A stretch of 64,000 nt of DNA from NCBI RefSeq assembly GCF_024298965.1, contig NZ_CP085193.1, positions 9,176,001 through 9,240,000 of the forward strand, in the 5' to 3' direction. This DNA is from Streptomyces rapamycinicus NRRL 5491. Its GTDB lineage: Bacteria; Actinomycetota; Actinomycetes; Streptomycetales; Streptomycetaceae. A model generated the notes under the pieces. It was not told the origin of the DNA. It did not search any database and worked only from the letters and a program-made list of their open reading frames with translations. A program made the position numbers and the translations under genes. Positions 1 to 64,000 of this stretch are shown piece by piece. Numbering within the stretch: the stretch's first letter is position 1; each line of letters begins with the position of its first letter.

Positions 1-918
1 CTCTTCGCGCTCGCCCCGCTGTTCCACATCACCGGCATGGTCTGCCAGCTGTGCGCGTGCGTCTCCGGAGCCGGCACCCTGGCCCTGGCCTACCGCTTCG
101 AGACCGGTGTCGTCCTCGACGCCTTCGCCGAGCACCGCCCCCTCTACACCGTGGGCCCCTCCACCGCCTTCATGGCGTTGATGGCCCACCCCCGGGCCAC
201 CCGCGACCACTTCTCGTCCTTCCGCATCATCTCCTCCGGCGGCGCCCCGCTGCCGCCCGCGCTGGTCGAACGGTTCCAGAGCGGCTTCGGCCCGTATCTG
301 CACAACGGCTACGGCCTCACCGAGTGCACCGCGCCCTGCGCCAGCGTCCCGCCCGGGGTCCGCGCCCCCGTCGACCCGGTCTCCGGCACCCTCGCCGTCG
401 GCGTCCCCGGCGCCGACACCGTCGTGCGCATCGCGGACGACGAGGGGCGGGACGTGCCGTTCGGCGAGCAGGGCGAGATCGTCGTCAGCGGCCCGATGGT
501 GGTGCCCGGCTACTGGCGGCGGCCGGAGGCGACCGCGGCCGCCCTCCCGGACGGGGAACTGCGCACCGGCGACATCGGTTTCATGGACGAGGGCGGCTGG
601 CTGTACGTGGTCGACCGCAAGAAGGACATGATCAACGCCTCGGGGTTCAAGGTGTGGCCGCGCGAGGTCGAGGACGTGCTCTACACTCACCCCGCCGTGC
701 GGGAGGCGGCCGTCGTCGGCAAACCCGACGCGTACCGCGGCGAGACGGTCAAGGCCTATGTGAGCCTCCGATCAGGGGCCGAGGTCACACCGGACGAGCT
801 GTCCGCGTACTGTGCGGAGCGGCTGGCCGCGTACAAGTACCCCCGCGAGGTGGAGATCCTGCCCGAGCTGCCGAAGACGACCAGTGGCAAGATCCTCCGG
901 CGGGAACTGCGAGGATGA
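1..918 (+). CDS. Acyl-CoA synthetase, AMP-binding (5' truncated)
   Basis: C-terminal part of an ANL-superfamily ligase that activates a carboxylic acid to acyl-AMP and then acyl-CoA. The frame is open from base 1, so the N-terminal domain with the P-loop lies outside the window. Visible core motifs are NGYGLTEC (adenine-binding region), TGDIGFMDEGGW with the ribose-binding Asp, the hinge VDRKKDMI and the terminal PKTTSGKILRREL carrying the catalytic Lys. It is followed after 21 bases by a TetR gene on the same strand and lies near an acyl-CoA dehydrogenase, so a fatty or aryl acid degradation role is likely. The substrate cannot be told. Confidence 0.93.
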   Translation, partial: LFALAPLFHITGMVCQLCACVSGAGTLALAYRFETGVVLDAFAEHRPLYTVGPSTAFMALMAHPRATRDHFSSFRIISSGGAPLPPALVERFQSGFGPYLHNGYGLTECTAPCASVPPGVRAPVDPVSGTLAVGVPGADTVVRIADDEGRDVPFGEQGEIVVSGPMVVPGYWRRPEATAAALPDGELRTGDIGFMDEGGWLYVVDRKKDMINASGFKVWPREVEDVLYTHPAVREAAVVGKPDAYRGETVKAYVSLRSGAEVTPDELSAYCAERLAAYKYPREVEILPELPKTTSGKILRRELRG

Positions 919-939
919 GAGAGAAGAGGAAGAGAACGG

Positions 940-1542
940 GTGGCGACCATGGCCAGAGCGACGGACGGTGACGGACAGCCGGTGCCACAGCGGCTGCTGG
1001 CCGCTGCCACCCGCCTCTTCGCGGAGCGGGGCTACGACCGGACGTCCGTACAGGAGATCGTCGAGGCGGCGGGCGTCACGAAGGGCGCGCTCTACCACTA
1101 CTTCGGCTCCAAGGACGATCTGCTCCACGAGATCTACGGCCGGGTGCTCCGGCTGCAGCAGGAGCGGCTGGACGCCTTCGCGGACGCCGACGCGCCGGTG
1201 GAGACGCGGCTGCGGGAGGCGGCAGCCGATGTCGTGGTGACCACGATCGAGAACCTCGACGACGCGACCATCTTCTTCCGGTCGATGCACCAGCTCAGCC
1301 CGGAGAAGCACAAGCAGGTGCGCGCCGAACGGCGCCGCTACCACGAGCGGTTCCGCGCGCTGATCGAGGAGGGACAGCGGGCCGGGGTGTTCAGCTCCCG
1401 GACCCCGGCGGACCTGGTGGTGGACTACCACTTCGGCTCCGTCCACCACCTGGGCACGTGGTACCGGCCCGGCGGCCGCTGGGCCCCCCAGGAGGTCGCC
1501 GACCACCTGGCCGACCTCCTGATGCGCGCGCTACGGCCGTAA
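940..1542 (+). CDS. TetR/AcrR family transcriptional regulator
   Basis: A 200-residue TetR repressor. The N-terminal HTH is plain (about residues 12-58: LLAAATRLFAERGYDRTSVQ, then GVTKGALYHYFGSKDDL). The C-terminal half is the ligand-binding domain. The GTG start at 940 is preceded by a purine-rich AGAGGAAGAG; an ATG three codons later is the alternative. It sits 21 bases behind the acyl-CoA synthetase and faces the acyl-CoA dehydrogenase convergently. This arrangement is common for regulators of acyl-CoA catabolism that sense an acyl-CoA, but the ligand here is an inference. Confidence 0.92.
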   Translation: MATMARATDGDGQPVPQRLLAAATRLFAERGYDRTSVQEIVEAAGVTKGALYHYFGSKDDLLHEIYGRVLRLQQERLDAFADADAPVETRLREAAADVVVTTIENLDDATIFFRSMHQLSPEKHKQVRAERRRYHERFRALIEEGQRAGVFSSRTPADLVVDYHFGSVHHLGTWYRPGGRWAPQEVADHLADLLMRALRP

Positions 1543-1555
1543 TTCCAGCCCGTCC

Positions 1556-1660
1556 AGGGGGCACCTCCCAGCGGCAGCTGGGGGAGCTTGAGGACCGGGG
1601 GTCTGGGGGCGGGGCCCCCAGTTACGGGAAGGGGCGGGGTGGGGAACAAACCCCGCCCCC
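1556..1660. repeat. GC-rich intergenic element between convergent genes
   Basis: Non-coding stretch between the convergent TetR and acyl-CoA dehydrogenase genes. It contains a CAGCTGG-type inverted repeat, a GGGGGCGGGGCCCCC palindrome and the phrase GGGAAGGGGCGGGGTGGGG, which recurs near 6.88 kb and, with one change, near 45.0 kb. Its place between two gene ends suggests a bidirectional terminator or a dispersed repeat. Confidence 0.5.
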
Positions 1661-1667
1661 GCCCCGC

Positions 1668-2882
1668 CTACACGTACCGCTTCAACTCCCGCCGCGCCAG
1701 CGACCGCTGATGCACCTCGTCCGGCCCATCGGCCAGTCGCAACGTACGCGCGGCAGCCCACAGCTCGGCCAGCGGAAAGTCCTGGCTCACCCCACCCGCG
1801 CCATGCAACTGCACCGCCCGGTCCAGGATCTCCACCACCGTGCGCGGAGTCGCGATCTTGATGGCCTGGATCTCGGTGTGCGCCTCGCGGTTGCCCACCG
1901 TGTCCATCAGCCAGGCCGTCTTCAGCACCAGCAGCCGAAGCTGCTCGACCGCCACCCGCGCGTCCGCGATCCACTCGTGCACCTGCCCCTGCTGGGCGAG
2001 CGCCTTGCCGAACGCCTGCCGGGCCACCGCCCGTCGGCACATCAGCTCGATACCGCGCTCGGCCATGCCGATCAGCCGCATGCAGTGGTGGATCCGGCCG
2101 GGGCCGAGGCGGGCCTGGGCGATGGCGAAGCCGCCGCCCTCCTCGCCGATGAGGTTGCCGACCGGCACCCGCGCCCGGTCGAAGACCACCTCGGCGTGGC
2201 CGCCGTGGTAGTGGTCCTCGTAGCCGTACACCCGCATCGCCCGCCGCACCTCGACACCCGGGGTGTCGCGCGGCACCAGCACCATCGACTGCTGGCGGCG
2301 CACATCGGCGCCCTCCGGGTCGGTCTTGCCCATCACGATGAAGATCTTGCAGTCGGGGTTCATGGCCCCGGAGATGTACCACTTGCGCCCGGAGACCACG
2401 TAGTCGTCGCCGTCGCGCTCGATCCGGGTCTCGATGTTGGTCGCGTCGGACGAGGCGACCTCCGGCTCGGTCATCGCGAAGGCCGACCGGATCTCGCCCG
2501 CGAGCAGCGGCTCCAGCCACTGCTTGCGCTGCCGCTCGTCGCCGAACTGGGCGAGCACCTCCATGTTGCCGGTGTCGGGGGCGGCGCAGTTCAGGGCGGT
2601 GGGGGCCAGCTGGGGGCTGCGGCCGGTGATCTCCGCGAGCGGGGCGTACTGGAGATTGGTCAGCCCCGCGCCGTACTCGGCGTCGGGCAGGAAGAGGTTC
2701 CACAGGCCCTGGCGGCGGGCCTCGGCCTTGAGCTCCTCGACGATCGGCGGGGTCAGCCAGGGGGAGTCGAGGGCGGCCCGCTGCCGCTCGGCCACCGCCT
2801 CCGCGGGATGGACGTGCTCGTCCATGAAGGCGAGCAGCTTGGCGCGGAGCTCTTCGGTCCGGGCGTCGAATGCGAAGTCCAT
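1668..2882 (-). CDS. Acyl-CoA dehydrogenase
   Basis: A 404-residue flavin-dependent acyl-CoA dehydrogenase, the usual length. N-terminal helical domain, then the FAD/substrate motif AFAMTEPEVASSDATNIE and the beta-domain WYISGAMNPDCKIF. The C-terminal domain shows HGAGGVSQDFPLAELWAAAR. It lies 7 bases behind the phosphotransferase on the same strand. The phosphotransferase-dehydrogenase pair corresponds to the two halves of the fused animal proteins ACAD10/ACAD11, so it may act on hydroxyacyl-CoAs after phosphorylation. The family is certain; the substrate is inferred. Confidence 0.94.
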   Translation of the reverse strand: MDFAFDARTEELRAKLLAFMDEHVHPAEAVAERQRAALDSPWLTPPIVEELKAEARRQGLWNLFLPDAEYGAGLTNLQYAPLAEITGRSPQLAPTALNCAAPDTGNMEVLAQFGDERQRKQWLEPLLAGEIRSAFAMTEPEVASSDATNIETRIERDGDDYVVSGRKWYISGAMNPDCKIFIVMGKTDPEGADVRRQQSMVLVPRDTPGVEVRRAMRVYGYEDHYHGGHAEVVFDRARVPVGNLIGEEGGGFAIAQARLGPGRIHHCMRLIGMAERGIELMCRRAVARQAFGKALAQQGQVHEWIADARVAVEQLRLLVLKTAWLMDTVGNREAHTEIQAIKIATPRTVVEILDRAVQLHGAGGVSQDFPLAELWAAARTLRLADGPDEVHQRSLARRELKRYV

Positions 2883-2889
2883 GACGGGA

Positions 2890-3912
2890 TCAGCTCTCCT
2901 GGAGGGTGGTGAGGCCGTGGTCGATGAAGGCGGGGACGATGTCGCCGATGCGGTCGAAGCCCGCGCCGAGGGTCTGGCCGAGGGTGTAGCGGTAGTGGAT
3001 GCCCTCGAGGATCACCGCCAGCTTGAAGTAGGCGAAGGCGGTGTACCAGGAGACGCCGCTGACATCGCGCCCCGAACCCTCGGCGTAGCGCTGGATCAGC
3101 TCGTCCGTGGAGGGGTGGCCGGGGGCGCCCTGGGTGGAGGAGATGGGGGAGTCGGCGAGATTCGGATGACCGCTGTACATCACGATCAGTCCGAGGTCGG
3201 TCAGCGGATCGCCGAGCGTGGACATCTCCCAGTCGAGGATCGCGGTGATCCGGTCGTCGGCGTTCACCAGGACGTTGTCGAGGCGGTAGTCGCCGTGCAC
3301 GACCGTGGGCGCGGGGGAGGCCGGGAGCGCCTTGGCGAGCCGGGTGTGCAACTCGTCGATCCCGGCCATCTCACGGCTGCGCGAGGCGGTCAGCTGCTTG
3401 CCCCAGCGGCGCAGCTGCCGCTCCAGGAACCCCTCCGGGCGCCCGAAGTCACCGAGGCCGACCTCCGCCGGGTCGACGGAGTGCAGCGCCACGAGCGTGT
3501 CGACGAGGGAGAGCACCACCTCCCGGGTGCGCTCCGGACCGATGGCGGCGAGCTGCTCGGCGGTGCGGTACGGGGTGCCCTCGACGAACTCCATGACGTA
3601 GAAGGACGATCCGATCACCGACTCGTCCTCGCACAGCAGCACCGGCTCCGGCACCGGCACGGCGGTCGGGTGCAGGGCGCTGATCACCCGGTGCTCCCGC
3701 GCCATGTCATGGGCGGTGGCCAGCACATGGCCCAGCGGCGGACGGCGGACCACCCAGCGCGACGTCCCGTCGGTGACGGTATAGGTGAGATTCGAACGGC
3801 CGCCTTCGATCAGCTCGGCCCTCAGCGGCCCGCGCACCAGCCCCGCGCGTTCACGGTCGAGGTGGGCGCGGAGCCGTTCGAGGTCGAGCCCTGGGGGATT
3901 GCCTGCGTTCAT
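2890..3912 (-). CDS. Phosphotransferase family protein (APH/ACAD10-11 kinase-like)
   Basis: A 340-residue aminoglycoside-phosphotransferase-fold kinase. The catalytic loop VVHGDYRLDNVLV and the metal-binding ILDWEMSTLGDPLTDLG are intact. The ATG at 3912 is chosen because GAGAGG lies 6 bases upstream and homology starts here; the longer open frame upstream is repeat-rich and non-coding in appearance. It is the first gene of a two-gene operon with the acyl-CoA dehydrogenase (gap 7 bases). In mammals the equivalent domains are fused and needed for 4-hydroxy-acid oxidation. Similar proteins are often annotated as antibiotic kinases, which the context does not support. Confidence 0.9.
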   Translation of the reverse strand: MNAGNPPGLDLERLRAHLDRERAGLVRGPLRAELIEGGRSNLTYTVTDGTSRWVVRRPPLGHVLATAHDMAREHRVISALHPTAVPVPEPVLLCEDESVIGSSFYVMEFVEGTPYRTAEQLAAIGPERTREVVLSLVDTLVALHSVDPAEVGLGDFGRPEGFLERQLRRWGKQLTASRSREMAGIDELHTRLAKALPASPAPTVVHGDYRLDNVLVNADDRITAILDWEMSTLGDPLTDLGLIVMYSGHPNLADSPISSTQGAPGHPSTDELIQRYAEGSGRDVSGVSWYTAFAYFKLAVILEGIHYRYTLGQTLGAGFDRIGDIVPAFIDHGLTTLQES

Positions 3913-4117
3913 CGAACCTCTCTCGTACTCGTATACGGGGAACGGGCGGGCCGTTCGTCCCGCCTCATGATGCCGACCAGTCGGTATGTAGTCCAGTGGG
4001 TCTCGGGTGCGGGGCGTGTGACGTGGCGGTTCGGAGGGGGCTGAGAGGGCGGGCTTGGGGTGGCCTCCCGGGGTGGGCCCGAGGTGGGCCCGCGAGCGGG
4101 CCTCCGGGGCGGGGCAC

Positions 4118-4232
4118 CGGGGTGGGCCCTCGGAGCAGGCCACCGGAGCAGGCACCCGGGGCGGGCCCCCGGAGCAGGCGCCCGGGGGCAGGCTCCCGGG
4201 GCGGGCCCCCGGAGCAGGCCACCGGGCGGGGC
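4118..4232. repeat. Degenerate 13-bp GC-rich tandem repeat
   Basis: The gap between the phosphotransferase start and the HxlR stop holds about eight imperfect copies of a roughly 13-base unit such as CCCGGAGCAGGC, alternating with CCCGGGGCGGGC variants and running into the HxlR stop codon. No gene or stop-free reading frame with plausible protein composition is seen in this 320-base gap. Confidence 0.6.
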
Positions 4233-4634
4233 CTACCGCCCCTGCCGACCTCGGCGCCGCTCGGCTCGTTCCTGGGCCTCGACCACCGCCTCCCCGTACG
4301 CCACCGACCAGGCGCCGAGCGCCTCGACCGGCCCCAGCAGGGTCTCCCCGAGTGGGGTCAGCCCGTACTCGACCCGGGGCGGCGCCTCCGCGTACCGGTG
4401 CCGCTCCACCAGCCCGTCGTCCTCCAGGCGGCGCAGGGTGTCGTTGAGCACCTTCGCGCTGATGCCGCCGATGGCCTCGCGCAGCTCGCCGGGGCGGCGC
4501 GGTCCCTCCCGCAGCCCGAAGATCACGACGGCGGTCCAGGTGCGGGCCAGCAGGTCGAAACCCAGCCGCGCCCGGCAGTCGGCGATGAATCCGTCCGGGG
4601 CGGTGGGCCGTGTCGGCGTCGCCGGTTCGCTCAC
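4233..4634 (-). CDS. HxlR family winged-helix regulator
   Basis: A 133-residue MarR-like winged-helix repressor of the HxlR family. The signature LREGPRRPGELREAIGGIS followed by KVLNDTLRRLEDDGLVER and VEYGLTPLGETLL is complete. The GTG at 4634 is the clear start: a perfect AGGAGG lies 7 bases upstream, whereas the upstream ATG at 4691 falls inside a palindrome. It is divergent from an F420-type NADP oxidoreductase, and HxlR proteins usually control such an adjacent divergent oxidoreductase in response to electrophiles or quinones. The inducer is unknown. Confidence 0.92.
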   Translation of the reverse strand: MSEPATPTRPTAPDGFIADCRARLGFDLLARTWTAVVIFGLREGPRRPGELREAIGGISAKVLNDTLRRLEDDGLVERHRYAEAPPRVEYGLTPLGETLLGPVEALGAWSVAYGEAVVEAQERAERRRGRQGR

Positions 4635-4635
4635 T

Positions 4636-4665
4636 GATGACCTCCTGGCCGATGACCTCCTGGCC
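4636..4665 (-). repeat. Duplicated Shine-Dalgarno block (2 x 15 bp)
   Basis: GATGACCTCCTGGCC occurs twice in direct tandem, perfectly, immediately upstream of the HxlR start. Read on the minus strand each copy carries AGGAGG, so the messenger has two strong ribosome-binding sequences 15 bases apart, of which only the proximal one is correctly spaced. Confidence 0.85.
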
Positions 4666-4680
4666 GCTGTCCTAGCGCAT

Positions 4681-4708
4681 CCGTCGCACACCGCACGGTG
4701 TGCGACGG
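4681..4708. promoter_or_regulatory. Perfect 12-bp inverted repeat, likely HxlR operator
   Basis: CCGTCGCACACC and GGTGTGCGACGG form perfect arms around GCAC in the 122-base divergent gap between the HxlR gene and the F420-type oxidoreductase. Symmetric operators at this location are normal for HxlR dimers. A possible -10 TAGTGT for the rightward gene follows at 4715. It is an operator by position and symmetry only. Confidence 0.7.
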
Positions 4709-4756
4709 ACTTCCTAGTGTCGCTGCCCTACGACGCGCGAGGATGAGGAGACCGCG

Positions 4757-5410
4757 ATGCGGATCGGAGTGCTGGGCACGGGCAACATGGCCGACGCGCT
4801 GGGAACCCAGTGGGCACGGGCGGGCCACGAGCTGCTGATCGGCGGCCGCTCGCGGCCGAAGGCGGTGGCGCTGGCCGCGCGGATCGGCCACGGCGCGCGG
4901 GCGGGGAGCTTGCGCGAGGCCGCCGGATTCGGCGAGGTGACGCTGCTGGCGGTGGCGTACGAGGGCGTTGAGGCGGCCCTGGACGCGGCGGGCGCGGCCG
5001 AGGGGACGCTGTGCGGCCGGGCGCTGATCGACTGCACCAACGCGATCGTCCCCGGCCGCTTCACCCTCGCCACGGACGGCGGACCGGGCATGGCCGAGCG
5101 GATCGCCGCGCGTGCCGTCGGGGCACGGGTCGTGAAGGGGTTCTGCCACTGCGCGGACGCGGTGTGGCGGATGACCCCGCCGGTCTTCGCCGACGGCCCG
5201 CTGGGGGTTCCGCTGTGCGGGGACGACGAGGACGCCCTGGAGGCCGTACGGACCCTGGTCCGCGACATGGGCTGCGTACCGCTGGACGGCGGTGGCCTGG
5301 AGAGGGCCCGCCTGCTGGAGTCCACCGTGGCGTTTCTGCTGGGCTTCTGGTTCGGCGGGGTGGAGCCGCGCGCCGCGCTGCCGCCGCTGGCGGTGCAGGG
5401 GCGGGCGTAG
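4757..5410 (+). CDS. NADPH-dependent F420 reductase-like oxidoreductase
   Basis: A 217-residue Rossmann protein of the NADP oxidoreductase/F420-dependent family. The nucleotide motif MRIGVLGTGNMADALG is at the very N-terminus, followed by IGGRSRPKAV, where the Arg residues would contact the NADP phosphate. The start is ATG with GAGGAG 8 bases upstream. Members either reduce F420 with NADPH or have become other NADP reductases, and motif reading cannot separate the two. It is divergent from the HxlR regulator and probably under its control. Confidence 0.85.
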   Translation: MRIGVLGTGNMADALGTQWARAGHELLIGGRSRPKAVALAARIGHGARAGSLREAAGFGEVTLLAVAYEGVEAALDAAGAAEGTLCGRALIDCTNAIVPGRFTLATDGGPGMAERIAARAVGARVVKGFCHCADAVWRMTPPVFADGPLGVPLCGDDEDALEAVRTLVRDMGCVPLDGGGLERARLLESTVAFLLGFWFGGVEPRAALPPLAVQGRA

Positions 5411-5430
5411 CGGGCGGGGGTGGGCGGCGC

Positions 5431-5464
5431 GGATGGGTGCGGATGGGTGCGGATGGGTGCGGAT
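5431..5464. repeat. Decamer tandem repeat (GGATGGGTGC x3)
   Basis: Three perfect copies of GGATGGGTGC plus a partial fourth lie just after the oxidoreductase stop. The following 5530-5605 is a second imperfect repeat built on CGCGAACC/GAACGAA. Together they fill the 201-base gap before the quinone oxidoreductase; nothing else is seen there. Confidence 0.7.
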
Positions 5465-5611
5465 TTGCGGTGGCGGTGGGCGAGCAGGAGCGTCGAAGGG
5501 GAGGGGCGGGCAAGAAGACGCCGGGACGGGGAACCCGCGAACGAAACCGCGAACCCACGAAGGAAGCCGCGAACCCGCGAACGAACCGCGAAGACCGCGA
5601 GGAGCACCACC

Positions 5612-6538
5612 ATGAAGGCCATCAGCTACCGCCGCTACGGCGGCCCCGAGATCCTGGAGTACGGGGAGCGGCCGGAGCCCAAGGTCGGCCCCGACTCCGT
5701 GCTGATCAGGGTCAAGGCCGCCGCCGTGAACCCCGTCGACTGGAAGGCCCAGGCCGGATACCTCGAACCGGTCCTGGACGCGGTGTTCCCGGTCATCCCC
5801 GGCTGGGACGTCGCGGGGGTCGTGGAGCAGCCGGGCCCGGCGGTGACGGAGTTCCAGCCAGGTGACGAGGTGATCGGATACGTAAGGGAGGACTTCCTCT
5901 CCCGGGGCACCTGCGCCGAGTACGTGGCCGCACCCGTCCGCACCCTCGCCCGCAAACCGCGGAACCTCTCCTTCACGCAGGCCGCGGGCATCCCGCTGAC
6001 GGGCCTGACGGCGTACCAGACGCTGGTGCGGGCGCTGAGGGTCGGCGAGGGCGACACGGTGCTGGTGCATGCGGGCGCGGGCGGGGTCGGCTCGATGGCG
6101 GTGCAGCTGGCCCGGCACATGGGGGCGCGGGTGATCGGCACGGCGGGGGAGCGCAACCACGAGTATCTGCGGGCGCTCGGGGCCGAGCCGACCGCGTACG
6201 GGGACGGGCTCGCCGACCGGGTCCGCGCCCTCGCCCCGAACGGGGTGGACGCCGTGCTCGACCTCGTCGGCGGCGACGCGCTCGCCGTCTCCTCCGAACT
6301 CCTCGCCCCCGAGGGCCGCCTGGCCTCCATCGCCGATCCCGCCGTCCTCGGCCTGGGCGGCCACTACGTCTTCGTCCGCCCCGACCCCAACGACCTCCAG
6401 GACCTCACCGACCTTGCCGAACGCGGCGCCCTCGGCGTCGAGGTCTCGGCGGTCTTCCCCCTCCAGAAGACGGCGGACGCGCAGCGTCTGAGCATGGAGG
6501 GCCACGTCAGGGGCAAGATCGCCATAACGGTGGACTGA
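5612..6538 (+). CDS. Zinc-independent NADP-dependent alcohol dehydrogenase/quinone oxidoreductase
   Basis: A 308-residue MDR-superfamily enzyme of the quinone-oxidoreductase type. The N-terminal GroES-like domain has AVNPVDWKAQAGY, and the NADPH fold shows VHAGAGGVGSMAVQLARHMG. No structural-zinc Cys cluster is present. The ATG at 5612 is selected because GAGGAG lies 9 bases upstream and family homology begins at MKAISYRRYGGPE; the open frame upstream is only repeat sequence. Likely substrates are quinones or alpha,beta-unsaturated carbonyls, which fits the nearby HxlR gene. Confidence 0.92.
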   Translation: MKAISYRRYGGPEILEYGERPEPKVGPDSVLIRVKAAAVNPVDWKAQAGYLEPVLDAVFPVIPGWDVAGVVEQPGPAVTEFQPGDEVIGYVREDFLSRGTCAEYVAAPVRTLARKPRNLSFTQAAGIPLTGLTAYQTLVRALRVGEGDTVLVHAGAGGVGSMAVQLARHMGARVIGTAGERNHEYLRALGAEPTAYGDGLADRVRALAPNGVDAVLDLVGGDALAVSSELLAPEGRLASIADPAVLGLGGHYVFVRPDPNDLQDLTDLAERGALGVEVSAVFPLQKTADAQRLSMEGHVRGKIAITVD

Positions 6539-6544
6539 CCGGAC

Positions 6545-6917
6545 GCCGCCTGCGGCGGGCCAAGCCCCCGGACCAAGGGGGCTCCGCCCCTTGAACCCTG
6601 CCAGGGCTCCGCCCCGGCCCCCGGAGCTCACGTGCCGACGGGGCCGCCTGCGGCGGGCTGAGCCCCCACCCCGCCCCTTCCCGAAACAAGGGGCTCCGCC
6701 CCTTGGACCCCGTCGGGCTTCGCCCGGGGACCCGACTGGGGTCTGCGGGTGTGCGGGGTTCGGGGCCCCGCCTCGGGCTCTGCGGCGTGCGGGACGGCGC
6801 GGGGTCGGCGTGCGCGCCGGCGTGGTTGGGGTCCGGGGCGGAGCCCCGGCGGGGTCAAGGGGCGGAGCCCCTTGTATCGGGAAGGGGCGGGGTGGGGAAT
6901 CGCCCGCCGCAGGCGCC
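6545..6917. repeat. Large GC-rich inverted repeat in a 477-base intergenic region
   Basis: The gap 6539-7015 between the convergent quinone oxidoreductase and DUF202 genes is built from copies of one element. About 65 bases at 6645-6708 reappear as a near-perfect inverted copy at 6851-6915, each with CGCCTGCGGCGGGC, CCCCACCCCGCCCCTTCCCG and GGGGCTCCGCCCC. A third partial unit is at 6547-6600. The same modules occur at 1556-1660 and 44700-45020. No gene is seen here. Confidence 0.75.
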
Positions 6918-7015
6918 CCCGGCCCGCACCCGTGCCCCGGTCCGCACTCGCGCCCCCGGTCCGCACTCGCGCCCCCGGCCCCACCCAGCCGTACCCGCAC
7001 CCGACCCAGCCACCC

Positions 7016-7354
7016 CTACCGCAGCGTCGCCGCCCCCAGCACCGCCAGCGCGACCGTGCAGGCGACGACGGCCGCGGCCGCCCGCGGGGACAGGGCGGGC
7101 GGCCGGGGCGCGTGCATGGCCCGGATGCGGAGGTGGGCCAGGGCCAGGAAGGCCAGCCAGGCCAGCACCACCAGGGCCAGGACCACGAGCGAGACCGGGT
7201 CGATACCGCTGTGCAGCGTCTGCCGCCCCGCGAGCGAGGCGGCCACCGCGCACGCGAGTGTCGTACGGCGCCACGCCAGCCGTGTCCGCTCCGGCTGGAG
7301 GCCGGGGTCCCGGTCCCGCGTTCGGGACCCGTCGGTCCCATTCCCTTCGGGCAT
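7016..7354 (-). CDS. DUF202 family small membrane protein
   Basis: A 112-residue protein with the DUF202 core: RTRLAWRRTTLACAVAASLA as first membrane helix, then VSLVVLALVVLAWLAFLALA and a third helix AAVVACTVALAVLGAATL. It is the last gene of a row of minus-strand genes, 18 bases after another DUF202 protein. DUF202 proteins are found as pairs of a short and a YidH-like member, as here; their function is unknown. The 30-residue hydrophilic N-terminus is low-complexity and charged. Confidence 0.85.
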   Translation of the reverse strand: MPEGNGTDGSRTRDRDPGLQPERTRLAWRRTTLACAVAASLAGRQTLHSGIDPVSLVVLALVVLAWLAFLALAHLRIRAMHAPRPPALSPRAAAAVVACTVALAVLGAATLR

Positions 7355-7372
7355 TGCCTCACACCTCCCGGC

Positions 7373-7825
7373 TCACCCGCCCCACCCGAAGGCGGCCACG
7401 ATCACCATCAGCAGTGCGACCACCCCGACCGCGAGCCCCAGCACGATCGGGAAGCGGGACGTCGGCAGGTCCTCGCCGCGCCGCATGGCCCGTTCGCAGC
7501 GGACCCAGTGGCTGATGGCCCGCAGGGCGCACAGCGCGCCAGCCGCCAGCAGCATGAGCGCGAGTGCGAGCCGCAGTGGGCGGCCGGTCTCCGGGAGGAA
7601 CTGGTCGACCGCGAATCCGCCGCCGACCAGCGCCATCGCGGTGCGCAGCCAGGCCAGGAAGGTCCGTTCGTTGGCGAGCGAGAAGCGGTAGTCGGGGGTG
7701 CTGCCCTCCTCGCGCAGTCGCTCGGGCGCGAACCACAGCCGGATGTCCGAGACCGCTGAGAGGCGGCCACGGCCACCCGGCTCGGTGTGGCGGGAAGGCT
7801 CCGAAGGCCCGGAAGAGTCCGTCAC
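7373..7825 (-). CDS. DUF202/YidH family membrane protein
   Basis: A 150-residue YidH-type membrane protein. The diagnostic FSLANERTFLAWLRTAMAL is followed by two further membrane helices (LRLALALMLLAAGALCALRA and FPIVLGLAVGVVALLMVIVA). The GTG start at 7825 overlaps the stop of the upstream Nudix gene in GTGA, so translation is likely coupled. It pairs with the shorter DUF202 protein downstream. The function of the family is not established. Confidence 0.88.
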   Translation of the reverse strand: MTDSSGPSEPSRHTEPGGRGRLSAVSDIRLWFAPERLREEGSTPDYRFSLANERTFLAWLRTAMALVGGGFAVDQFLPETGRPLRLALALMLLAAGALCALRAISHWVRCERAMRRGEDLPTSRFPIVLGLAVGVVALLMVIVAAFGWGG

Positions 7826-8358
7826 CTTTCGACCTTCTCACGGCGCCACTCCACCAGCCGCTGGTACGCCTCCCACCCGTCCGGCACCCACTCCCACTCG
7901 GGCAGTCGCCGCGTCAGCTCCTCCTCGGTGAGGAACGTGTGCCAGGCGACCTCCTCGGCCTGCGGATCGACGGGCAGCTCGCAGCGCACCTCGTAGATCC
8001 GGCTCCACCAGGTGTGCTCGGGCGTCTCGTAGAGGAACGAGAACAGCGGTACGGGCTCGGGCAGCCCCCGCACCCCCAGCTCCTCCTCGGCCTCGCGCAG
8101 CGCCGCCTCGTCGTAGCCCTCGCCCGCGCCGACGACGCCGCCGACGAACATGTCGTACAGCGAGGGGAAGACCAGCTTCTCGGCGGTGCGGCGATGGACG
8201 AAGATCCGGCCCTGGGCGTCCCGCGCCTGGATGAAGACGCAGCGGTGGCGGAGCCGGTGGGCCATGGCGTCACCGCGTCGGGCCTGGCCCACCACGCGAT
8301 CCCGCTCGTCCACGATGTCGAGCAGTTCGTTGGCGGAAAGCGGTTCCTGATCAGGCAT
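7822..8358 (-). CDS. Nudix hydrolase
   Basis: A 178-residue Nudix protein with a complete Nudix box in the GAGEGYDEAALREAEEELGV segment preceded by GGVV. The N-terminal part (IVDERDRVVGQARRGDAMAH, then HRCVFIQARD) resembles the YfcD/isopentenyl-isomerase-like subgroup. ATG 8358 is taken; a TTG four codons upstream is the alternative. It overlaps the DUF202 gene by GTGA and is 29 bases downstream of the glycine-rich protein gene. The hydrolysed nucleoside diphosphate derivative is unknown. Confidence 0.9.
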   Translation of the reverse strand: MPDQEPLSANELLDIVDERDRVVGQARRGDAMAHRLRHRCVFIQARDAQGRIFVHRRTAEKLVFPSLYDMFVGGVVGAGEGYDEAALREAEEELGVRGLPEPVPLFSFLYETPEHTWWSRIYEVRCELPVDPQAEEVAWHTFLTEEELTRRLPEWEWVPDGWEAYQRLVEWRREKVER

Positions 8359-8387
8359 ACCGCCATACAAGCAGATCGGGGGCGCGG

Positions 8388-9200
8388 TCAGCGCCGGTGC
8401 CCACCGCCGTAGCCGCCCCCGTACTCGCCGCCGTAGCCGTTTCCGCCGCCATAGCCGTTGCCACCGCCGTGGCCGTTCCCGCCGCCATAGCCGCCGCCGT
8501 AGCCGTTCCCGCCCCCGTAACCGCCGCCTTGGCCTTGCCCCTGCCCCTGACCCTGCCCCGGTCCGTACGGTCCGGAGCCACCGTCCTGGCCGCGCTGCCT
8601 GGCCTGCTGCTCGGCCCAGCTGTCGAACGCCTCCACCGCGTCCTGCCAGTCGTCGTACTGCCCCGGTCCCCGGGACGACCAGCCCGGCCAGGAGGGGGTG
8701 GAGCGGCCCTTGCCGGACGACGGGGCCGCGGGCTTGTCCGGTGCGGAGTCGCCCGCCGGCGCCTGGGCCGTCGGCTGGGTGGCGGCCGGTGGCCGCGGCT
8801 TGGGCTTCTCGGCGCGGGCGCCGCGCAGCGGGGTCTCGCCCGCCGCCGCCTCGGCGTACGGGACGGCATGGCTCTCGGGCTCGTCCGGCGCGGCCGTCGA
8901 GCTGTCGTGGCCGGAGGCGGCCGTCGCCTGGCGGGCGTCCTTGCCCATGAGCATGAAGAGCGCGGTGGCCGCGCCGGTGGCCGACAGCAGAATCGCCCCG
9001 GCGGCCGCCTTGCGCCGGTTGTCCACCGCGCGGCGGCGGGCGTGCCGGGGGCCGACCACTTCGCCGCGGAGCACCTGTGCCTCGTCCGCGGGCGGCCCGG
9101 CTTCGACGGGCTGCGGGCCGGGTGTGATGAGCGTCGGGTTCACCACACGACGTTCGACATCGGGCCTCGGCCCTAAGTGCTCAACGGAGCGTTCAGCCAT
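8388..9200 (-). CDS. Glycine-rich single-pass membrane protein, unknown function
   Basis: A 270-residue protein not recognised as a known family. About 55 hydrophilic residues (MAERSVEHLGPRPDVERR...) precede RRKAAAGAILLSATGAATAL, a single membrane segment near residues 62-84. A Pro/Ala-rich linker follows, then a short helical-looking QYDDWQDAVEAFDSWAEQQA, then Q-G repeats and a C-terminal tail of about 45 residues made almost only of YGGGN/HGGGN units. The ATG at 9200 matches where composition becomes protein-like. It is likely an exported, anchored, disordered tail. It is first in the row with Nudix and DUF202 genes. Confidence 0.75.
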   Translation of the reverse strand: MAERSVEHLGPRPDVERRVVNPTLITPGPQPVEAGPPADEAQVLRGEVVGPRHARRRAVDNRRKAAAGAILLSATGAATALFMLMGKDARQATAASGHDSSTAAPDEPESHAVPYAEAAAGETPLRGARAEKPKPRPPAATQPTAQAPAGDSAPDKPAAPSSGKGRSTPSWPGWSSRGPGQYDDWQDAVEAFDSWAEQQARQRGQDGGSGPYGPGQGQGQGQGQGGGYGGGNGYGGGYGGGNGHGGGNGYGGGNGYGGEYGGGYGGGHRR

Positions 9201-9346
9201 GGTCGATGATGATGCCCGTTTGGCCGAACCCTGTCCAATGTCGGTGAATGAATGTGACCTTTCGTTCCACGTCCAGGTTGCGCGGAGGGAGTTTGGCCGT
9301 CCGGCGCGGGGGCGGCAGCGGCTGGAAACCGCTCCCATACCCCGGG

Positions 9347-9375
9347 TTGACGCCGTACTGACCGGTAGGCAGGAT
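9347..9375 (+). promoter_or_regulatory. Candidate sigma-HrdB promoter of the FAD dehydrogenase gene
   Basis: TTGACG (9347-9352), a 17-base spacer and CAGGAT (9370-9375) match a housekeeping promoter well. It would give a leader of about 74 bases before the ATG at 9456. The rest of the 255-base divergent gap shows no other clear signal. Confidence 0.5.
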
Positions 9376-9455
9376 CGCGGTCATGGCGCCGTCGGCACAC
9401 CGCCGGCCCACCGTCGGCGAGCGTCGGCGGGCTCACGAGAACGGGACACCACACC

Positions 9456-11111
9456 ATGGCGTACGACGCGGATGTCATCGTGGTCGGCGCGGGGCTCGCG
9501 GGCCTCGCGGCCACCGCCGAACTGGCCGACGCCGGTCGTAAGGTGATCCTGCTCGACCAGGAGCCCGAGCAGTCGCTCGGCGGCCAGGCCCACTGGTCCT
9601 TCGGTGGTCTCTTCCTCGTCGACTCACCCGAGCAGCGCCGGCTGCGCATCCGTGACAGCCACGAACTCGCCTGGCAGGACTGGCTGGGCACGGCCGGGTT
9701 CGACCGCGAGGAGGACCACTGGCCGCGCCGCTGGGCCGAGGCGTACGTGGACTTCGCGGCGGGCGAGAAGCGGTCCTGGCTGCACGCCCAGGGGCTGCGG
9801 CTGTTCCCGCTGGTCGGCTGGGCCGAGCGCGGCGGCTACGACGCGACCGGACACGGCAACTCCGTCCCCCGCTTCCACATCACCTGGGGCACCGGACCCG
9901 GCATCGTGGCCCCCTTCGAGCGGCGGGTGCGGGCGGCCGTCGCCCGTGGCCTGGTCGAGCTGCGCTTCCGGCACCGGGTGACGGGGCTGGCCCGCAGCAC
10001 GGGCACGGTCGACACCGTCACCGGCGACATCCTGGAGCCCAGCCGGGCCGAGCGCGGCAGCCCCAGCAGCCGCGAGGTCACCGGCGCCTTCGAACTGCGC
10101 GCCCAAGCCGTGATCGTCACCTCCGGCGGCATCGGCGGCAACCACGACCTCGTCCGCGCCAACTGGCCCGAGCGGCTCGGCTCCCCGCCCGAGCAGATGA
10201 TCTCCGGGGTCCCGGCCCATGTGGACGGCCATATGCTCGGCATCGCCGAGGGGGCCGGTGGACGGATCATCAACCGCGACCGGATGTGGCACTACACCGA
10301 GGGCATCCAGAACTGGAACCCCATCTGGCCCCGGCACGGCATCCGCATCCTGCCCGGCCCGTCCTCCCTGTGGTTCGACGCGCGCGGCAAGCGGTTGCCG
10401 GTGCCGCTGTTCCCCGGTTTCGACACCCTCGGCACGCTCGAGCACATCATGCGGACCGGCCACGACTACACCTGGTTCGTGCTCACCCAGAAGATCATCG
10501 AGAAGGAGTTCGCGCTCTCCGGCTCCGAGCAGAACCCGGACCTCACCGGCAAGAGCGTCCGCGGGGTGATCGGCCGCGGCCGGGCCGGGGCGCCGGGCCC
10601 GGTCCAGGCGTTCATGGACCACGGCGCGGACTTCATCGTCGAGCGGTCGCTGCCGGCGCTGGTCCGGCGGATGAACGAGCTCACCAAGGAGCCGCTCATC
10701 GACGAGGCCGAGCTGCGGCGGGAGATCGAGGCCCGGGACCGTGAGATCGCCAACCCCTACACCAAGGACCTCCAGGTCACCGCGTTGCGCGGGACCCGTA
10801 AGTACATCGCCGACCGCCTCATCCGCACCGCGGCGCCGCACCGCGTTCTCGACCCCAAGGCGGGCCCGCTGATCGCGGTGCGGCTGAACATCCTGACCCG
10901 TAAGACGCTCGGCGGCCTGGAGACCGACCTCTCCTCCCGCGTCCTGACCGAGGGCGGCGAACCGCTGCCCGGCGTCTACGCGGCCGGTGAGGCGGCGGGC
11001 TTCGGCGGCGGCGGAGTGCACGGCTACCGCTCCCTGGAGGGCACCTTCCTGGGCGGCTGCCTCTTCTCGGGCCGTACGGCGGGCCGCGCGGCGGCCGAGG
11101 CGGTGGGGTAG
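9456..11111 (+). CDS. FAD-binding dehydrogenase (3-ketosteroid dehydrogenase-like)
   Basis: A 551-residue flavoprotein of the FAD_binding_2 fold. It begins with the dinucleotide motif DVIVVGAGLAGLAATAELAD and the acidic ribose-binding position LLDQEPE, followed by LGGQAHWSFGGL. The C-terminal FAD motif is GVYAAGEAAGFGGGGVHGYR and ends with FLGGCLFSGRTAGRAAA. Proteins of this length and pattern are a subgroup near ketosteroid delta-1-dehydrogenases and fumarate reductase flavoproteins; the substrate is not predictable. It is monocistronic between a divergent membrane-protein gene and the molybdo-enzyme gene 148 bases downstream. Confidence 0.9.
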   Translation: MAYDADVIVVGAGLAGLAATAELADAGRKVILLDQEPEQSLGGQAHWSFGGLFLVDSPEQRRLRIRDSHELAWQDWLGTAGFDREEDHWPRRWAEAYVDFAAGEKRSWLHAQGLRLFPLVGWAERGGYDATGHGNSVPRFHITWGTGPGIVAPFERRVRAAVARGLVELRFRHRVTGLARSTGTVDTVTGDILEPSRAERGSPSSREVTGAFELRAQAVIVTSGGIGGNHDLVRANWPERLGSPPEQMISGVPAHVDGHMLGIAEGAGGRIINRDRMWHYTEGIQNWNPIWPRHGIRILPGPSSLWFDARGKRLPVPLFPGFDTLGTLEHIMRTGHDYTWFVLTQKIIEKEFALSGSEQNPDLTGKSVRGVIGRGRAGAPGPVQAFMDHGADFIVERSLPALVRRMNELTKEPLIDEAELRREIEARDREIANPYTKDLQVTALRGTRKYIADRLIRTAAPHRVLDPKAGPLIAVRLNILTRKTLGGLETDLSSRVLTEGGEPLPGVYAAGEAAGFGGGGVHGYRSLEGTFLGGCLFSGRTAGRAAAEAVG

Positions 11112-11259
11112 GCGGGGTAGACGGGGCAGGCGGGACAGGTGGGGCAGACGGTAGTGGCGTAACCCTCTCGTACGCCGCTCGCCCGCGGAGTCTTACCGAA
11201 GTCTGACGAATCCCGGCAGGAGATGGCGCACCACCCCCGCCCGGTGCTCTCATCAGTCC

Positions 11260-11994
11260 ATGGACCCCAACACCGGTGCCGGACCGGACGGCGACGGCAC
11301 GCCCGTCGGCCGGCGCCTCGTCCTCGGCATGCTGGGCCTCGGCGCGGGCGCGATGGCGGCGGCCCCCTGGCTCCAGGGCAGGCTGGAGACCGCCCTGGGC
11401 GCGGTGGCCGACAAGGACCCGACGGGGGTGACCGGACTCCTCCCCAACGGCGGGGGCTTCCGCTACTACTCCGTCACCTCCTCCGTGCCGCACAAGGACG
11501 ACGGCTCCTACCGCCTCACCGTGGACGGACTCGTCGACAAGCCCGGCGCGTACCGCCTCGCCGATCTGCGCGCGCTGCCGCAGACCCGCCTGGTGCGCGA
11601 TGTCCAGTGCGTCACCGGCTGGCGGGTGCCCGAGACCCCGTTCGAGGGGGTGCGGCTGTCGGCGCTGCTGGACGCCGCCGGAGTGCGCCGAGGGGCCAAG
11701 GCCGTCCGCTTCACCTGCTTCGACGGCGCGTACAGCGAGAGCCTGACCCTCGAGCAGGCGCGGCGGCCGGACGTACTGGTCACGCTGAAGCTGCGGGACA
11801 AGCCGCTCGGCCACTCCCACGGCGGGCCGGTGCGGCTGTATGTGGCGCCGATGTACTTCTACAAGTCGGCGAAATGGCTCTCCGGTATCACCGTCACCGA
11901 TGAGGTGCGGCCCGGCTATTGGGAGGAGCGGGGCTATGACGTCGACGCCTGGGTCGGCAGGTCGAACGGACGCGACGATGACCCCACCGCCTGA
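11260..11994 (+). CDS. Molybdopterin-dependent oxidoreductase, YedY/MsrP-like
   Basis: A 244-residue protein with the sulfite-oxidase-type Mo-pterin domain. The Cys ligand of Mo sits in LVRDVQCVTGWRVPETPFEG, and the domain ends near VAPMYFYKSAKWLSGITVTD. The N-terminus has a twin-arginine-like GRRLVLGMLGLGAGAMAAA, suggesting Tat export and membrane anchoring. It overlaps the cytochrome b gene by 17 bases, the usual catalytic subunit/membrane partner arrangement (MsrPQ-like). Either protein methionine sulfoxide reduction or another S/N-oxide reduction is possible. Confidence 0.9.
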   Translation: MDPNTGAGPDGDGTPVGRRLVLGMLGLGAGAMAAAPWLQGRLETALGAVADKDPTGVTGLLPNGGGFRYYSVTSSVPHKDDGSYRLTVDGLVDKPGAYRLADLRALPQTRLVRDVQCVTGWRVPETPFEGVRLSALLDAAGVRRGAKAVRFTCFDGAYSESLTLEQARRPDVLVTLKLRDKPLGHSHGGPVRLYVAPMYFYKSAKWLSGITVTDEVRPGYWEERGYDVDAWVGRSNGRDDDPTA

Positions 11995-12661
11995 GCGGAC
12001 GACGGCCCCTCCGCCCCGGGCCGGGGAGCGGGACGGCGGCTCCCGGGTGCTCCGGTTCAGCCCCGCCGAGCGCTGGATCCACCGCACCACGGCCCTCCTG
12101 CTGGGCGCGTGTGTGGTCAGTGCGGCCTGCCTCTATCTGCCCGCGCTCGCCGAACTCGTCGGCCGGCGCGAGCTCGTCGTCACCGTCCATGAGTGGACCG
12201 GCATCCTGACGCCGCTCCCGGCCCTGCTCGGCCTCGTCTCCCGCGCCTTCCGCGCCGATCTCACCCGCCTCAACCGCTTCGGCCCGCACGACCGCCGCTG
12301 GCTGCGCGCGGCGCTGCGCCGCGACCACCGGCCCCAGGAGCGCCCGGCGGGGAAGTTCAACGCCGGGCAGAAGCTGTACGCGGGATACATCGCGGGCGCG
12401 GTGCTGGTGATGGCGGGCACCGGGCTGCTGATGTGGTTCACCGGTCTGGCCCCGCTGGTGTGGCGCACCAGCGCCACCTTCGTCCACGACTGGCTGGCGC
12501 TGGCCATCGGCATCGTCCTGCTCGGCCATATCGGCAAGGCGCTCGCCGATCCGGAGGCCCGGCGCGGGATGCGCACGGGCCGGGTCGAGCGGGCGTGGGC
12601 GGCCCGGGAGCACCCCCTGTGGCGTACGGACGAGGACGCGCGGGAGCGCCGACAGCGCTGA
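11978..12661 (+). CDS. Cytochrome b/b6 domain membrane protein
   Basis: A 227-residue membrane cytochrome of the b561/formate-dehydrogenase gamma type. Four membrane segments carry likely haem His residues: RWIHRTTALLLGAC, VTVHEWTGILTPL, FVHDWLALAIG and LLGHIGKAL. The start ATG at 11978 lies inside the 3' end of the Mo-enzyme gene, so translation is likely coupled. It presumably passes quinol electrons to the exported molybdo-enzyme. The longer open frame upstream overlaps the previous gene and is not used. Confidence 0.88.
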   Translation: MTPPPERTTAPPPRAGERDGGSRVLRFSPAERWIHRTTALLLGACVVSAACLYLPALAELVGRRELVVTVHEWTGILTPLPALLGLVSRAFRADLTRLNRFGPHDRRWLRAALRRDHRPQERPAGKFNAGQKLYAGYIAGAVLVMAGTGLLMWFTGLAPLVWRTSATFVHDWLALAIGIVLLGHIGKALADPEARRGMRTGRVERAWAAREHPLWRTDEDARERRQR

Positions 12662-12680
12662 ACCCACGACACCCGGTGCC

Positions 12681-13712
12681 ATGATTCGTCGCATGCGAGA
12701 GAAAGGTGCAAGAACAAGCGTTATGCGGCTTTGGCTGCATGCCGCCGTATGCCTCGCGGTGATGCTTCCGCTGGGCGGATGCCGCATGTTCGAGTCCCCG
12801 CTGCGGCGCGGCGGCCTCTGGGTGAACCCGGACAGCCCCGCCGCCCGGCAGGCTCATGAGAGGGAACACGAGGGAAAGAACGGCGACGCCGCGCTCATCC
12901 GGCAGATCGCCCAGCAGCCGGTCGCCGAATGGTTCGGCCCGGCGCCGCCCCGGGAACGGGCCCGCTCCATCACCGAATCGGCGGCACGGACCGGGTCCAC
13001 CCCCGTTCTGGTGGCCTATCACATCCCGTACCGCGACTGTGGGCGGTACTCGGCGGGCGGCGCGCGGAACCGCGCGGCCTACCGGTGGTGGATCGAGCAG
13101 TTCACGCTCGGCATCGGCGATCGCAGGGCGATCGTCGTCCTGGAGCCCGACGCGGTGGCCCAACTGGTCGACGGCTGTGTGCCGCGCAGGCTGCGCAAGG
13201 CCCGGCTGGAGATGCTGCGCGACGCGGTCGCCCTGTTCGCCGCGCTGCCCCGCGTCCAGGTGTACCTGGACGCGGGGAACCCGAGCTGGATCAAGAATCC
13301 GGCCCGGCTGGTGCGGCCGCTGCGCGAGGCCGGTATCGAGCAGGCGGACGGCTTCGCGCTGAACGTCTCCAACTTCCAGCCGACCCGCCGCACCAAGGCG
13401 TACGGCCATCGGCTCTCCACCGCCCTCGACAAGGCCCACTTCATCATCGACACCAGCCGCAACGGCAACGGCCCGCTGCGGGCCCGGGGTGCGGCCCGGC
13501 ACGGCATCCGGGCGCGGGACCGCTGGTGCAACCCGCCGGGGCGGGCGCTGGGCGAGCCGCCCAGCACCCACACCGGGGACCGCCTCGTGGACGCCTATCT
13601 GTGGATCAAACGGCCCGGGGAGTCCGACGGCACCTGCAACGGCGGCCCTCCGGCGGGCCACTGGTGGACCAAGTACGCCCTCGACCTGGCCCGTAACGCC
13701 CCCCACCGCTAA
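12681..13712 (+). CDS. Glycoside hydrolase family 6 lipoprotein (endoglucanase-like)
   Basis: A 343-residue GH6 protein that would cleave beta-1,4-glucan. The N-terminus has a signal with lipobox LPLGGC, so it is probably a membrane-anchored lipoprotein. GH6 landmarks are VLEPDAVAQL with the acid Asp, VYLDAGNPSWIKNP, LNVSNFQPT, FIIDTSRNGNGPL and the C-terminal YLWIKRPGESDGTCNGG. ATG 12681 is used, but 12693 or 12723 could be the true start. Its stop TAA overlaps the stop of the convergent cellulose-synthase-like gene. Pairing with that gene suggests it trims a self-made glucan rather than digesting plant cellulose. Confidence 0.92.
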   Translation: MIRRMREKGARTSVMRLWLHAAVCLAVMLPLGGCRMFESPLRRGGLWVNPDSPAARQAHEREHEGKNGDAALIRQIAQQPVAEWFGPAPPRERARSITESAARTGSTPVLVAYHIPYRDCGRYSAGGARNRAAYRWWIEQFTLGIGDRRAIVVLEPDAVAQLVDGCVPRRLRKARLEMLRDAVALFAALPRVQVYLDAGNPSWIKNPARLVRPLREAGIEQADGFALNVSNFQPTRRTKAYGHRLSTALDKAHFIIDTSRNGNGPLRARGAARHGIRARDRWCNPPGRALGEPPSTHTGDRLVDAYLWIKRPGESDGTCNGGPPAGHWWTKYALDLARNAPHR

Positions 13713-15658
13713 GCGCTCCGCTGGAAGTGCCCTGACCTGCCGCCGGTCGGCTGCGGCGCCGTCGTGGCCGGTCGCGCCGTTCCCCGCGCCCCTTCGGGGC
13801 GCCTCTCCTTCGGTGTCGCGCAGGGGCCGGCCGCGTCGCGCGCCGTCGGTACCGTGCCACGCGCCGGACGCTTCCGGCCGCGGCGCAGCAGCCCCACCGA
13901 CCAGATCGCCACCGGAGCCAGACACAGGGCCAGGGCGAGCACCGCCCACACCCGCATCACCGCATGGGTGTGCCCCAGGAAGAACGAACCGACCAGCGAG
14001 GAGCCGAACACCCCCGCCCACAGCAGATGGATACGGAACGTGGAGAGCCGGTCCGGGCTGGACGAGTCGCCCTTGGGCGTGACCACGAACCGGCTGGTAC
14101 GCCGCAGCACCGCGTCGCACAGCGACTTGGCGTAGATCGGGGCGGACAGCGCCGAGAGCAGCATCCCGGCAAGCCCGCCGGAGCCCTCCGGCTCGTGCGG
14201 GGAGACGTTGTGCCGCCGGTTCCAGATGTACAGCCCGATCTGCAGCATCGCCGCGTCGCTGTAGAGCATCATCCACATCTCGGCCGGGATGTGGATCCCG
14301 GCGGCGCCCAGCACCAGGAACAGCGCGCACGACAGCGCGGAGAGGAGCCAGTTGACCGCGGTCATCGGGTAGTACGCGATCATCAGCGAGTAGTTCAGCA
14401 GCTTGCCCGGCGACAGGGTGAAAGGGCCCTTCCAGAACTGCTTGAGCACGGTCTCGTAGGTGCCGCGGCTCCACCGCATCTGCTGGGTGAAGAAGTCCGT
14501 CCAGGTGCTCGGCCCTTCGCCGACCGCGAGCACATCGGGGGTGTAGACCGAGCGCCACTTCTTCCGGGTCGCCGGGTTGCGGTGGCGGTGCAGTTCGAAA
14601 CCGGTGGCCATGTCCTCGGTGATCGAGTCGTACAGTCCGCCGATCGAGCGCAGCGCGCTGATCCGCACCGCGTTGTTGGTGCCCACGAACATCGGGCCGC
14701 CATAGGCGTTTCCGGCCCGCTGGATCAGCGCGTGGAAAAGGAACTGCTGGCTTTCGGCGGCCTTGGTGACCGGGGTGTCGTAATTCCCGTAGACCTGCGG
14801 GCCGACCACGAAGGCGATATCCGGATCCCGGAAGTAACCCAGCATGCGCTCCAGGAAGTTGGGCAGCGGCACATGGTCGGTGTCCACACACGCCATGAAT
14901 TCATAGCCGTCGCCGTGCGCGTCCAGCCAGGCGTTGTAATTCCCGTGCTTGGTCCGCGCCCGGAAAGCGCCCTTCGGCTGATTCCACTTCTTGATGCCCT
15001 TGCGCGAGAAGTGCCGTACGCCCAGCCGCTTGCACAGCGCCTTGACCTCGTCGTCGTCCCCCTCGTCGAGCAGCCAGACGTCCAGCGGCCCGGTGTGCCG
15101 GATCCGCACCGCCCCCTCCAGCGTGGCCCGCACCATCGCGATCGGCTCCTTGCCGGGCACGAAGCTGGTCAGGAACGCCACCCGGGTCCCCGGCGCGGCC
15201 ACCACCGGCACCGGATCCCGCGCCACCAGCGTGGCATGGGCGTTGGAGACGACCGTGAACAGGCGAAACCCCTCGATCAGCGCGATCGAGACCAGCATCG
15301 CCAGATCCGCCGCCCGCTGCCACCCCGGCGCGTAGGCGCGCTCCACCCAGTGGTCCGGGTGCAGCAGCCACAGCAGCAGCACCGCCGAGCACACCGGCGC
15401 CGCGCACAGCAGCAGCGCGGCACGGATCCGGTGCGGCTCCTGCGCCAGCAGGCTCCGGCAGCGCACCCGGTAGGGGCGGTCCGTGGGGGCCTTGGTCAGC
15501 GGGCCCGCCAGCTCGCTGTACCGCTTGTACTCATACACCGGGGCGGGACGGTGGTGCGGGACGCGGGAATCCGACGCGGTACGCGCGGGCGGCGGCCCGG
15601 CTACGGCGCGTGCGGTGGTTTTCCGGGGGGAATCTCTGACGGGGGTCGGTGCAGACAT
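13709..15658 (-). CDS. Family 2 glycosyltransferase, cellulose-synthase-like
   Basis: A 649-residue membrane processive glycosyltransferase. Two N-terminal membrane helices precede the GT2 domain with WLLDEGDDDEV, the metal-binding CVDTDHVPL, TEDMATGFELH, and the QxxRW-type motif QQMRWSRGTYE that marks beta-glucan synthases. Several membrane helices follow, and the last 60 residues are low-complexity. The ATG at 15658 has GGGAG upstream. It is convergent with the GH6 gene, as cellulose-like synthases and GH6 enzymes often are in Streptomyces (cslA/cslZ). No copper oxidase glxA is adjacent, so this may be a second glucan system rather than the canonical hyphal-tip cslA. Confidence 0.88.
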   Translation of the reverse strand: MSAPTPVRDSPRKTTARAVAGPPPARTASDSRVPHHRPAPVYEYKRYSELAGPLTKAPTDRPYRVRCRSLLAQEPHRIRAALLLCAAPVCSAVLLLWLLHPDHWVERAYAPGWQRAADLAMLVSIALIEGFRLFTVVSNAHATLVARDPVPVVAAPGTRVAFLTSFVPGKEPIAMVRATLEGAVRIRHTGPLDVWLLDEGDDDEVKALCKRLGVRHFSRKGIKKWNQPKGAFRARTKHGNYNAWLDAHGDGYEFMACVDTDHVPLPNFLERMLGYFRDPDIAFVVGPQVYGNYDTPVTKAAESQQFLFHALIQRAGNAYGGPMFVGTNNAVRISALRSIGGLYDSITEDMATGFELHRHRNPATRKKWRSVYTPDVLAVGEGPSTWTDFFTQQMRWSRGTYETVLKQFWKGPFTLSPGKLLNYSLMIAYYPMTAVNWLLSALSCALFLVLGAAGIHIPAEMWMMLYSDAAMLQIGLYIWNRRHNVSPHEPEGSGGLAGMLLSALSAPIYAKSLCDAVLRRTSRFVVTPKGDSSSPDRLSTFRIHLLWAGVFGSSLVGSFFLGHTHAVMRVWAVLALALCLAPVAIWSVGLLRRGRKRPARGTVPTARDAAGPCATPKERRPEGARGTARPATTAPQPTGGRSGHFQRSA

Positions 15659-15935
15659 CTGGGCACTCCCGCGGGGCTGGCTCGAACCGAATGTCGCGCC
15701 ACGATGACCCATACGGGCCATATTCTTCAGGTCATCGCGCGAGATGAGAAGGTAACAATCCCATGGGGCATGAGCGCGCACATCGGATATTCGGCGCGCC
15801 ATTGTTGACGGTCCGTAAGGCATCCACTCCGATGGCCCAGCGGCGCGCGTCTTACGTGATTTACATCCCGCCGTCTGGCAGGGTCGGCACCGATCGAAGC
15901 CCATCGGAATACGGAGGATGGGGCGCAGTCGCCCG

Positions 15936-17126
15936 ATGAGAGTCCTGCACATCATCTCCCGCCTCGGGGCCGGAGGAGCCGAACAGCAACTGCGGCTGCT
16001 GCTGCGCCATGTGCCGGTCCGCTGTGACGTCATCGCCCTCTCGGGCCCCGGCGCCACCGCGCACGGCATCCGCGCGGACGGCGTCCCGGTCACCCATCTG
16101 CCCCTGGACGGCGGCCGCGAGCGGCAGCTCACCACCGTGCCGAGGCTGGTCCGGGTCATCCGGTCCGGCGGCTACGACCTGGTGCACACCCATCTGTACC
16201 GGGCCTGTGTGCTCGGCCGGATCGCCGCCCGGCTGGCCGGGGTGCGGGCGGTCATCGCCACCGAACACAGCCTGGGCGAACGGCGGATCGACGGCCGCCC
16301 GCTCAACGCCGCCCTCCGCGCCCGCTACCTCGCCGCCGAGCGGCTGGGCTCGGCGACCGTCGCCGTCTCGGCCGCCGTGGCCGACCGGCTGCGCGACTGG
16401 GGCGTGCCCAACCGCCGGATCCATCTGGTGCCCAACGGGATCGACGCCCGCCACTTCCGCTTCGAGCCGACCGCCCGGGCGGCCGCCCGCGCCCGTCTCG
16501 GCATCCCCGACCGGGCCTTCGTGGTCGGCGGGGTGGGCCGCCTGGTGGCGGACAAGCGGTTCGACACGGCGGTGCGGGCCGTCGCCGAGGTGCCGGACGC
16601 CCGGCTGCTGCTGGTCGGCGAGGGCCCCGAACGCCCCGCCCTTGAAGACCTGGCCGCCCGCCTCGGCATGGCCGACCGGGTCCGGCTGCTGGGGGAGCGC
16701 GACGGCGCGGTGGCCCCGGCCGACGACCGGCCCGCGGGGCTGCCCGCGCTGCTGGCCGCCATGGACGTCCTGGTCTCGCCGTCCGCCGAGGAGGCGTTCG
16801 GCCTCGCGGCACTGGAGGGGCTGGCCGCCGGGCTGCCGGTGCTGCACACCGTCTGCCCCGCCCTCGACGAACTGCCCGCCGGCGCCGCCCCCGCCGCCCG
16901 CCGTATCGCCCCCGGCCCGCCCGCCCTCGCCGCCGCCCTGCGCGCGCAGGGCGCCCAGGGCCCGCTGCGCTTCCCGGTCCCGGACGCCGTCGACCGCTAC
17001 GACATCGCCCGCGCCGCCCGCCGCCTGATGGACCTCTACGACCGCACCACCACCTGCGGCCCGGACGGCTGCCTGCGGGTCCCCCCGGCCAGCCGCATGC
17101 CCCGGCGCGGCGCTCCCGCGGGCTGA
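15936..17126 (+). CDS. Family 4 glycosyltransferase
   Basis: A 396-residue GT-B retaining glycosyltransferase. The N-terminus MRVLHIISRLGAGGAEQQL is typical of the family; ADKRFDTAVRAVAEVPDARL and the EX7E motif EEAFGLAALEG with nucleotide-sugar binding are present. The ATG at 15936 is chosen on homology; the ATG at 15918 follows ACGGAGG directly, which is too close for initiation. It is divergent from the cellulose-synthase-like gene (277-base gap with no clear promoter seen). It may modify the same exopolysaccharide or a glycolipid. Confidence 0.88.
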   Translation: MRVLHIISRLGAGGAEQQLRLLLRHVPVRCDVIALSGPGATAHGIRADGVPVTHLPLDGGRERQLTTVPRLVRVIRSGGYDLVHTHLYRACVLGRIAARLAGVRAVIATEHSLGERRIDGRPLNAALRARYLAAERLGSATVAVSAAVADRLRDWGVPNRRIHLVPNGIDARHFRFEPTARAAARARLGIPDRAFVVGGVGRLVADKRFDTAVRAVAEVPDARLLLVGEGPERPALEDLAARLGMADRVRLLGERDGAVAPADDRPAGLPALLAAMDVLVSPSAEEAFGLAALEGLAAGLPVLHTVCPALDELPAGAAPAARRIAPGPPALAAALRAQGAQGPLRFPVPDAVDRYDIARAARRLMDLYDRTTTCGPDGCLRVPPASRMPRRGAPAG

Positions 17127-17667
17127 GCTTGGCTCAACGTTGTGGGAACGAGCCCCGAGTTCGACGAACGGATCCGTCGGCTCTCGAACCAGTGGTACGG
17201 ATCCGGCACCGCTGTCGCGGAGCAGTGGTCCCCGGGCTCTGACCGGCCATCGGGTGACTTGGGGCCGTCCGTCGAGTTTGTCGCCCGCATGACCGCGGTT
17301 GGCAACCTTGACGGACACTTCTTGTCTGTCGTCGGTCATGGTGCAGCAGGTCCGCATGCGCCTGGTCGTCCTGAAAGCAGACGGTCTGCGTCACGTGCCA
17401 CCTGCAGCCCGACTCCATGTCGGTTGCCAGGCTTCACCTGGCGCGACTACACCCGGCTCGGGAAGTTCATGCTTGTCCGCTGCTCGATCGCCAGCCGACC
17501 GTATGGCTCGGGTGGGCGCCGTTGTGGATCACGGGCGCGGAGCCTTCGGGAGTCCTCCGGCGTTCTCGGCGCAGGGCCGGGTGGTGCTTGGCCGGCCAGG
17601 TGGTGTTCGCAGTTGGTCCCACCGGCTGCCGTTGTGCGGTCGTGGCCGGTGGGGACCTGGAAGCGGC
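17127..17667. other. 541-base stretch without a recognisable gene
   Basis: Between the GT4 stop and the MFS stop. Frames on both strands are open for 60-200 codons, but their amino-acid composition is not protein-like and none has a ribosome-binding site. GC content is visibly lower than in the neighbours around 17140-17460. It is the left edge of the putative catabolic island and may be decayed mobile DNA, but I see no transposase motif. Confidence 0.4.
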
Positions 17668-19029
17668 TCACCGGGGGAGGGGTTGTCCCTTGGTCTCCGG
17701 CCCGACGAACCAGACGGTGGCGATGGCGATGGCGTACATCACCACTCCGACGATGGTGGCAGCGGCGGTGATCCCGCCGAGCAGGCTGATGAGCATTCCG
17801 GTGCCGAGGGTGACCAGTGCGTCGGCGATGCGTGCGGAGTTGAACACCGTGGAGATCGCTGTGGCGCGACCGGAGGTGGGGAACAGTTCGGGCATGTAGA
17901 TGGGCATCCAGGCGAACTGGCCCAGGATGAAGAACCCGGCCACGGCTGCCACGGCCAGTGCCGCCTGCGGGGTGTGGACGGCGCAGAAGAAGACCGGGAC
18001 GACGGCCGCGGATACGGAGTAGTAGAGGAGCATGGTGGGTTTTCGGCCCCAGCGGTCGGCCAGGTAACCGAGCAGGAGGTAGCCGGGTACGGAGGCGCCG
18101 TTGAAGACCAGGCCGGCGTTGGCACCCCATCGGGTGCCCGTCTCGCCGGTGTCCTTGGCGAGTTGGGCGGTGTATGCGGGGATCCAGGCCGACACGGCGT
18201 ACAGGCCGATGACCGACACGACGGTCAGCACGAGCAGCCGCAGCCCGCGACGGCGCAGGTGGGGTTGGCTGAAGACGGCGGTGAAGGGGGAGCGCAGGAG
18301 TTCCCTGTCTGCGGCTGCGACGGTGTTGCCGGCTTCTTGGGCGGCTTTGGCCTTGCGCCGCCGGTCGCGGACCGAGGTCCACATCTCCGGGTCGCGGACG
18401 GCCCGCCGTACGTAGAGGACGATGAGTGCCGGGAGCGTGCCGATCAGGAAGAGGTAGCGCCAGGCGTTGTCGCCCACGGGCTCCAGCAGGTACCAGGCCA
18501 GTGCGGCGATGACCGCGCCGACGCCGAAGCCCGACTGAAGTACTGCGGCGGCTCGTCCTCGTGAACGGTCCGGCCAGAGTTCGCCGATCAGGGCGGTGGC
18601 ACTGCCCCACTCCGCTCCCAGTCCCATGCCGGTGATGAAGCGCAGGGTGAGCAGCCACCAGTAGTCGGGTGCGAGTGCGGTCAGACCGGTGAAGAGGGCG
18701 TACCAGAGGATGGAGAGGATGAGGGTGCGGCGTCGGCCGAGTCGGTCGGCCGCGAAGCCGGCGAGGATCCCGCCGAGCGCCCAGCCGGCGAGGGTGGCCG
18801 CAAGCAGGCCGCTGACGTAGGTGGGAAGGTCTGCCAGCTGTGCTTCGGTGCCCACCGCCATGACGGCCGTGGGGCCGACGAGGACGAGGGCGTAGGTCTC
18901 GAACCCGTCGAAGGTCCATCCCAGCCAGGACGCGAACAGCGCACGGCGGCTGCTCTTGTCGATGTGGCGCACGGCTGGGGACGGGCCGAGAGTTCTGGGG
19001 GGCGACACGTCGTTTTGCAGGTCGGACAT
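17668..19029 (-). CDS. MFS transporter, aromatic acid/metabolite:H+ symporter-like
   Basis: A 453-residue major facilitator with 12 predicted membrane segments. FASWLGWTFDGFETYALVLV begins TM1, DRLGRRRTL joins TM2-3, GAEWGSATALIGELWPDRSR is in TM4-5, DRWGRKPTM joins TM8-9, and the C-terminus ends PETKGQPLPR. This pattern belongs to the AAHS/MHS-like importers of organic acids. The start ATG has AAGGAG 8 bases upstream. It follows the ABM monooxygenase gene by 46 bases on the same strand, both divergent from the GntR-led operon, so it is the likely importer of that pathway's substrate. Confidence 0.9.
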   Translation of the reverse strand: MSDLQNDVSPPRTLGPSPAVRHIDKSSRRALFASWLGWTFDGFETYALVLVGPTAVMAVGTEAQLADLPTYVSGLLAATLAGWALGGILAGFAADRLGRRRTLILSILWYALFTGLTALAPDYWWLLTLRFITGMGLGAEWGSATALIGELWPDRSRGRAAAVLQSGFGVGAVIAALAWYLLEPVGDNAWRYLFLIGTLPALIVLYVRRAVRDPEMWTSVRDRRRKAKAAQEAGNTVAAADRELLRSPFTAVFSQPHLRRRGLRLLVLTVVSVIGLYAVSAWIPAYTAQLAKDTGETGTRWGANAGLVFNGASVPGYLLLGYLADRWGRKPTMLLYYSVSAAVVPVFFCAVHTPQAALAVAAVAGFFILGQFAWMPIYMPELFPTSGRATAISTVFNSARIADALVTLGTGMLISLLGGITAAATIVGVVMYAIAIATVWFVGPETKGQPLPR

Positions 19030-19075
19030 GGTGCTCTCCTTTGAGCGGTCGCGCGACGTCGTGACGTGCCCGTTG

Positions 19076-19387
19076 TCAGTCGATGACGTTGACCGGCCTG
19101 AGGACGGAGACCTCGACCGGTTTGGCGAGGAGGTCGGACAGCTGGGCGCGGTATGCCTTGTAGTGGGCCGTCGTGCGGTGCGCCTCCAGGGCCGCGGAGT
19201 CCTGGTAGCGCTCCAGGAGGACGAAGTCCGATGCTTCCGTCTCGGTGGTGTAGAGGTCGTAGGAGCGGCATCCCGGCTCGGCGCGGGTCGGGGCGATCAT
19301 TCCTTCGAGCAGGGCCCGCAGCTGCGGAGCGCGGTCTGCGGCCGGGGTGAAGCGGGCGATCACGGTCACAGGGTTCTGGTCTGACAC
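19076..19387 (-). CDS. Antibiotic biosynthesis monooxygenase (ABM) family protein
   Basis: A 103-residue ferredoxin-like ABM-fold protein: VTVIARFTPAADRAPQLRAL, EPGCRSYDLYTTETEASDFV, LLERYQDSAALEAHRTTAHY. Such proteins are cofactor-free quinol-forming monooxygenases or dimeric small-molecule binding proteins (YgiN-like). GTG start with AAGGAG. It is first gene of the leftward transcript starting at the GntR operator and is followed by the MFS gene. A role in oxidising an aromatic intermediate is plausible but not shown. Confidence 0.9.
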   Translation of the reverse strand: MSDQNPVTVIARFTPAADRAPQLRALLEGMIAPTRAEPGCRSYDLYTTETEASDFVLLERYQDSAALEAHRTTAHYKAYRAQLSDLLAKPVEVSVLRPVNVID

Positions 19388-19434
19388 GGGGGGCTCCTTT
19401 GATTCCCGGCGGGGCTACTTGCGCCCACCAGATG

Positions 19435-19456
19435 TAAGACGTTATAAAACGTCTTA
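19435..19456. promoter_or_regulatory. Perfect 9-bp inverted repeat, likely GntR operator
   Basis: TAAGACGTT and AACGTCTTA flank ATAA in the 161-base divergent gap between the ABM and GntR genes. It is strikingly AT-rich for this genome. A related half-site, ACGACTTATGA, overlaps the GntR start at 19542-19552. The position would let one regulator control both the leftward MFS/ABM and the rightward catabolic transcript. Confidence 0.8.
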
Positions 19457-19548
19457 TGAAGCTCGTCAAGGGTTCGGTGACTCCGCCGGCCGTGACACCC
19501 GAAGGGGTTGTTACGCGTCCGGGCCTGCTGCCGGGTTCAATACGACTT

Positions 19549-20379
19549 ATGACATCTGACATGGGCAACGAGCCCCGCTTCGACCTGTCGGCCGCCGGAT
19601 TCCGGATCGAACGGGGCCGGACACCGGCGACGACGCAGCTGGCGGAGCAGATCAAGGCACTGATCCTCAAGCAGCAACTGCCGCCGGGAACGCGGCTGCC
19701 CACGGAACGGGAGCTGATGGCTGAGACCGGTCTGAGCCGCATCACGGTCCGTGCCGCCGTGGGTGCACTGGAGTCGCAGGGCTGGGTGGTACGCAAGCAA
19801 GGACTGGGCACCTTCGTCTCCGAACCGGTGGACCAGGAGCTGTCCTCCGGCGTGCGCACCATCACCGAGGTCCTGCTCGAACAGGGCGTCACACCGCACA
19901 TCGACGTCCTGGGCTTCGGGGTCGAATCCGCTGCGCCCCACGTCGCGCAGGTCCTCGGGGAGTCCGAGGTACTGACGATCCGGCGCCGGTACGGGGACGG
20001 GGAGAAGCCGGTCGCGCTCGTCACGATCCACCTCCCGACGCGGGTGCTGGAGGCGGCCGGGCCGCTGCGCTCCGGCGAACCCGCCACCGAGACCACGTAC
20101 ACGATGTGGGAGCAGCGCCTGGGGGTGCGGATCGCCCAGGCCCAGCACCAGATCCACGCGGCCGCGGCTTCTCCGGACGTCGCCGCGGCGCTGGAGATCG
20201 ACGAGTCCGCACCCGTGCTCGTCCTGGAGCGGGTCAGCCTCGGCCACGACGACCGTCCACTGGAAGTCGTGATCTTCCACTACCGGCCGGAACGCTACGG
20301 ATTCACCGTAACGCTTCCCCGCACCGTCTCCGGTGCCCCGGTCGGCATGACCGACATGACAGAAAGGCAACGTCCATGA
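19549..20379 (+). CDS. GntR family regulator with UTRA domain (HutC subfamily)
   Basis: A 276-residue regulator. The winged helix is at about residues 25-90: LAEQIKALILKQQLPPGTRL, TERELMAETGLSRITVRAA and QGWVVRKQGLGTFVSEP. The UTRA effector domain follows (LEQGVTPHIDVLGFG ... VLERVSLGHDDRPLEVVIFH). ATG 19549 is assumed; ATG 19561 is possible and neither has a strong ribosome site. Its stop overlaps the LLM gene start in ATGA. It heads the catabolic operon and is divergent from the importer, so it most likely represses both until the substrate or an intermediate binds. Confidence 0.9.
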   Translation: MTSDMGNEPRFDLSAAGFRIERGRTPATTQLAEQIKALILKQQLPPGTRLPTERELMAETGLSRITVRAAVGALESQGWVVRKQGLGTFVSEPVDQELSSGVRTITEVLLEQGVTPHIDVLGFGVESAAPHVAQVLGESEVLTIRRRYGDGEKPVALVTIHLPTRVLEAAGPLRSGEPATETTYTMWEQRLGVRIAQAQHQIHAAAASPDVAAALEIDESAPVLVLERVSLGHDDRPLEVVIFHYRPERYGFTVTLPRTVSGAPVGMTDMTERQRP

Positions 20380-21437
20380 ACGACGACGATCCCTCCGGCG
20401 CGGGTCCCGCCCACGAGCCCGAGCCGCACATCGGGCTGATCCTGGCCCTGACCATCCGCGGCCTCGCCGTGGGCAACTATCCCGACATGGTCCGCGCCGC
20501 GCAGGCCGCCGAGTCCTACGGATTCGACTCCGTGTGGCTGTGCGACCACTTCCTGACCCTCAGCCCCGACGACTACGTCCGGGACGCGGGCATCACCGCC
20601 GGACCCGAGAGCGACGGCGATGCCCAGCAGAGCCGCTCGTCGTCGGTCCCGCTGCTCGAATGCTGGACCGCGCTGTCGGCCCTGTCCCGCGACACCACCA
20701 CCGTGCGCCTGGGCACCAGTGTGCTGTGCAACTCCTACCGCTATCCCGCCGTGCTCGCCAAGATGGCCGCCACCCTCGATGTCATCTCCGGCGGCCGACT
20801 GGACCTGGGCATGGGAGCGGGCTGGTTCCAGCAGGAGTACGAGGCGTACGGCATCCCGTTCCCCCCGACCGGGGACCGGGTCACCGCGCTCGGCGAGTCG
20901 CTCCAGGTGATGCGCCAGGTGTGGACCGAGGCGCATCCGACCTTCCACGGCGACTTCTACAGCATCGACGGGGCGGTCTGCGATCCGCCCCCGCTCCAGC
21001 AGCCGCATCCGCCCTTGTGGGTGGGCGGCGAGGGACTGCGGGTCCACCGCACCGCCGCCCGGCACGCCAACGGCATCAACGTCCGATGGTGGCCCGCCGA
21101 GAAGTGCGCGGAGCGCCGCGCGTTCCTGGACCGTGAGTGCGAGGCGATCGGCCGCGACCCGGCGACCCTGCGCCTGTCGATCACCACCCTGCTCGCACCG
21201 ACCGACTCCTCGGCACAGCAGGACGAGCTGCGTACCCGCTTCCAGTCGATTCCCGACACCGGACTGATCACCGGGACGCCGGAAGCCTGTGTCGAGCGCA
21301 TCCGCGCCTACCAGGACGCCGGCATCGACCACTTCCTGTTCACCATCCCGGACGTCGCGGACTCGACCTATCTCGACGTCGTCGGGGAGCAGATCCTGCC
21401 CCACATCAAGCCCGCACGGCACACGCAACCCACCTGA
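20376..21437 (+). CDS. LLM class F420-dependent oxidoreductase
   Basis: A 353-residue TIM-barrel luciferase-like enzyme. Family landmarks are AAQAAESYGFDSVWLCDHFL, LGTSVLCNSYRYPAVLAKMA, ISGGRLDLGMGAGWFQQEY and PPLWVGGEGLRVHRTAARHANG. It overlaps the GntR gene by ATGA and has GAAAGG upstream. The F420:NADPH oxidoreductase at the end of the same operon supports use of F420H2 rather than FMN. It would perform hydride transfer to, or from, the pathway substrate. The substrate is unknown. Confidence 0.9.
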   Translation: MNDDDPSGAGPAHEPEPHIGLILALTIRGLAVGNYPDMVRAAQAAESYGFDSVWLCDHFLTLSPDDYVRDAGITAGPESDGDAQQSRSSSVPLLECWTALSALSRDTTTVRLGTSVLCNSYRYPAVLAKMAATLDVISGGRLDLGMGAGWFQQEYEAYGIPFPPTGDRVTALGESLQVMRQVWTEAHPTFHGDFYSIDGAVCDPPPLQQPHPPLWVGGEGLRVHRTAARHANGINVRWWPAEKCAERRAFLDRECEAIGRDPATLRLSITTLLAPTDSSAQQDELRTRFQSIPDTGLITGTPEACVERIRAYQDAGIDHFLFTIPDVADSTYLDVVGEQILPHIKPARHTQPT

Positions 21438-21484
21438 CCCAGCCGCGCGACCACGACGCCAACGACTCAACGAAGGGCTACTCC

Positions 21485-22228
21485 GTGACCTCCGAGACGA
21501 CCGCACACAACGAGCTCACCACCATCGACGAGGCGTACCTGAGGCCGACCGCCTACATCGATTCCGACCACCCGCTCGTGGTATCCACCGCACGAGAGCT
21601 GACGGACGGTGCCGCCACCGACAGCGAACGACTGGGCCGCATCTACCACTACGTCCGCGACCTGCCCTACGACATCCTCGCCTCGTTCCGCTATCTCGCC
21701 GAGGGCGAATCGGCGGCCAGCGACGTCCTCGCCCACGGCGTCGCCTTCTGCATGGGCAAGGCGAGTTCGTTCGTCGCCCTGTCCAGGGCCGCCCGCATCC
21801 CTGCCCGCATCGCGTTCCAGGCGCTCCACGCCCCGAAGATGGAATTCCTCTCACCGGAGGTCCGCACCCTGTGGGGAGGGCCGGTCGGACGGCCACTGCC
21901 CTGGCACTCGCTCGGCGAAGCCTTCCTCAACGGCCGGTGGATCAAGCTGGACGCAACCATCGACGCGCCCACAGCGACCCGTCTGGGCAAGCCCTACACC
22001 GTCACCTACGACGGCGTCACGGACATCCCGACCGTCGAGGGGCCCGTGCTGCGGGAGAACGGCAGCTACGCCGACTATCCCGCCGAAGTGGCGCGATGGT
22101 ACGAGCAGGTCGCCGGCGAAGTCCTCGAAGCGCTTGCATCGCCCGCCGCGCACGAGCGGGTCGCCGGCGACGACGTGCTGTGGAGCGGCCCCGATCCAGA
22201 GCTGGTCGGCCGCACTTCCGTCGCCTGA
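21485..22228 (+). CDS. Transglutaminase-like domain protein
   Basis: A 247-residue cysteine-hydrolase-fold protein. The papain-like triad is visible: Cys89 in AHGVAFCMGKASSFVAL, His141 in PWHSLGEAFLNG and Asp156 in RWIKLDATID. The GTG at 21485 is chosen; AAGGG lies 11 bases upstream. Bacterial members usually hydrolyse amides or peptides rather than crosslink. Placement between an F420 enzyme and an aldehyde dehydrogenase suggests that it cleaves a small amide or thioester intermediate, which would be a new role; this is inference. Confidence 0.82.
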   Translation: MTSETTAHNELTTIDEAYLRPTAYIDSDHPLVVSTARELTDGAATDSERLGRIYHYVRDLPYDILASFRYLAEGESAASDVLAHGVAFCMGKASSFVALSRAARIPARIAFQALHAPKMEFLSPEVRTLWGGPVGRPLPWHSLGEAFLNGRWIKLDATIDAPTATRLGKPYTVTYDGVTDIPTVEGPVLRENGSYADYPAEVARWYEQVAGEVLEALASPAAHERVAGDDVLWSGPDPELVGRTSVA

Positions 22229-22321
22229 TCCGGCCACCCGAGGAGCGCCCCGAGACACCGACCGCCGGACATGCCCGCCCTTCGCGGACCATCACGTCAA
22301 CCCCCAAGGAGTGAGGCCACC

Positions 22322-23731
22322 ATGGCCGTTCACCAGATCAACTCCGTCAACCCGGCCACCGAGGAAGTCATCGCCCAGTTCACCCCCCACTCGCCGACAG
22401 CTGTCGACGCGGCAGTCGAGCGGGCATCCCTCGCCGCCAGGAGGTGGCGGGCGATACCCGTACCGGCACGTGCCGAGCACCTCAAGCGGGCCGCCGCGCT
22501 ACTACGCGCCGAACGGGACCAACTCGCCGCACTCATCACCGAGGAGATGGGCAAGCCCATCGCCGAAGCGGAAGCCGAGGTCGACAAGTCCGCCTGGTGC
22601 TGCGAGTACTACGCGACGCAGGGACCGGAACTACTGATGCACCAGCCCGTGGCAACCGGGGCCGCCCGCAGCCACGTCGCCTTCGACCCGCTGGGCCTCG
22701 TCCTGGCGGTCATGCCCTGGAACTATCCGCTCTGGCAGGTGTTCCGCTTCGCGCCGCCCGCACTGCTGGCCGGCAACGGCATCGTACTCAAACACGCCTC
22801 GAACGTGCCGCGTTGTGCCCTGGCCATCGCCGACATCTGGAACCGGGCCGGCTGCCCGCCCGGTCTGTTCACCACGCTGCTCGTCGGCCCCGACGCGGTG
22901 CCGGACCTCATAGCCGATCCCCGCATCCACGCCCTGACCCTCACCGGATCGACCGAAGTGGGCTCTGCCGTCGCTGCTATGGCCGCGCACCACCTCAAGC
23001 CACAGGTCCTCGAACTCGGCGGCTCGGACCCCTTCATCGTCCTCGCCGACGCGGACGTCCCGGCCGCCGCCGCGGCGGCGGTCAGCGCACGCATGCACAA
23101 CACCGGGCAGAGCTGCATCTCCGCCAAGCGGTTCATCGTCGAGGAAACGGTCGTCGAGGAATTCACCGACGCGTTTACCGCCGGTGTCGCCGCACTGACC
23201 GTGGGCGACCCGTTCCGCCAAGACGTACAGATCGGCCCGCTCGCCCGGCCCACTCTCCGCTCCGACCTCCTCGACCAGGTCGAGCGCAGCACCGCGGCGG
23301 GCGCCCGCGTCGTCACCGGCGGCACCGTCCCCGACGGCCCCGGGTACTTCTACGTGCCCGCCGTCCTCGACCAGGTCACCCCGACCATGGCCGTCGCAGC
23401 GGAAGAGACATTCGGGCCGGTGGCCGCCGTCGTCTCCGCGAAGGACCCGGCCCAGGCCATCGACATCGCCAACGCCACCGAATTCGGCCTCGGCGCCGCG
23501 CTCTGGACAACCGACCCCGAGCGCGCCGATCGCCTGATTCCCGGCATCGAGGCCGGCGCGGTATTCGTCAACGGGATCGTCGCCTCCGACCCGCGGCTGC
23601 CGTTCGGCGGCATCAAGCGCAGCGGCTACGGACGCGAGCTGGGCGCCTTCGGACTCCGTCAGTTCACCAACGTCAAGAGCGTGTGGATCGGCCCCGCACA
23701 CAACGCACAGAGCCACCCCCTCAGCGAATGA
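22322..23731 (+). CDS. Aldehyde dehydrogenase family protein
   Basis: A 469-residue NAD(P)+-dependent aldehyde dehydrogenase. Catalytic Glu is in VLELGGSDPFIVL and the nucleophilic Cys (about residue 265) in NTGQSCISAKRFIVEE; MPWNYPLWQVFRF and FGGIKRSGYGRELG are also typical. It resembles the succinate-semialdehyde dehydrogenase branch. ATG 22322 follows AAGGAG/GAGG. It lies 93 bases after the transglutaminase-like gene in the same direction. It would convert an aldehyde from the LLM/hydrolase steps to the acid. Confidence 0.93.
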   Translation: MAVHQINSVNPATEEVIAQFTPHSPTAVDAAVERASLAARRWRAIPVPARAEHLKRAAALLRAERDQLAALITEEMGKPIAEAEAEVDKSAWCCEYYATQGPELLMHQPVATGAARSHVAFDPLGLVLAVMPWNYPLWQVFRFAPPALLAGNGIVLKHASNVPRCALAIADIWNRAGCPPGLFTTLLVGPDAVPDLIADPRIHALTLTGSTEVGSAVAAMAAHHLKPQVLELGGSDPFIVLADADVPAAAAAAVSARMHNTGQSCISAKRFIVEETVVEEFTDAFTAGVAALTVGDPFRQDVQIGPLARPTLRSDLLDQVERSTAAGARVVTGGTVPDGPGYFYVPAVLDQVTPTMAVAAEETFGPVAAVVSAKDPAQAIDIANATEFGLGAALWTTDPERADRLIPGIEAGAVFVNGIVASDPRLPFGGIKRSGYGRELGAFGLRQFTNVKSVWIGPAHNAQSHPLSE

Positions 23732-23776
23732 CCAGCATTCTCTTCTCCCGAACCAGCCGACCGAAGGCGATCACCC

Positions 23777-24484
23777 ATGACAGTCACTCAGCCGGACACG
23801 CTCCCCGCCACAACAACGCACCACGAGAACACCGTCGCCATCGTCGGCGGCACCGGCGCCCTCGGTCTTGGGCTCGCCACCCGGTGGGCCCACAGCGGCG
23901 TCAATGTCCGCATCGGATCCCGGCGTGCAGAAGCGGCGCAGGGCTGCGCCGACAAACTCCCCGGAGCGGTCGGCGGGGACAACACCACAATGATCGAAGG
24001 CGCGGCGGCGGTGGTCGTCGCCGTGCCCTTCAGCGCACACGTCGAGACGATGCGCTCCATTGCGAAAGCCATCCAGCCCGGACAACTGGTCATCGACACG
24101 ACCGCGCCCCTTCTGCCCGCCGGCCCCCGCGGCCTGCGTCCCATCGTCCCCTGGGCCGGTTCTGCCGCCGAACAGGCCCAGGCCCTGCTGCCGGACGGTA
24201 CAAGCGTGGTCTCGGCTCTGCAGACGGTCAGCGCCGCCACCTTGCAGGACATCGAGCTCCGGCTGGACGAGGACGTATTGCTCTGCGGCGATCACACGGC
24301 CGACAAGGTCCTGGCCGCGGATCTCATCGACCGTATCCCCGGGCTGCGCACCGTCGACTGCGGCCTGCTGGACATGAGCGGTGTCTGCGAGCGGATCACC
24401 GCGCTGCTGATCGGGATCAACAGGCGTTACAAGACCCACGCCGGCATTCGGCTCACAGGTCTCCCCGAGCCTCTCGCCCGATGA
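23777..24484 (+). CDS. F420:NADPH oxidoreductase (Fno-like)
   Basis: A 235-residue NADP-binding enzyme. VAIVGGTGALGLGLATRWAH is the dinucleotide motif and VRIGSRRAEAA the NADP-phosphate contact, both as in Fno; DTTAPLLPAGPRGLRPIVPW and LCGDHTADKVLAADLIDRI belong to the C-terminal domain. ATG with GAAGG upstream. It is last in the GntR-led operon and would regenerate F420H2 for the LLM enzyme, as NpdG does in nitroaromatic degraders. Confidence 0.92.
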   Translation: MTVTQPDTLPATTTHHENTVAIVGGTGALGLGLATRWAHSGVNVRIGSRRAEAAQGCADKLPGAVGGDNTTMIEGAAAVVVAVPFSAHVETMRSIAKAIQPGQLVIDTTAPLLPAGPRGLRPIVPWAGSAAEQAQALLPDGTSVVSALQTVSAATLQDIELRLDEDVLLCGDHTADKVLAADLIDRIPGLRTVDCGLLDMSGVCERITALLIGINRRYKTHAGIRLTGLPEPLAR

Positions 24485-24561
24485 GCTTGTTCTCTTTCTT
24501 CCGGCCTCGAACGGTGTCTCGGACTGAGCCGCTCACCTGAGGGTTCGCCAGACGCGGGGGC

Positions 24562-24616
24562 GGCCTTCGTCTGATCATGTGCTCCGACCAAGGTGCACGT
24601 GATCACGACGAAGGCC
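24562..24616 (+). terminator. Long hairpin 78 bases after the F420 oxidoreductase gene
   Basis: The 21-base arm starting GGCCTTCGTC pairs with the 22-base arm ending GACGAAGGCC across a 12-base loop, with one bulge and one mismatch. There is no U-run, which is common for Streptomyces terminators. It could also be a terminal structure of the transposase remnant that follows directly. Confidence 0.55.
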
Positions 24617-24620
24617 CGGC

Positions 24621-24823
24621 CGGCTCGACGTCGATCGGCTGCGGACGGTGCTGGCCGGGCTGTCGTTGCCGCGGTTCGAGGCGGGCGTCTGGTCCTGGCG
24701 GTCGATGTGTCGCCGTGGCTTCGCCCGGACGCGCCATGCTCGGCGGAGCGCCTGTTCTGCCACGTCTACGGGCGCGCGAGGACAGCCTCGCAGTTCATTC
24801 CGGGCCGGCCCTACTCTTTGGGT
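24621..24823 (+). pseudogene. Remnant of an IS701-type DDE transposase
   Basis: In one frame RLDVDRLRTVLAGLSLPRFE, then after a frame change near 24675 VLAVDVSPWLRPDAP, RLFCHVYGRARTASQFIPG and RPYSLG. This series is characteristic of IS701/DDE transposases of Streptomyces around the first catalytic Asp. The N-terminus, the rest of the catalytic core and the frame are lost. It marks the right border of the catabolic island. Confidence 0.7.
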
Positions 24824-25099
24824 CGGGACGGACGATCAGTGCACTGCCCGCGTCGTCGTTGTCATGGGCGGGCGCCCGGGGCCAGGCGGCGGAGTGGTTC
24901 CCGCACCCGTGGTCGGGGCGGTCGTCGCCCGGGTCCGGCCGTGCCCCGCCGTTCGGGGGAGGGGCGTCTGCCGGGGGCGCCGCGGGCGGCTCGGCGATGC
25001 CGTGTTCGCGCCATGTCGGCCGCCGTGCCCCCCTGTCGCCGCGGGCGAGGCCGTGTCCGGGCGTCCGTGGGACGGACCGGCGTCCGTGAGGGGTGCGGG
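24824..25099. other. Non-coding gap before the AraC gene
   Basis: No further transposase similarity, ribosome site or coding-like frame is seen. The sequence is GC-rich with many CGCCG runs and lies between the transposase remnant and the 3' end of the minus-strand AraC gene. Confidence 0.35.
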
Positions 25100-25978
25100 T
25101 CAGTCGGCGGGCGCCGACGCGCGGTGCGCCCGCGGGCTCAGGCCGCGCTCGCGCTTGAAGGCGGCGCTGAGGGCGAACGCGCTGCCGTAGCCGACCCGCC
25201 GTGCCACCGCCGCCAGGGTGTGCTCCGGATCCCGGAGCAGATCCGCCGCGAGCGCCAGCCGCCAGCCGGTCAGATACGCCATGGGCGGCTCGCCCACCAG
25301 CGCGGTGAAGCGGCGGGCCAGCGCCGCGCGCGAGACACCCGCCTCGGCGGCGAGCCCGGCGACCGTCCACGGATGGGCCGGGTTGTTCTGCAGCAGCCGC
25401 AGGGCGCGGCCCACCACCGGGTCGCCCAGCGCCCGGTACCAGCCAGGCGTCCGGGCCTCCGGCCGGGAGAACCAGGCCCGCAGCACCGAGATCAGCAGCA
25501 GGTCCAGCAGCCGGTCCAGGACCGCCTCCTGCCCGGGCTCGTCCTTGACGATCTCCTCGCCGAGCCAGGGCATCAGGGGGCAGTCCCACACCCGGCCGTC
25601 CAGCGCCAGCAGCGGGGGCAGCGCGTCCAGCAGCCGCCCACTGATCTCCCCGTCCAGCAGATAACTGCCGATGAGCATCACGGCCGAGCCGTCCGGGCTG
25701 TTGCCCCAGGTGCGTACCCCGAGCGCCATCGCCTCGGCCAGATCGACGCCGTCCGCCGTGCGGCACACCTCACCGGGGAGGATCCACGCCTGCGGCGCGG
25801 TCGCGGGGTCCCCGGCCACCGTGTACGGATCCGGGCCGCGCGCGATCGCCACGTCCCCCGGGCGCAGCCGCACCGCCTCGCCCCCGTCCGGCACCACCCA
25901 CGCCTCGCCGCGTGCCATGGTCATCACACACAGCGGGGCCTGGTCCTCGATCCGCACCGCCCAGGGCGGCTCCATCAC
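25100..25978 (-). CDS. AraC family regulator with cupin sensor (5' end apparently frameshifted)
   Basis: A 292-residue AraC regulator. The N-terminal cupin_6 part (RIEDQAPLCVMTMARGEAW, LRPGDVAIARG) is followed by the two HTH motifs VAGLAAEAGVSRAALARRF and LAAVARRVGYGSAFALSAAF. The GTG at 25978 starts inside the family's conserved N-terminus. The missing first residues (MDALANLLDGPRARG) are encoded just upstream from ATG 26040 in another frame, separated at a five-base G run at 25996-26000, so one base appears lost. It is divergent from an NmrA-type reductase, a frequent pair in which the AraC protein controls the reductase. Confidence 0.85.
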   Translation of the reverse strand: MMEPPWAVRIEDQAPLCVMTMARGEAWVVPDGGEAVRLRPGDVAIARGPDPYTVAGDPATAPQAWILPGEVCRTADGVDLAEAMALGVRTWGNSPDGSAVMLIGSYLLDGEISGRLLDALPPLLALDGRVWDCPLMPWLGEEIVKDEPGQEAVLDRLLDLLLISVLRAWFSRPEARTPGWYRALGDPVVGRALRLLQNNPAHPWTVAGLAAEAGVSRAALARRFTALVGEPPMAYLTGWRLALAADLLRDPEHTLAAVARRVGYGSAFALSAAFKRERGLSPRAHRASAPAD

Positions 25979-26121
25979 GACCCGCAGCAGAAGGGCCCCC
26001 GGGCCCGCGGGCCGTCCAGCAGATTCGCCAGCGCGTCCATGGCGCCCAGCGTAGACGCTCGCGCATGCGGCGGAGCCTCTCGGCCATGGCTCGTCTCACC
26101 TGCCGCGAGTTGACTGGCCGT

Positions 26122-26979
26122 ATGACGACACAGCACACGCGATCACAGCCCGCAGAGCACACGACCGTCCTGGTGCTCGGGGGCACCGGGAAGACCGGCC
26201 GCCGGGTCGCCGACCGGCTGAGCCGGGCCGGACACCCGGTGCGGATCGGCTCCCGGTCCGGCGAGACGCCGTTCGACTGGGAGGACCCGCGCACCTGGGA
26301 GCCCGCGCTGGACGGGGCGGCCGCCGCGTACCTCGCCTACTACCCCGACGTCTGCGGCCCGGGAGCCGCCGCCACCCTCCGCGCCTTCACCGAACGGGCG
26401 GCCGAGCACGGCACCCGGCGGCTGGTGCTGCTCTCCGCCCGGGGTGTGGAGGCGGCGCTGCCCGCCGAGGAGGCGGTGCGGGTGCCGGGCGTGTCGGCGA
26501 CCGTGCTGCGGGCGAGTTGGTTCTTCCAGAACTTCGACGAGGGCATTCTGCGCGACGGGGTGCTGGACGGCGAGATCGTCTTCCCCGCCGGGGACGTCAA
26601 GGAGCCCTTCGTGGACGCCGACGACATCGCCGAGGTCGCGGTCGCGGCGCTGACCGGGGACGTATCCGGCGACCGGACGTACGAGATCACCGGACCGAGG
26701 CTGCTGACCTTCGCCGAGGCGGCCGCGGAGATCGCCGCGGTGACGGGCCGCACGGTGCGCTATGTGCCGGTCTCCGCCCGGAGTTACGGGGCCGCGCTGG
26801 TGCGCGACCACGGGCTGCCGGACGAGTTGGGGGCGTTTCTGACCGAGCTGTTCGCCACCTTGCTGGACGGGCGCAACGCGCATCTGACGGACGATGTCCG
26901 GCGCGTCCTGGGCCGTGCGCCCCGCGACTTCGCGGACTACGCGCGGCAGGCCGCGCGGGGCGGGGTCTGGACCGGCTGA
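26122..26979 (+). CDS. NmrA-like NAD(P)-binding protein
   Basis: A 285-residue atypical SDR. VLVLGGTGKTGRRVADRLSR is the nucleotide motif, with GSRSGE following beta-2; ATVLRASWFFQNFDEGIL and VKEPFVDADDIAEVAVAAL are typical of NmrA/NAD(P)H-azoreductase-like proteins. ATG 26122 is used, with only a weak ribosome site. It may be a redox sensor or a reductase, controlled by the divergent AraC protein 81 bases away. Confidence 0.9.
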   Translation: MTTQHTRSQPAEHTTVLVLGGTGKTGRRVADRLSRAGHPVRIGSRSGETPFDWEDPRTWEPALDGAAAAYLAYYPDVCGPGAAATLRAFTERAAEHGTRRLVLLSARGVEAALPAEEAVRVPGVSATVLRASWFFQNFDEGILRDGVLDGEIVFPAGDVKEPFVDADDIAEVAVAALTGDVSGDRTYEITGPRLLTFAEAAAEIAAVTGRTVRYVPVSARSYGAALVRDHGLPDELGAFLTELFATLLDGRNAHLTDDVRRVLGRAPRDFADYARQAARGGVWTG

Positions 26980-27015
26980 GGACGACGGACCCCGCCGCCT
27001 TCCGTGAGGGACGGG

Positions 27016-29550
27016 TCAGGGGAGTGGCTGTTCGGTCCAGATGCACTTGCCGGTGGGTGTGTAGCGGGTGCCCCAGCGCTGGGAGAGGGCCGAGACCAAC
27101 TGGAGGCCGCGTCCGCCCTCGTCGGTTTCCGAGGCGTGGCGGATCCGGGGGGTGGTCAAGGAGCCGTCGGTCACCTCGCAGATCAGCCCCTCGCCGCGCA
27201 GCAGCCGCAGCTCGACCGGGCCCCTGCCGTGCCGGATCGCGTTCGCGACCAACTCGCTGACCAGCAGCTCCGCGGTGGGGGTGAGTGGTGCCAGCTCCCA
27301 GCGGGTCAGCTGGTCGCGGACGTGGTCGCGCGCCTCGCCCGCGGCGATCGGGCCCTCGGACAGCGGCCAGGCGGCGATGTGGTCGGGGGCGAGCGCATGG
27401 GTGCGGGCGATGAGCAGTGCCGCGTCATCGGCGGTGAGCTGCTTCTCCGGCAGCAACTCGGCCAGCACCTCGTCGCACAGCCGCTCCAGCGACGCGTGTC
27501 CGCCCTGGTCTCCGTCGGGCCAGGTGTCCCCGGGGCCGGATGCGCGGGCCGCGCTGGACAGCGCGCTCGCCAGGTGCCGCATCCCGCGGTCGATGTCCCG
27601 GGCGGCGGATTCCACCAGGCCGTCGGTGTACAGCACCAGCAGGCTGCCCTCCTCCAGGGTCACCTCGGTGGTCTCGAACGGCGGCCGGGCCGCGCCCAGC
27701 GGGGGGTCGGGGACGCCGCCGGCGAAGCGGACCGGGTGGCCGGGGCGTACGACGGCCGGGGGCGGATGTCCGGCGCTGGAGAAGACGCAGCTGGCGCCGA
27801 CCGGGTCGTACACGGCGTACAGGCAGGTCGCGTAGAGGTTGTCCCCCAGTTCGCTCACCACGTCGTTGAGCCGGGTGAGCAACTCGGCGGGCGGGAACTC
27901 CAATTCGGCCAGGGTGTTCACGGCGGTGCGCAGCCGGCCCATGGTGGCCGCCTCGGACAGCCCGTGACCCATCACATCGCCGATGACCAGGGCCACCCGG
28001 GCGCCGGACAGCGGGATCACGTCGTACCAGTCACCGCCCACGTCGATGCCCTCGCTGGCGGGCAGATAGCGTGCGGCGGTGGTGACCGAGGACAGCGACG
28101 GCAGAGCGCGGGGCAGCAGCCCCCGCTGGAGCTCCTTGGCCCGGGTGTGCTCCACGTCGTACAGCCGGGCGCGCTCGATGGCCTGCCCCATCAGTCCGCT
28201 GAGCGCGGTCAGCAGGGCCCGCTCCTCCGCGTCGAGCCGGCGCGGCTCGGCGAAGGCGACCACCGAGCAGCCGATGTTCCGGCCGGAGACGATCAACGGC
28301 AGAAAGGCCCATGCCTGCTTCTGCGCCGCGGCGGGCCGTCCGGCCATGCCGGGGTAGCGCGCGGTGTACTCCTCGGCCGACTCGACGAAGGCCGGCGCCC
28401 CGGTCTGGTACACCTCCGAGACCGGCGACACATCGTGGATCGAGGCCCCGTCGATCGACTCCAGGAAGGGCTGCGGATAGCCGACGGCCCCGGCGATCCG
28501 GATCACGCTGCCCTCGATGAGCTGCACCACCATCCCCGAGGCGCCGAACGGCGGCAGCACCCGGTCGGCGATGGCGTTCACCACGTCGCGCATCGTCAGC
28601 GCCTGCGCGAGGGCGTCGGTCAGCTCGCCGATCCGCGCGGTGCGCTCGGCCGCCGCTTGCTCGGCCGCGGCCCGCTCCGCCTCCCGCGCCCGGCTCGCGG
28701 TGATATCGGCGGCGTAGACCGTGAGCCCGTTCGGCACCGGGACCAGCCGCATGGAGTACCAGCGCTGATTGGTGGGCCAGCGCACCTCGAACCCGACCGG
28801 GGTGCCGCTCTCGGCGGCCCGCCGGTAGCGGCTCCGCAGGTCCGGCTCGGCCTCGTCGACGCTCAGCCGCGCGAAGGCGTCCCACAGCGTCCGGCCGAGA
28901 GTCGTCCGGGCGGCGCCGAGCAGCCGCTCCGCCTCGCCGTTGACGAAGGTGATGCGCCAGTCACCGTCGACCGCGAAGAACGCGTCGCTCATATGCCAGA
29001 GCGCCTGGCCCACCTGGTCGTCCGCCAGCAGGGTGCCGGTGCCGTCCCGGTCCCGCTTCCGGTCGGGAGGGTCCTCCCGCAGCCGTGGGGCGGCCCACGC
29101 GGCCAGCGCCTCGACGGCCGCCCACCGCTCCGGTGCGGGCCGCTCGGCCGGGACCATCAGCACCGACAGCGTGCCGGTGACCCGCTCCGGAGTGATCAGC
29201 GGAACCGCCAGCAGCCCGCTTCCGGCGGGCAGCGCCGGGCCCGTGCCGTCCCCGGCGCCGAGGGCCGGCGCCCACACCGGTGTGCCCTGGGCCATCGCAC
29301 GGGCCGGGGCGCTGGCGCCGGCCGACTCGACCTCCGCCCAGTCCCGGGCGACCGGACGGATCAGCCCGTGCACCGCCGTGAGCAGCAGCGACCGGGCGCC
29401 GGGGCCGCGCAGATGCACCATGCCGCCGAGACCGCCGGTCTCCGTCACGGCGTGGTCGAGCGCGAATCCGAGCAGATCGGGGCCGCTCAGCCCGTCACCC
29501 GCCTCGGTGATCATGCGTATCCGGGCGGCGATGGCGTCGTCCATGCCCAT
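27016..29550 (-). CDS. SpoIIE-type PP2C phosphatase with GAF, PAS and anti-sigma kinase domains
   Basis: An 844-residue signalling protein. The order is GAF-like domain (about 20-190), PAS (about 205-315, LWHMSDAFFAVDGDWRITFV), second GAF (about 330-490), SpoIIE phosphatase (about 505-700: IDVGGDWYDVIPLSG, GDVMGHGLSEAATMGRLRTA, VLYTDGLVES, ADDAALLIAR) and a C-terminal HATPase_c (SELVANAIRHGRGPVELRL, DEGGRGLQLVSALS). The metal-binding Asp residues are intact. It both dephosphorylates an anti-anti-sigma factor and may phosphorylate or bind one. No partner sigma or anti-sigma gene is next to it. Confidence 0.95.
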   Translation of the reverse strand: MGMDDAIAARIRMITEAGDGLSGPDLLGFALDHAVTETGGLGGMVHLRGPGARSLLLTAVHGLIRPVARDWAEVESAGASAPARAMAQGTPVWAPALGAGDGTGPALPAGSGLLAVPLITPERVTGTLSVLMVPAERPAPERWAAVEALAAWAAPRLREDPPDRKRDRDGTGTLLADDQVGQALWHMSDAFFAVDGDWRITFVNGEAERLLGAARTTLGRTLWDAFARLSVDEAEPDLRSRYRRAAESGTPVGFEVRWPTNQRWYSMRLVPVPNGLTVYAADITASRAREAERAAAEQAAAERTARIGELTDALAQALTMRDVVNAIADRVLPPFGASGMVVQLIEGSVIRIAGAVGYPQPFLESIDGASIHDVSPVSEVYQTGAPAFVESAEEYTARYPGMAGRPAAAQKQAWAFLPLIVSGRNIGCSVVAFAEPRRLDAEERALLTALSGLMGQAIERARLYDVEHTRAKELQRGLLPRALPSLSSVTTAARYLPASEGIDVGGDWYDVIPLSGARVALVIGDVMGHGLSEAATMGRLRTAVNTLAELEFPPAELLTRLNDVVSELGDNLYATCLYAVYDPVGASCVFSSAGHPPPAVVRPGHPVRFAGGVPDPPLGAARPPFETTEVTLEEGSLLVLYTDGLVESAARDIDRGMRHLASALSSAARASGPGDTWPDGDQGGHASLERLCDEVLAELLPEKQLTADDAALLIARTHALAPDHIAAWPLSEGPIAAGEARDHVRDQLTRWELAPLTPTAELLVSELVANAIRHGRGPVELRLLRGEGLICEVTDGSLTTPRIRHASETDEGGRGLQLVSALSQRWGTRYTPTGKCIWTEQPLP

Positions 29551-29586
29551 GGGGAAAATTTACTCCCTTAGAGGTGCGTTCCAGTG

Positions 29587-30672
29587 CTAACCGGTCGGGC
29601 GGCGGTCGACCGGGGTCAGCGGGGACCAGACGGGCAGCGTGGTGCGGCGCGGCCCCGACCAGGGGGCCGGGACCGCGTCGATGTCCCGTGCCAGCCGATA
29701 GGCGAGCGTCTCGTAGTTCACCCGCCGGCCGCGGAAGTGCGGCCACGCCTCCTCCGCGGTGCGCTCCATCGGATAGCCGTGGGCGCGCATCCGCTCCACC
29801 CCGAGCAGGAAGTCCTCGTAGCCGAGCCGCACCGGATCGTCCGGACGCGGGTCGACGTCGTACGGGATGCCGCGGATGTCGGCGATGTCGCGCAGACAGA
29901 CGAAGCCCGCCCGCAGCGCCAGCCGGGTCCGGGCCTGTGGCTGCGACGGGTTGAAGGCCGCCCGCAGCGCCGCCGCGTCCAGCACCGCCAGCAGTGCGAT
30001 CAGCCAGTTGCGGTCGGCCTTGGGGGAGCGGAAGTGGATCAGGACCGGATAGGTGGTGTGGGTCTCGCTCACCACGGCGCACCACTGCTCCCAGCCGCGG
30101 AAGAGGTCGCCGATGTCGTCCAGCAGGCCCACCTGGGCGTAGCGGGCGAGGATCTCCGGGCCCCACGGCGGGGCGCCCGCCCGGGTCTGCAACAGGGTGA
30201 CCTGGGTCTCGCGCCGCTGATATGCGTTGTACAGGGTGGGCAGGTAGCCGATCTGCAGGCCGACCACGATGGGGCCGGTGGCCGCCGCGCAGAAGTCGAT
30301 GGCGGTCAGGCTGGCCCGGCGGCTGCTGGCGAAGCCGAGGGTGAAGAGCGAGGACCCGGCCTCGTGGATCCCCTCGTGTACGTCCAGTCCGCTCACCGCG
30401 GCCTCCAGCAGCCCGTAGCCGATCATGAAGGAGAGCAGCCAGCCCAGCAGCGTGATCACGATGGACACCGGCGCCACCGGGGCCAGCACCCGGTCCTTCG
30501 CCTCGATGCCGTGCAGCCGGTCGGCCAGAAAGCGGAACGGACGGCTGACCGAGCGCTGGACGAACCCGGTGAACCCGGCGGGGGTCGGCCGGGGGATGAC
30601 CAGGGTGCGCAGCACCGAGGAGAAGATTCCCAGCACGATGACGGCGCCGATGACGCCCAGCAGTACTCGCAC
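29587..30672 (-). CDS. Membrane protein with ion-channel-like pore, unknown function
   Basis: A 361-residue protein with an N-terminal helix (LLGVIGAVIVLGIFSSVLRT), a second helix (VSIVITLLGWLLSFMIGYGL), a re-entrant-looking segment GSSLFTLGFASSRR and another helix (TGPIVVGLQIGYLPTLYNAY), then about 200 soluble residues. TLGFA resembles the TVGYG selectivity filter of potassium channels but lacks the last Gly. It is 21 bases upstream of nothing obvious and lies 36 bases before the phosphatase; it follows the aldehyde-oxidoreductase operon. The family is not named here. Confidence 0.7.
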   Translation of the reverse strand: MRVLLGVIGAVIVLGIFSSVLRTLVIPRPTPAGFTGFVQRSVSRPFRFLADRLHGIEAKDRVLAPVAPVSIVITLLGWLLSFMIGYGLLEAAVSGLDVHEGIHEAGSSLFTLGFASSRRASLTAIDFCAAATGPIVVGLQIGYLPTLYNAYQRRETQVTLLQTRAGAPPWGPEILARYAQVGLLDDIGDLFRGWEQWCAVVSETHTTYPVLIHFRSPKADRNWLIALLAVLDAAALRAAFNPSQPQARTRLALRAGFVCLRDIADIRGIPYDVDPRPDDPVRLGYEDFLLGVERMRAHGYPMERTAEEAWPHFRGRRVNYETLAYRLARDIDAVPAPWSGPRRTTLPVWSPLTPVDRRPTG

Positions 30673-30693
30673 CGCGCTTCCGTTCCGCCCACG

Positions 30694-31608
30694 TCATTTC
30701 GTGAACATCCCGGGGTGCTCGCGGACGTACTCCCGCACCCCGGTCGCGGGCCTTCCCGTGATCGTCTCGATGTCGTCGGTCCAGCGGTCGTAGCGGTTCT
30801 CCGCGTGCAGCCGCGCCATCGTGGCGAGGTGGTCGAAGAGGTGGTCGGGCAGGTCCAGCGCCTTCAGGTCGTGGTTGACCCAGGCCTCGTAGGAGACGTC
30901 CACATAGGCGACCGGCCGGCCCAGCGCGTCGGCGAACTCCCCGGCCATGGTGGTCATGTCGACGGAGGCCGGGCCGGTCAGGTGGTAGGTCCTGCCGATG
31001 TGCGAGGAGGGGTCCACCAGGATCGCCGCCACCACCGCGGCGACGTCCCGCGCCGCGACCGGGGAGGTGCGCCCGGTGCCGAACGGCAGCCGGATCGTGC
31101 CCTCCTCGGCGATGGAGCGGTAGACGAAGGCCGTGAAGAGCGGATTCTCCAGGAAGACGGTGGGCCGGAGGTGGGTGACGGGCAGTCCGGACCAGTTGAG
31201 CGCCTGCTCCGCCAGCCAGTGCTCCCGCTGCTGCGTGGACTCCGAGGTGCTGGAGAGGTCCATCTGGGAGACCGTCATCTGCGACATGTTGACCAGCGCG
31301 TCCAGCCGCGCGTAGTCGCGGGCGACCGCCGCCGTGGTCACCGTCGCCTCCAGATACTTCGGCGACACGCTCATGCCGAAGTACATCCGCCCGCAGCCGT
31401 CCAGCACGCGGGCCACGTCCGGGGCGCGGGTCAGATCGCCCGCCACCACCTCCGCGCCCGTGGCGCGCAGGGCCTCGGCCCGCTCGTCCTCCCGGTGGAC
31501 CATGGCGCGCACGGGCAGCCCGCGGCGGCGCAGCTCCTCCACCACGGTACGGCCGACCGCCCCGGTACTGCCCGCGGCGCCGGTCACCAGGATCGGTGGA
31601 TCGGGCAT
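30694..31608 (-). CDS. NmrA/SDR family NAD(P)-binding protein
   Basis: A 304-residue atypical SDR. VTGAAGSTGAVGRTVVEEL is the nucleotide-binding loop, AMVHREDERAEALRATGAEV follows, and VNMSQMTVSQMDLSS and LRPTVFLENPLFTAFVYRSI match the NmrA core. It starts only 2 bases after the stop of the molybdopterin subunit, so it is part of the same transcript. It may reduce the product of the oxidoreductase or act as a sensor. No classical YxxxK is evident. Confidence 0.88.
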   Translation of the reverse strand: MPDPPILVTGAAGSTGAVGRTVVEELRRRGLPVRAMVHREDERAEALRATGAEVVAGDLTRAPDVARVLDGCGRMYFGMSVSPKYLEATVTTAAVARDYARLDALVNMSQMTVSQMDLSSTSESTQQREHWLAEQALNWSGLPVTHLRPTVFLENPLFTAFVYRSIAEEGTIRLPFGTGRTSPVAARDVAAVVAAILVDPSSHIGRTYHLTGPASVDMTTMAGEFADALGRPVAYVDVSYEAWVNHDLKALDLPDHLFDHLATMARLHAENRYDRWTDDIETITGRPATGVREYVREHPGMFTK

Positions 31609-31610
31609 GG

Positions 31611-33743
31611 CTAGGACACCAACTTGTCGAGGGTGATGGGCAGTTCGCGGATCCGGACACCGGTGGCGTGGTGCACGGCGTTGGCGATGGCCGCCGCGGT
31701 GCCCGTGATGCCCACCTCGCCGAGGCCCTTGGCCCCCATGGGGTTGGTGTACGGATCGGACTCGTCCACCCAGTGGGCCTCGACCGAGTGGACATCGGCG
31801 GCGGAGGCGATGTGGTACTGGGCGAAGTCCTGGTTGACCACATGGCCGAACCGCGGGTCCAGCACGCTGTGTTCGTACAGCGCCATCGAGATGCCCTGGG
31901 TCATTCCGCCGATCAGCTGGGAGCGGGCCGTCTTGGGGTTGATGACCCGGCCCACGTCGAACATGCCCAGCAGTCGCGCCACCCGCACCTCGCCGGTGTC
32001 CTCGTCCACCCGTACCTCGGCGAACTGGGCGCCGAAGCTGTGCATCGCGAAGCGCTCGGCCTCCGGATTGCCGCCGGGCAGCTCCGCGGTGACCTCCAGC
32101 CCCTCCGACGGCGCGATACCGCCGTGCTCGGCCTGCAGCCGGGCCCGCAGCCGGTCCGCAGCCTCCCAGATCGCGGTGCCCCAGCTGTTGATGCCCGCCG
32201 AGAACCCGGCGACCGACGCGGCAGGCAGCGCCGTGTCCCCGATCCGCATCTCCACCTGCCCGACCGGGACGCTCAGCGCGTCCGCGGCGATCTGGGTGAG
32301 CGCCGTCCAGGTGCCGGTGCCCAGGTCGGCGGCGGCGATCCGGACCGTGTAGTGGCCGTCCGGGGCGAGCCGGATCGTGGCCGCGTTGCCGGGGAAGCGG
32401 GGGGAGGGGTACGTCGAGGCGGCCACGCCGGTGCCCACCAGCCAGCGGCCCTCGCGCCGCGACCGGGGAACCGGGTCGCGGTGGTCCCAGCCGGCCCGGC
32501 GGGCGCCCTCGCGCAGACACTCCGTCAGATGGCGGCTGGAGAACGGCAGCCCGGACTCCGGATGCACCTCCGGCTCATTGCGGATCCGGAACTCCACCGG
32601 GTCGAGACCACAGGCGATCGCCATCTCGTCCAGCGCCGACTCCAGCGCGAACATCCCCTGCGCCTCGCCCGGCGCCCGCATGATCGTCGGCACCGGGACA
32701 TCCAGCGGGGCCAGCCGGTGGGTGGTGCGCCGGTGCGGCGCCGCGTACATCATCCGGGAGCAGACGCCCACCTGCTCCGCGTACCCCTTGGCCTTGGCGG
32801 TCTGCTCGATCACCTCGTGGCAGAGCGCGGTCAGCCTGCCGTCCCGGCCGGCGCCCAGCCGGATCCGCTGGATCGACGCCGGGCGGTAGCCCACCAGGGC
32901 GAACATCTGCTGCCGGGTCAGCGAGAACTTGACCGGCCGCCGGACCATCCGGGCCGCCATCGCGGCGAGCACGGCGTACGAGTGGGGGTAGACCTTCGAG
33001 CCGAACGCGCCCCCGACATGCGGGGAGATCACCCGCACCCGTCCCGGCTCGAGACCCAGCACCCCGGAGATCAGGGCCTGGCTCATGGAGGCGCCCTGGG
33101 TGGAGCAGCGCACGGTCAGCTCCCCGTCCAGCCAGGTGACCACGGCGGTGTGCGGCTCCATCGGGTTGTTGTGGTACATCGGCGTGGAGTACGTGACGTC
33201 CACCATGGTCGGCGAGGCCGCCAGCGCCGTATCGACGTCCCCGAGCACACTGTCGGCGGGCGAGCCGTCCTGGAGCTCCCCGCCGCCCGAGCCGAAGGTC
33301 GCTGCGTGCACCGGGGAGTAGAGGTCGCCGCGGTCGGCGCGCAGCTCCACATCGGGGGGCCGGCTCTCGTAGTCCACGCGGACGAGCCCCGCCGCGCGGC
33401 GCGCGGTCTCCAGGCTCTCGGCCACCACCGCCCCGATGAACTGGCCGCGCCAGGCGACCTCGTCGGACTGGAGCACCGCGAGCTCCGGATCCTCCGGCCG
33501 GGTCAGCGTGGGCGCGTTGAGATGGCTGAGCACCGCCAGCACCCCCGGCTCCGCCTCCGCGAGCGCGCCGTCCACTCCGGTGACCCGCCCGGCGGCGATC
33601 GTGGACTGCAGCGGATACAGATAGACGGGCTGGTCGAGGGGCCATTCATAGGCGTAGGTGGCGGTGCCGGTGACCTTCTGCACACCGTCGATACGGTCCA
33701 TCGGGACGCCGATGGCGCGGGGGCGTGCCGTGACGTCGCTCAT
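31611..33743 (-). CDS. Xanthine dehydrogenase family molybdopterin-binding subunit (PaoC-like)
   Basis: A 710-residue large subunit of a molybdenum hydroxylase. Domains are the aldehyde oxidase/xanthine dehydrogenase a/b hammerhead (GTATYAYEWPLDQPVYLYPL) followed by the Mo-pterin domain with GGAFGSKVYPHSYAVLAAM, IMRAPGEAQGMFALES and the catalytic Glu motif GAKGLGEVGITGTAAAIANA. It overlaps the FAD subunit gene by ATGA. Composition and order match the E. coli PaoABC aldehyde oxidoreductase more than true xanthine dehydrogenase. Confidence 0.94.
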   Translation of the reverse strand: MSDVTARPRAIGVPMDRIDGVQKVTGTATYAYEWPLDQPVYLYPLQSTIAAGRVTGVDGALAEAEPGVLAVLSHLNAPTLTRPEDPELAVLQSDEVAWRGQFIGAVVAESLETARRAAGLVRVDYESRPPDVELRADRGDLYSPVHAATFGSGGGELQDGSPADSVLGDVDTALAASPTMVDVTYSTPMYHNNPMEPHTAVVTWLDGELTVRCSTQGASMSQALISGVLGLEPGRVRVISPHVGGAFGSKVYPHSYAVLAAMAARMVRRPVKFSLTRQQMFALVGYRPASIQRIRLGAGRDGRLTALCHEVIEQTAKAKGYAEQVGVCSRMMYAAPHRRTTHRLAPLDVPVPTIMRAPGEAQGMFALESALDEMAIACGLDPVEFRIRNEPEVHPESGLPFSSRHLTECLREGARRAGWDHRDPVPRSRREGRWLVGTGVAASTYPSPRFPGNAATIRLAPDGHYTVRIAAADLGTGTWTALTQIAADALSVPVGQVEMRIGDTALPAASVAGFSAGINSWGTAIWEAADRLRARLQAEHGGIAPSEGLEVTAELPGGNPEAERFAMHSFGAQFAEVRVDEDTGEVRVARLLGMFDVGRVINPKTARSQLIGGMTQGISMALYEHSVLDPRFGHVVNQDFAQYHIASAADVHSVEAHWVDESDPYTNPMGAKGLGEVGITGTAAAIANAVHHATGVRIRELPITLDKLVS

Positions 33744-34729
33744 CGCGCCTCCTCCAGCAGCTCCAGCAGGGTGCTGACCATCGTGTTGCGGGCGAGCGGG
33801 ACCTTGAAGGCGTTGCCCGCCAGCGGCCGCGCCGCGGCCAGTTCGGCGGCGGCCGCGTCCACGAAGCTCTCCCGGGTGGCGGGCGCGCCGCGCAGCATCG
33901 CCTCGGCCGTGGTGGCCCGCCAGGGCTTGTGCGCCACTCCGCCCAGCGCGATGCGCGCATCTCGTACCGCCCCGTCGGTGACCTCCAGCGCGGCGGCGAC
34001 CGAGACCAGCGCGAAGGCGTACGAGGCGCGGTCGCGCACCTTGCGGTAGCGGGAGCGGGTCGCGGAGTGCGGGGGCGGCAGCTCCACTCCGGTGATCAGC
34101 TCACCGCGCTCCAGGACGGTGTCGCGGTCGGGGGCGTCCTCCGGCAGCCGGTGCAGCCGGGTCAGCGGGATCCGCCGCTCGGCGGCCGGGCCGGTCACCG
34201 TCACCACCGCGTCCAGCGCGGCCAGCGCGACGGCCATGTCGGAGGGGTGGGTGGCCACACAGACGGGGGAGGCGCCCAGGATCGCCATATCGCGCTGATA
34301 GCCCTCCATCGCCGAGCAGCCCGAGCCCGGTATGCGCTTGTTGCAGGGGGTGGTGACGTTCTGGAAGTACGGGCAGCGGGTGCGCTGGAGCAGATTGCCG
34401 CCGGTGGTGGCGAGGTTGCGCAGCTGGCCCGAGGCGCCCGAGAGCAGCGCCTGGGAGAGCACCGGATAGCGCCGCCGGACCCGCTGGTCGGCGGCCAGAT
34501 CGCTGTTGGGCACCGCCGCGCCGATCCGCAGCCCCCCGTCGGGCAGTTCCTCGATCCGGTCCGAGGTGAGCCGCCGGACGTCGATCAGCACCTCCGGGGT
34601 CGTCACCTCAAGACGCATCAGATCGACCAGATTGGTGCCCCCGGCCAGATAGGCCGCCTCGGGCTCCCTCACCAGGGTGGCGACGGCCGCCGGCACCTCA
34701 TCGGCGCGTTCGTAGCGAAAGGGCTTCAT
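33740..34729 (-). CDS. FAD-binding subunit of aldehyde oxidoreductase (PaoB-like)
   Basis: A 329-residue CO-dehydrogenase-flavoprotein-type subunit. FAD motifs are YLAGGTNLVDLMRLEV and TTGGNLLQRTRCPYFQNV. The Cys set RTRC...PCNKRIPGSGCSA and PVCVATHPSDM matches the insertion that binds an extra [4Fe-4S] cluster in E. coli PaoB. It overlaps both neighbours by ATGA. It links the 2Fe-2S subunit to its external acceptor. Confidence 0.94.
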   Translation of the reverse strand: MKPFRYERADEVPAAVATLVREPEAAYLAGGTNLVDLMRLEVTTPEVLIDVRRLTSDRIEELPDGGLRIGAAVPNSDLAADQRVRRRYPVLSQALLSGASGQLRNLATTGGNLLQRTRCPYFQNVTTPCNKRIPGSGCSAMEGYQRDMAILGASPVCVATHPSDMAVALAALDAVVTVTGPAAERRIPLTRLHRLPEDAPDRDTVLERGELITGVELPPPHSATRSRYRKVRDRASYAFALVSVAAALEVTDGAVRDARIALGGVAHKPWRATTAEAMLRGAPATRESFVDAAAAELAAARPLAGNAFKVPLARNTMVSTLLELLEEAR

Positions 34730-35232
34730 CGGTGCGCCACCTCCGCGATCGCCGGGACGATGTTCGCGTACGCGGCGCAGCGGCACAGATTGCCGCTCAT
34801 CCGCTCGGCGATCTCCTCGTCGTCGAGCACCACATCGGTGGCGCCCGGATCCTTGCTCACGGCGCTGGGCCAGCCGTTCCCGGCCTCCTGGAGCATCCCG
34901 GCCGCCGAGACGATCTGACCGGGTGTGCAGTAGCCGCACTGGAAGGCGTCATGGGCGATGAACGACCGCTGGAGCGGATGCAGCTCACCGTCGGTGAGCC
35001 CGGCCGCCGTGACGATGTCCGCGCCCTGGTGGGCGACGGCCAGTGCGAGGCAGCCGAGGATCCGGCGGCCGTCGAGCAGCAGGGTGCAGGCGCCGCACTG
35101 TCCGTGGTCGCAGCCCTTCTTGGGGCTGGTGTTCCCCAACTGTTCGCGCAGGGCGTCCAGCAGTGTCGTACGGGTGTCGACGGTGAGGCGGTGCTCGGTC
35201 CCGTCCACCCGGAGCTCGATCTCGAGGTCCAT
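34726..35232 (-). CDS. 2Fe-2S subunit of aldehyde oxidoreductase (PaoA-like)
   Basis: A 168-residue protein with two [2Fe-2S] clusters. The N-terminal plant-type cluster is CDHGQCGACTLLLDGRRILG, and the C-terminal helical cluster has CGYCTPGQIVSAAGM and GNLCRCAAYANI. Unlike E. coli PaoA it has no Tat signal, so the complex should be cytoplasmic. It is the first gene of a four-gene operon. No XdhC/PaoD-type Mo-cofactor chaperone gene is adjacent. Confidence 0.94.
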   Translation of the reverse strand: MDLEIELRVDGTEHRLTVDTRTTLLDALREQLGNTSPKKGCDHGQCGACTLLLDGRRILGCLALAVAHQGADIVTAAGLTDGELHPLQRSFIAHDAFQCGYCTPGQIVSAAGMLQEAGNGWPSAVSKDPGATDVVLDDEEIAERMSGNLCRCAAYANIVPAIAEVAHR

Positions 35233-35347
35233 GTTCCCTACCCTTGATCGTCGTCCTTCGGAACGTCACGGGGCACCCCCATTCTCGGACATTTAGGTAC
35301 TGATCGCCCGTTCGGCGGTATGGTCACGCCGAAACGCCGCACCGATA

Positions 35348-35397
35348 CGGGCCGCGGCCCACACCCGGCCGACACCGGTGGACCAGGCCGCGGCCCG
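35348..35397 (-). terminator. Strong hairpin after the GTP cyclohydrolase gene
   Basis: CGGGCCGCGGCC (35348-35359) and GGCCGCGGCCCG (35386-35397) are perfect 12-base arms around a 26-base loop that itself contains CCGGCC and CCGGTGG. It begins 15 bases past the cyclohydrolase stop and separates it from the oxidoreductase operon. Confidence 0.65.
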
Positions 35398-35412
35398 GGG
35401 CCAGAACCTCCT

Positions 35413-36069
35413 TCAGGTGCGCTGGATCACGGCTTCCAGATGGGGCAGATAGTGGTCCATGCGATCCCGCTTGGTGAGCAGATACGGGAGGTTCTCCTTG
35501 TGCGGAGTCATCAGCAGCGGCACCTGCTCGCTGACCCGGACGCCGTGCCGCAGCAGCGCGTCCCGCTTCTGGGGGTTGTTGGACAGCAGCCGTACGGAAC
35601 GCACCTCGAGGTCGTGCAGCACATCCGCAGCCACCTTGTAGTCACGGGCGTCCGCCGGCAGGCCGAGGGCGAGGTTGGCCTCGACGGTGTCCAGCCCCTC
35701 GGACTGGAGCTTCATCGCCTGGAGCTTGGCGAGCAGCCCGATCCCGCGCCCCTCATGGCCTCTCAGATACACCAGAACGCCCCGGCCTTCGGCCGCGATC
35801 GCCTTCAGCGCGGCGGACAGCTGGTCGCCGCACTCGCAGTGACGGGAGCCGAACGCGTCTCCGGTGAGGCACTCGGAATGCAGCCGGGTAAGCGCTTCCT
35901 CCCCGCCGACATCGCCGTATACCAGCGCTATTTGTTCATCACCGCGCACGAGGTCCCGATAGCCGATCGCGAGAAAGTCGCCATGCTTCGTGGCCAGCCG
36001 GACATTCACCACTCGTTCGACACCCGAGGTGCGGGTGTCGACATCGAACACGCCATCACTTTCTGTCAT
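35413..36069 (-). CDS. ribA: GTP cyclohydrolase II homologue, predicted FAPy-forming (SCO6655-like)
   Basis: A 218-residue stand-alone GTP cyclohydrolase II. Zinc ligands Cys67, Cys78 and Cys80 are in HSECLTGDAFGSRHCECG, and RGHEGRGIGLL and LGLPADARDYKVAADVL are conserved. The residue equivalent to E. coli Tyr105 is Met119 (AKLQAMKLQSEG). In S. coelicolor SCO6655 the matching Met120 makes the enzyme release the formylated 2-amino-5-formylamino-6-ribosylaminopyrimidinone phosphate instead of the deformylated product. No riboflavin genes lie nearby. It is divergent from the creatininase-family gene with a 79-base gap. Confidence 0.93.
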   Translation of the reverse strand: MTESDGVFDVDTRTSGVERVVNVRLATKHGDFLAIGYRDLVRGDEQIALVYGDVGGEEALTRLHSECLTGDAFGSRHCECGDQLSAALKAIAAEGRGVLVYLRGHEGRGIGLLAKLQAMKLQSEGLDTVEANLALGLPADARDYKVAADVLHDLEVRSVRLLSNNPQKRDALLRHGVRVSEQVPLLMTPHKENLPYLLTKRDRMDHYLPHLEAVIQRT

Positions 36070-36148
36070 GTCCCGATCTTATCTGGAAAACCACCGCCCT
36101 TGTACAGGAGAATGAGAAAGCCGCAGCAACAAGCTGTCAGGACGACGC

Positions 36149-36916
36149 ATGAAAGGTCCACGAGATATGAGCGGTTCGGGAACGCGCCCGCAGGCCGGCA
36201 TGGTGTTGCCGACACGGACGACGGAGGAAGTGCGGGCCGACCGGGTCGATGTCGCCGTTCTTCCCGTAGGCAGCTTCGAACAACACGGCGCATTTCTCCC
36301 ACTGGTGACCGACACGGTCATCGCCTGCACGGTCGCAGCTGAGATCGCGGCCGCGTATCCGGTGCTCCAACTGCCCCCGGTGACGGTCTCCTGCTCCCAT
36401 GAACACGCCGCCTGGCCAGGGACGGTGTCGATATCCGCGGCCACCCTCTACGCCGTCGTCCGCGATATCGCGGACTCACTCAGGCGCTCGGGTATACGCG
36501 GTCTGATTCTGGTGAACGGACACGGCGGAAATTATGTACTGCGCAACATCGTGCAGGAATCCGCGGGCACTGACTTCCGCATGGCGCTATTCCCCGGATC
36601 GGCCGACTGGGAGACCGCCAGGACACGCGCCGGAGTACGCACCCCGGCCAACAGCGATATGCACGCGGGCGAACTGGAGACATCGATCCTCCTGTATGCC
36701 CATCCGGAACTCGTACGGCCCGGTCATGAAACCTCCGACTGGATATCCGACGATCGGAAACATCTGCTCACCCTCGGTATGTCCGCCTATACCGAGTCCG
36801 GGGTCGTCGGCCGTCCGTCCAGGGCATCCGCGGACAAGGGAAAGGAACTCCTGGCCGGGCTCGTCGACTGCTTCGCCGAGTATCTTTCCCTGGTCGGTGC
36901 CGAGAAGGAGGCGTGA
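36149..36916 (+). CDS. Creatininase family amidohydrolase, possible FAPy deformylase
   Basis: A 255-residue metal-dependent amidohydrolase of the creatininase/ArfB/MftE fold. Metal-site motifs are VGSFEQHGAFLPLVTDT, VNGHGGNYVL and the Glu of SDMHAGELETS. ATG 36149 (AGGA upstream) or 36167 may be the start. In archaea ArfB of this family removes the formyl group from the FAPy compound, so its position beside a FAPy-type cyclohydrolase argues for that step here. It overlaps the reductase gene by ATGA. It is an assignment by family plus context. Confidence 0.85.
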   Translation: MKGPRDMSGSGTRPQAGMVLPTRTTEEVRADRVDVAVLPVGSFEQHGAFLPLVTDTVIACTVAAEIAAAYPVLQLPPVTVSCSHEHAAWPGTVSISAATLYAVVRDIADSLRRSGIRGLILVNGHGGNYVLRNIVQESAGTDFRMALFPGSADWETARTRAGVRTPANSDMHAGELETSILLYAHPELVRPGHETSDWISDDRKHLLTLGMSAYTESGVVGRPSRASADKGKELLAGLVDCFAEYLSLVGAEKEA

Positions 36917-37962
36917 TGACCTTCCTGGAGACGGAAGAGGCATGGGAGCGGCTGCGCTCCGTCCGGACCGAGGCGGACACCGGGGCCGCCGGTCTGGTCC
37001 GGGGCCCGGACGGCCGGTGGCGGTGGAACGAGGCCGCCTCGCCGGAGGCCCGGCTCCTGGTCGACCGCTACCTCCCGCTGTGCCTGGCCGGGCCGCGGCT
37101 GACCATCGCTCAGCTCGGCCAGAGCCTGGACGGCTTCATCGCCACCCGCACCGGCGACGCCGACTACGTCACCGGCGAGGAGGACCGCCGCCATCTCCAC
37201 CGGCTGCGCGCACTCGCCGACGCGGTGGTCGTCGGGGCCGGCACCGCCGTGGCGGACGACCCCCAGCTGACCGTGCGCGCCTGCGCGGGCGCCCACCCGG
37301 TGCGGGTCGTTCTCGATCCGCGCGGACGGGTGCCGCTCGGCCGACGGGTGTTCACCGATGGCTCAGCTCCGACCCTCTGGGTGGTGGGCACCACCGGTGA
37401 GCGCCGGCCGGCGCCGCCGGACGGCGTGGACGTGCTGACGCTTGACGACCCGGACGCCTTTGCCCCCCACCACCTGGTGCGGGCGCTTCGGCGGCGCGGG
37501 CTCGGCCGGATACTCGTCGAGGGCGGCGGGGTCACCGTGTCGCGCTTCCTGCACGCGGGGGCGCTGCACCGGCTCTACGTCACCGTGGCCCCGGTCCTGC
37601 TCGGCGACGGCATCCCCGGGCTGCGCTTCGACGGGACGACCGTCATGCGGGACGCGCTCCGCCCCCCGGTCCGCCGCGACACCCTCGGCGAGGACTCCCT
37701 CTTCGAACTCGACCTGTCGGCCCCGCAGCCGGCCGTACCACTGGACGGCCAGCACCACGACACCGGGGAGGCTCGCGGCGAAGGTGAGCACCCCGTAGAC
37801 CATGGCCACGGTCAGCCCCTGGCTCGCGCCCAGGCCCGCGGCGCCGAAGGCCCAGGCGGTCACGCCCTCGCGGGGGCCCCAGCCGCCGACGTTCAGCGGC
37901 AGGGCCATGGCGATCAGGGCGAGCACCATCAGGGGCACCAGCTCGGTCAGCGGGGCGTCTGA
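36913..37962 (+). CDS. RibD C-terminal-type pyrimidine reductase, with abnormal antisense tail
   Basis: A 349-codon frame. Residues about 60-270 form the dihydrofolate-reductase-like RibD_C domain: LTIAQLGQSLDGFIATRTGD, VVVGAGTAVADDPQLTVR, RILVEGGGVTVSRF. It would reduce the ribosyl side chain of the pyrimidine to ribityl with NADPH. Normal homology ends at about FELDLSAP (37725); the last 79 codons run antisense through the membrane domain of the convergent YbhN-type gene and look non-protein-like. Start overlaps the creatininase stop. A deaminase domain is absent. Confidence 0.88.
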   Translation: MMTFLETEEAWERLRSVRTEADTGAAGLVRGPDGRWRWNEAASPEARLLVDRYLPLCLAGPRLTIAQLGQSLDGFIATRTGDADYVTGEEDRRHLHRLRALADAVVVGAGTAVADDPQLTVRACAGAHPVRVVLDPRGRVPLGRRVFTDGSAPTLWVVGTTGERRPAPPDGVDVLTLDDPDAFAPHHLVRALRRRGLGRILVEGGGVTVSRFLHAGALHRLYVTVAPVLLGDGIPGLRFDGTTVMRDALRPPVRRDTLGEDSLFELDLSAPQPAVPLDGQHHDTGEARGEGEHPVDHGHGQPLARAQARGAEGPGGHALAGAPAADVQRQGHGDQGEHHQGHQLGQRGV

Positions 37963-38667
37963 CCCCGCCACCCGCGCGGCCAGGACGAACGTCGTCAGAT
38001 GCCCGGCCAGCACCACCACTGAGGAGATCACCACCCCCGGCCAGCTGCCCCGGGCCAGCAGCCCGCGGCGCGCCTCGAGGAGTGCGCCGCGGACCGAGCC
38101 CCGCCGCCGCCCGGCCACCGGCGCCGCGCGGCGGTGGCGCCGGACGGCCACCACCGCGAGGAGCGACAGGACGCCCACCGTGGCCAGTACCCATGCCGTG
38201 GCCGGCCCGCCGATCAGCCGGCCGGTGTGTTCCAGGACCAGGGAGGGGTGGGCCAGCAGGATCGCCACCCCCACCGCGATCAGCACCACCTGGCCCGCGA
38301 CCCGCTCCAGCACCACCGCGCGCACGCCCCGGCCGACATCGCCCGCGTCCCGCCCGTGCCGCACCGCGCGGTGCACATCGCCGAGCACCCCGCCGGGCAG
38401 CGCGGCATTGAGGAACAGCGCGCGGTAGTAGTCGGCGACGGCCGGGCCCAGCGGCAGCCGGATCCGCAGCCCACGCGCCACCAGACACCAGCGCCAGGCT
38501 TGGAAGACCGTGGTGAGCAGGCCGAGGCCGACCGCCGCCAGCAGGGTGCGCCCGTCGACGGTGCGCAGGCCCTCGACGAAGGCGCCGGTACCCAGCCGCC
38601 ACAGCACCACCCCGAGGATGGCGACGCCCGCGGCCGCCCCGAGCCGGGCCCGCAGCGCGCCGGTCAC
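37363..38667 (-). CDS. YbhN/UPF0104 (lysylphosphatidylglycerol synthase TM-like) membrane protein
   Basis: A 434-codon frame. The first about 310 residues are a polytopic membrane protein of the YbhN/AglD family: WRWCLVARGLRIRLPLGPAV, ALFLNAALPGGVLGDVHRAV, LERVAGQVVLIAVGVAILL and MALPLNVGGWGPREGVTAWA. The final 125 codons past VVVLAVQWYGRLRGR are antisense to the reductase gene and look spurious. GTG 38667 overlaps the methyltransferase stop. Family members take part in transfer or flipping of lipid-linked sugars or amino acids. Confidence 0.85.
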   Translation of the reverse strand: MTGALRARLGAAAGVAILGVVLWRLGTGAFVEGLRTVDGRTLLAAVGLGLLTTVFQAWRWCLVARGLRIRLPLGPAVADYYRALFLNAALPGGVLGDVHRAVRHGRDAGDVGRGVRAVVLERVAGQVVLIAVGVAILLAHPSLVLEHTGRLIGGPATAWVLATVGVLSLLAVVAVRRHRRAAPVAGRRRGSVRGALLEARRGLLARGSWPGVVISSVVVLAGHLTTFVLAARVAGSDAPLTELVPLMVLALIAMALPLNVGGWGPREGVTAWAFGAAGLGASQGLTVAMVYGVLTFAASLPGVVVLAVQWYGRLRGRQVEFEEGVLAEGVAADRGAERVPHDGRPVEAQPGDAVAEQDRGHGDVEPVQRPRVQEARHGDPAALDEYPAEPAPPKRPHQVVGGKGVRVVKRQHVHAVRRRRPALTGGAHHPEGRS

Positions 38668-39500
38668 GCGGCCGCCCCCAGTGTGCGGGGCGCGGGCAGC
38701 GCCAGCAGATCGTGGTGGTGCACCACCACCCGCAGCGCGCCCGCCGCGGCCATCGCCAGCCGGCGGCGCAGATACGCCTCGGCGTGCGCGCCGAGCTCCG
38801 GCCGGTGGTCCACGGCCGCGCCCACCCAGCCCCGCAGCCACTCGGCCGTCAGCGCGGAGTGCTCGGCGCCCAGCACCCAGGGGCTGGCGTGGGTCCGTAC
38901 CGTCGCGCCGTGCCGGGTGAACGCCTCGGAGGCCACCGCCATCGCGTCGGGGCCCACCAGACCGCCGCGCCGCTGATGGGCGTTGAACGCCTCGGTGATC
39001 TCCGCGTCCATCGGGTCGGCCGGGGTGAGCTCGACCCGCCCCACCACGGACAGCGCCAGCAGCGCCGGGCACTCCGCCTCGGCGCAGGCCGCGGCGATCC
39101 CGTCCACCTCCTCGGGGGTGAGCACGTCCAGCAGCGCGGACGCCGTCACCAGCGAGGCGCCGTCCAGCGTGCTCGCGGTCAGCCGGGAGAGGTCGCCGCG
39201 CGCCGTCGCGACGGTGATGCGGCTGCCGTCGGTGGCGGCCCGGGGCATCCGCACCGCCGCCCGGTCCAGCAGATCGGGGTCGCGGTCGTGCAGGATCCAC
39301 AGCTGCGGGCCGCTCAGCCGGGGCGCCAGCCAGCGCCCCATGGAGCCGGTGCCGCAGCCCAGGTCGTGGATCACCAGCGGCGGGCCGGACAGCCGGGGGC
39401 CGAGCGCCTCGAGGAGTTCGGGGGAGCGGGCCGCCGCGTCGGCGGCCTCCCGCAGCTCCAGCCAGTCGGGTGTGTAACGCGGTACGTCGGTCGTCTTCAC
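38664..39500 (-). CDS. SAM-dependent methyltransferase
   Basis: A 278-residue class I methyltransferase. VIHDLGCGTGSMGRWLAPRL is the SAM-binding motif I, LWILHDRDPDLLDRA holds the acidic motif II, and SLVTASALLDVLTPEEVDGI is motif IV. GTG 39500 overlaps the glycosyltransferase stop (GTGA), and its own stop overlaps the next start in the same way. It would methylate an intermediate of this pathway; whether O-, N- or C- cannot be read. Confidence 0.9.
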   Translation of the reverse strand: MKTTDVPRYTPDWLELREAADAAARSPELLEALGPRLSGPPLVIHDLGCGTGSMGRWLAPRLSGPQLWILHDRDPDLLDRAAVRMPRAATDGSRITVATARGDLSRLTASTLDGASLVTASALLDVLTPEEVDGIAAACAEAECPALLALSVVGRVELTPADPMDAEITEAFNAHQRRGGLVGPDAMAVASEAFTRHGATVRTHASPWVLGAEHSALTAEWLRGWVGAAVDHRPELGAHAEAYLRRRLAMAAAGALRVVVHHHDLLALPAPRTLGAAA

Positions 39501-40603
39501 GCGGCCCTCCGCGGTTCGTGTCGGAGCTGTTCCAGCGCACCGGCCAGATTGCGGGTGGTGTTCTCCCACCCGGCCAGCGCGGTGCGCCGCTCGTGCGCGG
39601 CGGCGGTGAGCCGGCGCCGCGCACCGGGGTCGCCCAGCCAGCGGCGCAGCGCCGCGGTGAGCGCGTCGGGGTCGTCCGGGTCGACGAGGATGCCCGGCAC
39701 CCTGCCGTCGGGTGCCTGCCCGACCGCCTCCGGAACCCCGCCGACGGCCGTGGCCAGCACCGGGATCCCCCGGGCCAGCGCCTCGGTCACCGCCATGCCG
39801 TAGGTCTCGGCGTACGAGGCGAGCACCATCGCGTCGGCGGAGGCGTAGCCGGCGTCCAGCTCGGCGCCGGTCCTCGGGCCGAGCAGATGCACCCGGTCGG
39901 CCACGCCCAGCTTCCCGACCAGCTTCCGGAGCCGGGCGGCGTACTCCGGGTCCTGCTCGAGGGAGCCCACGAGGTCGCAGCTCCAGGGCAGATCGTCGAT
40001 CCGCGCGAGCGCCTCGACCAGCCGCAGCTGCCCCTTGCGCGGGGTCACCGAGGCCACGCACAGCAGCCGCGAGCCCTCGCCGCCCGAGGAGGCGAGCGGC
40101 GCGATGTCGGCGCCGGGCGCCGCCACATGGACCCGGTCCGGGACCAGCCCGTGCAGATCCACCAGCCGCCCGGCCGCCCAGGCGCTGGTGGCCACCACGG
40201 TCCGCACCGCGCGCAGCGTCCGGCCCTCCAGCGCCTTCAGATCCTCGGCCCGGCCGGGGGCCAGCCCGGTCTCGTCGCTCAGCGGCAGATGCACCAGCAC
40301 CGACAGCCGCAGCCGCTGTGCCTGCGGAACGACGATGTACGGGAGCGCACAGGCCACCAGCCCGTCGAGCAGGACCAGCGTGCCGTCCGCCAGCGCGGTC
40401 AGGAGCCGGGCCAGCTCGGCGCGGGCGGCCGGGCCCGGCTGGGGCCAGTCGCCCGCGATGGCGTGCTCCTCGACCCGCCAGCCGGAGCCGGGCAGGTCCC
40501 GGCAGATCCGCCGGTCGTAGACGTTGCCGCCGCTCGGCGCGGCCGGATCGGCCACGCCGCCGGGCATCACGAAGTGCACCGTGCGCGGTGCGGCCCGGGT
40601 CAT
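39497..40603 (-). CDS. Family 4 glycosyltransferase of the FAPy cluster
   Basis: A 368-residue GT-B glycosyltransferase. The N-terminal domain has [20 protein letters not shown], the donor domain [20 protein letters not shown] and the EX7E motif [20 protein letters not shown]. It overlaps the PTPS-like gene by ATGA and the methyltransferase gene by GTGA. It would attach a sugar to the pterin/pyrimidine product or its lipid carrier. Confidence 0.92.
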
Positions 40604-40998
40604 AGGCCACGCTCGTAACTCGCCCAGGCGACATGCGACTCATGCAGCGTGACGGCGATCCCGGACAGGCCCCGGGCGCCCTCGCCCAGCGCCCCCGAGC
40701 CCACCCGCTCGGCGAGGCGGTCGGCGATCACCTTGGCGAGGAACTCGGTGGAGGTGTTGATCCCCTTGAAATCGGGTTCGTCGTCGAGGTTGCGATAGCT
40801 GAGCGCGCCGCACACCTCCCCCAGCTCACGGGTGGCCAGGCCGATGTCGACGACGATGTTGTCGTCGTCCAGCTCGGCACGGCGGAAGGTGGCGTCCACG
40901 AGGAACGTCGCCCCGTGCAACCGCTGCGCGGGTCCGAAGACCTCGCCGCGAAAACTGTGAGCGATCATGATGTGATCGCGAACGGTGATGCTGAACAA
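40600..40998 (-). CDS. 6-pyruvoyltetrahydropterin synthase/QueD homologue lacking catalytic residues
   Basis: A 132-residue T-fold protein of the PTPS/QueD family (S. coelicolor SCO6650-like). His14 and His28 match two zinc ligands, but the catalytic Cys of QueD is replaced by Ala24 (PAQRLHG) and the third zinc ligand by Ala30 (HGATF). [30 protein letters not shown] and [13 protein letters not shown] are otherwise typical. It is thus unlikely to do the standard lyase reaction and may bind or rearrange another pterin or pyrimidine. It leads the four-gene overlapping block. Confidence 0.88.
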
Positions 40999-41076
40999 CG
41001 GATGACCCTCCAGATACGGCGCGTCGGGCCCTCGTCCGGGGCACGCCCTCTAGTACGGCCGTCGCGTTCCCCGTGT

Positions 41077-42075
41077 TCAGACGGATGACACGGCAGATTC
41101 CGCGTCGTAGCGAACCCGGTGGCACAGCCCCGGAATCTCGCCCGACGCGAGCCGCGGAAGCACCTCGGGAAGCTCCTCGAAACCGCATTCGCCGGTGACG
41201 AGGGCGTCGAAGGCGGGGTCGGCGAGCAGTTCGAGCGCCAGCGCCATCCGGTCGCCGTAGGAGCGGCGGGCGCCCCGGGCCGGGGACACCGTCCCCACCT
41301 GGCTGCTGCGCACCGTCAGCCGCCGGGAGTGGAACGCCTCGCCCAGCGGCAGGCCGATCCGCCGGTCCCCGTACCAGCTCAGCTCCAGTACGGTGCCCTC
41401 CGGGGCGAGGAGCTCCAGCGAGCGCGCGAGCCCCTGTTCGGTGGCGCTGGCGTGCACCACCAGATCGAGGTCGCCCGCCGCCTCCCCGGGGAGCGCGAAG
41501 TCCACCCCGAGCGCCCGCGCGACCTCCGCGCGCGCCGGGTCGGCGTCCACCAGCTGCACCCGTACGGCCGGGAACCGGGACAGCACCGCCGCGACGGAGG
41601 CACCCACCATCCCCGCCCCCACCACCGCGATCCGGTCGCCCAGCAGCGGCGCGGCGTCCCACGCGGCGTTCACCGCGGTCTCCACCGTCCCCGCCAGCAC
41701 CGCGCGCGGCGCGGGCACGCCCTCCGGCACCGGGGTCACCGCGCTCGCCGGGACCACATAGCGGGTCTGATGCGGATACAGACTGAAGACGGTGCGCCCC
41801 CGCAGGGACGCCGGCCCCTCCTCGACCAGCCCCACATTGAGATAGCCGTACTTCACCGGCCCCGGGAACTCGCCGTCCTGGAACGGCGCGCGCATCGCGG
41901 AGTACTGGCTCTCCGGTACGCCACCGCGGAAGACCAGGGTCTCCGTACCGCGGCTCACCCCGGAGCACAGCGTGCGCACCACCACGTCCTCGGGACCGGG
42001 TTCGGCCAGGTCCACCTCCCGTATCTCGCCATGGCCGGGGGAGCGGAGCCAGAAGGCACGGGCGGTGCGCGTCAT
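41077..42075 (-). CDS. Zinc-type alcohol dehydrogenase (MDR family)
   Basis: A 332-residue medium-chain dehydrogenase. The N-terminal catalytic domain has VVVRTLCSGVSRGTETLVFR; the Rossmann part has RIAVVGAGMVGASVAAVLSR and VQLVDADPARAEVARALGVD. No structural-zinc four-Cys lobe is seen, as in the BchC/TDH-like group. ATG 42075 has AGGAG 9 bases upstream. It lies 78 bases before the PTPS-like gene on the same strand and probably opens this operon. Confidence 0.88.
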   Translation of the reverse strand: MTRTARAFWLRSPGHGEIREVDLAEPGPEDVVVRTLCSGVSRGTETLVFRGGVPESQYSAMRAPFQDGEFPGPVKYGYLNVGLVEEGPASLRGRTVFSLYPHQTRYVVPASAVTPVPEGVPAPRAVLAGTVETAVNAAWDAAPLLGDRIAVVGAGMVGASVAAVLSRFPAVRVQLVDADPARAEVARALGVDFALPGEAAGDLDLVVHASATEQGLARSLELLAPEGTVLELSWYGDRRIGLPLGEAFHSRRLTVRSSQVGTVSPARGARRSYGDRMALALELLADPAFDALVTGECGFEELPEVLPRLASGEIPGLCHRVRYDAESAVSSV

Positions 42076-42193
42076 ACGACGTTCTCCTGAGGGGCTGAAC
42101 AATCGGACGGTGGCCCACGTACGGATGACCATGAAGCCGCGAACACGGTACGCGGCACCCATTCACTCCGCCACACAGCCCGGAGGGTGCACG

Positions 42194-42919
42194 GTGGCCC
42201 TGAACAATCCCTACAACACGACGCCGTTGCGGAACGAGACGGCGGTGGGCGCGGCCGCTCAGCTGCTGTTGCTCGTCCTGCTCGGCACGGCGATCGACCT
42301 CGGGCCCGCGGGCTGGCTGACCGGCCTGGCCTTCGCGGTCGCCACCTGGGCCGTGCTCACCCGCGCCCTGCAACGGTCCTGGCTCGCCTCCTTCGGCGCG
42401 GCCAACCGCGTCACCCTGGCGCGGGCCACGCTCGTCGGCGGGGTGACCGCGCTGGTCGCCGACTCCTTCGAGAGCCCGACGCCGGTCACCGCCCTGGTGG
42501 CGCTCACCGCGGTCGCGCTGATCCTCGACGCGGTCGACGGACAGGTCGCGCGCCGCACCGGCACCTCGTCCTCCCTGGGCGCGCGGTTCGACATGGAGGT
42601 CGACGCCGTCCTCATCCTGGTGCTCAGCATCTATGTGGCCACCCTCCTCGGCCCCTGGGTGCTGCTGATCGGCGCCATGCGCTACGCCTTCGTCGCCGCG
42701 GCAAGGGTGCTGCCCTGGCTGAACGGCCGGCTGCCCCCGAGCACGGCCCGCAAGACGGTGGCCGCGCTCCAGGGCGTCCTGCTGCTGGTCGTCGGCGCCG
42801 ATGTGCTCCCGTATCCGGCGGCCTTCGGCGCCGCCCTGCTGGCCCTGACCCTGCTCAGCTGGTCCTTCGCCCGCGACATCAGGTGGCTGTGGCGCACCCG
42901 GGCCGACCGGGCGCAGTGA
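42194..42919 (+). CDS. CDP-alcohol phosphatidyltransferase
   Basis: A 241-residue integral membrane enzyme. The complete signature D-x2-D-G-x2-A-R-x8-G-x3-D-x3-D is at LDAVDGQVARR...GARFDMEVD. Membrane helices flank it on both sides. The GTG at 42194 has GGAGGG 8 bases upstream. It moves a phosphatidyl or CDP-linked group to an alcohol and would place a lipid on, or make a lipid acceptor for, the product. It is divergent from the alcohol dehydrogenase (118-base gap). Confidence 0.92.
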   Translation: MALNNPYNTTPLRNETAVGAAAQLLLLVLLGTAIDLGPAGWLTGLAFAVATWAVLTRALQRSWLASFGAANRVTLARATLVGGVTALVADSFESPTPVTALVALTAVALILDAVDGQVARRTGTSSSLGARFDMEVDAVLILVLSIYVATLLGPWVLLIGAMRYAFVAAARVLPWLNGRLPPSTARKTVAALQGVLLLVVGADVLPYPAAFGAALLALTLLSWSFARDIRWLWRTRADRAQ

Positions 42920-43012
42920 GCGCGGCGGCGCGCCGGGCGCACAGTGAGCGCCGGGCGCCGACGAGCCCGCCGCCCACCGCCACAGGGGCCCTGCTACCAG
43001 TGGAGGACCCCG

Positions 43013-43726
43013 CTACCAGGGCAGGGTGCCCTCGATGTCGAAGTAGCCTCCCGTCGGGCCGTCCGGGCCCACCGTCGCCATACGGACGATGATCTCGGCG
43101 CCCTGCTCGACGGTCTGGTGACCGGTGTGCCCGTTGAGGTCCGTCGCGGTGTAGCCGGGCTCCACGGCGTTGATCCGCATCTCCGGGAACGCCTTCGCGT
43201 ACTGCACGGTGACCATGTTGACCGTGGCCTTCGACGCCGGATAGGCGACCCCCGGATAGGCGTGCATGGGGGTGCCCGGGGTGGAGACCCGGTCCAGTGA
43301 GGCCAGCCCGCTGCTGACATTGACCACGACCGGCGCGGCGGACCGCCGCAGCAGCGGCAGGAAGGCATGGGTCACCCGCACCACGCCGAAGACGTTCGTC
43401 TCGAACACCTCCTTCATCATGTCGGCGGTGACCTCGGCGGCGCCGATCACCCCGCCGTCCGGCATCCGCGCCTCGACACCGGCGTTGTTGATCAGTACAT
43501 CCAGTCCGCCGTCGGCCTCGACCGTCTTCGCGGCGGCGGCCACGGACGCGTCATCGGTGACATCGAGGACGACCAGCCGCGCCCCCGCCCCCAGCCGCTC
43601 GGCGGCGCGACGCCCGCGCTCGGCGTCCCGGCTGCCCAGATAGACGGTGTGGCCCGCGGCGATCAGACGGCGGGCGGTCTCGAAGCCGAGACCCTTGTTC
43701 GCTCCGGTGATGAGTGTTGTCGTCAT
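43013..43726 (-). CDS. SDR family oxidoreductase
   Basis: A 237-residue classical short-chain dehydrogenase. TTLITGANKGLGFETARRL is the cofactor loop, VLINNAGVEAR the NAG motif, and VNVSSGLASL with YPGVAYPASKATVNMVTVQY the Ser-Tyr-Lys active site. ATG 43726 has GGAGG 5 bases upstream. It is divergent from an XRE regulator with a 103-base gap, a recurrent arrangement in Streptomyces. The substrate is unknown. Confidence 0.93.
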   Translation of the reverse strand: MTTTLITGANKGLGFETARRLIAAGHTVYLGSRDAERGRRAAERLGAGARLVVLDVTDDASVAAAAKTVEADGGLDVLINNAGVEARMPDGGVIGAAEVTADMMKEVFETNVFGVVRVTHAFLPLLRRSAAPVVVNVSSGLASLDRVSTPGTPMHAYPGVAYPASKATVNMVTVQYAKAFPEMRINAVEPGYTATDLNGHTGHQTVEQGAEIIVRMATVGPDGPTGGYFDIEGTLPW

Positions 43727-43829
43727 GCCCTCCAGGCTGCGTCCGGACCGGGGGAGCAGCCAGGTGCTCCGTCTTCCTGGGACCGCGGGTACCAGGCTCG
43801 CCCCCGGCCCGAGGTGCAGACTGGTGACC

Positions 43830-44669
43830 ATGGCGACCACGGAGTTCGGACAGGCGGTACGGCGCTGGCGGGACCGGGTCCCACCGGAGGCCGCCGGGCT
43901 GCCGGCCGGCGGACAGCGGCGGGCGGCCGGGCTGCGCCGCGAGGAGCTGGCCCTGCTCGCCGGGATCTCCGTCGACTACGTCACCCGCCTCGAACAGGGC
44001 CGGGCCTCCCATCCCTCGACCCAGGTCGTGGAGGCCCTGGCCAGGGCGCTACGGCTGTCGGCGGCCGAGCGCGCCCACCTCTTCCGGCTGGCCGGGCTCG
44101 CCCCACCGGGCCCCGAGACGGTCCCCGCGTACATCACCCCGAGCGTCCAGCGACTGCTGGACCGGCTGACCGGAACGCCCGTCGCCGTGAGCGACGCGTC
44201 CTGGACGCTGCTCATGGCCAATCCGCCGTATGTGGCCCTGAGAGGCGATCCGTCCCGGTGGCGCGGCAACGAGCGCAACGGAGTCTGGCGCCACTTCGTC
44301 AGCGAGGACACCAGCTCCCGGCAGACACATGAGGCCCGGAACGAGTTCCAGGCCGCGCTGGTCGCCGACCTCCGTACGGCCGCCGCCCGCTACCCGGCCG
44401 ACCAGCGGCTCCGGCGGCTGGTCGCGGAACTGCGCGCGAACAGCGAGCGGTTCGCCGAACTGTGGGACTCCGGCGCCGTCGGCCACCACGAGGCATCGCG
44501 CAAGACCATCGACCATCCACGGGTGGGCCCCCTGACGCTGGACTGCGACGTGCTCACCGTGGCGGGCAGCGATCTGCGCATCGTGGTCTACACCGCCGAG
44601 CCCGACACCGAGGACGCCGAACGCCTCGCCCTGCTCACGGTGCTGGGCACCCAGACGCTCACCGGCTAG
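43830..44669 (+). CDS. XRE regulator with MmyB-like ligand-binding domain
   Basis: A 279-residue regulator. The Cro/CI-type HTH is at about 10-75 (LRREELALLAGISVDYVTRL, EQGRASHPSTQVVEAL). The C-terminal MmyB-like PAS domain shows VAVSDASWTLLMANPPYVAL and NERNGVWRHFV. ATG 43830 or the GTG two codons upstream starts it. It most likely controls the divergent SDR gene. Confidence 0.92.
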   Translation: MATTEFGQAVRRWRDRVPPEAAGLPAGGQRRAAGLRREELALLAGISVDYVTRLEQGRASHPSTQVVEALARALRLSAAERAHLFRLAGLAPPGPETVPAYITPSVQRLLDRLTGTPVAVSDASWTLLMANPPYVALRGDPSRWRGNERNGVWRHFVSEDTSSRQTHEARNEFQAALVADLRTAAARYPADQRLRRLVAELRANSERFAELWDSGAVGHHEASRKTIDHPRVGPLTLDCDVLTVAGSDLRIVVYTAEPDTEDAERLALLTVLGTQTLTG

Positions 44670-44699
44670 GAGTGTCGTCCTACGGACCGTGCCGCCTAC

Positions 44700-45020
44700 G
44701 GCGCGCTGTTCCCCTCCCCGCCCCTTCCCACAACTGGGGCTCCGCCCCAGCCCCCGGCCTGTGAGCTGACCGCGCCGACGGCTGGCTTGTCGACGCACTG
44801 GGGTCCAGGGGGGTGAACCCGGGGCTCGGCCCCGGACCCCGGCCGGCCGACCCGGATGTGCGCGGGCATCCGCCCGATCATCGACCGTACTGGCATGCCG
44901 ACCGCGATCGGTCCGCCGGTGCGGGTGTGCACGGTGGCGACGGTCGGCTTGTCGACTCCTTGGGGTCCAGGGGCGGAGCCCTTGGTTACGGGAAGGGGCG
45001 GGGAGGGGAAAGACCCGCCG
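44700..45020. repeat. GC-rich dispersed intergenic element, inverted pair
   Basis: In the 549-base gap before the sigma-factor operon, CCCCTCCCCGCCCCTTCCC with GGGGCTCCGCCCC at 44705-44755 reappears inverted at 44945-45015 as GGGGCGGAGCCC and GGGAAGGGGCGGGG. Between the copies, GCTTGTCGAC occurs twice. The same modules are near 1.6 and 6.6-6.9 kb. Bases 45040-45110 are unusually AT-rich and probably carry the promoter of the operon at 45219. Confidence 0.65.
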
Positions 45021-45218
45021 GACCCCCGTACCCCCGAATCTGGCGATGAGATTTTCATATTTGCGTAATTGGATCGCTGCGTTCCGTAAGATTTTAGGCT
45101 CATCCGATGCACGAACCGGCGTTGGCGCGCGCTATCTGAACAGAGGGCGCAACACGGCGCACTCGCGGGGCGTGTGGGGGCCACCCTCGTGCGACGAACA
45201 GAAGGACAGCGAAGTCCG

Positions 45219-45377
45219 GTGAATCTTCAAACCGTGGTGAACGTCGTCACCGCCGTACTCGTCACCCGGGTATTCGGCAGTGACGCCATCGCCCTCCTGC
45301 GCCGCGCGGCCGCGATGGGAGTCCGCGTCGGCGTATCGGAACTGCATCGCAACCATCAGGAGGGAGGGGAGCGGTGA
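45219..45377 (+). CDS. Small hypothetical protein upstream of sigma factor
   Basis: A 52-residue protein: VNLQTVVNVVTAVLVTRVFG is a likely amphipathic or membrane helix, followed by a basic segment LLRRAAAMGVRVG. GTG start with GAAGGA about 15 bases upstream. Its stop overlaps the sigma-factor start in GTGA, so it is translationally coupled. It might be a regulator or membrane partner of the sigma factor; no family is recognised. Confidence 0.6.
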   Translation: MNLQTVVNVVTAVLVTRVFGSDAIALLRRAAAMGVRVGVSELHRNHQEGGER

Positions 45378-45922
45378 CCAACGACTTCCCGCGCTCGCGC
45401 GAGATCACCTCGATGACCGCCGGACTCCCCGCGGACTTCCGTGCCTTCCACCAACTCCACCGGAAGGCGTACATCGACCGGGCCATGGTCTACCTCGGCA
45501 ACCACGCGGACGCCGAAGAGGCCGTCGACGCCGCCTTCGAACAACTCCTGCGCTGTTGGCCCAAGGTGCTGACCATGGAGAACCCGGCCGCCTACGCCTG
45601 GAAGGTCATGAAGAACCGGGTCATCGACCTCGCCAGGGCCCGCAACCGGGGCCCCGCCCTCCTGGACAACGCGACCTTCGAGACCGCGATCCTCAAGAAC
45701 GCGGTCGACCCGATCGCCGCCCTGGAGGAGAGCCTGAACCTCTATCAGGCGATCAAGAAACTCCCCGAACGCCAGCAGGACGTGGTCATCCTGCTCCACT
45801 GCCGCGGCTACAGCGTCGCCGAGACCGCCACCCACCTCGGCATCACCGAGGCCGGTGTCCGCTCGACCGCCCGCTACGCCCGCCGCCGTCTGCAACAACT
45901 CCTGGCCAAGGACAACCGATGA
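45374..45922 (+). CDS. ECF-like RNA polymerase sigma factor
   Basis: A 182-residue sigma-70 family protein with only regions 2 and 4. Region 2 is at about 22-85 (YLGNHADAEEAVDAAFEQLL, KVMKNRVIDLARARN), region 4 at about 130-180 (LPERQQDVVILLHCRGYSVA, then GVRSTARYARRRLQQLL). It overlaps genes on both sides (GTGA and ATGA). No anti-sigma protein with a zinc motif is adjacent, so control may come from the flanking unknown proteins. Confidence 0.9.
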   Translation: MTNDFPRSREITSMTAGLPADFRAFHQLHRKAYIDRAMVYLGNHADAEEAVDAAFEQLLRCWPKVLTMENPAAYAWKVMKNRVIDLARARNRGPALLDNATFETAILKNAVDPIAALEESLNLYQAIKKLPERQQDVVILLHCRGYSVAETATHLGITEAGVRSTARYARRRLQQLLAKDNR

Positions 45923-46734
45923 CCTCACCCATTGACCGCATCCTCGCGCGGGCCCTGCTCAATCCCACCCCTCCCATCGACTTCGAGGCCGCCGAGGCCC
46001 GGCTCGCCGCCCGCCACGCCCACCCCGGCGGCGCCCCGCCCCAGGAGCGCCCCCCGCAACAGGACCGGCGGACCGCCGCGGTCGCCGGAGCCGCGGCGCC
46101 GGGCGCGGACGAGCGGATGGCGCAGGATCTGCACACCCTGTGCGAGGCGATCATCGCCCGGCCCGACGCCCTGACCCAGCTGCGGGACTTCCTCACCCGC
46201 CGCATCCTCGAACCGCCCGGCTCCCGGGTCCTGGGATGCGTGCTCCAACTGGCCGGGCATGAGGACCACGCCCAGTTCTGGTGGCAGTTCGCCGCCGGGG
46301 CGGGCGACCCCGCCGCCGCGTACTGCCTCTACCTCCACCACATGGCGCTGGGCGAGGACGGCCAGGCGCACGCATGGCTCGAGTGGTGGCACGAGCAGGC
46401 GGGCAACGACATCCCGCCGGTCACCGACACCGTGGAGGACTGGACCGCCACCGACCATGAGATGGCCGCCGCCCTCCGCATCCTGCACGGCCTGAAGCGG
46501 GGACAGGAGGTCCCGCCCGCCACCAGGGCGGTCATCCACTACGTCGCCGAGGCCGTCGACTTCACCGACGACCCCGATATCGACCTCCCGCTGCCGGAGC
46601 CGGGGTTCGCCGACCGCATCGAGGATCTCACCACCACCAAGACCACCAAGGCCACCAAGACCACCACGGGCGCCGCGCGGCCGCCCGACCGGGCCGTGCT
46701 GCCGGAGCGGCCGCGCAGCGGTTCCCCCGCATAG
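45919..46734 (+). CDS. Hypothetical protein encoded with sigma factor
   Basis: A 271-residue soluble protein, not recognised. The N-terminus is helical (SPIDRILARALLNP), the middle is rich in Trp/His (HAQFWWQFAAGAGDPAAAYC, HAWLEWWHEQAGND) in a Sel1/TPR-like rhythm, and the C-terminus is low-complexity with a TTKTTKATKTTT stretch. It overlaps the sigma gene by ATGA. The TPR-like middle would suit binding of the sigma factor or another protein. Confidence 0.75.
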   Translation: MTSPIDRILARALLNPTPPIDFEAAEARLAARHAHPGGAPPQERPPQQDRRTAAVAGAAAPGADERMAQDLHTLCEAIIARPDALTQLRDFLTRRILEPPGSRVLGCVLQLAGHEDHAQFWWQFAAGAGDPAAAYCLYLHHMALGEDGQAHAWLEWWHEQAGNDIPPVTDTVEDWTATDHEMAAALRILHGLKRGQEVPPATRAVIHYVAEAVDFTDDPDIDLPLPEPGFADRIEDLTTTKTTKATKTTTGAARPPDRAVLPERPRSGSPA

Positions 46735-46860
46735 CGGTTCCCCGTCCAGCGGCACGAAGAGCCGACGGCCGGAGAATGTGTCCGGCCGCCGACTCCCGTT
46801 CCCCAAGGCCGCGGTCGCGGAACTCCTCGGAAGGCCGCGTAACTCCTCGGCGCGCGAACC

Positions 46861-47529
46861 TCAGCGCTGGGCCACCAGATCCTCGAGCGCGACGTTCAGT
46901 TCGAGGACGTTCACCCGCGGCTCGCCGATGAAACCGGCCGTGCGGCCCTCGGTCTTGTCCTTGACCAGCGTCTCCACCTGGCCGACGGACAGCCCGTTCC
47001 GCTCCGCGACCCGATGGACCTGGATCTTCGCGTACCGCGGGGAGATGTCCGGGTCCAGACCGGAGCCGGAGGACGTCACCGCCTCTGCGGGGACCTGGGA
47101 CGGCTTGACGGTGTAGCCGGGCACCGAGTTGTTCCTGACGACCGCGGCCTTGGCGTCCCGGACCTGCTGGAGGAGGTCCCCGCTGTCGGCGGAGAGGTTG
47201 GTGGCTCCGGACAGCAGCAGCTTGTACCGGGTGTTGACACTGTTGCTGCCGAGCCCGTTCGCCGGACGTCCCTGGAACCACTTCAGATCGGGTTCCGGGG
47301 TCTCCTGACCCTTCTTCAGCGGCAGGTCGTACGACTGCCCGATCAGCGAGGAGCCGACGACCTCGCCGTGTGCCGTGATCTCGGAGCCGTTCGCCTTGTC
47401 GTGGAACAGCCCCTGGGCGACGCCGGTGACCAGCAGCGGGTAGATGACGCCCGTGACCAGGGTCAGCATCAGCAGGGCGCGCAGCCCGGCGCCGAACAGC
47501 CGGACGGTGTTCGTGACGGAGTGGTTCAT
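46861..47529 (-). CDS. kdpC: Potassium-transporting ATPase subunit KdpC
   Basis: A 222-residue single-pass subunit that stabilises the KdpFABC complex. N-terminal membrane helix LRALLMLTLVTGVIYPLLVT; then GSSLIGQSYDLP, FQGRPA and the C-terminal RVNVLELNVALEDL are typical. It starts 5 bases after the kdpB stop. It is the last gene of the kdp operon; no kdpDE two-component genes follow, and the next gene downstream is the convergent sigma-operon hypothetical. Confidence 0.95.
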   Translation of the reverse strand: MNHSVTNTVRLFGAGLRALLMLTLVTGVIYPLLVTGVAQGLFHDKANGSEITAHGEVVGSSLIGQSYDLPLKKGQETPEPDLKWFQGRPANGLGSNSVNTRYKLLLSGATNLSADSGDLLQQVRDAKAAVVRNNSVPGYTVKPSQVPAEAVTSSGSGLDPDISPRYAKIQVHRVAERNGLSVGQVETLVKDKTEGRTAGFIGEPRVNVLELNVALEDLVAQR

Positions 47530-47534
47530 GGCGA

Positions 47535-49667
47535 TCAGCCGATCCCGGGGATGAGGGAGATGAGGATGTCGATGATCTTGATGCCGACGAAGGGCGCGAT
47601 CAGGCCGCCGAGACCGTAGATCCCGAGGTTGCGCCGCAGCATCCGGTCCGCGCTCATCGGCCGGTAGCGCACGCCCCGCAGGGCGAGCGGCACCAGTGTG
47701 ATGATGATCAGCGCGTTGAAGATGACCGCGGACAGGATCGCCGAGTCCGGCGAGGACAACCGCATGATGTTCAGCTTGTCCAGGCCCGGGTAGACCGCCG
47801 CGAAGAGCGCCGGGATGATCGCGAAGTACTTCGCGACGTCATTGGCGATGGAGAAGGTGGTCAACGCGCCCCGGGTGATCAGCAACTGCTTGCCGATCTC
47901 CACGATCTCGATCAGCTTGGTCGGATTGGAGTCGAGGTCGACCATGTTGCCGGCCTCCTTGGCGGCCGACGTACCGGTGTTCATCGCCACCCCGACGTCC
48001 GCCTGCGCCAGCGCCGGGGCGTCGTTGGTGCCGTCCCCGGTCATCGCGACCAGCTTGCCGCCCGCCTGCTCCCGTTTGATCAGGGCCATCTTGTCCTCGG
48101 GAGTGGCCTCGGCGAGGAAGTCGTCGACGCCCGCCTCCTCCGCTATCGCCTTGGCCGTCAGCGGATTGTCACCCGTGATCATGACGGTCTTGATGCCCAT
48201 GCGGCGCAGCTCGTCGAACCGTTCCCGCATGCCCTCCTTGACCACGTCCTTGAGGTGGATGACGCCCAGGACCCGGGCCCCGTCGGCGTCGTGCACCGCC
48301 ACCAGCAGCGGGGTGCCACCGGCCGCGGAGATCCGGTGGACGATCCGGTCAGCGTCAGCGTCAGCGTCCGCCTCCGCGACCGCGTCCTGGGCGTCCGTGC
48401 CGCTCCGCTCCCGGACCCAGGCGATGACCGAACCGGCCGCCCCCTTGCGGATCTTCCGCTCGCCGACGTCCACACCCGACATCCGGGTCTGCGCGGTGAA
48501 CTCGATCCACTCGGCCCCCACCAACTCGCCCTGGTGGCGCTCGCGCAGCCCGTACGCCTCCTTCGCCAGGACGACGACGGACCGGCCCTCGGGGGTCTCG
48601 TCGGCCAGCGAGGACAGCTGGGCGGCGTCCGCCACCTCGGCCTCGGTGGTGCCGGGCACCGGCACGAACTCCGCCGCCCGCCGGTTGCCCAGGGTGATGG
48701 TGCCGGTCTTGTCGAGCAGCAGCGTGGAGACGTCACCGGCGGCCTCGACCGCCCGGCCCGACATCGCCAGCACATTGCGCTGCACCAGCCGGTCCATGCC
48801 CGCGATGCCGATCGCCGACAGCAGGGCGCCGATCGTCGTCGGGATCAGACAGACCAGCAGCGCCACGAGCACCACCATCGTCAGATGCGTGCCCGCGTAA
48901 TCCGCGAACGGCGGCAGCGTGGCGCAGGCGAGCAGGAACGCGATGGTCAGCGAGGCGAGCAGGATGTTCAGCGCGATCTCGTTGGGCGTCTTCTGCCGTG
49001 CGGCGCCCTCCACCAGGTTGATCATCCGGTCGATGAAGGTCTCGCCGGGCTTGGTGGTGATCCTGATGACGATGCGGTCGGACAGCACCTTCGTCCCGCC
49101 GGTCACGGCCGAGCGGTCGCCACCGGACTCCCGGATGACCGGCGCCGACTCGCCGGTGATCGCCGACTCGTCGACCGAGGCGACGCCCTCCACGACATCG
49201 CCGTCGCCGGGGATGACATCGCCGGCCTCGCAGACCACCAGGTCACCGATGGTCAGCCCGGTACCGGGGATCCGCTCCTCCGAGCCGTCCCCCAGCAGCC
49301 GTCGCGCGACGGTGTCGGTCTTGGCCTTGCGCAGGGTGTCGGCCTGCGCCTTGCCACGGCCCTCGGCGACCGCCTCCGCCAGATTGGCGAAGATCACGGT
49401 CAGCCACAGCCAGGCGCTGATCGCCCAGCCGAACCAGTCGCCCGGGTCCTGACACGAGAACGCGGTGGTCAGTACGGACCCGACCAGTACGACGAACATG
49501 ACGGGCGACTTCACCATCACCCGCGGATCCAGCTTGCGGAAGGCGTCCGGCAGCGACCGCAGCAGCTGCTCGGGGTCGAAGAGACCCGCGCCGACACGGT
49601 CCTCGGCCGGGGTGTGCCCGGTGGGAACGCCGCTGTGCGGCGCCCTGGTCGGAGTGGCAGTGGACAT
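47535..49667 (-). CDS. kdpB: Potassium-transporting ATPase ATP-binding subunit KdpB
   Basis: A 710-residue P-type ATPase subunit. [20 protein letters not shown] (actuator), [20 protein letters not shown] (phosphorylated Asp) and [20 protein letters not shown] are intact. The ATG at 49667 has GAGGA 8 bases upstream; ATG 49700, touching the kdpA stop, is an alternative. Oddity: near residues 431-440 of the nucleotide domain, a hexamer repeat encodes alternating Ala-Asp residues. Confidence 0.96.
48348..48365. repeat. Hexamer repeat inside kdpB (GTCAGC x3)
   Basis: Three perfect GTCAGC units followed by two GTCCGC-like variants encode an alternating Asp-Ala tract in the KdpB nucleotide-binding domain. 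It stays in frame, so the copy number could vary without breaking the protein. Confidence 0.75.
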
Positions 49668-49699
49668 GGAGTCCTCGTGGTTTCCTATGCGGTTGGTCA

Positions 49700-51361
49700 T
49701 CACGCCAGCCCCTCGGCCAGCGGCCCCAGCGCCAGCGCCGGGAAGTACGTCAGACCGGTGATGATCAGGATCGCGCCCACCAGCAACCCGGTGAACAGGG
49801 GCTTCTCGGTGCGCAGAGTGCCCGCGGTGGCCGGGACCGGCCGCTGCCCGGCGAGCGAGCCCGCGAGCGCCAGCACGAAGACCATGGGCACGAAGCGGCC
49901 GAACAGCATCGCGAGCCCGGTCGTGGTGTTGTACCAGTCGGTGTTCGCGTTCAGGCCCGCGAAGGCCGAGCCGTTGTTGTTCGAGGCGGAGGTGAAGGCG
50001 TACAGCACCTCGGAGAAGCCGTGCGCACCGGAGCCCCGCATCGAGTCCGGCGGCGTCGGCAGGGCCATGGAGGCGGCGGTGAAGATCAGCACCAGCGCCG
50101 GGGTGACCAGGATGTAGCAGGCCGCCAGCTTGATCTCGCGGGAACCGATCTTCTTGCCCAGGTACTCGGGCGTACGGCCGACCATCAGCCCGGCGATGAA
50201 CACCGCGATGATGGCCATGATCAGCATCCCGTAGAGCCCGGAGCCCACACCGCCGGGCGCGATCTCGCCCAGCATCATGCCGAGCATGGTGATGCCGCCG
50301 CCCAGGCCGGTGAAGGAGGAGTGGAAGGAGTCCACCGCCCCGGTCGAGGTGAGCGTGGTCGACACCCCGAAGAGCGCCGAGGCGCCCACCCCGAAGCGGG
50401 TCTCCTTGCCCTCCATCGCACCACCGGCGGCCTGCAGCGCCGGGCCGTGGTGGGCGAACTCGGTCCACATCAGCAGGGCGACGAAGCCGACCCAGATGGT
50501 GACCATGGTCGCCAGGATCGCGTAGCCCTGCTTGACCGAGCCGACCATGACGCCGAAGGTGCGGGTCAGCGCCAGCGGGATGACCAGGATCAGGAAGATC
50601 TCGAAGAGGTTGGTGAACGGGGTCGGGTTCTCGAACGGGTGGGCGCTGTTGGCGTTGAAGTACCCGCCACCGTTGGTGCCCAGCTCCTTGATGGCCTCCT
50701 GCGAGGCCACGGCCCCGCCGTTCCACTGCTGCGAGCCGCCCATGAACTGGCCGACCTCGTGAATGCCGGAGAAGTTCTGGATCGCCCCGCAGGCGACCAG
50801 CACCACAGCGGCGACCGCCGCCACCGGCACCAGGACGCGGACCGTGCCGCGCACCAGATCGGCCCAGAAGTTCCCGAGCTCACCGGTGCGCGAGCGCGCG
50901 AAGCCGCGCACCAGCGCCACCGCGACGGCGATGCCCACCGCCGCCGACACGAAGTTCTGCACGGCCAGCCCGGCGGTCTGCACGACGTGGCCCATGGCCT
51001 GCTCGCCGGCGTACGACTGCCAGTTGGTGTTCGTCACGAAGGACGCGGCCGTGTCGAACGCCTGCGCGGGCTCGATCGAGGAGAACCCCAGCGAACCGGG
51101 CAGGCTGCCCTGGAGCCGCTGCAGCAGATAGAGGAAGAGCACCCCGGCCGCCGAGAAGGCCAGCACCCCGCGCAGATACGCGGTCCAGCGCATCTCGGTG
51201 TCGGGGTTGGCACCGATGCCCTTGTAGATCCACTTCTCCACCCGCAGATGCCTGTCGGAGGAGTAGACCCTGGCCATGTAGTTGCCGAGGGGGACGTAGG
51301 CGAGCGCGAGCGCCCCCATGAGGGCGAGCAGCTGTAGCACGCCGGAGAGTACGGGACTCAT
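49700..51361 (-). CDS. kdpA: Potassium-transporting ATPase subunit KdpA
   Basis: A 553-residue channel-like subunit that selects and carries K+. The start [34 protein letters not shown] and [20 protein letters not shown] (selectivity-filter region) are well conserved. It follows kdpF by 8 bases, and its stop touches a kdpB start codon. Confidence 0.96.
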
Positions 51362-51369
51362 GCTTGTTC

Positions 51370-51459
51370 TCAGAACCTCTCCGGGAAGATCAGGGCGAGG
51401 ACGAGATAGCCCAGCAGGGCGACGGCCACGATCAGGCCGACGACGTTTTCGACGGTCAC
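51370..51459 (-). CDS. kdpF: KdpF small membrane subunit
   Basis: A 29-residue single-helix peptide beginning with [23 protein letters not shown] followed by LALIFPERF, the standard KdpF ending. It stabilises the Kdp complex. Its start overlaps the stop of an upstream micro-peptide gene in GTGA. Confidence 0.88.
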
Positions 51460-51539
51460 AGCTTCGTCACCCCTTTGGCGACAAAGGCCACCAGCGCGAA
51501 CACCGCGATCGTGGCGATAACGAAGGCCACATCGGCCAT
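51456..51539 (-). CDS. 27-residue membrane micro-peptide leading the kdp operon
   Basis: A tiny gene with ATG at 51539 and AGGAG 9 bases upstream. The peptide is one hydrophobic helix ([20 protein letters not shown]) with a basic tail ending in Lys. It overlaps kdpF by GTGA. Its strong ribosome site and coupling suggest it is real and either an extra Kdp subunit or a translation leader for kdpF. Confidence 0.7.
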
Positions 51540-51851
51540 CGCGAGCTCCTGGAGAAGAGGTCGGGGGAGATCCGCGAACAGCGGATCGAATGGACAACGC
51601 AAGAAGGAAACCCCGCCCCATGGCCGGATCCGACCGTCGTTGACGGGTCCCATACGGCGATCAGCACGCCTTTGACGCGGCTCTTACGGGCACTGCGGCG
51701 AGGGCTGGCCGGAACCGATCGTTCTGCCGCCGAGGGGTGGCGCGAGGCGCCGCGGGGCGGCACGGGCGGCGCGGAAGCCGGGGGAAGAAGGAGCCGAAAC
51801 GACGAACACCCGCGCCCGGCGGAAAGCCGGAGGCGGGTGTCGATGTGTGCG
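51540..51851. other. kdp leader region
   Basis: 312 bases between the micro-peptide gene and the tRNA. A small perfect hairpin GATCCGC-GAACA-GCGGATC lies at 51569-51587 in the leader. A CCCGCGCCC/CCGGCGGAAAGCCGGAGGCGGG hairpin next to the tRNA 3' end (51810-51840) is the likely tRNA terminator. No clear promoter box or c-di-AMP riboswitch pattern was found. Confidence 0.4.
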
Positions 51852-51939
51852 TGGTGTCCGAGGGGGGACTTGAACCCCCACGCCCGATAAAGGGCACTAG
51901 CACCTCAAGCTAGCGCGTCTGCCATTCCGCCACCCGGAC
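51852..51939 (-). tRNA. tRNA-Leu (anticodon GAG)
   Basis: Read on the minus strand: acceptor GTCCGGG pairs with CTCGGAC (one G-U), the anticodon loop TTGAGGT on a CTAGC/GCTAG stem gives anticodon GAG (reads CUC/CUU), a long variable arm typical of class II tRNA follows, then GGTTCAAGTCC in the T arm. Discriminator A and an encoded CCA are present. A possible -10 TATGGT lies at 51987-51982. Confidence 0.95.
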
Positions 51940-52183
51940 CAGGTGTCTGCCGGTCGGCCCGTGGCCGCTCCGACATGGAAAACCATAGCAAACATCGGGA
52001 CGTGCTCGATCACGGCCGGTCGTGCCCGCGGGGCCGCCGAGTGGGCGGGCTGTGTGACGGGGGCATGACGGTGGTATTGCCGCCTTGGGCTGGGCGGGCG
52101 AGCGGAGGAGTATGGGCGGGTGACCCCCTGCCGCGGGGTCCGTGGCTGGGCGTTCCGCGGCAGTGCAACGACGAGGAGGCATC

Positions 52184-53521
52184 GTGAGTGAGTCGCTTTC
52201 GGGCGCGACGACGACCGGGACGGTCAAGGGTGAGGACGAGGTGGTCGACCTCTGCCGTGACCTGATCCGGATCGACACCAGTAACTATGGCGACCACTCC
52301 GGCCCCGGTGAGCGCGCGGCCGCCGAGTACGTCGCCGAGAAGCTGGCCGAGGTGGGGCTCGAGCCCAAGATCTTCGAGTCGCACAAGGGCAGGGCGTCGA
52401 CCGTGGCACGGATCGAAGGGGAGGATCCGTCCCGTCCCGCGCTGCTGATCCACGGCCACACCGACGTCGTACCGGCCAACGCCGAGGACTGGACCCACCA
52501 CCCGTTCTCCGGCGAGATCGTGGACGACTGCGTCTGGGGCCGGGGCGCGGTGGACATGAAGGACATGGACGCGATGACGCTCGCGGTCGTCCGGGAGCGG
52601 CTGCGCAGCGGCCGCAAGCCCCCGCGCGACATCGTGCTGGCCTTCCTCGCCGATGAGGAGGCGGGCGGGGTCTACGGGGCCAAGCACCTGGTCAACAACC
52701 ACCCCGACCTCTTCGAGGGCGTGACGGAGGCGATCGGCGAGGTCGGCGGCTTCTCCTTCACCGTCAACGAGCAGTTGCGGCTCTATCTGATCGAGACCGC
52801 GCAGAAGGGCATGCACTGGATGCGGCTCACGGTGGACGGCACCGCGGGTCACGGCTCGATGACCAACAACGACAACGCCATCACCGAGCTGACCGAGGCG
52901 GTCGGGCGGCTCGGGCGGCACAAGTTCCCGGTGCGGGTCACCAAGACCGTACGGTCCTTCCTGGACGAGCTGTCCGACGCGCTCGGCACCCCGCTCGACC
53001 CGGAGAACATGGACGAGACGCTCGCCAAGCTGGGCGGCATCGCGAAGATCATCGGGGCCACGCTCCAGAACACCGCCGCCCCGACCATGCTCGGCGCCGG
53101 CTACAAGGTGAACGTCATTCCGGGGCAGGCCACGGCGCATGTGGACGGGCGCTTCCTGCCGGGGTACGAGGACGAGTTCCTGGCCGACCTCGACCGCATC
53201 CTCGGCCCGCGGGTCAAGCGGGAGGACGTGCACGCGGACAAGGCGCTGGAGACCACCTTCGACGGGGCGCTGGTGGAGGCCATGCAGTCGGCGCTGAAGG
53301 CCGAGGACCCGATCGCCCGCGCCGTGCCGTACTGCCTCTCGGGCGGTACGGACGCGAAGTCCTTCGACGACCTCGGCATCCGCTGCTTCGGCTTCGCGCC
53401 GCTGCGGCTGCCGCCGGAGCTGGACTTCGCCGGGATGTTCCACGGGGTCGACGAGCGGGTGCCGGTGGACGGGCTGAAGTTCGGTGTGCGGGTGCTGGAC
53501 CGGTTCCTGGACGCCTGCTGA
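52184..53521 (+). CDS. M20/M25/M40 family metallopeptidase
   Basis: A 445-residue zinc peptidase/deacylase. LLIHGHTDVVPA holds the first His-Asp, WGRGAVDMKDMDAMTLAV the bridging Asp, and ADEEAGGVYGAKHL the catalytic Glu and ligand. The dimerisation domain lies around residues 205-330. GTG start with a perfect GAGGAGG. It is a monocistronic, probably cytoplasmic aminoacyl-peptide hydrolase such as a dipeptidase; the substrate is not determined. Confidence 0.94.
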   Translation: MSESLSGATTTGTVKGEDEVVDLCRDLIRIDTSNYGDHSGPGERAAAEYVAEKLAEVGLEPKIFESHKGRASTVARIEGEDPSRPALLIHGHTDVVPANAEDWTHHPFSGEIVDDCVWGRGAVDMKDMDAMTLAVVRERLRSGRKPPRDIVLAFLADEEAGGVYGAKHLVNNHPDLFEGVTEAIGEVGGFSFTVNEQLRLYLIETAQKGMHWMRLTVDGTAGHGSMTNNDNAITELTEAVGRLGRHKFPVRVTKTVRSFLDELSDALGTPLDPENMDETLAKLGGIAKIIGATLQNTAAPTMLGAGYKVNVIPGQATAHVDGRFLPGYEDEFLADLDRILGPRVKREDVHADKALETTFDGALVEAMQSALKAEDPIARAVPYCLSGGTDAKSFDDLGIRCFGFAPLRLPPELDFAGMFHGVDERVPVDGLKFGVRVLDRFLDAC

Positions 53522-53883
53522 GGGCGTACTGAGGGGGCTGTCGGGCCCGCTGAGAGGCTGACACGATCGGCCTAATCGATCACACATACCGAAGGGACCA
53601 AAAAGGGTGAATGGTGTCGTAGCTTGATAGCTTGATTGCTCCCTCCTCGTTACATGGTGTGTGCGGCCCGTAACCGGGCCGCGATGCCGACAAGGGGGTG
53701 GTGCTGTGCCCCGCCTTCGGCAACTACCGCATCGATCACGTGACATCGGGTCACGGTCCACCGGGGTGTGATCCCGGGCGGTTTCGGAGTGTGCGTGCTC
53801 CGGGGCCGCTCGGGGATGGGGGTGCGGGCGAGATCGCCCGCGCGCGCTCCGTCCGGGACGGAAGGCTAGGGGAGCAGACAGTT
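53522..53883 (+). promoter_or_regulatory. Chaplin upstream region with hairpin
   Basis: 362 bases. The direct repeat TAGCTTGA-TAGCTTGA lies near 53619-53634, in a locally AT-rich stretch likely to hold the promoter. GCGGCCCG-TAAC-CGGGCCGC at 53663-53682 is a perfect hairpin whose centre contains CGTAAC, the hexamer reported for sigma-BldN -35 boxes; I see no matching -10, so this may be chance. The rest looks like a long leader. Confidence 0.4.
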
Positions 53884-54792
53884 ATGCGACAGGTTGCGAA
53901 AAAGGGCCTGATCACCGTAGCCGCGGCCAGCGGCGTTCTCGCCGTGACCGGCGGCTATGCCCACGCGGCGGGGTCGGGCGCCGACGGTGGCGCCGCGTAC
54001 TCGCCGGGCGTCGTCTCGGGCAACAACATCCAGGTCCCGGTGCATGTGCCGGTGAACCTGTGCGGAAACACGGTGAGCGTCGTCGGTGTCTTCAACGGCG
54101 CCGAGTGCGGCAACCGGTCCGGCGGTGGCTCGGGCGGCTCGTCCGGGGGTGGCGGCTCGCAGTCCGGCGGCTCGCAGGCGCAGGGCGGCAGCAGCGGCTC
54201 GTCGGGCATCGGTTCCGGCAACAACATCCAGGCCCCGATCGGCGTTCCGGTCAATGTGTGCGGGAACAACGTCAGCGCGGTCGGGTTCGGGAACAGCGGC
54301 GACGGCGGCGACTGCGGGGAGACGGTGCCGGCGGTGCCGGAGAACCCGGGGCAGCCGGAGGAGCCCGGCAACCCGGGGAATCCGGGCAACCCGGGAAACC
54401 CCGGGAACCCTGGCAATCCGGGGAACCCCGGGAACCCTGGCAATCCGGGGAACCCCGGGAATCCTGGGAACCCGGGTAACCCTGGCAACCCCGGCAACCC
54501 GGGGAACCCCGGAAACCCGGGCCAGCCTGGGAACCCGGGCAACCCCGGCAACCCGAGCAACCCGGGGGGTTCGAACCCCGGTGGTGGCTCGGAGCAGCCC
54601 GGGGACTCCTCGCAGGGCCACCAGGCCGAGCACACGGGAGTCCACGGCCTCGACCCGTCCGCGAACCTCGGCAGCAAGGAGCAGCTCGCGCACACTGGCG
54701 CGGGCCCCGTCGAGCTGGCCATTCCGGCCGCCGCGGGCCTGCTGCTCGCGGGCACGGTGCTCTACCGCCGGGCCCGCGCCGCACAGCGCTGA
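53884..54792 (+). CDS. Long chaplin with GNP-repeat stalk and sortase signal
   Basis: A 302-residue cell-wall-anchored hydrophobic protein of aerial hyphae. Signal peptide to about residue 28 (YAHA|AG). Two chaplin domains are at about 39-76 (Cys60, Cys75) and 108-145 (Cys126, Cys144), each starting GxGNNIQ-P. About 70 residues of GNP repeats form a stalk, then the sortase motif LAHTG (268-272), a hydrophobic helix and a basic tail. Start ATG has GGGAG upstream. Class: ChpA/B/C-like, anchored by a class E sortase. Confidence 0.94.
54367..54568 (+). repeat. 9-bp coding repeats (Gly-Asn-Pro)
   Basis: More than 20 units of GGNAAYCCN in frame, with codons varied (GGC/GGG/GGA, AAC/AAT, CCC/CCG/CCT). 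The encoded tract has collagen-like GNP periodicity and forms the spacer between the chaplin domains and the wall anchor. Confidence 0.9.
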
Positions 54793-54922
54793 TCACACCT
54801 CGCGCTGATGGGCGCTGACCGGTGCCGGACGGTGGCCGCACCGCACCACTCACCGTGCACCGCACCTCACACGCCACGCATCACACACCGGATCCCATAC
54901 GCCGGGTGACGGTGGCATCACT

Positions 54923-54959
54923 CCGGGCGGGCCCCCCGCGGTCGGCGGGGCCCGCCCGG
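54923..54959 (+). terminator. Terminator hairpin after the chaplin gene
   Basis: CCGGGCGGGCCCC and GGGGCCCGCCCGG form a perfect 13-base stem with an inner CCG/CGG pair around the loop. It lies 130 bases past the chaplin stop and 17 bases before the end of the convergent DUF5703 gene, so it may serve both. Confidence 0.8.
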
Positions 54960-54975
54960 TCATGTCCCGGGCCCG

Positions 54976-55164
54976 CTACCAGGTCGCCCTGAGCTGGCGG
55001 ATGATCCGGCGCCGCAATCGCACTCTGCGGCTGCCGTCGGGGTTGAGTCTCAAGCGATCCAACTCCCAGTGTCCGTACTCAGCATGGTCGGTGAGCAGGC
55101 GGGTAGTGGCCTTGCGGGAAACGCCGCGCGGCACATACACATCACAGAATTCGTATTCCGGCAT
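54976..55164 (-). CDS. DUF5703 family small protein
   Basis: A 62-residue basic protein: MPEYEFCDVYVPRGVSRKAT, LLTDHAEYGHWELDRLRL, then a very Arg-rich end RRVRLRRRIIRQLRA. This pattern is conserved in streptomycetes with no known function. It is divergent from the acidic hypothetical gene with a 47-base gap. Confidence 0.85.
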   Translation of the reverse strand: MPEYEFCDVYVPRGVSRKATTRLLTDHAEYGHWELDRLRLNPDGSRRVRLRRRIIRQLRATW

Positions 55165-55211
55165 CGCATCTATTGTGCGGGAACTGCCCTGCTACGGATA
55201 GCGTCTGCACT

Positions 55212-55910
55212 ATGTCTGATGCTGCGCAGCCATCCGCTGCCGAGGTACGTGCCGCCGCCGAAGCGGTGAAAGCCGCACTGGATCGTCACCTCGACGCTGT
55301 CGAACGTCGGTCGGGGGAAGGCGATCCGGCCGTCTACGCCGCGTTCAACGAACTGGCCGCGGCAGCCGAGGTCTACGACGAGCTGCTCTATGACGCCTAC
55401 GACGAGGTGACGCCCTTCGAGATCCCCGGTGACGACCGTCTCCCCGCCTACACCGGGCCGGAGGAGCCGAGCGCGCTGAGCGTGCTGATCCGCAGGGACT
55501 ACGTCGTCGCCGAACCGCAGCGACTGCTCTCGCAGGCGCAGCGGATCGCCGACCTGGATCCGGACATCGACACGGGGAACGACAAGCAGAGCGGCGGGGC
55601 GGCCGCCGGGGAGAGCGTGCACACCGCCCTGGGGGTGGTCTTCGGCGAGTTCGAGCCGGACGAGATCGCCTCCCGGCACAAGGAGTTCGGCCTGGAGGAG
55701 GGCGACTCCACGCTCTGGGTGGTGGCGGCCGAGGAGCCCCCGGAGCCGGGGGAGTGGCTCTCCGCCCCCTTCGACCAGGCGGATCCGCATATGGTCGTGT
55801 GCCGCTTCGACATGAGCTCGGTCTTCGACGAAGAGCTCGAGGACGACGAGGAGCTCGAGGACGAGGACGAGGACGAGGATGACCTGGAGGTCCTGGAGCC
55901 GGGCAGCTGA
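55212..55910 (+). CDS. Acidic hypothetical protein
   Basis: A 232-residue soluble protein, conserved-looking but unrecognised. The N-terminal half is helical (VRAAAEAVKAALDRHLDAVE), the middle contains VLIRRDYVVAEPQRLL, and the last 35 residues are almost only Glu and Asp. ATG 55212 is used; the ribosome site is weak. No membrane segment or motif gives a function. Confidence 0.75.
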   Translation: MSDAAQPSAAEVRAAAEAVKAALDRHLDAVERRSGEGDPAVYAAFNELAAAAEVYDELLYDAYDEVTPFEIPGDDRLPAYTGPEEPSALSVLIRRDYVVAEPQRLLSQAQRIADLDPDIDTGNDKQSGGAAAGESVHTALGVVFGEFEPDEIASRHKEFGLEEGDSTLWVVAAEEPPEPGEWLSAPFDQADPHMVVCRFDMSSVFDEELEDDEELEDEDEDEDDLEVLEPGS

Positions 55911-56116
55911 GGTCTGGGGTTCCGGGCCGCCCGGCCCGGGGCCGTTTGCCTTCGGATTGCTCGGTTCCGGGCGGCTCGGGCCCGGCGGTGGCTTCGGGCC
56001 GCCCGGAACCGGGTCACTCGGCTCCGTAGTACCCCGGCCCCGGATCGCTTGGTCGTGAGGCCGCGCGATCCGGGGCCGGGGGCGTGCTGGAGGCTTGTCG
56101 CGGGGTGGGGCGGGGT

Positions 56117-56140
56117 GGGGGGGGGGGGGGGGGGGGGGGG
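56117..56140. repeat. 24-base poly-G run
   Basis: An uninterrupted run of 24 G preceded by GGGGTGGGGCGGGGT. It lies 18 bases beyond the stop of the minus-strand RecD-like gene, where it would be read as poly-C in the 3' untranslated region. The surrounding gap 55911-56158 holds GGGCCGCCCGG-type inverted repeats and no gene. Confidence 0.9.
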
Positions 56141-56158
56141 CCCGGCCCGGTCCCGTGG

Positions 56159-58519
56159 TCAGCCGGTGGGCGCGGGTGGGACCTGGGCCTGGAGGAGGGC
56201 GCGCAGGCGGGTGGTGCGGTCCTTGAAGGGGATTTCCGCCACCGCTCGCGGCAGCGCCGCATCCGCGCCGTGCACCACCGAGAGATGGCGCTCACCACGG
56301 CCGAAGGCCGTATAGACCCAGGCCCGGGTCAGCCCCGCTGCGGCGTCGCCCGGCAGCACCACCACGGCCGCGGGCCAGCGCGCCCCCGCCGCCTGGTGCG
56401 CGGTGAGGGCCCAGCCGTGCCGCACCAGCTCGCCGACCTCCTCGCGCACCACCACGACCGGCGTGCCGGCGCAGTCCAGACGCAGCCCCTCGGCGTCCGC
56501 CGAGACCACGGTGCCCTGCACCGTACGGCCCGGGGCCGGGGTGTACGCCACGCGGTCGCCCGGGTCGAAGCCGCCGAACCGGCCGGGGCCGGGGTTGAGG
56601 CGGTCCTTCAGGGCCGCGTTGAGCGCGCGGGTGCCGGCCGCGCCGCCGTGGCCCGGGGTGATCACCTGGGTCTGCTCCGGCGGGACGCCGATCGCGCGGG
56701 GCACCGAGTCGGCGACGAGCTGCACGGTGCGGTGCACCGCCTCGCCCGCGTCCCGCACGGGCACGATCACGACCTCCTTGCCGGGCGCCTCCACCTGGCT
56801 GAGCTCGCCGATCCCGATGCCCGAGACCAGCTCGCCGATGGGGCCCGGGTCGGGGGTGCGGGAGACGACCTGCGGGCAGCGGCGGGCCGCCACCAGGTCC
56901 GCGAAGACCCGGCCGGGACCGGCCGACCACAGCACCCCCGGATCCCCGCTCAGCACCAGACGGGCGCCGTCCGGCAGCGACTCGACCAGCATCGCGGCCG
57001 TTTCCACATCGAGCTGCGGGGCGTCCAGCACGGCGAGCAGATCGAGCGCCAGCGCGCCCTCCTCGTCGCGTCCGGGGCCCTCGGCGCCGGCCAGCAGCCC
57101 GGCGACCGTGACGGCCGCCGAGGCGGCCTCCGGGGCCTCGTCCGGGTCTGCCTCCGGGCCCGCCTCCGGGCCGGTGCCCGGGGCCTCGCTGAGTGCGGCG
57201 GCCAGCCGCCGCCTGCCGTCCTCGGTGTGCGCGGCGGCGTAGGCCCGCAGGCCCATCGCACGGGCGGCGGCGACCAGTGCCGCCGGTTCGGCGCGCGCCG
57301 CCTCACCACCGCTGTGGGAGACCAGGCCGTGGGCCGCGACGGTACGGATGAGCTCCGCGGCGGAGGCGGACGGCGCGGCGGCGGCCGCGCCCTCCCACTC
57401 GGCGTCCCCCACGGGCGCCTCGCCGTCCTGTACGGGGGCGAAGGTGCTCGCCAGCCGGGCGAGCCCGTCGGCCAGGCTCTCCTCCGCCAGGGCATAGCGG
57501 TCCAGCCCCAGCAGCACCCGCACCGGCTGCTCGGCGTCCTCGTCCTCGGCCGCCCGGGGACGGGCGCCCGCCGGGGCGTCGAGCGCGTCCTGGAAGACCA
57601 GCACCGCGCCCTCCGCGATCGCGGTGCGCAGCGCCTCGTCCGGGTCCGGCACGGACGCCTTGGCGAGCGCGTCGCGCAGCGCGGACGACTCCAGCGCGGT
57701 GTGCCCCTCGAGGGCGGCGCGCTCCAGCAGCCAGCCGGTGAGCGCCAGCGCACGGCGCTCGTCGCCGGGCTCGCAGGCCGGGCCGAGGAGGGAGCGGGCG
57801 AAGCCGTCCGCCTGGTCGGGGCGTACGCCGGGCACGGCCAGCAGCTGCCAGGGGTCCTCGCGCAGCGCCTCGGCGGCGTGCTCCCCGAGCGTTTCGGCGA
57901 CCTTCCCGGCCAGGGTCTCGGGGGCCCCGCCCGCCACGAGCACCTCCCGGACGTCGCCGCTGCCGGGGATCTCGCCCCCCGGTCCACGCGCCGGACGGGC
58001 CGCCGACGGCCGTACGGGAGCGGGCGCGGCGGCGGGCGCCGCCGCACGGGCCCGCTCACGGGGGGCCGCGGGGGCGGCGGGCGCCGCCGGACGCGCCGCC
58101 GGGGCGTCGTTGAAGAACGACGCCGCCGACCGCTCACCGCTCTCCACGGCCCGCACGGCAGCGGCCAACGCCTCAGCCGCCGCCGACCGCCCTCCCTTGC
58201 CCGCACCGCCGGAGGTCTCCGCGGCCTCGCGCGACTTGTCCTCCCCGCCGGGAGTCCCCGCCTCGTCGGCCGCGCCCCGTCCGGGGGATTCCGCGGCTCC
58301 GGCGGCCGCGACCGTCCCCGCGTCGTTCCGGTCCGCCCCCGCGGGGGCGGACGTGGCGGCGGGCTCGCTGCGGTCGTCCGGGGCGTGGCCCGGGGCCGTC
58401 CCGGTAGCGGGGTCGCCCGGGGCACCCGGCGCACGGGCCCCAGCGCTTTCCGGCCCCGCCGGCGAGTCGGCCTCCTCGGGCGCGGGTGTGGCGTCGCCGG
58501 CGAGGCGGTCGGTACTCAC
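56159..58519 (-). CDS. RecD/TraA-like helicase-related protein without Walker A
   Basis: A 786-residue protein. The first about 190 residues are Ala/Gly/Pro/Glu low-complexity. A helix-hairpin-helix region (ALREDPWQLLAVPGVRPDQA) as in RecD2 follows. The middle has remnants of ATPase motifs (LDLLAVLDAPQLDVETAAML, RLVLSGDPGVLWSAGPGRVF), and the C-terminus is UvrD_C_2-like (GDRVAYTPAPGRTVQGTVVS, GWALTAHQAAGARWPAAVVV). No GxxGxGKT Walker A is found where RecD2 has one, so ATP hydrolysis is doubtful. GTG start overlaps the aldo/keto reductase stop. Confidence 0.78.
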   Translation of the reverse strand: MSTDRLAGDATPAPEEADSPAGPESAGARAPGAPGDPATGTAPGHAPDDRSEPAATSAPAGADRNDAGTVAAAGAAESPGRGAADEAGTPGGEDKSREAAETSGGAGKGGRSAAAEALAAAVRAVESGERSAASFFNDAPAARPAAPAAPAAPRERARAAAPAAAPAPVRPSAARPARGPGGEIPGSGDVREVLVAGGAPETLAGKVAETLGEHAAEALREDPWQLLAVPGVRPDQADGFARSLLGPACEPGDERRALALTGWLLERAALEGHTALESSALRDALAKASVPDPDEALRTAIAEGAVLVFQDALDAPAGARPRAAEDEDAEQPVRVLLGLDRYALAEESLADGLARLASTFAPVQDGEAPVGDAEWEGAAAAAPSASAAELIRTVAAHGLVSHSGGEAARAEPAALVAAARAMGLRAYAAAHTEDGRRRLAAALSEAPGTGPEAGPEADPDEAPEAASAAVTVAGLLAGAEGPGRDEEGALALDLLAVLDAPQLDVETAAMLVESLPDGARLVLSGDPGVLWSAGPGRVFADLVAARRCPQVVSRTPDPGPIGELVSGIGIGELSQVEAPGKEVVIVPVRDAGEAVHRTVQLVADSVPRAIGVPPEQTQVITPGHGGAAGTRALNAALKDRLNPGPGRFGGFDPGDRVAYTPAPGRTVQGTVVSADAEGLRLDCAGTPVVVVREEVGELVRHGWALTAHQAAGARWPAAVVVLPGDAAAGLTRAWVYTAFGRGERHLSVVHGADAALPRAVAEIPFKDRTTRLRALLQAQVPPAPTG

Positions 58520-59496
58520 AGCGTGCTCCAGTCCTGATCGGGATAGCGGTGCACGGGCGCCGACACATCGTCGAGCGCCTGGCAGATCTCGTCCGGAAGA
58601 CTAAGGGTCTCCGCCGACAACGCCGCCCTCAGCTGCTGGGCGTTGCGCGCGCCGACGATCGGGGCGGTGACGCCCGGGCGGTCGCGGACCCAGGCCAGGG
58701 CCACGTTGAGCGCGGTGGTCGCCAGGCCGTCGGCGGCTATGGCGACCGCTTCGACGATGCGGCTCGCCTCCTCGTCCAGATACGGCTCGACGAACGCCGC
58801 GAGCTCGGAGGCGCCGCGCGAGTCGGCGGGCGTCGTATGGCGGTACTTGCCGGTGAGCACACCGCGGCCGAGCGGCGAGGACGGCAGCAGCCCGACGCCC
58901 AGGTCGAGCGCGGCGGGCAGCACCTCGCGCTCCACACCGCGCTGGAGCAGCGAATACTCCATCTGGGTGCTGGCCAGCCGGGTGTGCGCGCCCGAGGAGG
59001 CCAGCTGCCAGGTGGCGGCCTTCGCGAGCTGCCAGCCGCTGAAGTTGGACACCCCCACATAGCGGGCCCGCCCGCTGCTCACCGCGATGTCGAGCGCTTG
59101 AAGGGTCTCCTCGAGCGGGGTGAACGGGTCGAAGGCGTGCACCTGCCACAGGTCGACATAGTCCGTGCCCAGCCGCTCCAGCGAGGCGTCCAGCGCGGCC
59201 AGCAGATTGCCGCGCGAGGCGTCGAAGCGGCGGTCGGGGTCGGGAACGCTGCCCGCCTTGGTCGCGATCTGGAGATCGCGCCGGGGCAGTAACCCCTCCA
59301 GCAACTGCCCCAGGAGGTATTCGGCGCCGCCGTCCGCGTACACATCCGCGGTGTCGACGAGCGTCCCGCCCGCTTCCCAGAACGCCTTGAGCTGATCCGC
59401 GGCGTCGTGTTCGTCGGTGTCCCGCCCCCAAGTGAGCGTGCCGAGCCCGAGCCGGGAGACGCGCAGGCCCGTGCGGCCGAGGTGCCTTAGCTCCAT
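58516..59496 (-). CDS. Aldo/keto reductase
   Basis: A 326-residue NADPH-dependent TIM-barrel reductase. The tetrad is seen in LVDTADVYADGGAEYLLG (Asp, Tyr), LQIATKAGS (Lys) and LWQVHAFDP (His). The C-terminal cofactor loop is TAPIVGARNAQQLRAAL. ATG 59496 begins the family's usual MELRHLGRTGLRVSRLGLG; the extra upstream frame covers the promoter of the divergent gene. It is followed by the RecD-like gene with GTGA overlap. Confidence 0.94.
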   Translation of the reverse strand: MELRHLGRTGLRVSRLGLGTLTWGRDTDEHDAADQLKAFWEAGGTLVDTADVYADGGAEYLLGQLLEGLLPRRDLQIATKAGSVPDPDRRFDASRGNLLAALDASLERLGTDYVDLWQVHAFDPFTPLEETLQALDIAVSSGRARYVGVSNFSGWQLAKAATWQLASSGAHTRLASTQMEYSLLQRGVEREVLPAALDLGVGLLPSSPLGRGVLTGKYRHTTPADSRGASELAAFVEPYLDEEASRIVEAVAIAADGLATTALNVALAWVRDRPGVTAPIVGARNAQQLRAALSAETLSLPDEICQALDDVSAPVHRYPDQDWSTL

Positions 59497-59553
59497 GAAC
59501 GTCGAGATTACTGGCCGCAAAGCGCCACGTGGCAGCCTGTGGATAACCCGCCC

Positions 59554-59583
59554 CTGACGTATCAGGGCCATGCGCGCTAGAGT
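59554..59583 (+). promoter_or_regulatory. Candidate promoter of the LLM oxidoreductase gene
   Basis: CTGACG (59554-59559), an 18-base spacer and TAGAGT (59578-59583). Transcription would start near 59590, just before the palindrome at 59600-59613. Confidence 0.55.
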
Positions 59584-59599
59584 CCCCGGAGCAGCGACG

Positions 59600-59613
59600 T
59601 TACTGATCAGTAA
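59600..59613. promoter_or_regulatory. Perfect 14-bp palindrome, likely repressor operator
   Basis: TTACTGATCAGTAA is perfectly symmetric, AT-rich for this genome, and lies between the predicted start of transcription and the AGGGG ribosome site of the LLM gene. This is the layout of a TetR- or MarR-type repressor site. No regulator gene is adjacent. Confidence 0.7.
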
Positions 59614-59623
59614 GGGGTGCGGT

Positions 59624-60673
59624 ATGAGGCTCGGCATCAACCTCGGCTACTGGGGCGCCGGAATGGACGCGGACAACCTCGCGGTCGCCCGCGAGGCCGA
59701 CAAACTCGGCTATTCCGTCTGCTGGGCGGCGGAAGCCTACGGTTCGGACGCCGCCACGGTGCTCGCGTGGGTCGCCGCGCAGACCGAGCGCATCGACGTC
59801 GGCTCCGCCATCTTCCAGATCCCGGCCCGCACGCCCGCCATGACGGCGATGACCGCCGCCACCCTGGACACCCTCTCCGGCGGCCGTTTCCGCCTCGGGC
59901 TCGGCGTCTCGGGGCCCCAGGTGTCCGAGGGCTGGTACGGGGTGCGGTTCGACAAGCCGCTCGCCCGCACCCGCGAGTACGTGGAGATCATCCGCAAGGC
60001 GATGTCGCGTGAGCGGCTGACCCACGAGGGCCGGAACTGGACCCTGCCGCTGCCGGACGGCCCCGGCAAGCCCCTCAAGCTCACCGTGCACCCGGTGCGG
60101 GAGTACATCCCGCTGTACATCGCGGCCATCGGCCCGAAGAACCTGGAGCAGACCGGCGAGATCGCCGACGGCGCCCTGGTCCTGTTCTACGATCCCGAGC
60201 ACGCCGAGGAGACCACCCTCAGCTCGCTGCGCGCGGGCCGCGAGAAGGCGGGCAAGGACCTCGAGGGGTTCGACGTGGTGCCCACCGTCCCGATGGCCCT
60301 CGGCGACGACGTCCGTGGCCTCGCCGACCAGTTCCGCCCGTACACCGCGCTCTACGTGGGCGGTATGGGCAGCGCCAAGCAGAACTTCTACAACAAGCTG
60401 GCGCAGCGCATGGGGTACGAGAAGGAGGCCGCCGAGATCCAGGAGAAGTACCTCTCCGGTGACAAGGAGGGCGCCGCCGCTGCCGTCCCCCACGAGCTGA
60501 TCGACTCCACCGCGCTGCTCGGCCCCGTCGAGCGCATCGCCGACCGCATGCAGGCGTACGCGGGCGCCGGGGTCACCACCCTGTCGCTCACGCCCGCGGG
60601 CTTCACGCTGGAGGAGCGGCTGGCCGGGCTGCGGGCGGGCGTCGAGGCCCTGGAGCGGGCCGGGCTCGCGTAA
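59624..60673 (+). CDS. LLM class F420-dependent oxidoreductase
   Basis: A 349-residue TIM-barrel F420 enzyme. MRLGINLGYWGAGMDADNLA, READKLGYSVCWAAEAYGSD, ARTPAMTAMTAATLDTLSGG and RFRLGLGVSGPQVSEGWYG are typical of the MSMEG-type F420-dependent group. ATG 59624 has AGGGG 8 bases upstream. It is monocistronic and under the palindromic operator. The substrate is unknown. Confidence 0.93.
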   Translation: MRLGINLGYWGAGMDADNLAVAREADKLGYSVCWAAEAYGSDAATVLAWVAAQTERIDVGSAIFQIPARTPAMTAMTAATLDTLSGGRFRLGLGVSGPQVSEGWYGVRFDKPLARTREYVEIIRKAMSRERLTHEGRNWTLPLPDGPGKPLKLTVHPVREYIPLYIAAIGPKNLEQTGEIADGALVLFYDPEHAEETTLSSLRAGREKAGKDLEGFDVVPTVPMALGDDVRGLADQFRPYTALYVGGMGSAKQNFYNKLAQRMGYEKEAAEIQEKYLSGDKEGAAAAVPHELIDSTALLGPVERIADRMQAYAGAGVTTLSLTPAGFTLEERLAGLRAGVEALERAGLA

Positions 60674-61003
60674 CGCGCGAAACGCGATGTGTCGGCCCGG
60701 CGCCACGCGCACGTGCCGGCCCGGCGCCACGCGCACGGTGTCGGCCCGGCGCCGAGCCGGGAGAGTCTGGAAAGTTCTGCGGCCGTGGTGGGGGCTCGGG
60801 GGTCTTCCCCGCCACGGCCGTCATCCAGCACAACGCCTCCGCCGCCCAGGGGTTACGCGGACGCGGCGTACGGAGGGGTCCCCCCGTTCGGCCGAGCCGG
60901 GTGCCCCAGCTGTTGCAGCCGCCCCCACCGGGCCGTTGACTTTTTCTGCGCACGGCGGCTTCTGCGCACGGCGGCGCATGACCAGCGCACGGAGGTGGCG
61001 GCG
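60674..61003. other. 330-base intergenic region with two tandem repeats
   Basis: A 24-25-base unit (TCGGCCCGGCGCCACGCGCA...) occurs two and a half times at 60692-60753. A perfect 16-base unit TTCTGCGCACGGCGGC is duplicated at 60944-60975, after TTGACT (60936). No coding gene is supported, although a frame is open. Confidence 0.6.
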
Positions 61004-61813
61004 ATGCTCTCGGCGAAAAGCGTGTTCCAGGAGATCCTCGACAACGACGAGTCGTTCCGGCTCTTCTGCTCCGTCGCGGCCAGCGGGGAGGCCCAGGGAG
61101 GCTGGGAGAACGGCCGGATCGCCGCCCTGGTGCCCGGGAGCCGCCGCGACCTCGCGCCCAAGATCGCCCGCCATGGCGCCGACGAGGACAAACACGGCCG
61201 GATCTTCAACGCTCTGCTCCGCAAGCGCGGTCTGGAGCCCATGGAGGTCCCGCGCGAGACCGACTACACGATGCTCCTGGAGGCGCGCGGCATCGGCCTC
61301 GCCCATGACAAGCTGCGCCGCGACGAGCCGCTCACCGAGCACGACATCGTGACCTACCTCGCCCACAGCCGGGTCACCGAACAGCGCGCCTCCGCCCAGA
61401 TGATGATGTTGCGCAGGTACTTCGGCGGCCACCCCGACGTCGGCCGCGCGGTGCGCATGATCGCCGACGACGAGGACAGCCACCTCGCCTACTGCCACGA
61501 GGAGCTGCTGCGGCTGGCCGCCGACGGATACGGCCGGACCATCCAGCGGACCCTGCGGGAGAGCGCGCTCGTCGAGACGGAGGTCTACCGGGACGTCAGC
61601 CTGGCCGTGATGGCCCGCATGGGACGCCTCCTGGGCTGGCCCCGGCCGAAGTCCGCGCTCCTCGCGGCCGGGATCCACGCCCTGCACACATACGAGCGGC
61701 TGGGCGGCTGGCGGCGCATGGTGTCACTGCGGATGCCCGAGCGGCGGAACGCGCTCGGCGGAGGACCCGCGAAGAGCGCCTCCGGCGCGCCCGAGGCGCC
61801 CGAGTTTGTCTGA
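61004..61813 (+). CDS. Ferritin-like diiron domain protein
   Basis: A 269-residue four-helix-bundle protein. Metal-ligand motifs are HGADEDKHGRIF, HSRVTEQRASAQMMML and IADDEDSHLAYCHEELL (two E/DxxH pairs and a lone Glu). The C-terminus (MRMPERRNALGG-like) is basic and disordered. ATG 61004 follows GGAGG at 8 bases; upstream open frame is repeat. The role may be oxidation or iron handling and is not specified. Confidence 0.88.
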   Translation: MLSAKSVFQEILDNDESFRLFCSVAASGEAQGGWENGRIAALVPGSRRDLAPKIARHGADEDKHGRIFNALLRKRGLEPMEVPRETDYTMLLEARGIGLAHDKLRRDEPLTEHDIVTYLAHSRVTEQRASAQMMMLRRYFGGHPDVGRAVRMIADDEDSHLAYCHEELLRLAADGYGRTIQRTLRESALVETEVYRDVSLAVMARMGRLLGWPRPKSALLAAGIHALHTYERLGGWRRMVSLRMPERRNALGGGPAKSASGAPEAPEFV

Positions 61814-61833
61814 CCGGCCCCTGAGACCGCCGC

Positions 61834-62826
61834 TCAGAGCCACCCGCGCCGCTTGAACCAGCGGTACAGCAGCGCGATCACACCGGCCATCAGCGCGACC
61901 ACCCCCGGGTATCCCCAGGGCTGCTTCAGCTCCGGCATGTGTGTGAAGTTCATGCCGTAGATCCCGGCGATCATCGTCGGGACCGCGGCCATGGCCGCCC
62001 ACGCCGAGATCTTCCGCATGTCGTCGTTCTGCCGCACGCCCATCTGCGCGAGATGGGCGGAGAGGATGTCCGACAGCAGCCGGTCCAGCCCCTCAACATG
62101 CTCGTTCACCCGGGTCAGATGGTCGCTGACATCGCGGAAGAACGGCCGGGAGCCCTCGTGCACGAACGGCACCCCGGCGCCGGTGAGCCGCTCCATCGGC
62201 TCCCCCAACGGCCCGGCCGAGCGGCGGAATTCCATCACCTCGCGCTTGAAGGCGTAGATCCGCCCGGCGGTGTTCTGCCCGGCGCCCGAGTTCGGGGCGA
62301 AGACCTCCGTCTCCAGCTCCTCCAGGTCCCCGTGCAGATCGTCGGCCACGTCCAGGTAATGGTCCACGACCGCGTCGGAGACCGCGTACATCACCGCCGT
62401 AGGGCCGTGCTGGAGCACCTCGGGCATCTTCTCCAGCCGGTCGCGCACCGAGCCGAGCGGATTGGCCTCGCCGTGCCTTACGGTCACCACGAAGGAGTCA
62501 CCTACGAAGACCATCAGCTCACCCGCGGTGACGGTCCCGGCCTTGTCGTCGTACTGCACCGGCTTGAGCACCAGGAACAGCGAATCGTCATAGACCTCCA
62601 GCTTCGGCCTCTGGTGGGCGCACAGGGCGTCCTCGACGGCCAGCGGATGCAGTCCGAACTCGCTGGTGACCAGCTCGAACTCCTTCTCGGTCGGCTCATG
62701 CAGCCCGATCCACAAGAAGGCGTCCCCACTCGCCCGCGCCTCGTCCAGGGCGTCGGAGAAGTCAGCGGGTCCCTCGGTGCGGGCCCCGTCCCGGTAGATG
62801 GCACAATCCACGATCACGCTGCGCAT
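61834..62826 (-). CDS. corA: Magnesium/cobalt transporter CorA
   Basis: A 330-residue channel subunit. A large cytoplasmic domain (IGLHEPTEKEFELVTSEFGL, HPLAVEDALCAHQRPKLEVY) is followed by the long stalk helix and two C-terminal membrane helices with the selectivity motif YGMNF and basic end RWFKRRGWL. ATG 62826 is the start; upstream frame overlaps the divergent phosphatase gene. Confidence 0.95.
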   Translation of the reverse strand: MRSVIVDCAIYRDGARTEGPADFSDALDEARASGDAFLWIGLHEPTEKEFELVTSEFGLHPLAVEDALCAHQRPKLEVYDDSLFLVLKPVQYDDKAGTVTAGELMVFVGDSFVVTVRHGEANPLGSVRDRLEKMPEVLQHGPTAVMYAVSDAVVDHYLDVADDLHGDLEELETEVFAPNSGAGQNTAGRIYAFKREVMEFRRSAGPLGEPMERLTGAGVPFVHEGSRPFFRDVSDHLTRVNEHVEGLDRLLSDILSAHLAQMGVRQNDDMRKISAWAAMAAVPTMIAGIYGMNFTHMPELKQPWGYPGVVALMAGVIALLYRWFKRRGWL

Positions 62827-62922
62827 TGTGCCTCGCGCGATGCCGATCGGCACAGGGGACCCCGTGCGGGATCGGTGCGCATCCCCGCTGAGCGGCGCCG
62901 GAGGGGTCGTAGGGTGGCAGCC

Positions 62923-63618
62923 ATGCCCATGCTGATCCTCGTACGGCACGGCCGGTCCACCGCCAATACCGCGGGCGTCCTCGCGGGCTGGACGCCCGGT
63001 GTCGCCCTCGACGAGCGCGGTACGGCCCAGGCCGCGGCGCTGCCCGGCAGGCTGGCCGGACTGCCGCTCGCCGCCGCCGTCACCAGCCCGCTGCAGCGCT
63101 GCCGGGAGACACTGGCCCCGCTGCTCGCCGCCCGCCCCGAACTGCCGCTGCACCCCGACGACCGGATCGGGGAGTGCCACTACGGCGACTGGTCCGGCCG
63201 GAAGCTGGCCGAGCTCGCCGATGAACCATTGATGAACATCGTCCAGCAGCATCCGTCCGCGGCCGCCTTCCCCGGCGGTGAGTCCATGCGCGCCATGCAC
63301 GCGCGCGCGGTCGAGGCGGTGCGCGACTGGAACGCCCGGATCGAGCGGGAGCACGGCGCCGACGCGGTCTATCTGATGTGCTCCCACGGGGACATCATCA
63401 AGGCGCTCGTCGCGGACGCCATCGGACTCCATCTCGATCTGTTCCAGCGGATCTCGGTCGAGCCCTGCTCGGTCACCGCGATCCGGTACACCCCGACCCG
63501 GCCCTTCCTCGTGCGGCTCGGGGACACCGGGGACTTCGCCGGACTGGCGCCGCGTGAGGCGAACTCCGGCAACCGCGGCGGGGACGCGGCGGTGGGCGGC
63601 GACACGGGAGCACCGTGA
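62923..63618 (+). CDS. Histidine phosphatase family protein (MSMEG_4193-type)
   Basis: A 231-residue phosphoglycerate-mutase-fold phosphatase. LVRHGRSTANTAGVLAG carries the catalytic RHG, SPLQRCRETLAPLL the second Arg, GECHYGDWSGRKL the Glu and LMCSHGDIIKALVADAIGLH the second His. It is followed by a DUF3090 gene, a pair conserved next to mycothiol ligase genes in actinobacteria. The substrate is unknown. Confidence 0.94.
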   Translation: MPMLILVRHGRSTANTAGVLAGWTPGVALDERGTAQAAALPGRLAGLPLAAAVTSPLQRCRETLAPLLAARPELPLHPDDRIGECHYGDWSGRKLAELADEPLMNIVQQHPSAAAFPGGESMRAMHARAVEAVRDWNARIEREHGADAVYLMCSHGDIIKALVADAIGLHLDLFQRISVEPCSVTAIRYTPTRPFLVRLGDTGDFAGLAPREANSGNRGGDAAVGGDTGAP

Positions 63619-63741
63619 TCGCCGTGCGCAGTAGGGTGGTGCCGCGGTGCGAGGGCGCCGTGACAGCCGTGACCGGGCGGTCGTGACACCCAGCGGTCAG
63701 CAGTCAGTCAGCAGAGCAGTCGAACCAAATGGAGCAGGACG

Positions 63742-64000
63742 TTGTCCCGTCAGGTGTTCCTCTATGACCCGCCGGACCGTTTCGTCGCCGGTACGGTCGG
63801 GCTGCCTGGTCGCCGTACCTTTTTCCTGCAAGCGTCCGCCGGTGGCCGGACCACCAGTGTCGCGTTGGAGAAGACGCAGGTCGCCGCGTTGGCCGAGCGG
63901 ATAGACGAGCTGCTGGACGAGGTGGTGCGGCGCACCGGCGGAAACGCCCCGGTCCCGGCCGTCGCACCGACCGAACTCAGCGACACCGGACCGCTGGAAG
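63742..64000 (+). CDS. DUF3090 family protein (3' truncated)
   Basis: The first 86 codons of a DUF3090 protein: SRQVFLYDPPDRFVAGTVGL, PGRRTFFLQASAGGRTTSVA, LEKTQVAALAERIDELLDEV. The start is TTG at 63742 with GGAG 7 bases upstream; no ATG or GTG fits the conserved N-terminus. The gene runs off the window. It pairs with the histidine phosphatase 123 bases upstream. Confidence 0.9.
   Translation, partial: MSRQVFLYDPPDRFVAGTVGLPGRRTFFLQASAGGRTTSVALEKTQVAALAERIDELLDEVVRRTGGNAPVPAVAPTELSDTGPLE

Follow-up and report, generated by a model that had tools for sequence, protein, structure and literature searches.

Across 140 loci related to a gene cluster of Streptomyces rapamycinicus NRRL 5491, the presence of a creatininase-family gene tracks the loss of the switch tyrosine in the neighbouring GTP cyclohydrolase II (GCHII); this is the main new result of our analysis of a 64,000-nucleotide stretch of that genome (the window, taken as a whole). 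We think it somewhat probable that this accessory actinobacterial cluster directs the synthesis of a GTP-derived pyrimidine or pterin, by the steps proposed below and separately from riboflavin and cofactor F420. The product seems to be sugar-bearing and probably membrane-linked, and GTP seems to be opened in two separate steps. The initial annotation knew of no described product, and none was found among the matches listed in the open-licence literature, but parts of the system are already in print: the PTPS-IV gene neighbourhood, including GCHII and RibD_C (PMC5445326), and the creatininase-family formamidase BrbF (PMC9478397).

All nine gene families that had been proposed to lie side by side were recovered by a Pfam scan between 35413 and 42919 (Table 1). 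Neighbouring genes share 4 nt at four places (36913-36916, 38664-38667, 39497-39500 and 40600-40603), as in translationally coupled operons. A scan for promoters and terminators found none. The RibD_C and YbhN open frames overlap by about 595 nt, and their Pfam domains do not: the domain-bearing part of the RibD_C frame ends near 37698, the remainder being read-through antisense to YbhN, and the YbhN domain ends near 37767.

Table 1. Genes of the cluster, with positions in the window and the basis of each assignment
Gene product	Position	Strand	Basis
GTP cyclohydrolase II (GCHII), predicted FAPy-type	35413..36069	-	PF00925 (GTP_cyclohydro2, E 5e-64); residue alignment
Creatininase-family amidohydrolase, proposed FAPy deformylase	36149..36916	+	PF02633 (Creatininase, E 5e-64); motifs; co-occurrence with switch residue
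RibD_C reductase without deaminase domain	36913..37962	+	PF01872 (RibD_C, E 2e-37); best PDB match 6p8c, diaminopyrimidine reductase
YbhN / LPG-synthase TM-region membrane protein, putative flippase	37363..38667	-	PF03706 (LPG_synthase_TM, E 4e-36); 127/140 loci
Class I SAM-dependent methyltransferase	38664..39500	-	PF13649 (Methyltransf_25, E 3e-6); 127/140 loci
GT4 retaining glycosyltransferase	39497..40603	-	PF00534 (Glycos_transf_1, E 2e-30)
PTPS-IV type T-fold protein, orthologue of SCO6650 / PDB 3d7j	40600..40998	-	Pfam (PTPS, E 1.5e-22); signature; end-to-end alignment with 3d7j
Non-zinc MDR dehydrogenase, PTPS partner	41077..42075	-	Pfam, NCBIfam, conservation, profile; start inferred
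CDP-alcohol phosphatidyltransferase	42194..42919	+	PF01066 (CDP-OH_P_transf, E 1e-13); motif; 130/140 loci; start inferred

Three cysteines of the window GCHII align with the E. coli zinc cysteines C54, C65 and C67, and the residue aligned with E. coli Tyr105 is a Met, where the genome's own RibBA has Tyr. We take this Met to occupy the switch position reported for SCO6655, the S. coelicolor orthologue, which is said to be a GCHII that forms FAPy (2-amino-5-formylamino-6-ribosylaminopyrimidinone 5'-phosphate) from GTP; the biochemistry of SCO6655 and SCO6650 was reportedly published earlier. By its switch residue, then, assignment of the window enzyme to the FAPy type is supported. Loci whose GCHII lacks the switch Tyr have a creatininase gene in 101 of 102 cases, and in the remaining one it lies just outside the fetched stretch, about 13 kb from PTPS. 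Loci with a Tyr-type GCHII (L082 entered as such from the alignment) have it in 0 of 16. On the GCHII tree, the link between a missing Tyr and creatininase is a single switch, so the 102 loci do not count as independent events; Tyr-type and FAPy-type enzymes fall in different groups, at forks with 89 percent support. Since both groups serve the same core, the Tyr-type GCHII and the FAPy-type GCHII-creatininase pair look like interchangeable supply modules.

This distribution points to the creatininase-family protein as a FAPy deformylase, the role for which it had been put forward from the sequence alone. The motifs EQHG, TDT, NGHGGN and DMHAGE, presumably the metal and active-site motifs of the family, are conserved in 103 sequences. 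A precedent is the creatininase-family FAPy formamidase BrbF (PMC9478397), and an independent context comes from a genome of another class, in which RibD_C, a deaminase and the creatininase are consecutive. The protein scores 36.2 bits against the ArfB model, below the cut-off of 180, and was therefore not classed as ArfB. Its best NCBIfam model is the peptidase MftE, also under cut-off (131 against 172 bits), and a mycofactocin MftE-type peptidase was dropped as a candidate.

Cluster conservation, one of the checks suggested by the initial annotation, was examined by tblastn in the 140 distinct loci, and the genes proved to be co-conserved: the dehydrogenase is found in 139, GT4 in 138, the phosphatidyltransferase in 130, and YbhN and the methyltransferase in 127 each, where the methyltransferase and GT4 counts may include non-orthologous members of the same superfamilies. 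The sole locus with no dehydrogenase is L194, which has PTPS and none of the others. In a phylogenetic profile over 393 genomes, PTPS occurs in 64 and the dehydrogenase in 63, and the two sets of genomes coincide except for one weak PTPS match; five dehydrogenase candidates were scored per genome at a threshold of E 1e-60, which distant dehydrogenases can escape. Indeed, in the genome scored dehydrogenase-negative (G121), a 35 percent dehydrogenase match adjoins the weak PTPS (locus L093). The grouping is thus beyond chance, given the 139 of 140 loci and the common profile. A single scan through a collection of species-level genomes yielded at least 584 PTPS-encoding stretches (a genome may hold more than one), with many Streptomyces among the 80 listed.

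The most often kept core is PTPS-dehydrogenase-GT4, which also occurs without a local GCHII. The supply part is variable, because GCHII is absent from the fetched stretch in 22 of 140 loci and RibD_C in 105, some of these stretches being truncated by the end of a contig; in locus L198 a creatininase gene but no GCHII lies within the 11.9 kb examined. RibD_C, present in 35 loci, is optional and outside the conserved core; its fusion with GCHII in L090 is in keeping with the pathway proposed below. In the 16 Streptomyces genomes tested that are without a local copy, nothing better than a weak match (best E 3.8e-12) turns up elsewhere, whereas the five with a local copy match at E 2e-109 or better. 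Obligatory reduction to a ribityl compound by a local reductase, as first predicted, therefore finds no support as a general step.

In the window T-fold protein neither the third zinc His nor the PTPS catalytic residues are present: HGA, Ala, Ser and Tyr stand where canonical PTPS or QueD presumably have a zinc-binding HGH and catalytic Cys, Asp and His, so that the protein does not match canonical PTPS or QueD at these residues. E120, which we take to be the glutamate that binds pterins in the T-fold, is invariant in 23 aligned sequences. SCO6650 is said to be without PTPS activity. The sequence FGPAQ, given as the PTPS-IV signature (AGeNNT 2017, PMC5445326), is present in the window protein and in 138 of 140 loci. 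Its partner dehydrogenase matches ADH_zinc_N at E 1.6e-5 (25.3 bits, under the Pfam cut-off of 31.8) and is weakly BchC-like. It has SGVSRGTE and KYGYL in place of Cys46 and GHE, which we take to be the canonical catalytic zinc ligands of zinc-dependent alcohol dehydrogenases. The alcohol dehydrogenase of the initial annotation thus stands as to family, but with its zinc motifs absent it is of a non-zinc type.

GT4 is closest in the PDB to an MshA-type D-inositol 3-phosphate glycosyltransferase (78 bits) and weakly resembles a tetrahydrobiopterin glucosyltransferase (27 bits). In the phosphatidyltransferase, the motif DxxDGxxAR...GxxxDxxxD, presumably that of CDP-alcohol phosphotransferases, is complete and is conserved over 131 aligned sequences. 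The protein is fused to an extra part in nine loci as judged by length (L059 and L069 were inspected), and the predicted structure of a stand-alone relative of that part best matches LtaP/LtaS; a profile search of this LtaS-like family against PDB sequences matched the phosphatidyltransferase part alone. Fusion to, or adjacency of, this LtaS-like partner in some loci and the frequency of the two membrane genes make the membrane end first proposed for the pathway likely, and the product may be attached to lipid.

We propose that GCHII would open GTP with the formyl group retained, giving FAPy, as the switch residue and the reported activity of SCO6655 suggest. The creatininase-family protein, judging by co-occurrence, would then strip the formyl group to give 2,5-diamino-6-ribosylaminopyrimidinone 5'-phosphate. 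PTPS-IV and the non-zinc dehydrogenase, the nearly universal pair, would remodel this pyrimidine, most likely by pterin closure, with RibD_C reduction as an optional aid. GT4 may attach a sugar, and methylation may fall to the methyltransferase; the phosphatidyltransferase and YbhN, sometimes with the LtaS-like phosphotransferase, may link the product, or a partner of it, to the membrane and translocate it. We infer the rearrangement, the order of the steps and the subsequent chemistry (whether to a pterin or to an open pyrimidine, with glycosylation, methylation and lipid attachment).

The membrane genes might instead belong to a lipid or teichoic-type module of their own, one that has only the locus in common with a pathway to a soluble pyrimidine product. 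We regard this as possible though somewhat unlikely. The phosphatidyltransferase gene differs in orientation and position between loci. Only 20 of the 140 fetched stretches include the LtaS-like gene, which is in trans in the window's genome, and in four distant loci (L087-L089 and L091) PTPS, dehydrogenase and GT4 alone of the set are seen within the 12-20 kb examined. Against such a module, YbhN and the methyltransferase gene are among the 4-nt overlaps of the window, and YbhN and the phosphatidyltransferase keep their high locus counts despite rearrangement. Unlikely, too, is a product without pterin closure, an open ribosyl or ribityl diaminopyrimidine that is oxidised, glycosylated and methylated. 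It would suit the occurrence and the GCHII fusion of RibD_C and the reported inactivity of SCO6650; the case for pterin formation is also weakened because the residues behind the known PTPS reaction are missing from PTPS-IV. The invariance of the presumed pterin-binding E120 argues the other way, as does the near-constant pairing of T-fold protein and dehydrogenase, which suits ring formation with side-chain redox. As a long shot, the pterin-forming reading could be carried further, to a dismantled GTP cyclohydrolase I in which opening, deformylation, Amadori-type rearrangement and closure would fall to separate proteins. In RibD_C loci redox would bypass the rearrangement, RibD_C reducing the ribosyl chain and the dehydrogenase reoxidising C2' to a ketone; PTPS-IV, a T-fold like GTP cyclohydrolase I, would close the pterin ring, and the pterin, once glycosylated and methylated, would form a phospholipid head group of a new kind.

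A spare or secreted-flavin branch, that is, an alternative entrance to riboflavin, appears distinctly improbable. The cluster does have enzymes of the riboflavin type, namely GCHII, the putative deformylase and RibD_C, and in a genome of another class (L226) RibD_C, a deaminase and creatininase stand in a row without PTPS. Moreover, BrbF serves riboflavin in Sinorhizobium, where RibBA and BrbF branches have been proposed (PMC9478397). However, the commonest core dispenses with a local GCHII, Pfam found no deaminase domain in the ten proteins scanned (the cluster and its edge), and the single lumazine synthase gene of the genome is at 2586798, beside GCHII and RibD_C (2.587-2.590 Mb) and about 6.6 Mb from the cluster. 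On the position of that sole copy we rejected the riboflavin branch. The lack of lumazine synthase in the cluster, noted in the initial annotation, is borne out, and the second, non-riboflavin use of GTP via FAPy that had been suggested is supported. A PTPS-IV role in F420 synthesis, stated as unpublished for archaea (PMC5041015), is highly improbable and was rejected for Streptomyces, where PTPS is not co-distributed with CofH/FbiC: only 22 of 61 same-genus genomes have PTPS, CofH is over cut-off in all 10 tested same-genus genomes without PTPS, and it is not over cut-off in G077, which carries PTPS-dehydrogenase-GT4.

If the preferred reading, a GTP-derived pyrimidine or pterin, is correct, Actinobacteria would have a class of GTP-derived compounds of which we found no member. 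The cluster offers a partner for the FAPy-forming GCHII: the candidate FAPy-forming enzyme adjoins a creatininase-family hydrolase, and the BrbF study did not identify the FAPy source in its own organism (PMC9478397). A testable role is also provided for PTPS-IV, a protein of solved structure but no assigned function.

The archaeal ArfB/ArfC route runs through FAPy, a deformylase and a reductase. The order of chemistry proposed here is alike, but the cluster has GCHII instead of GCHIII, and the ArfB model is far below cut-off. The resemblance to SCO6655 and SCO6650 lies in the whole-length match of the window PTPS to 3d7j and in the Met at the reported switch position; the papers on these proteins (one from 2006) reportedly treat single proteins, and to our knowledge neither the creatininase link nor the PTPS-dehydrogenase core pair appears in that work. 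Passages on PTPS-IV in the papers on this subfamily (PMC5445326; Zallot 2016, PMC5041015) do not name the dehydrogenase, GT4, creatininase, YbhN or phosphatidyltransferase. BrbF of Sinorhizobium and Brucella, a FAPy formamidase initially annotated as a creatininase, shares family and proposed reaction with the window protein, a likeness drawn from the description of BrbF (SMc02977); unlike BrbF, the window protein adjoins a FAPy-type GCHII, in a pathway that would not be riboflavin synthesis (PMC9478397). Finally, pterin glycosides and pteridine glycosyltransferases are described from Chlorobium (PMC5683033) and cyanobacteria (PMC13259868), where a glycosyltransferase accompanies pterin chemistry, as it would here, though the GT4 match is weak; those pterins, in contrast, start from GTP cyclohydrolase I.

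The cluster is not the riboflavin operon. The genome carries two copies of GTP cyclohydrolase II (GCHII), the window's and one elsewhere; the sole lumazine synthase gene also lies outside the window, as does a 444-aa frame with a RibD_C domain (see table). RibD_C-type domains occur at 14 places in this genome, so RibD_C alone is weak evidence. The genome also has a second PTPS-family gene outside the window, with a better Pfam PTPS score (105 bits) than the window's.

All nine genes named in the initial annotation were found in place, and its observation as a whole was confirmed. Five genes (dehydrogenase, PTPS, GT4 glycosyltransferase, methyltransferase and YbhN) lie on the minus strand, and 4-nt overlaps link all of them except the dehydrogenase gene. 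The creatininase and RibD_C genes, also overlapping by 4 nt, are on the plus strand; GCHII (minus) and the CDP-alcohol phosphatidyltransferase (plus) flank the other seven. The RibD_C and YbhN open frames run through each other tail to tail. Among 13 loci compared, the window and its six close relatives show a stop-to-stop overlap of 592-595 nt, five more show other lengths (178 to 1081), and one (L116) has none; where present, it is probably read-through in 73 percent GC DNA. Three genes directly adjoining the cluster form a molybdenum-hydroxylase-like set, called xanthine-dehydrogenase-like from reading the sequence; the set is probably outside the system because its large subunit was matched in 1 of 60 loci examined (L099).

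Coordinates of the cluster and related features
Feature	Sequence	Position	Strand
Window	12.47-Mb chromosome	9176001-9240000	
Nine-gene cluster	window	35413-42919	
RibD_C open frame	window	36913-37962	plus
YbhN open frame	window	37363-38667	minus
Molybdenum-hydroxylase-like set	window	31611-35232	
Second GCHII	genome	2587442	
RibD_C domain, 444-aa frame	genome	2589353	
Lumazine synthase	genome	2586798	
Second PTPS-family gene	genome	9871329	
LtaS-like homologue	genome	1230300	
Creatininase of the L070 genome	G432:C1	3221860	
Second methyltransferase	L059	16788-17570	
Second methyltransferase	L080	17707-18501	
Four-gene row with creatininase	L226	7094-10332	

PTPS was found in 64/393 genomes of the class (23/122 genera) and in 22/61 of the same genus (rows counted by hand), and is therefore accessory; among the matches listed, the closest to the window's are from Streptomyces samsunensis, S. 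sabulosicollis and S. rugosispiralis (95-97 percent identity). In the same draw, the dehydrogenase (E <= 1e-60) occurs in 63/393 genomes, which are the PTPS genomes minus G121 (two lists compared by eye). The PTPS match of G121 is weak (34 percent, E 2.6e-7), and a 35 percent dehydrogenase adjoins it too (L093). We compared 140 loci, no two of which share the same PTPS plus dehydrogenase sequence. Of these, 80 are the best of at least 584 stretches that encode PTPS, and 60 are other fetched loci, comprising 40 of 41 other-genus PTPS places (the omitted one is on a 4.2-kb contig) and 20 same-genus places hand-picked from the class and genus searches, mostly on long contigs. By tblastn (E <= 1e-6, within the fetched stretch, where contig ends cut some loci and absences may be artefacts), PTPS was present in 140, dehydrogenase in 139, GT4 in 138, phosphatidyltransferase in 130, YbhN and methyltransferase in 127 each, GCHII in 118, creatininase in 102 and RibD_C in 35. 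Dehydrogenase, PTPS and GT4 are co-stranded within 3.5 kb in 136 of the 138 loci having all three; outside this trio, order is shuffled and gene content largely retained. One locus, L194, has PTPS alone in 20 kb. Eight of the 140 stretches carry a second methyltransferase (FVGQESFM motif), in several adjoining the phosphatidyltransferase. In four relatives (L062, L066, L097, L098), the methyltransferase and GT4 genes are separated by an MFS-type transporter and a further methyltransferase-like protein, both named by sequence reading only.

At the position of E. coli RibA Tyr105, SCO6655 carries Met, a replacement reported to halt its reaction at FAPy. Among the 118 local GCHIIs, this switch residue is Met in 84, Tyr in 16 (L082 assigned from the residue alignment), His in 9, Leu in 7 and Gln in 2. 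Creatininase is present in 101/102 non-Tyr loci versus 0/16 Tyr loci (Fisher p 7e-19, not to be read as many independent events, since the switch changes once on the GCHII tree), and RibD_C in 12/102 versus 16/16. The sole non-Tyr exception, L070, has a creatininase (62 percent identity) about 13 kb from PTPS, beyond the fetched stretch; this match removes one of the two creatininase changes on the tree, an apparent loss in L070. RibD_C changes twice. We searched 15 other genomes whole, four from the 16 Tyr loci and eleven without GCHII in the fetched stretch: 14 lack a creatininase homologue at E <= 1e-20, and Tyr-type G110 has a 39 percent homologue elsewhere. In a 46-row GCHII tree, three branches leave a single fork: the genome's own RibBA, a Tyr group (15 rows) and a non-Tyr group (28 rows), the two groups with 89 percent support each (unstarred); L093 lies outside them. 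One core accompanied by either a canonical GCHII or a FAPy-type GCHII plus creatininase is the pattern expected if both yield the same diaminopyrimidine. The first two proposed steps, in which GCHII would make FAPy and the creatininase would deformylate it, are well supported by comparative evidence.

Creatininase at E <= 1e-40 occurs in 17/396 genomes of the phylum, three of them outside the genus. In one, of another class (L226), a protein without Pfam match, RibD_C, a cytidine-deaminase-family protein and creatininase lie in a row; the surrounding 19.9 kb gave no match to PTPS, and the row is possibly a different FAPy-using operon. At the loci from the remaining two genomes (L227, L228), and around another copy in G229 (L229), no further cluster gene was matched, and neighbours in L227 and L229 are weakly helix-turn-helix- or TPR-like; these contexts neither help nor harm the proposal.

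The FGPAQ motif, the PTPS-IV signature in the portion of PMC5445326 consulted, is present in 138/140 loci, and a match to PDB 3d7j supports the window PTPS as the SCO6650 orthologue. Where canonical PTPS has HGH and the catalytic Cys, Asp and His, the window type carries HGA and Ala, Ser and Tyr; H14, H28, E85 and E120 do not vary across 23 aligned sequences, distant ones included. The dehydrogenase lacks zinc motifs, and its match to the BchC model is weak (46 bits against a cut-off of 291). Because PTPS and dehydrogenase are nearly inseparable, we infer that they act on one intermediate; the pair might close a pterin ring. In the PDB set, GT4 is closest to D-inositol 3-phosphate glycosyltransferase and also weakly matches tetrahydrobiopterin glucosyltransferase.

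In the phosphatidyltransferase the catalytic motif is complete. The enzyme's sequence group also includes 16 long proteins; nine of these exceed 690 aa and are classed as fusions on length; both the phosphatidyltransferase and LtaS-like parts are visible on direct reading of the L059 and L069 proteins, and Pfam finds the former in L059. The LtaS-like part was matched in 20/140 stretches. Stand-alone versions from L114 and L080 gave only weak Pfam sulfatase matches (21 and 26 bits, cut-off 25). When modelled with AlphaFold, the L114 protein (pLDDT 83.8) best matches LtaP and LtaS (TM-score 0.38-0.41 by query length), followed by further transferases of phosphoglycerol or phosphoethanolamine and by sulfatases. 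The window's genome has an LtaS-like homologue in trans (65 percent identity), with no cluster genes matched around it in 19.5 kb. These findings suggest phospho-alcohol transfer in only some of the relatives. The membrane link and the product of the cluster are offered as hypotheses.

We found no description of the product in open-licence literature, and the cluster is not treated in a 2026 review on pterin signalling in bacteria (PMC13259868), a text in which the words Streptomyces and Actino- do not occur. GCHII and RibD_C are already listed as PTPS-IV neighbours in PMC5445326, in the portion consulted. PTPS-IV is involved in archaeal F420 according to the excerpt consulted of PMC5041015, stated there as unpublished; the distribution of CofH in the same-genus genomes tested speaks against such a role in Streptomyces. 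A precedent for the creatininase is BrbF, whose FAPy source and more distant homologues are left open in the consulted part of PMC9478397, where it is described as a FAPy formamidase first annotated as a creatininase.
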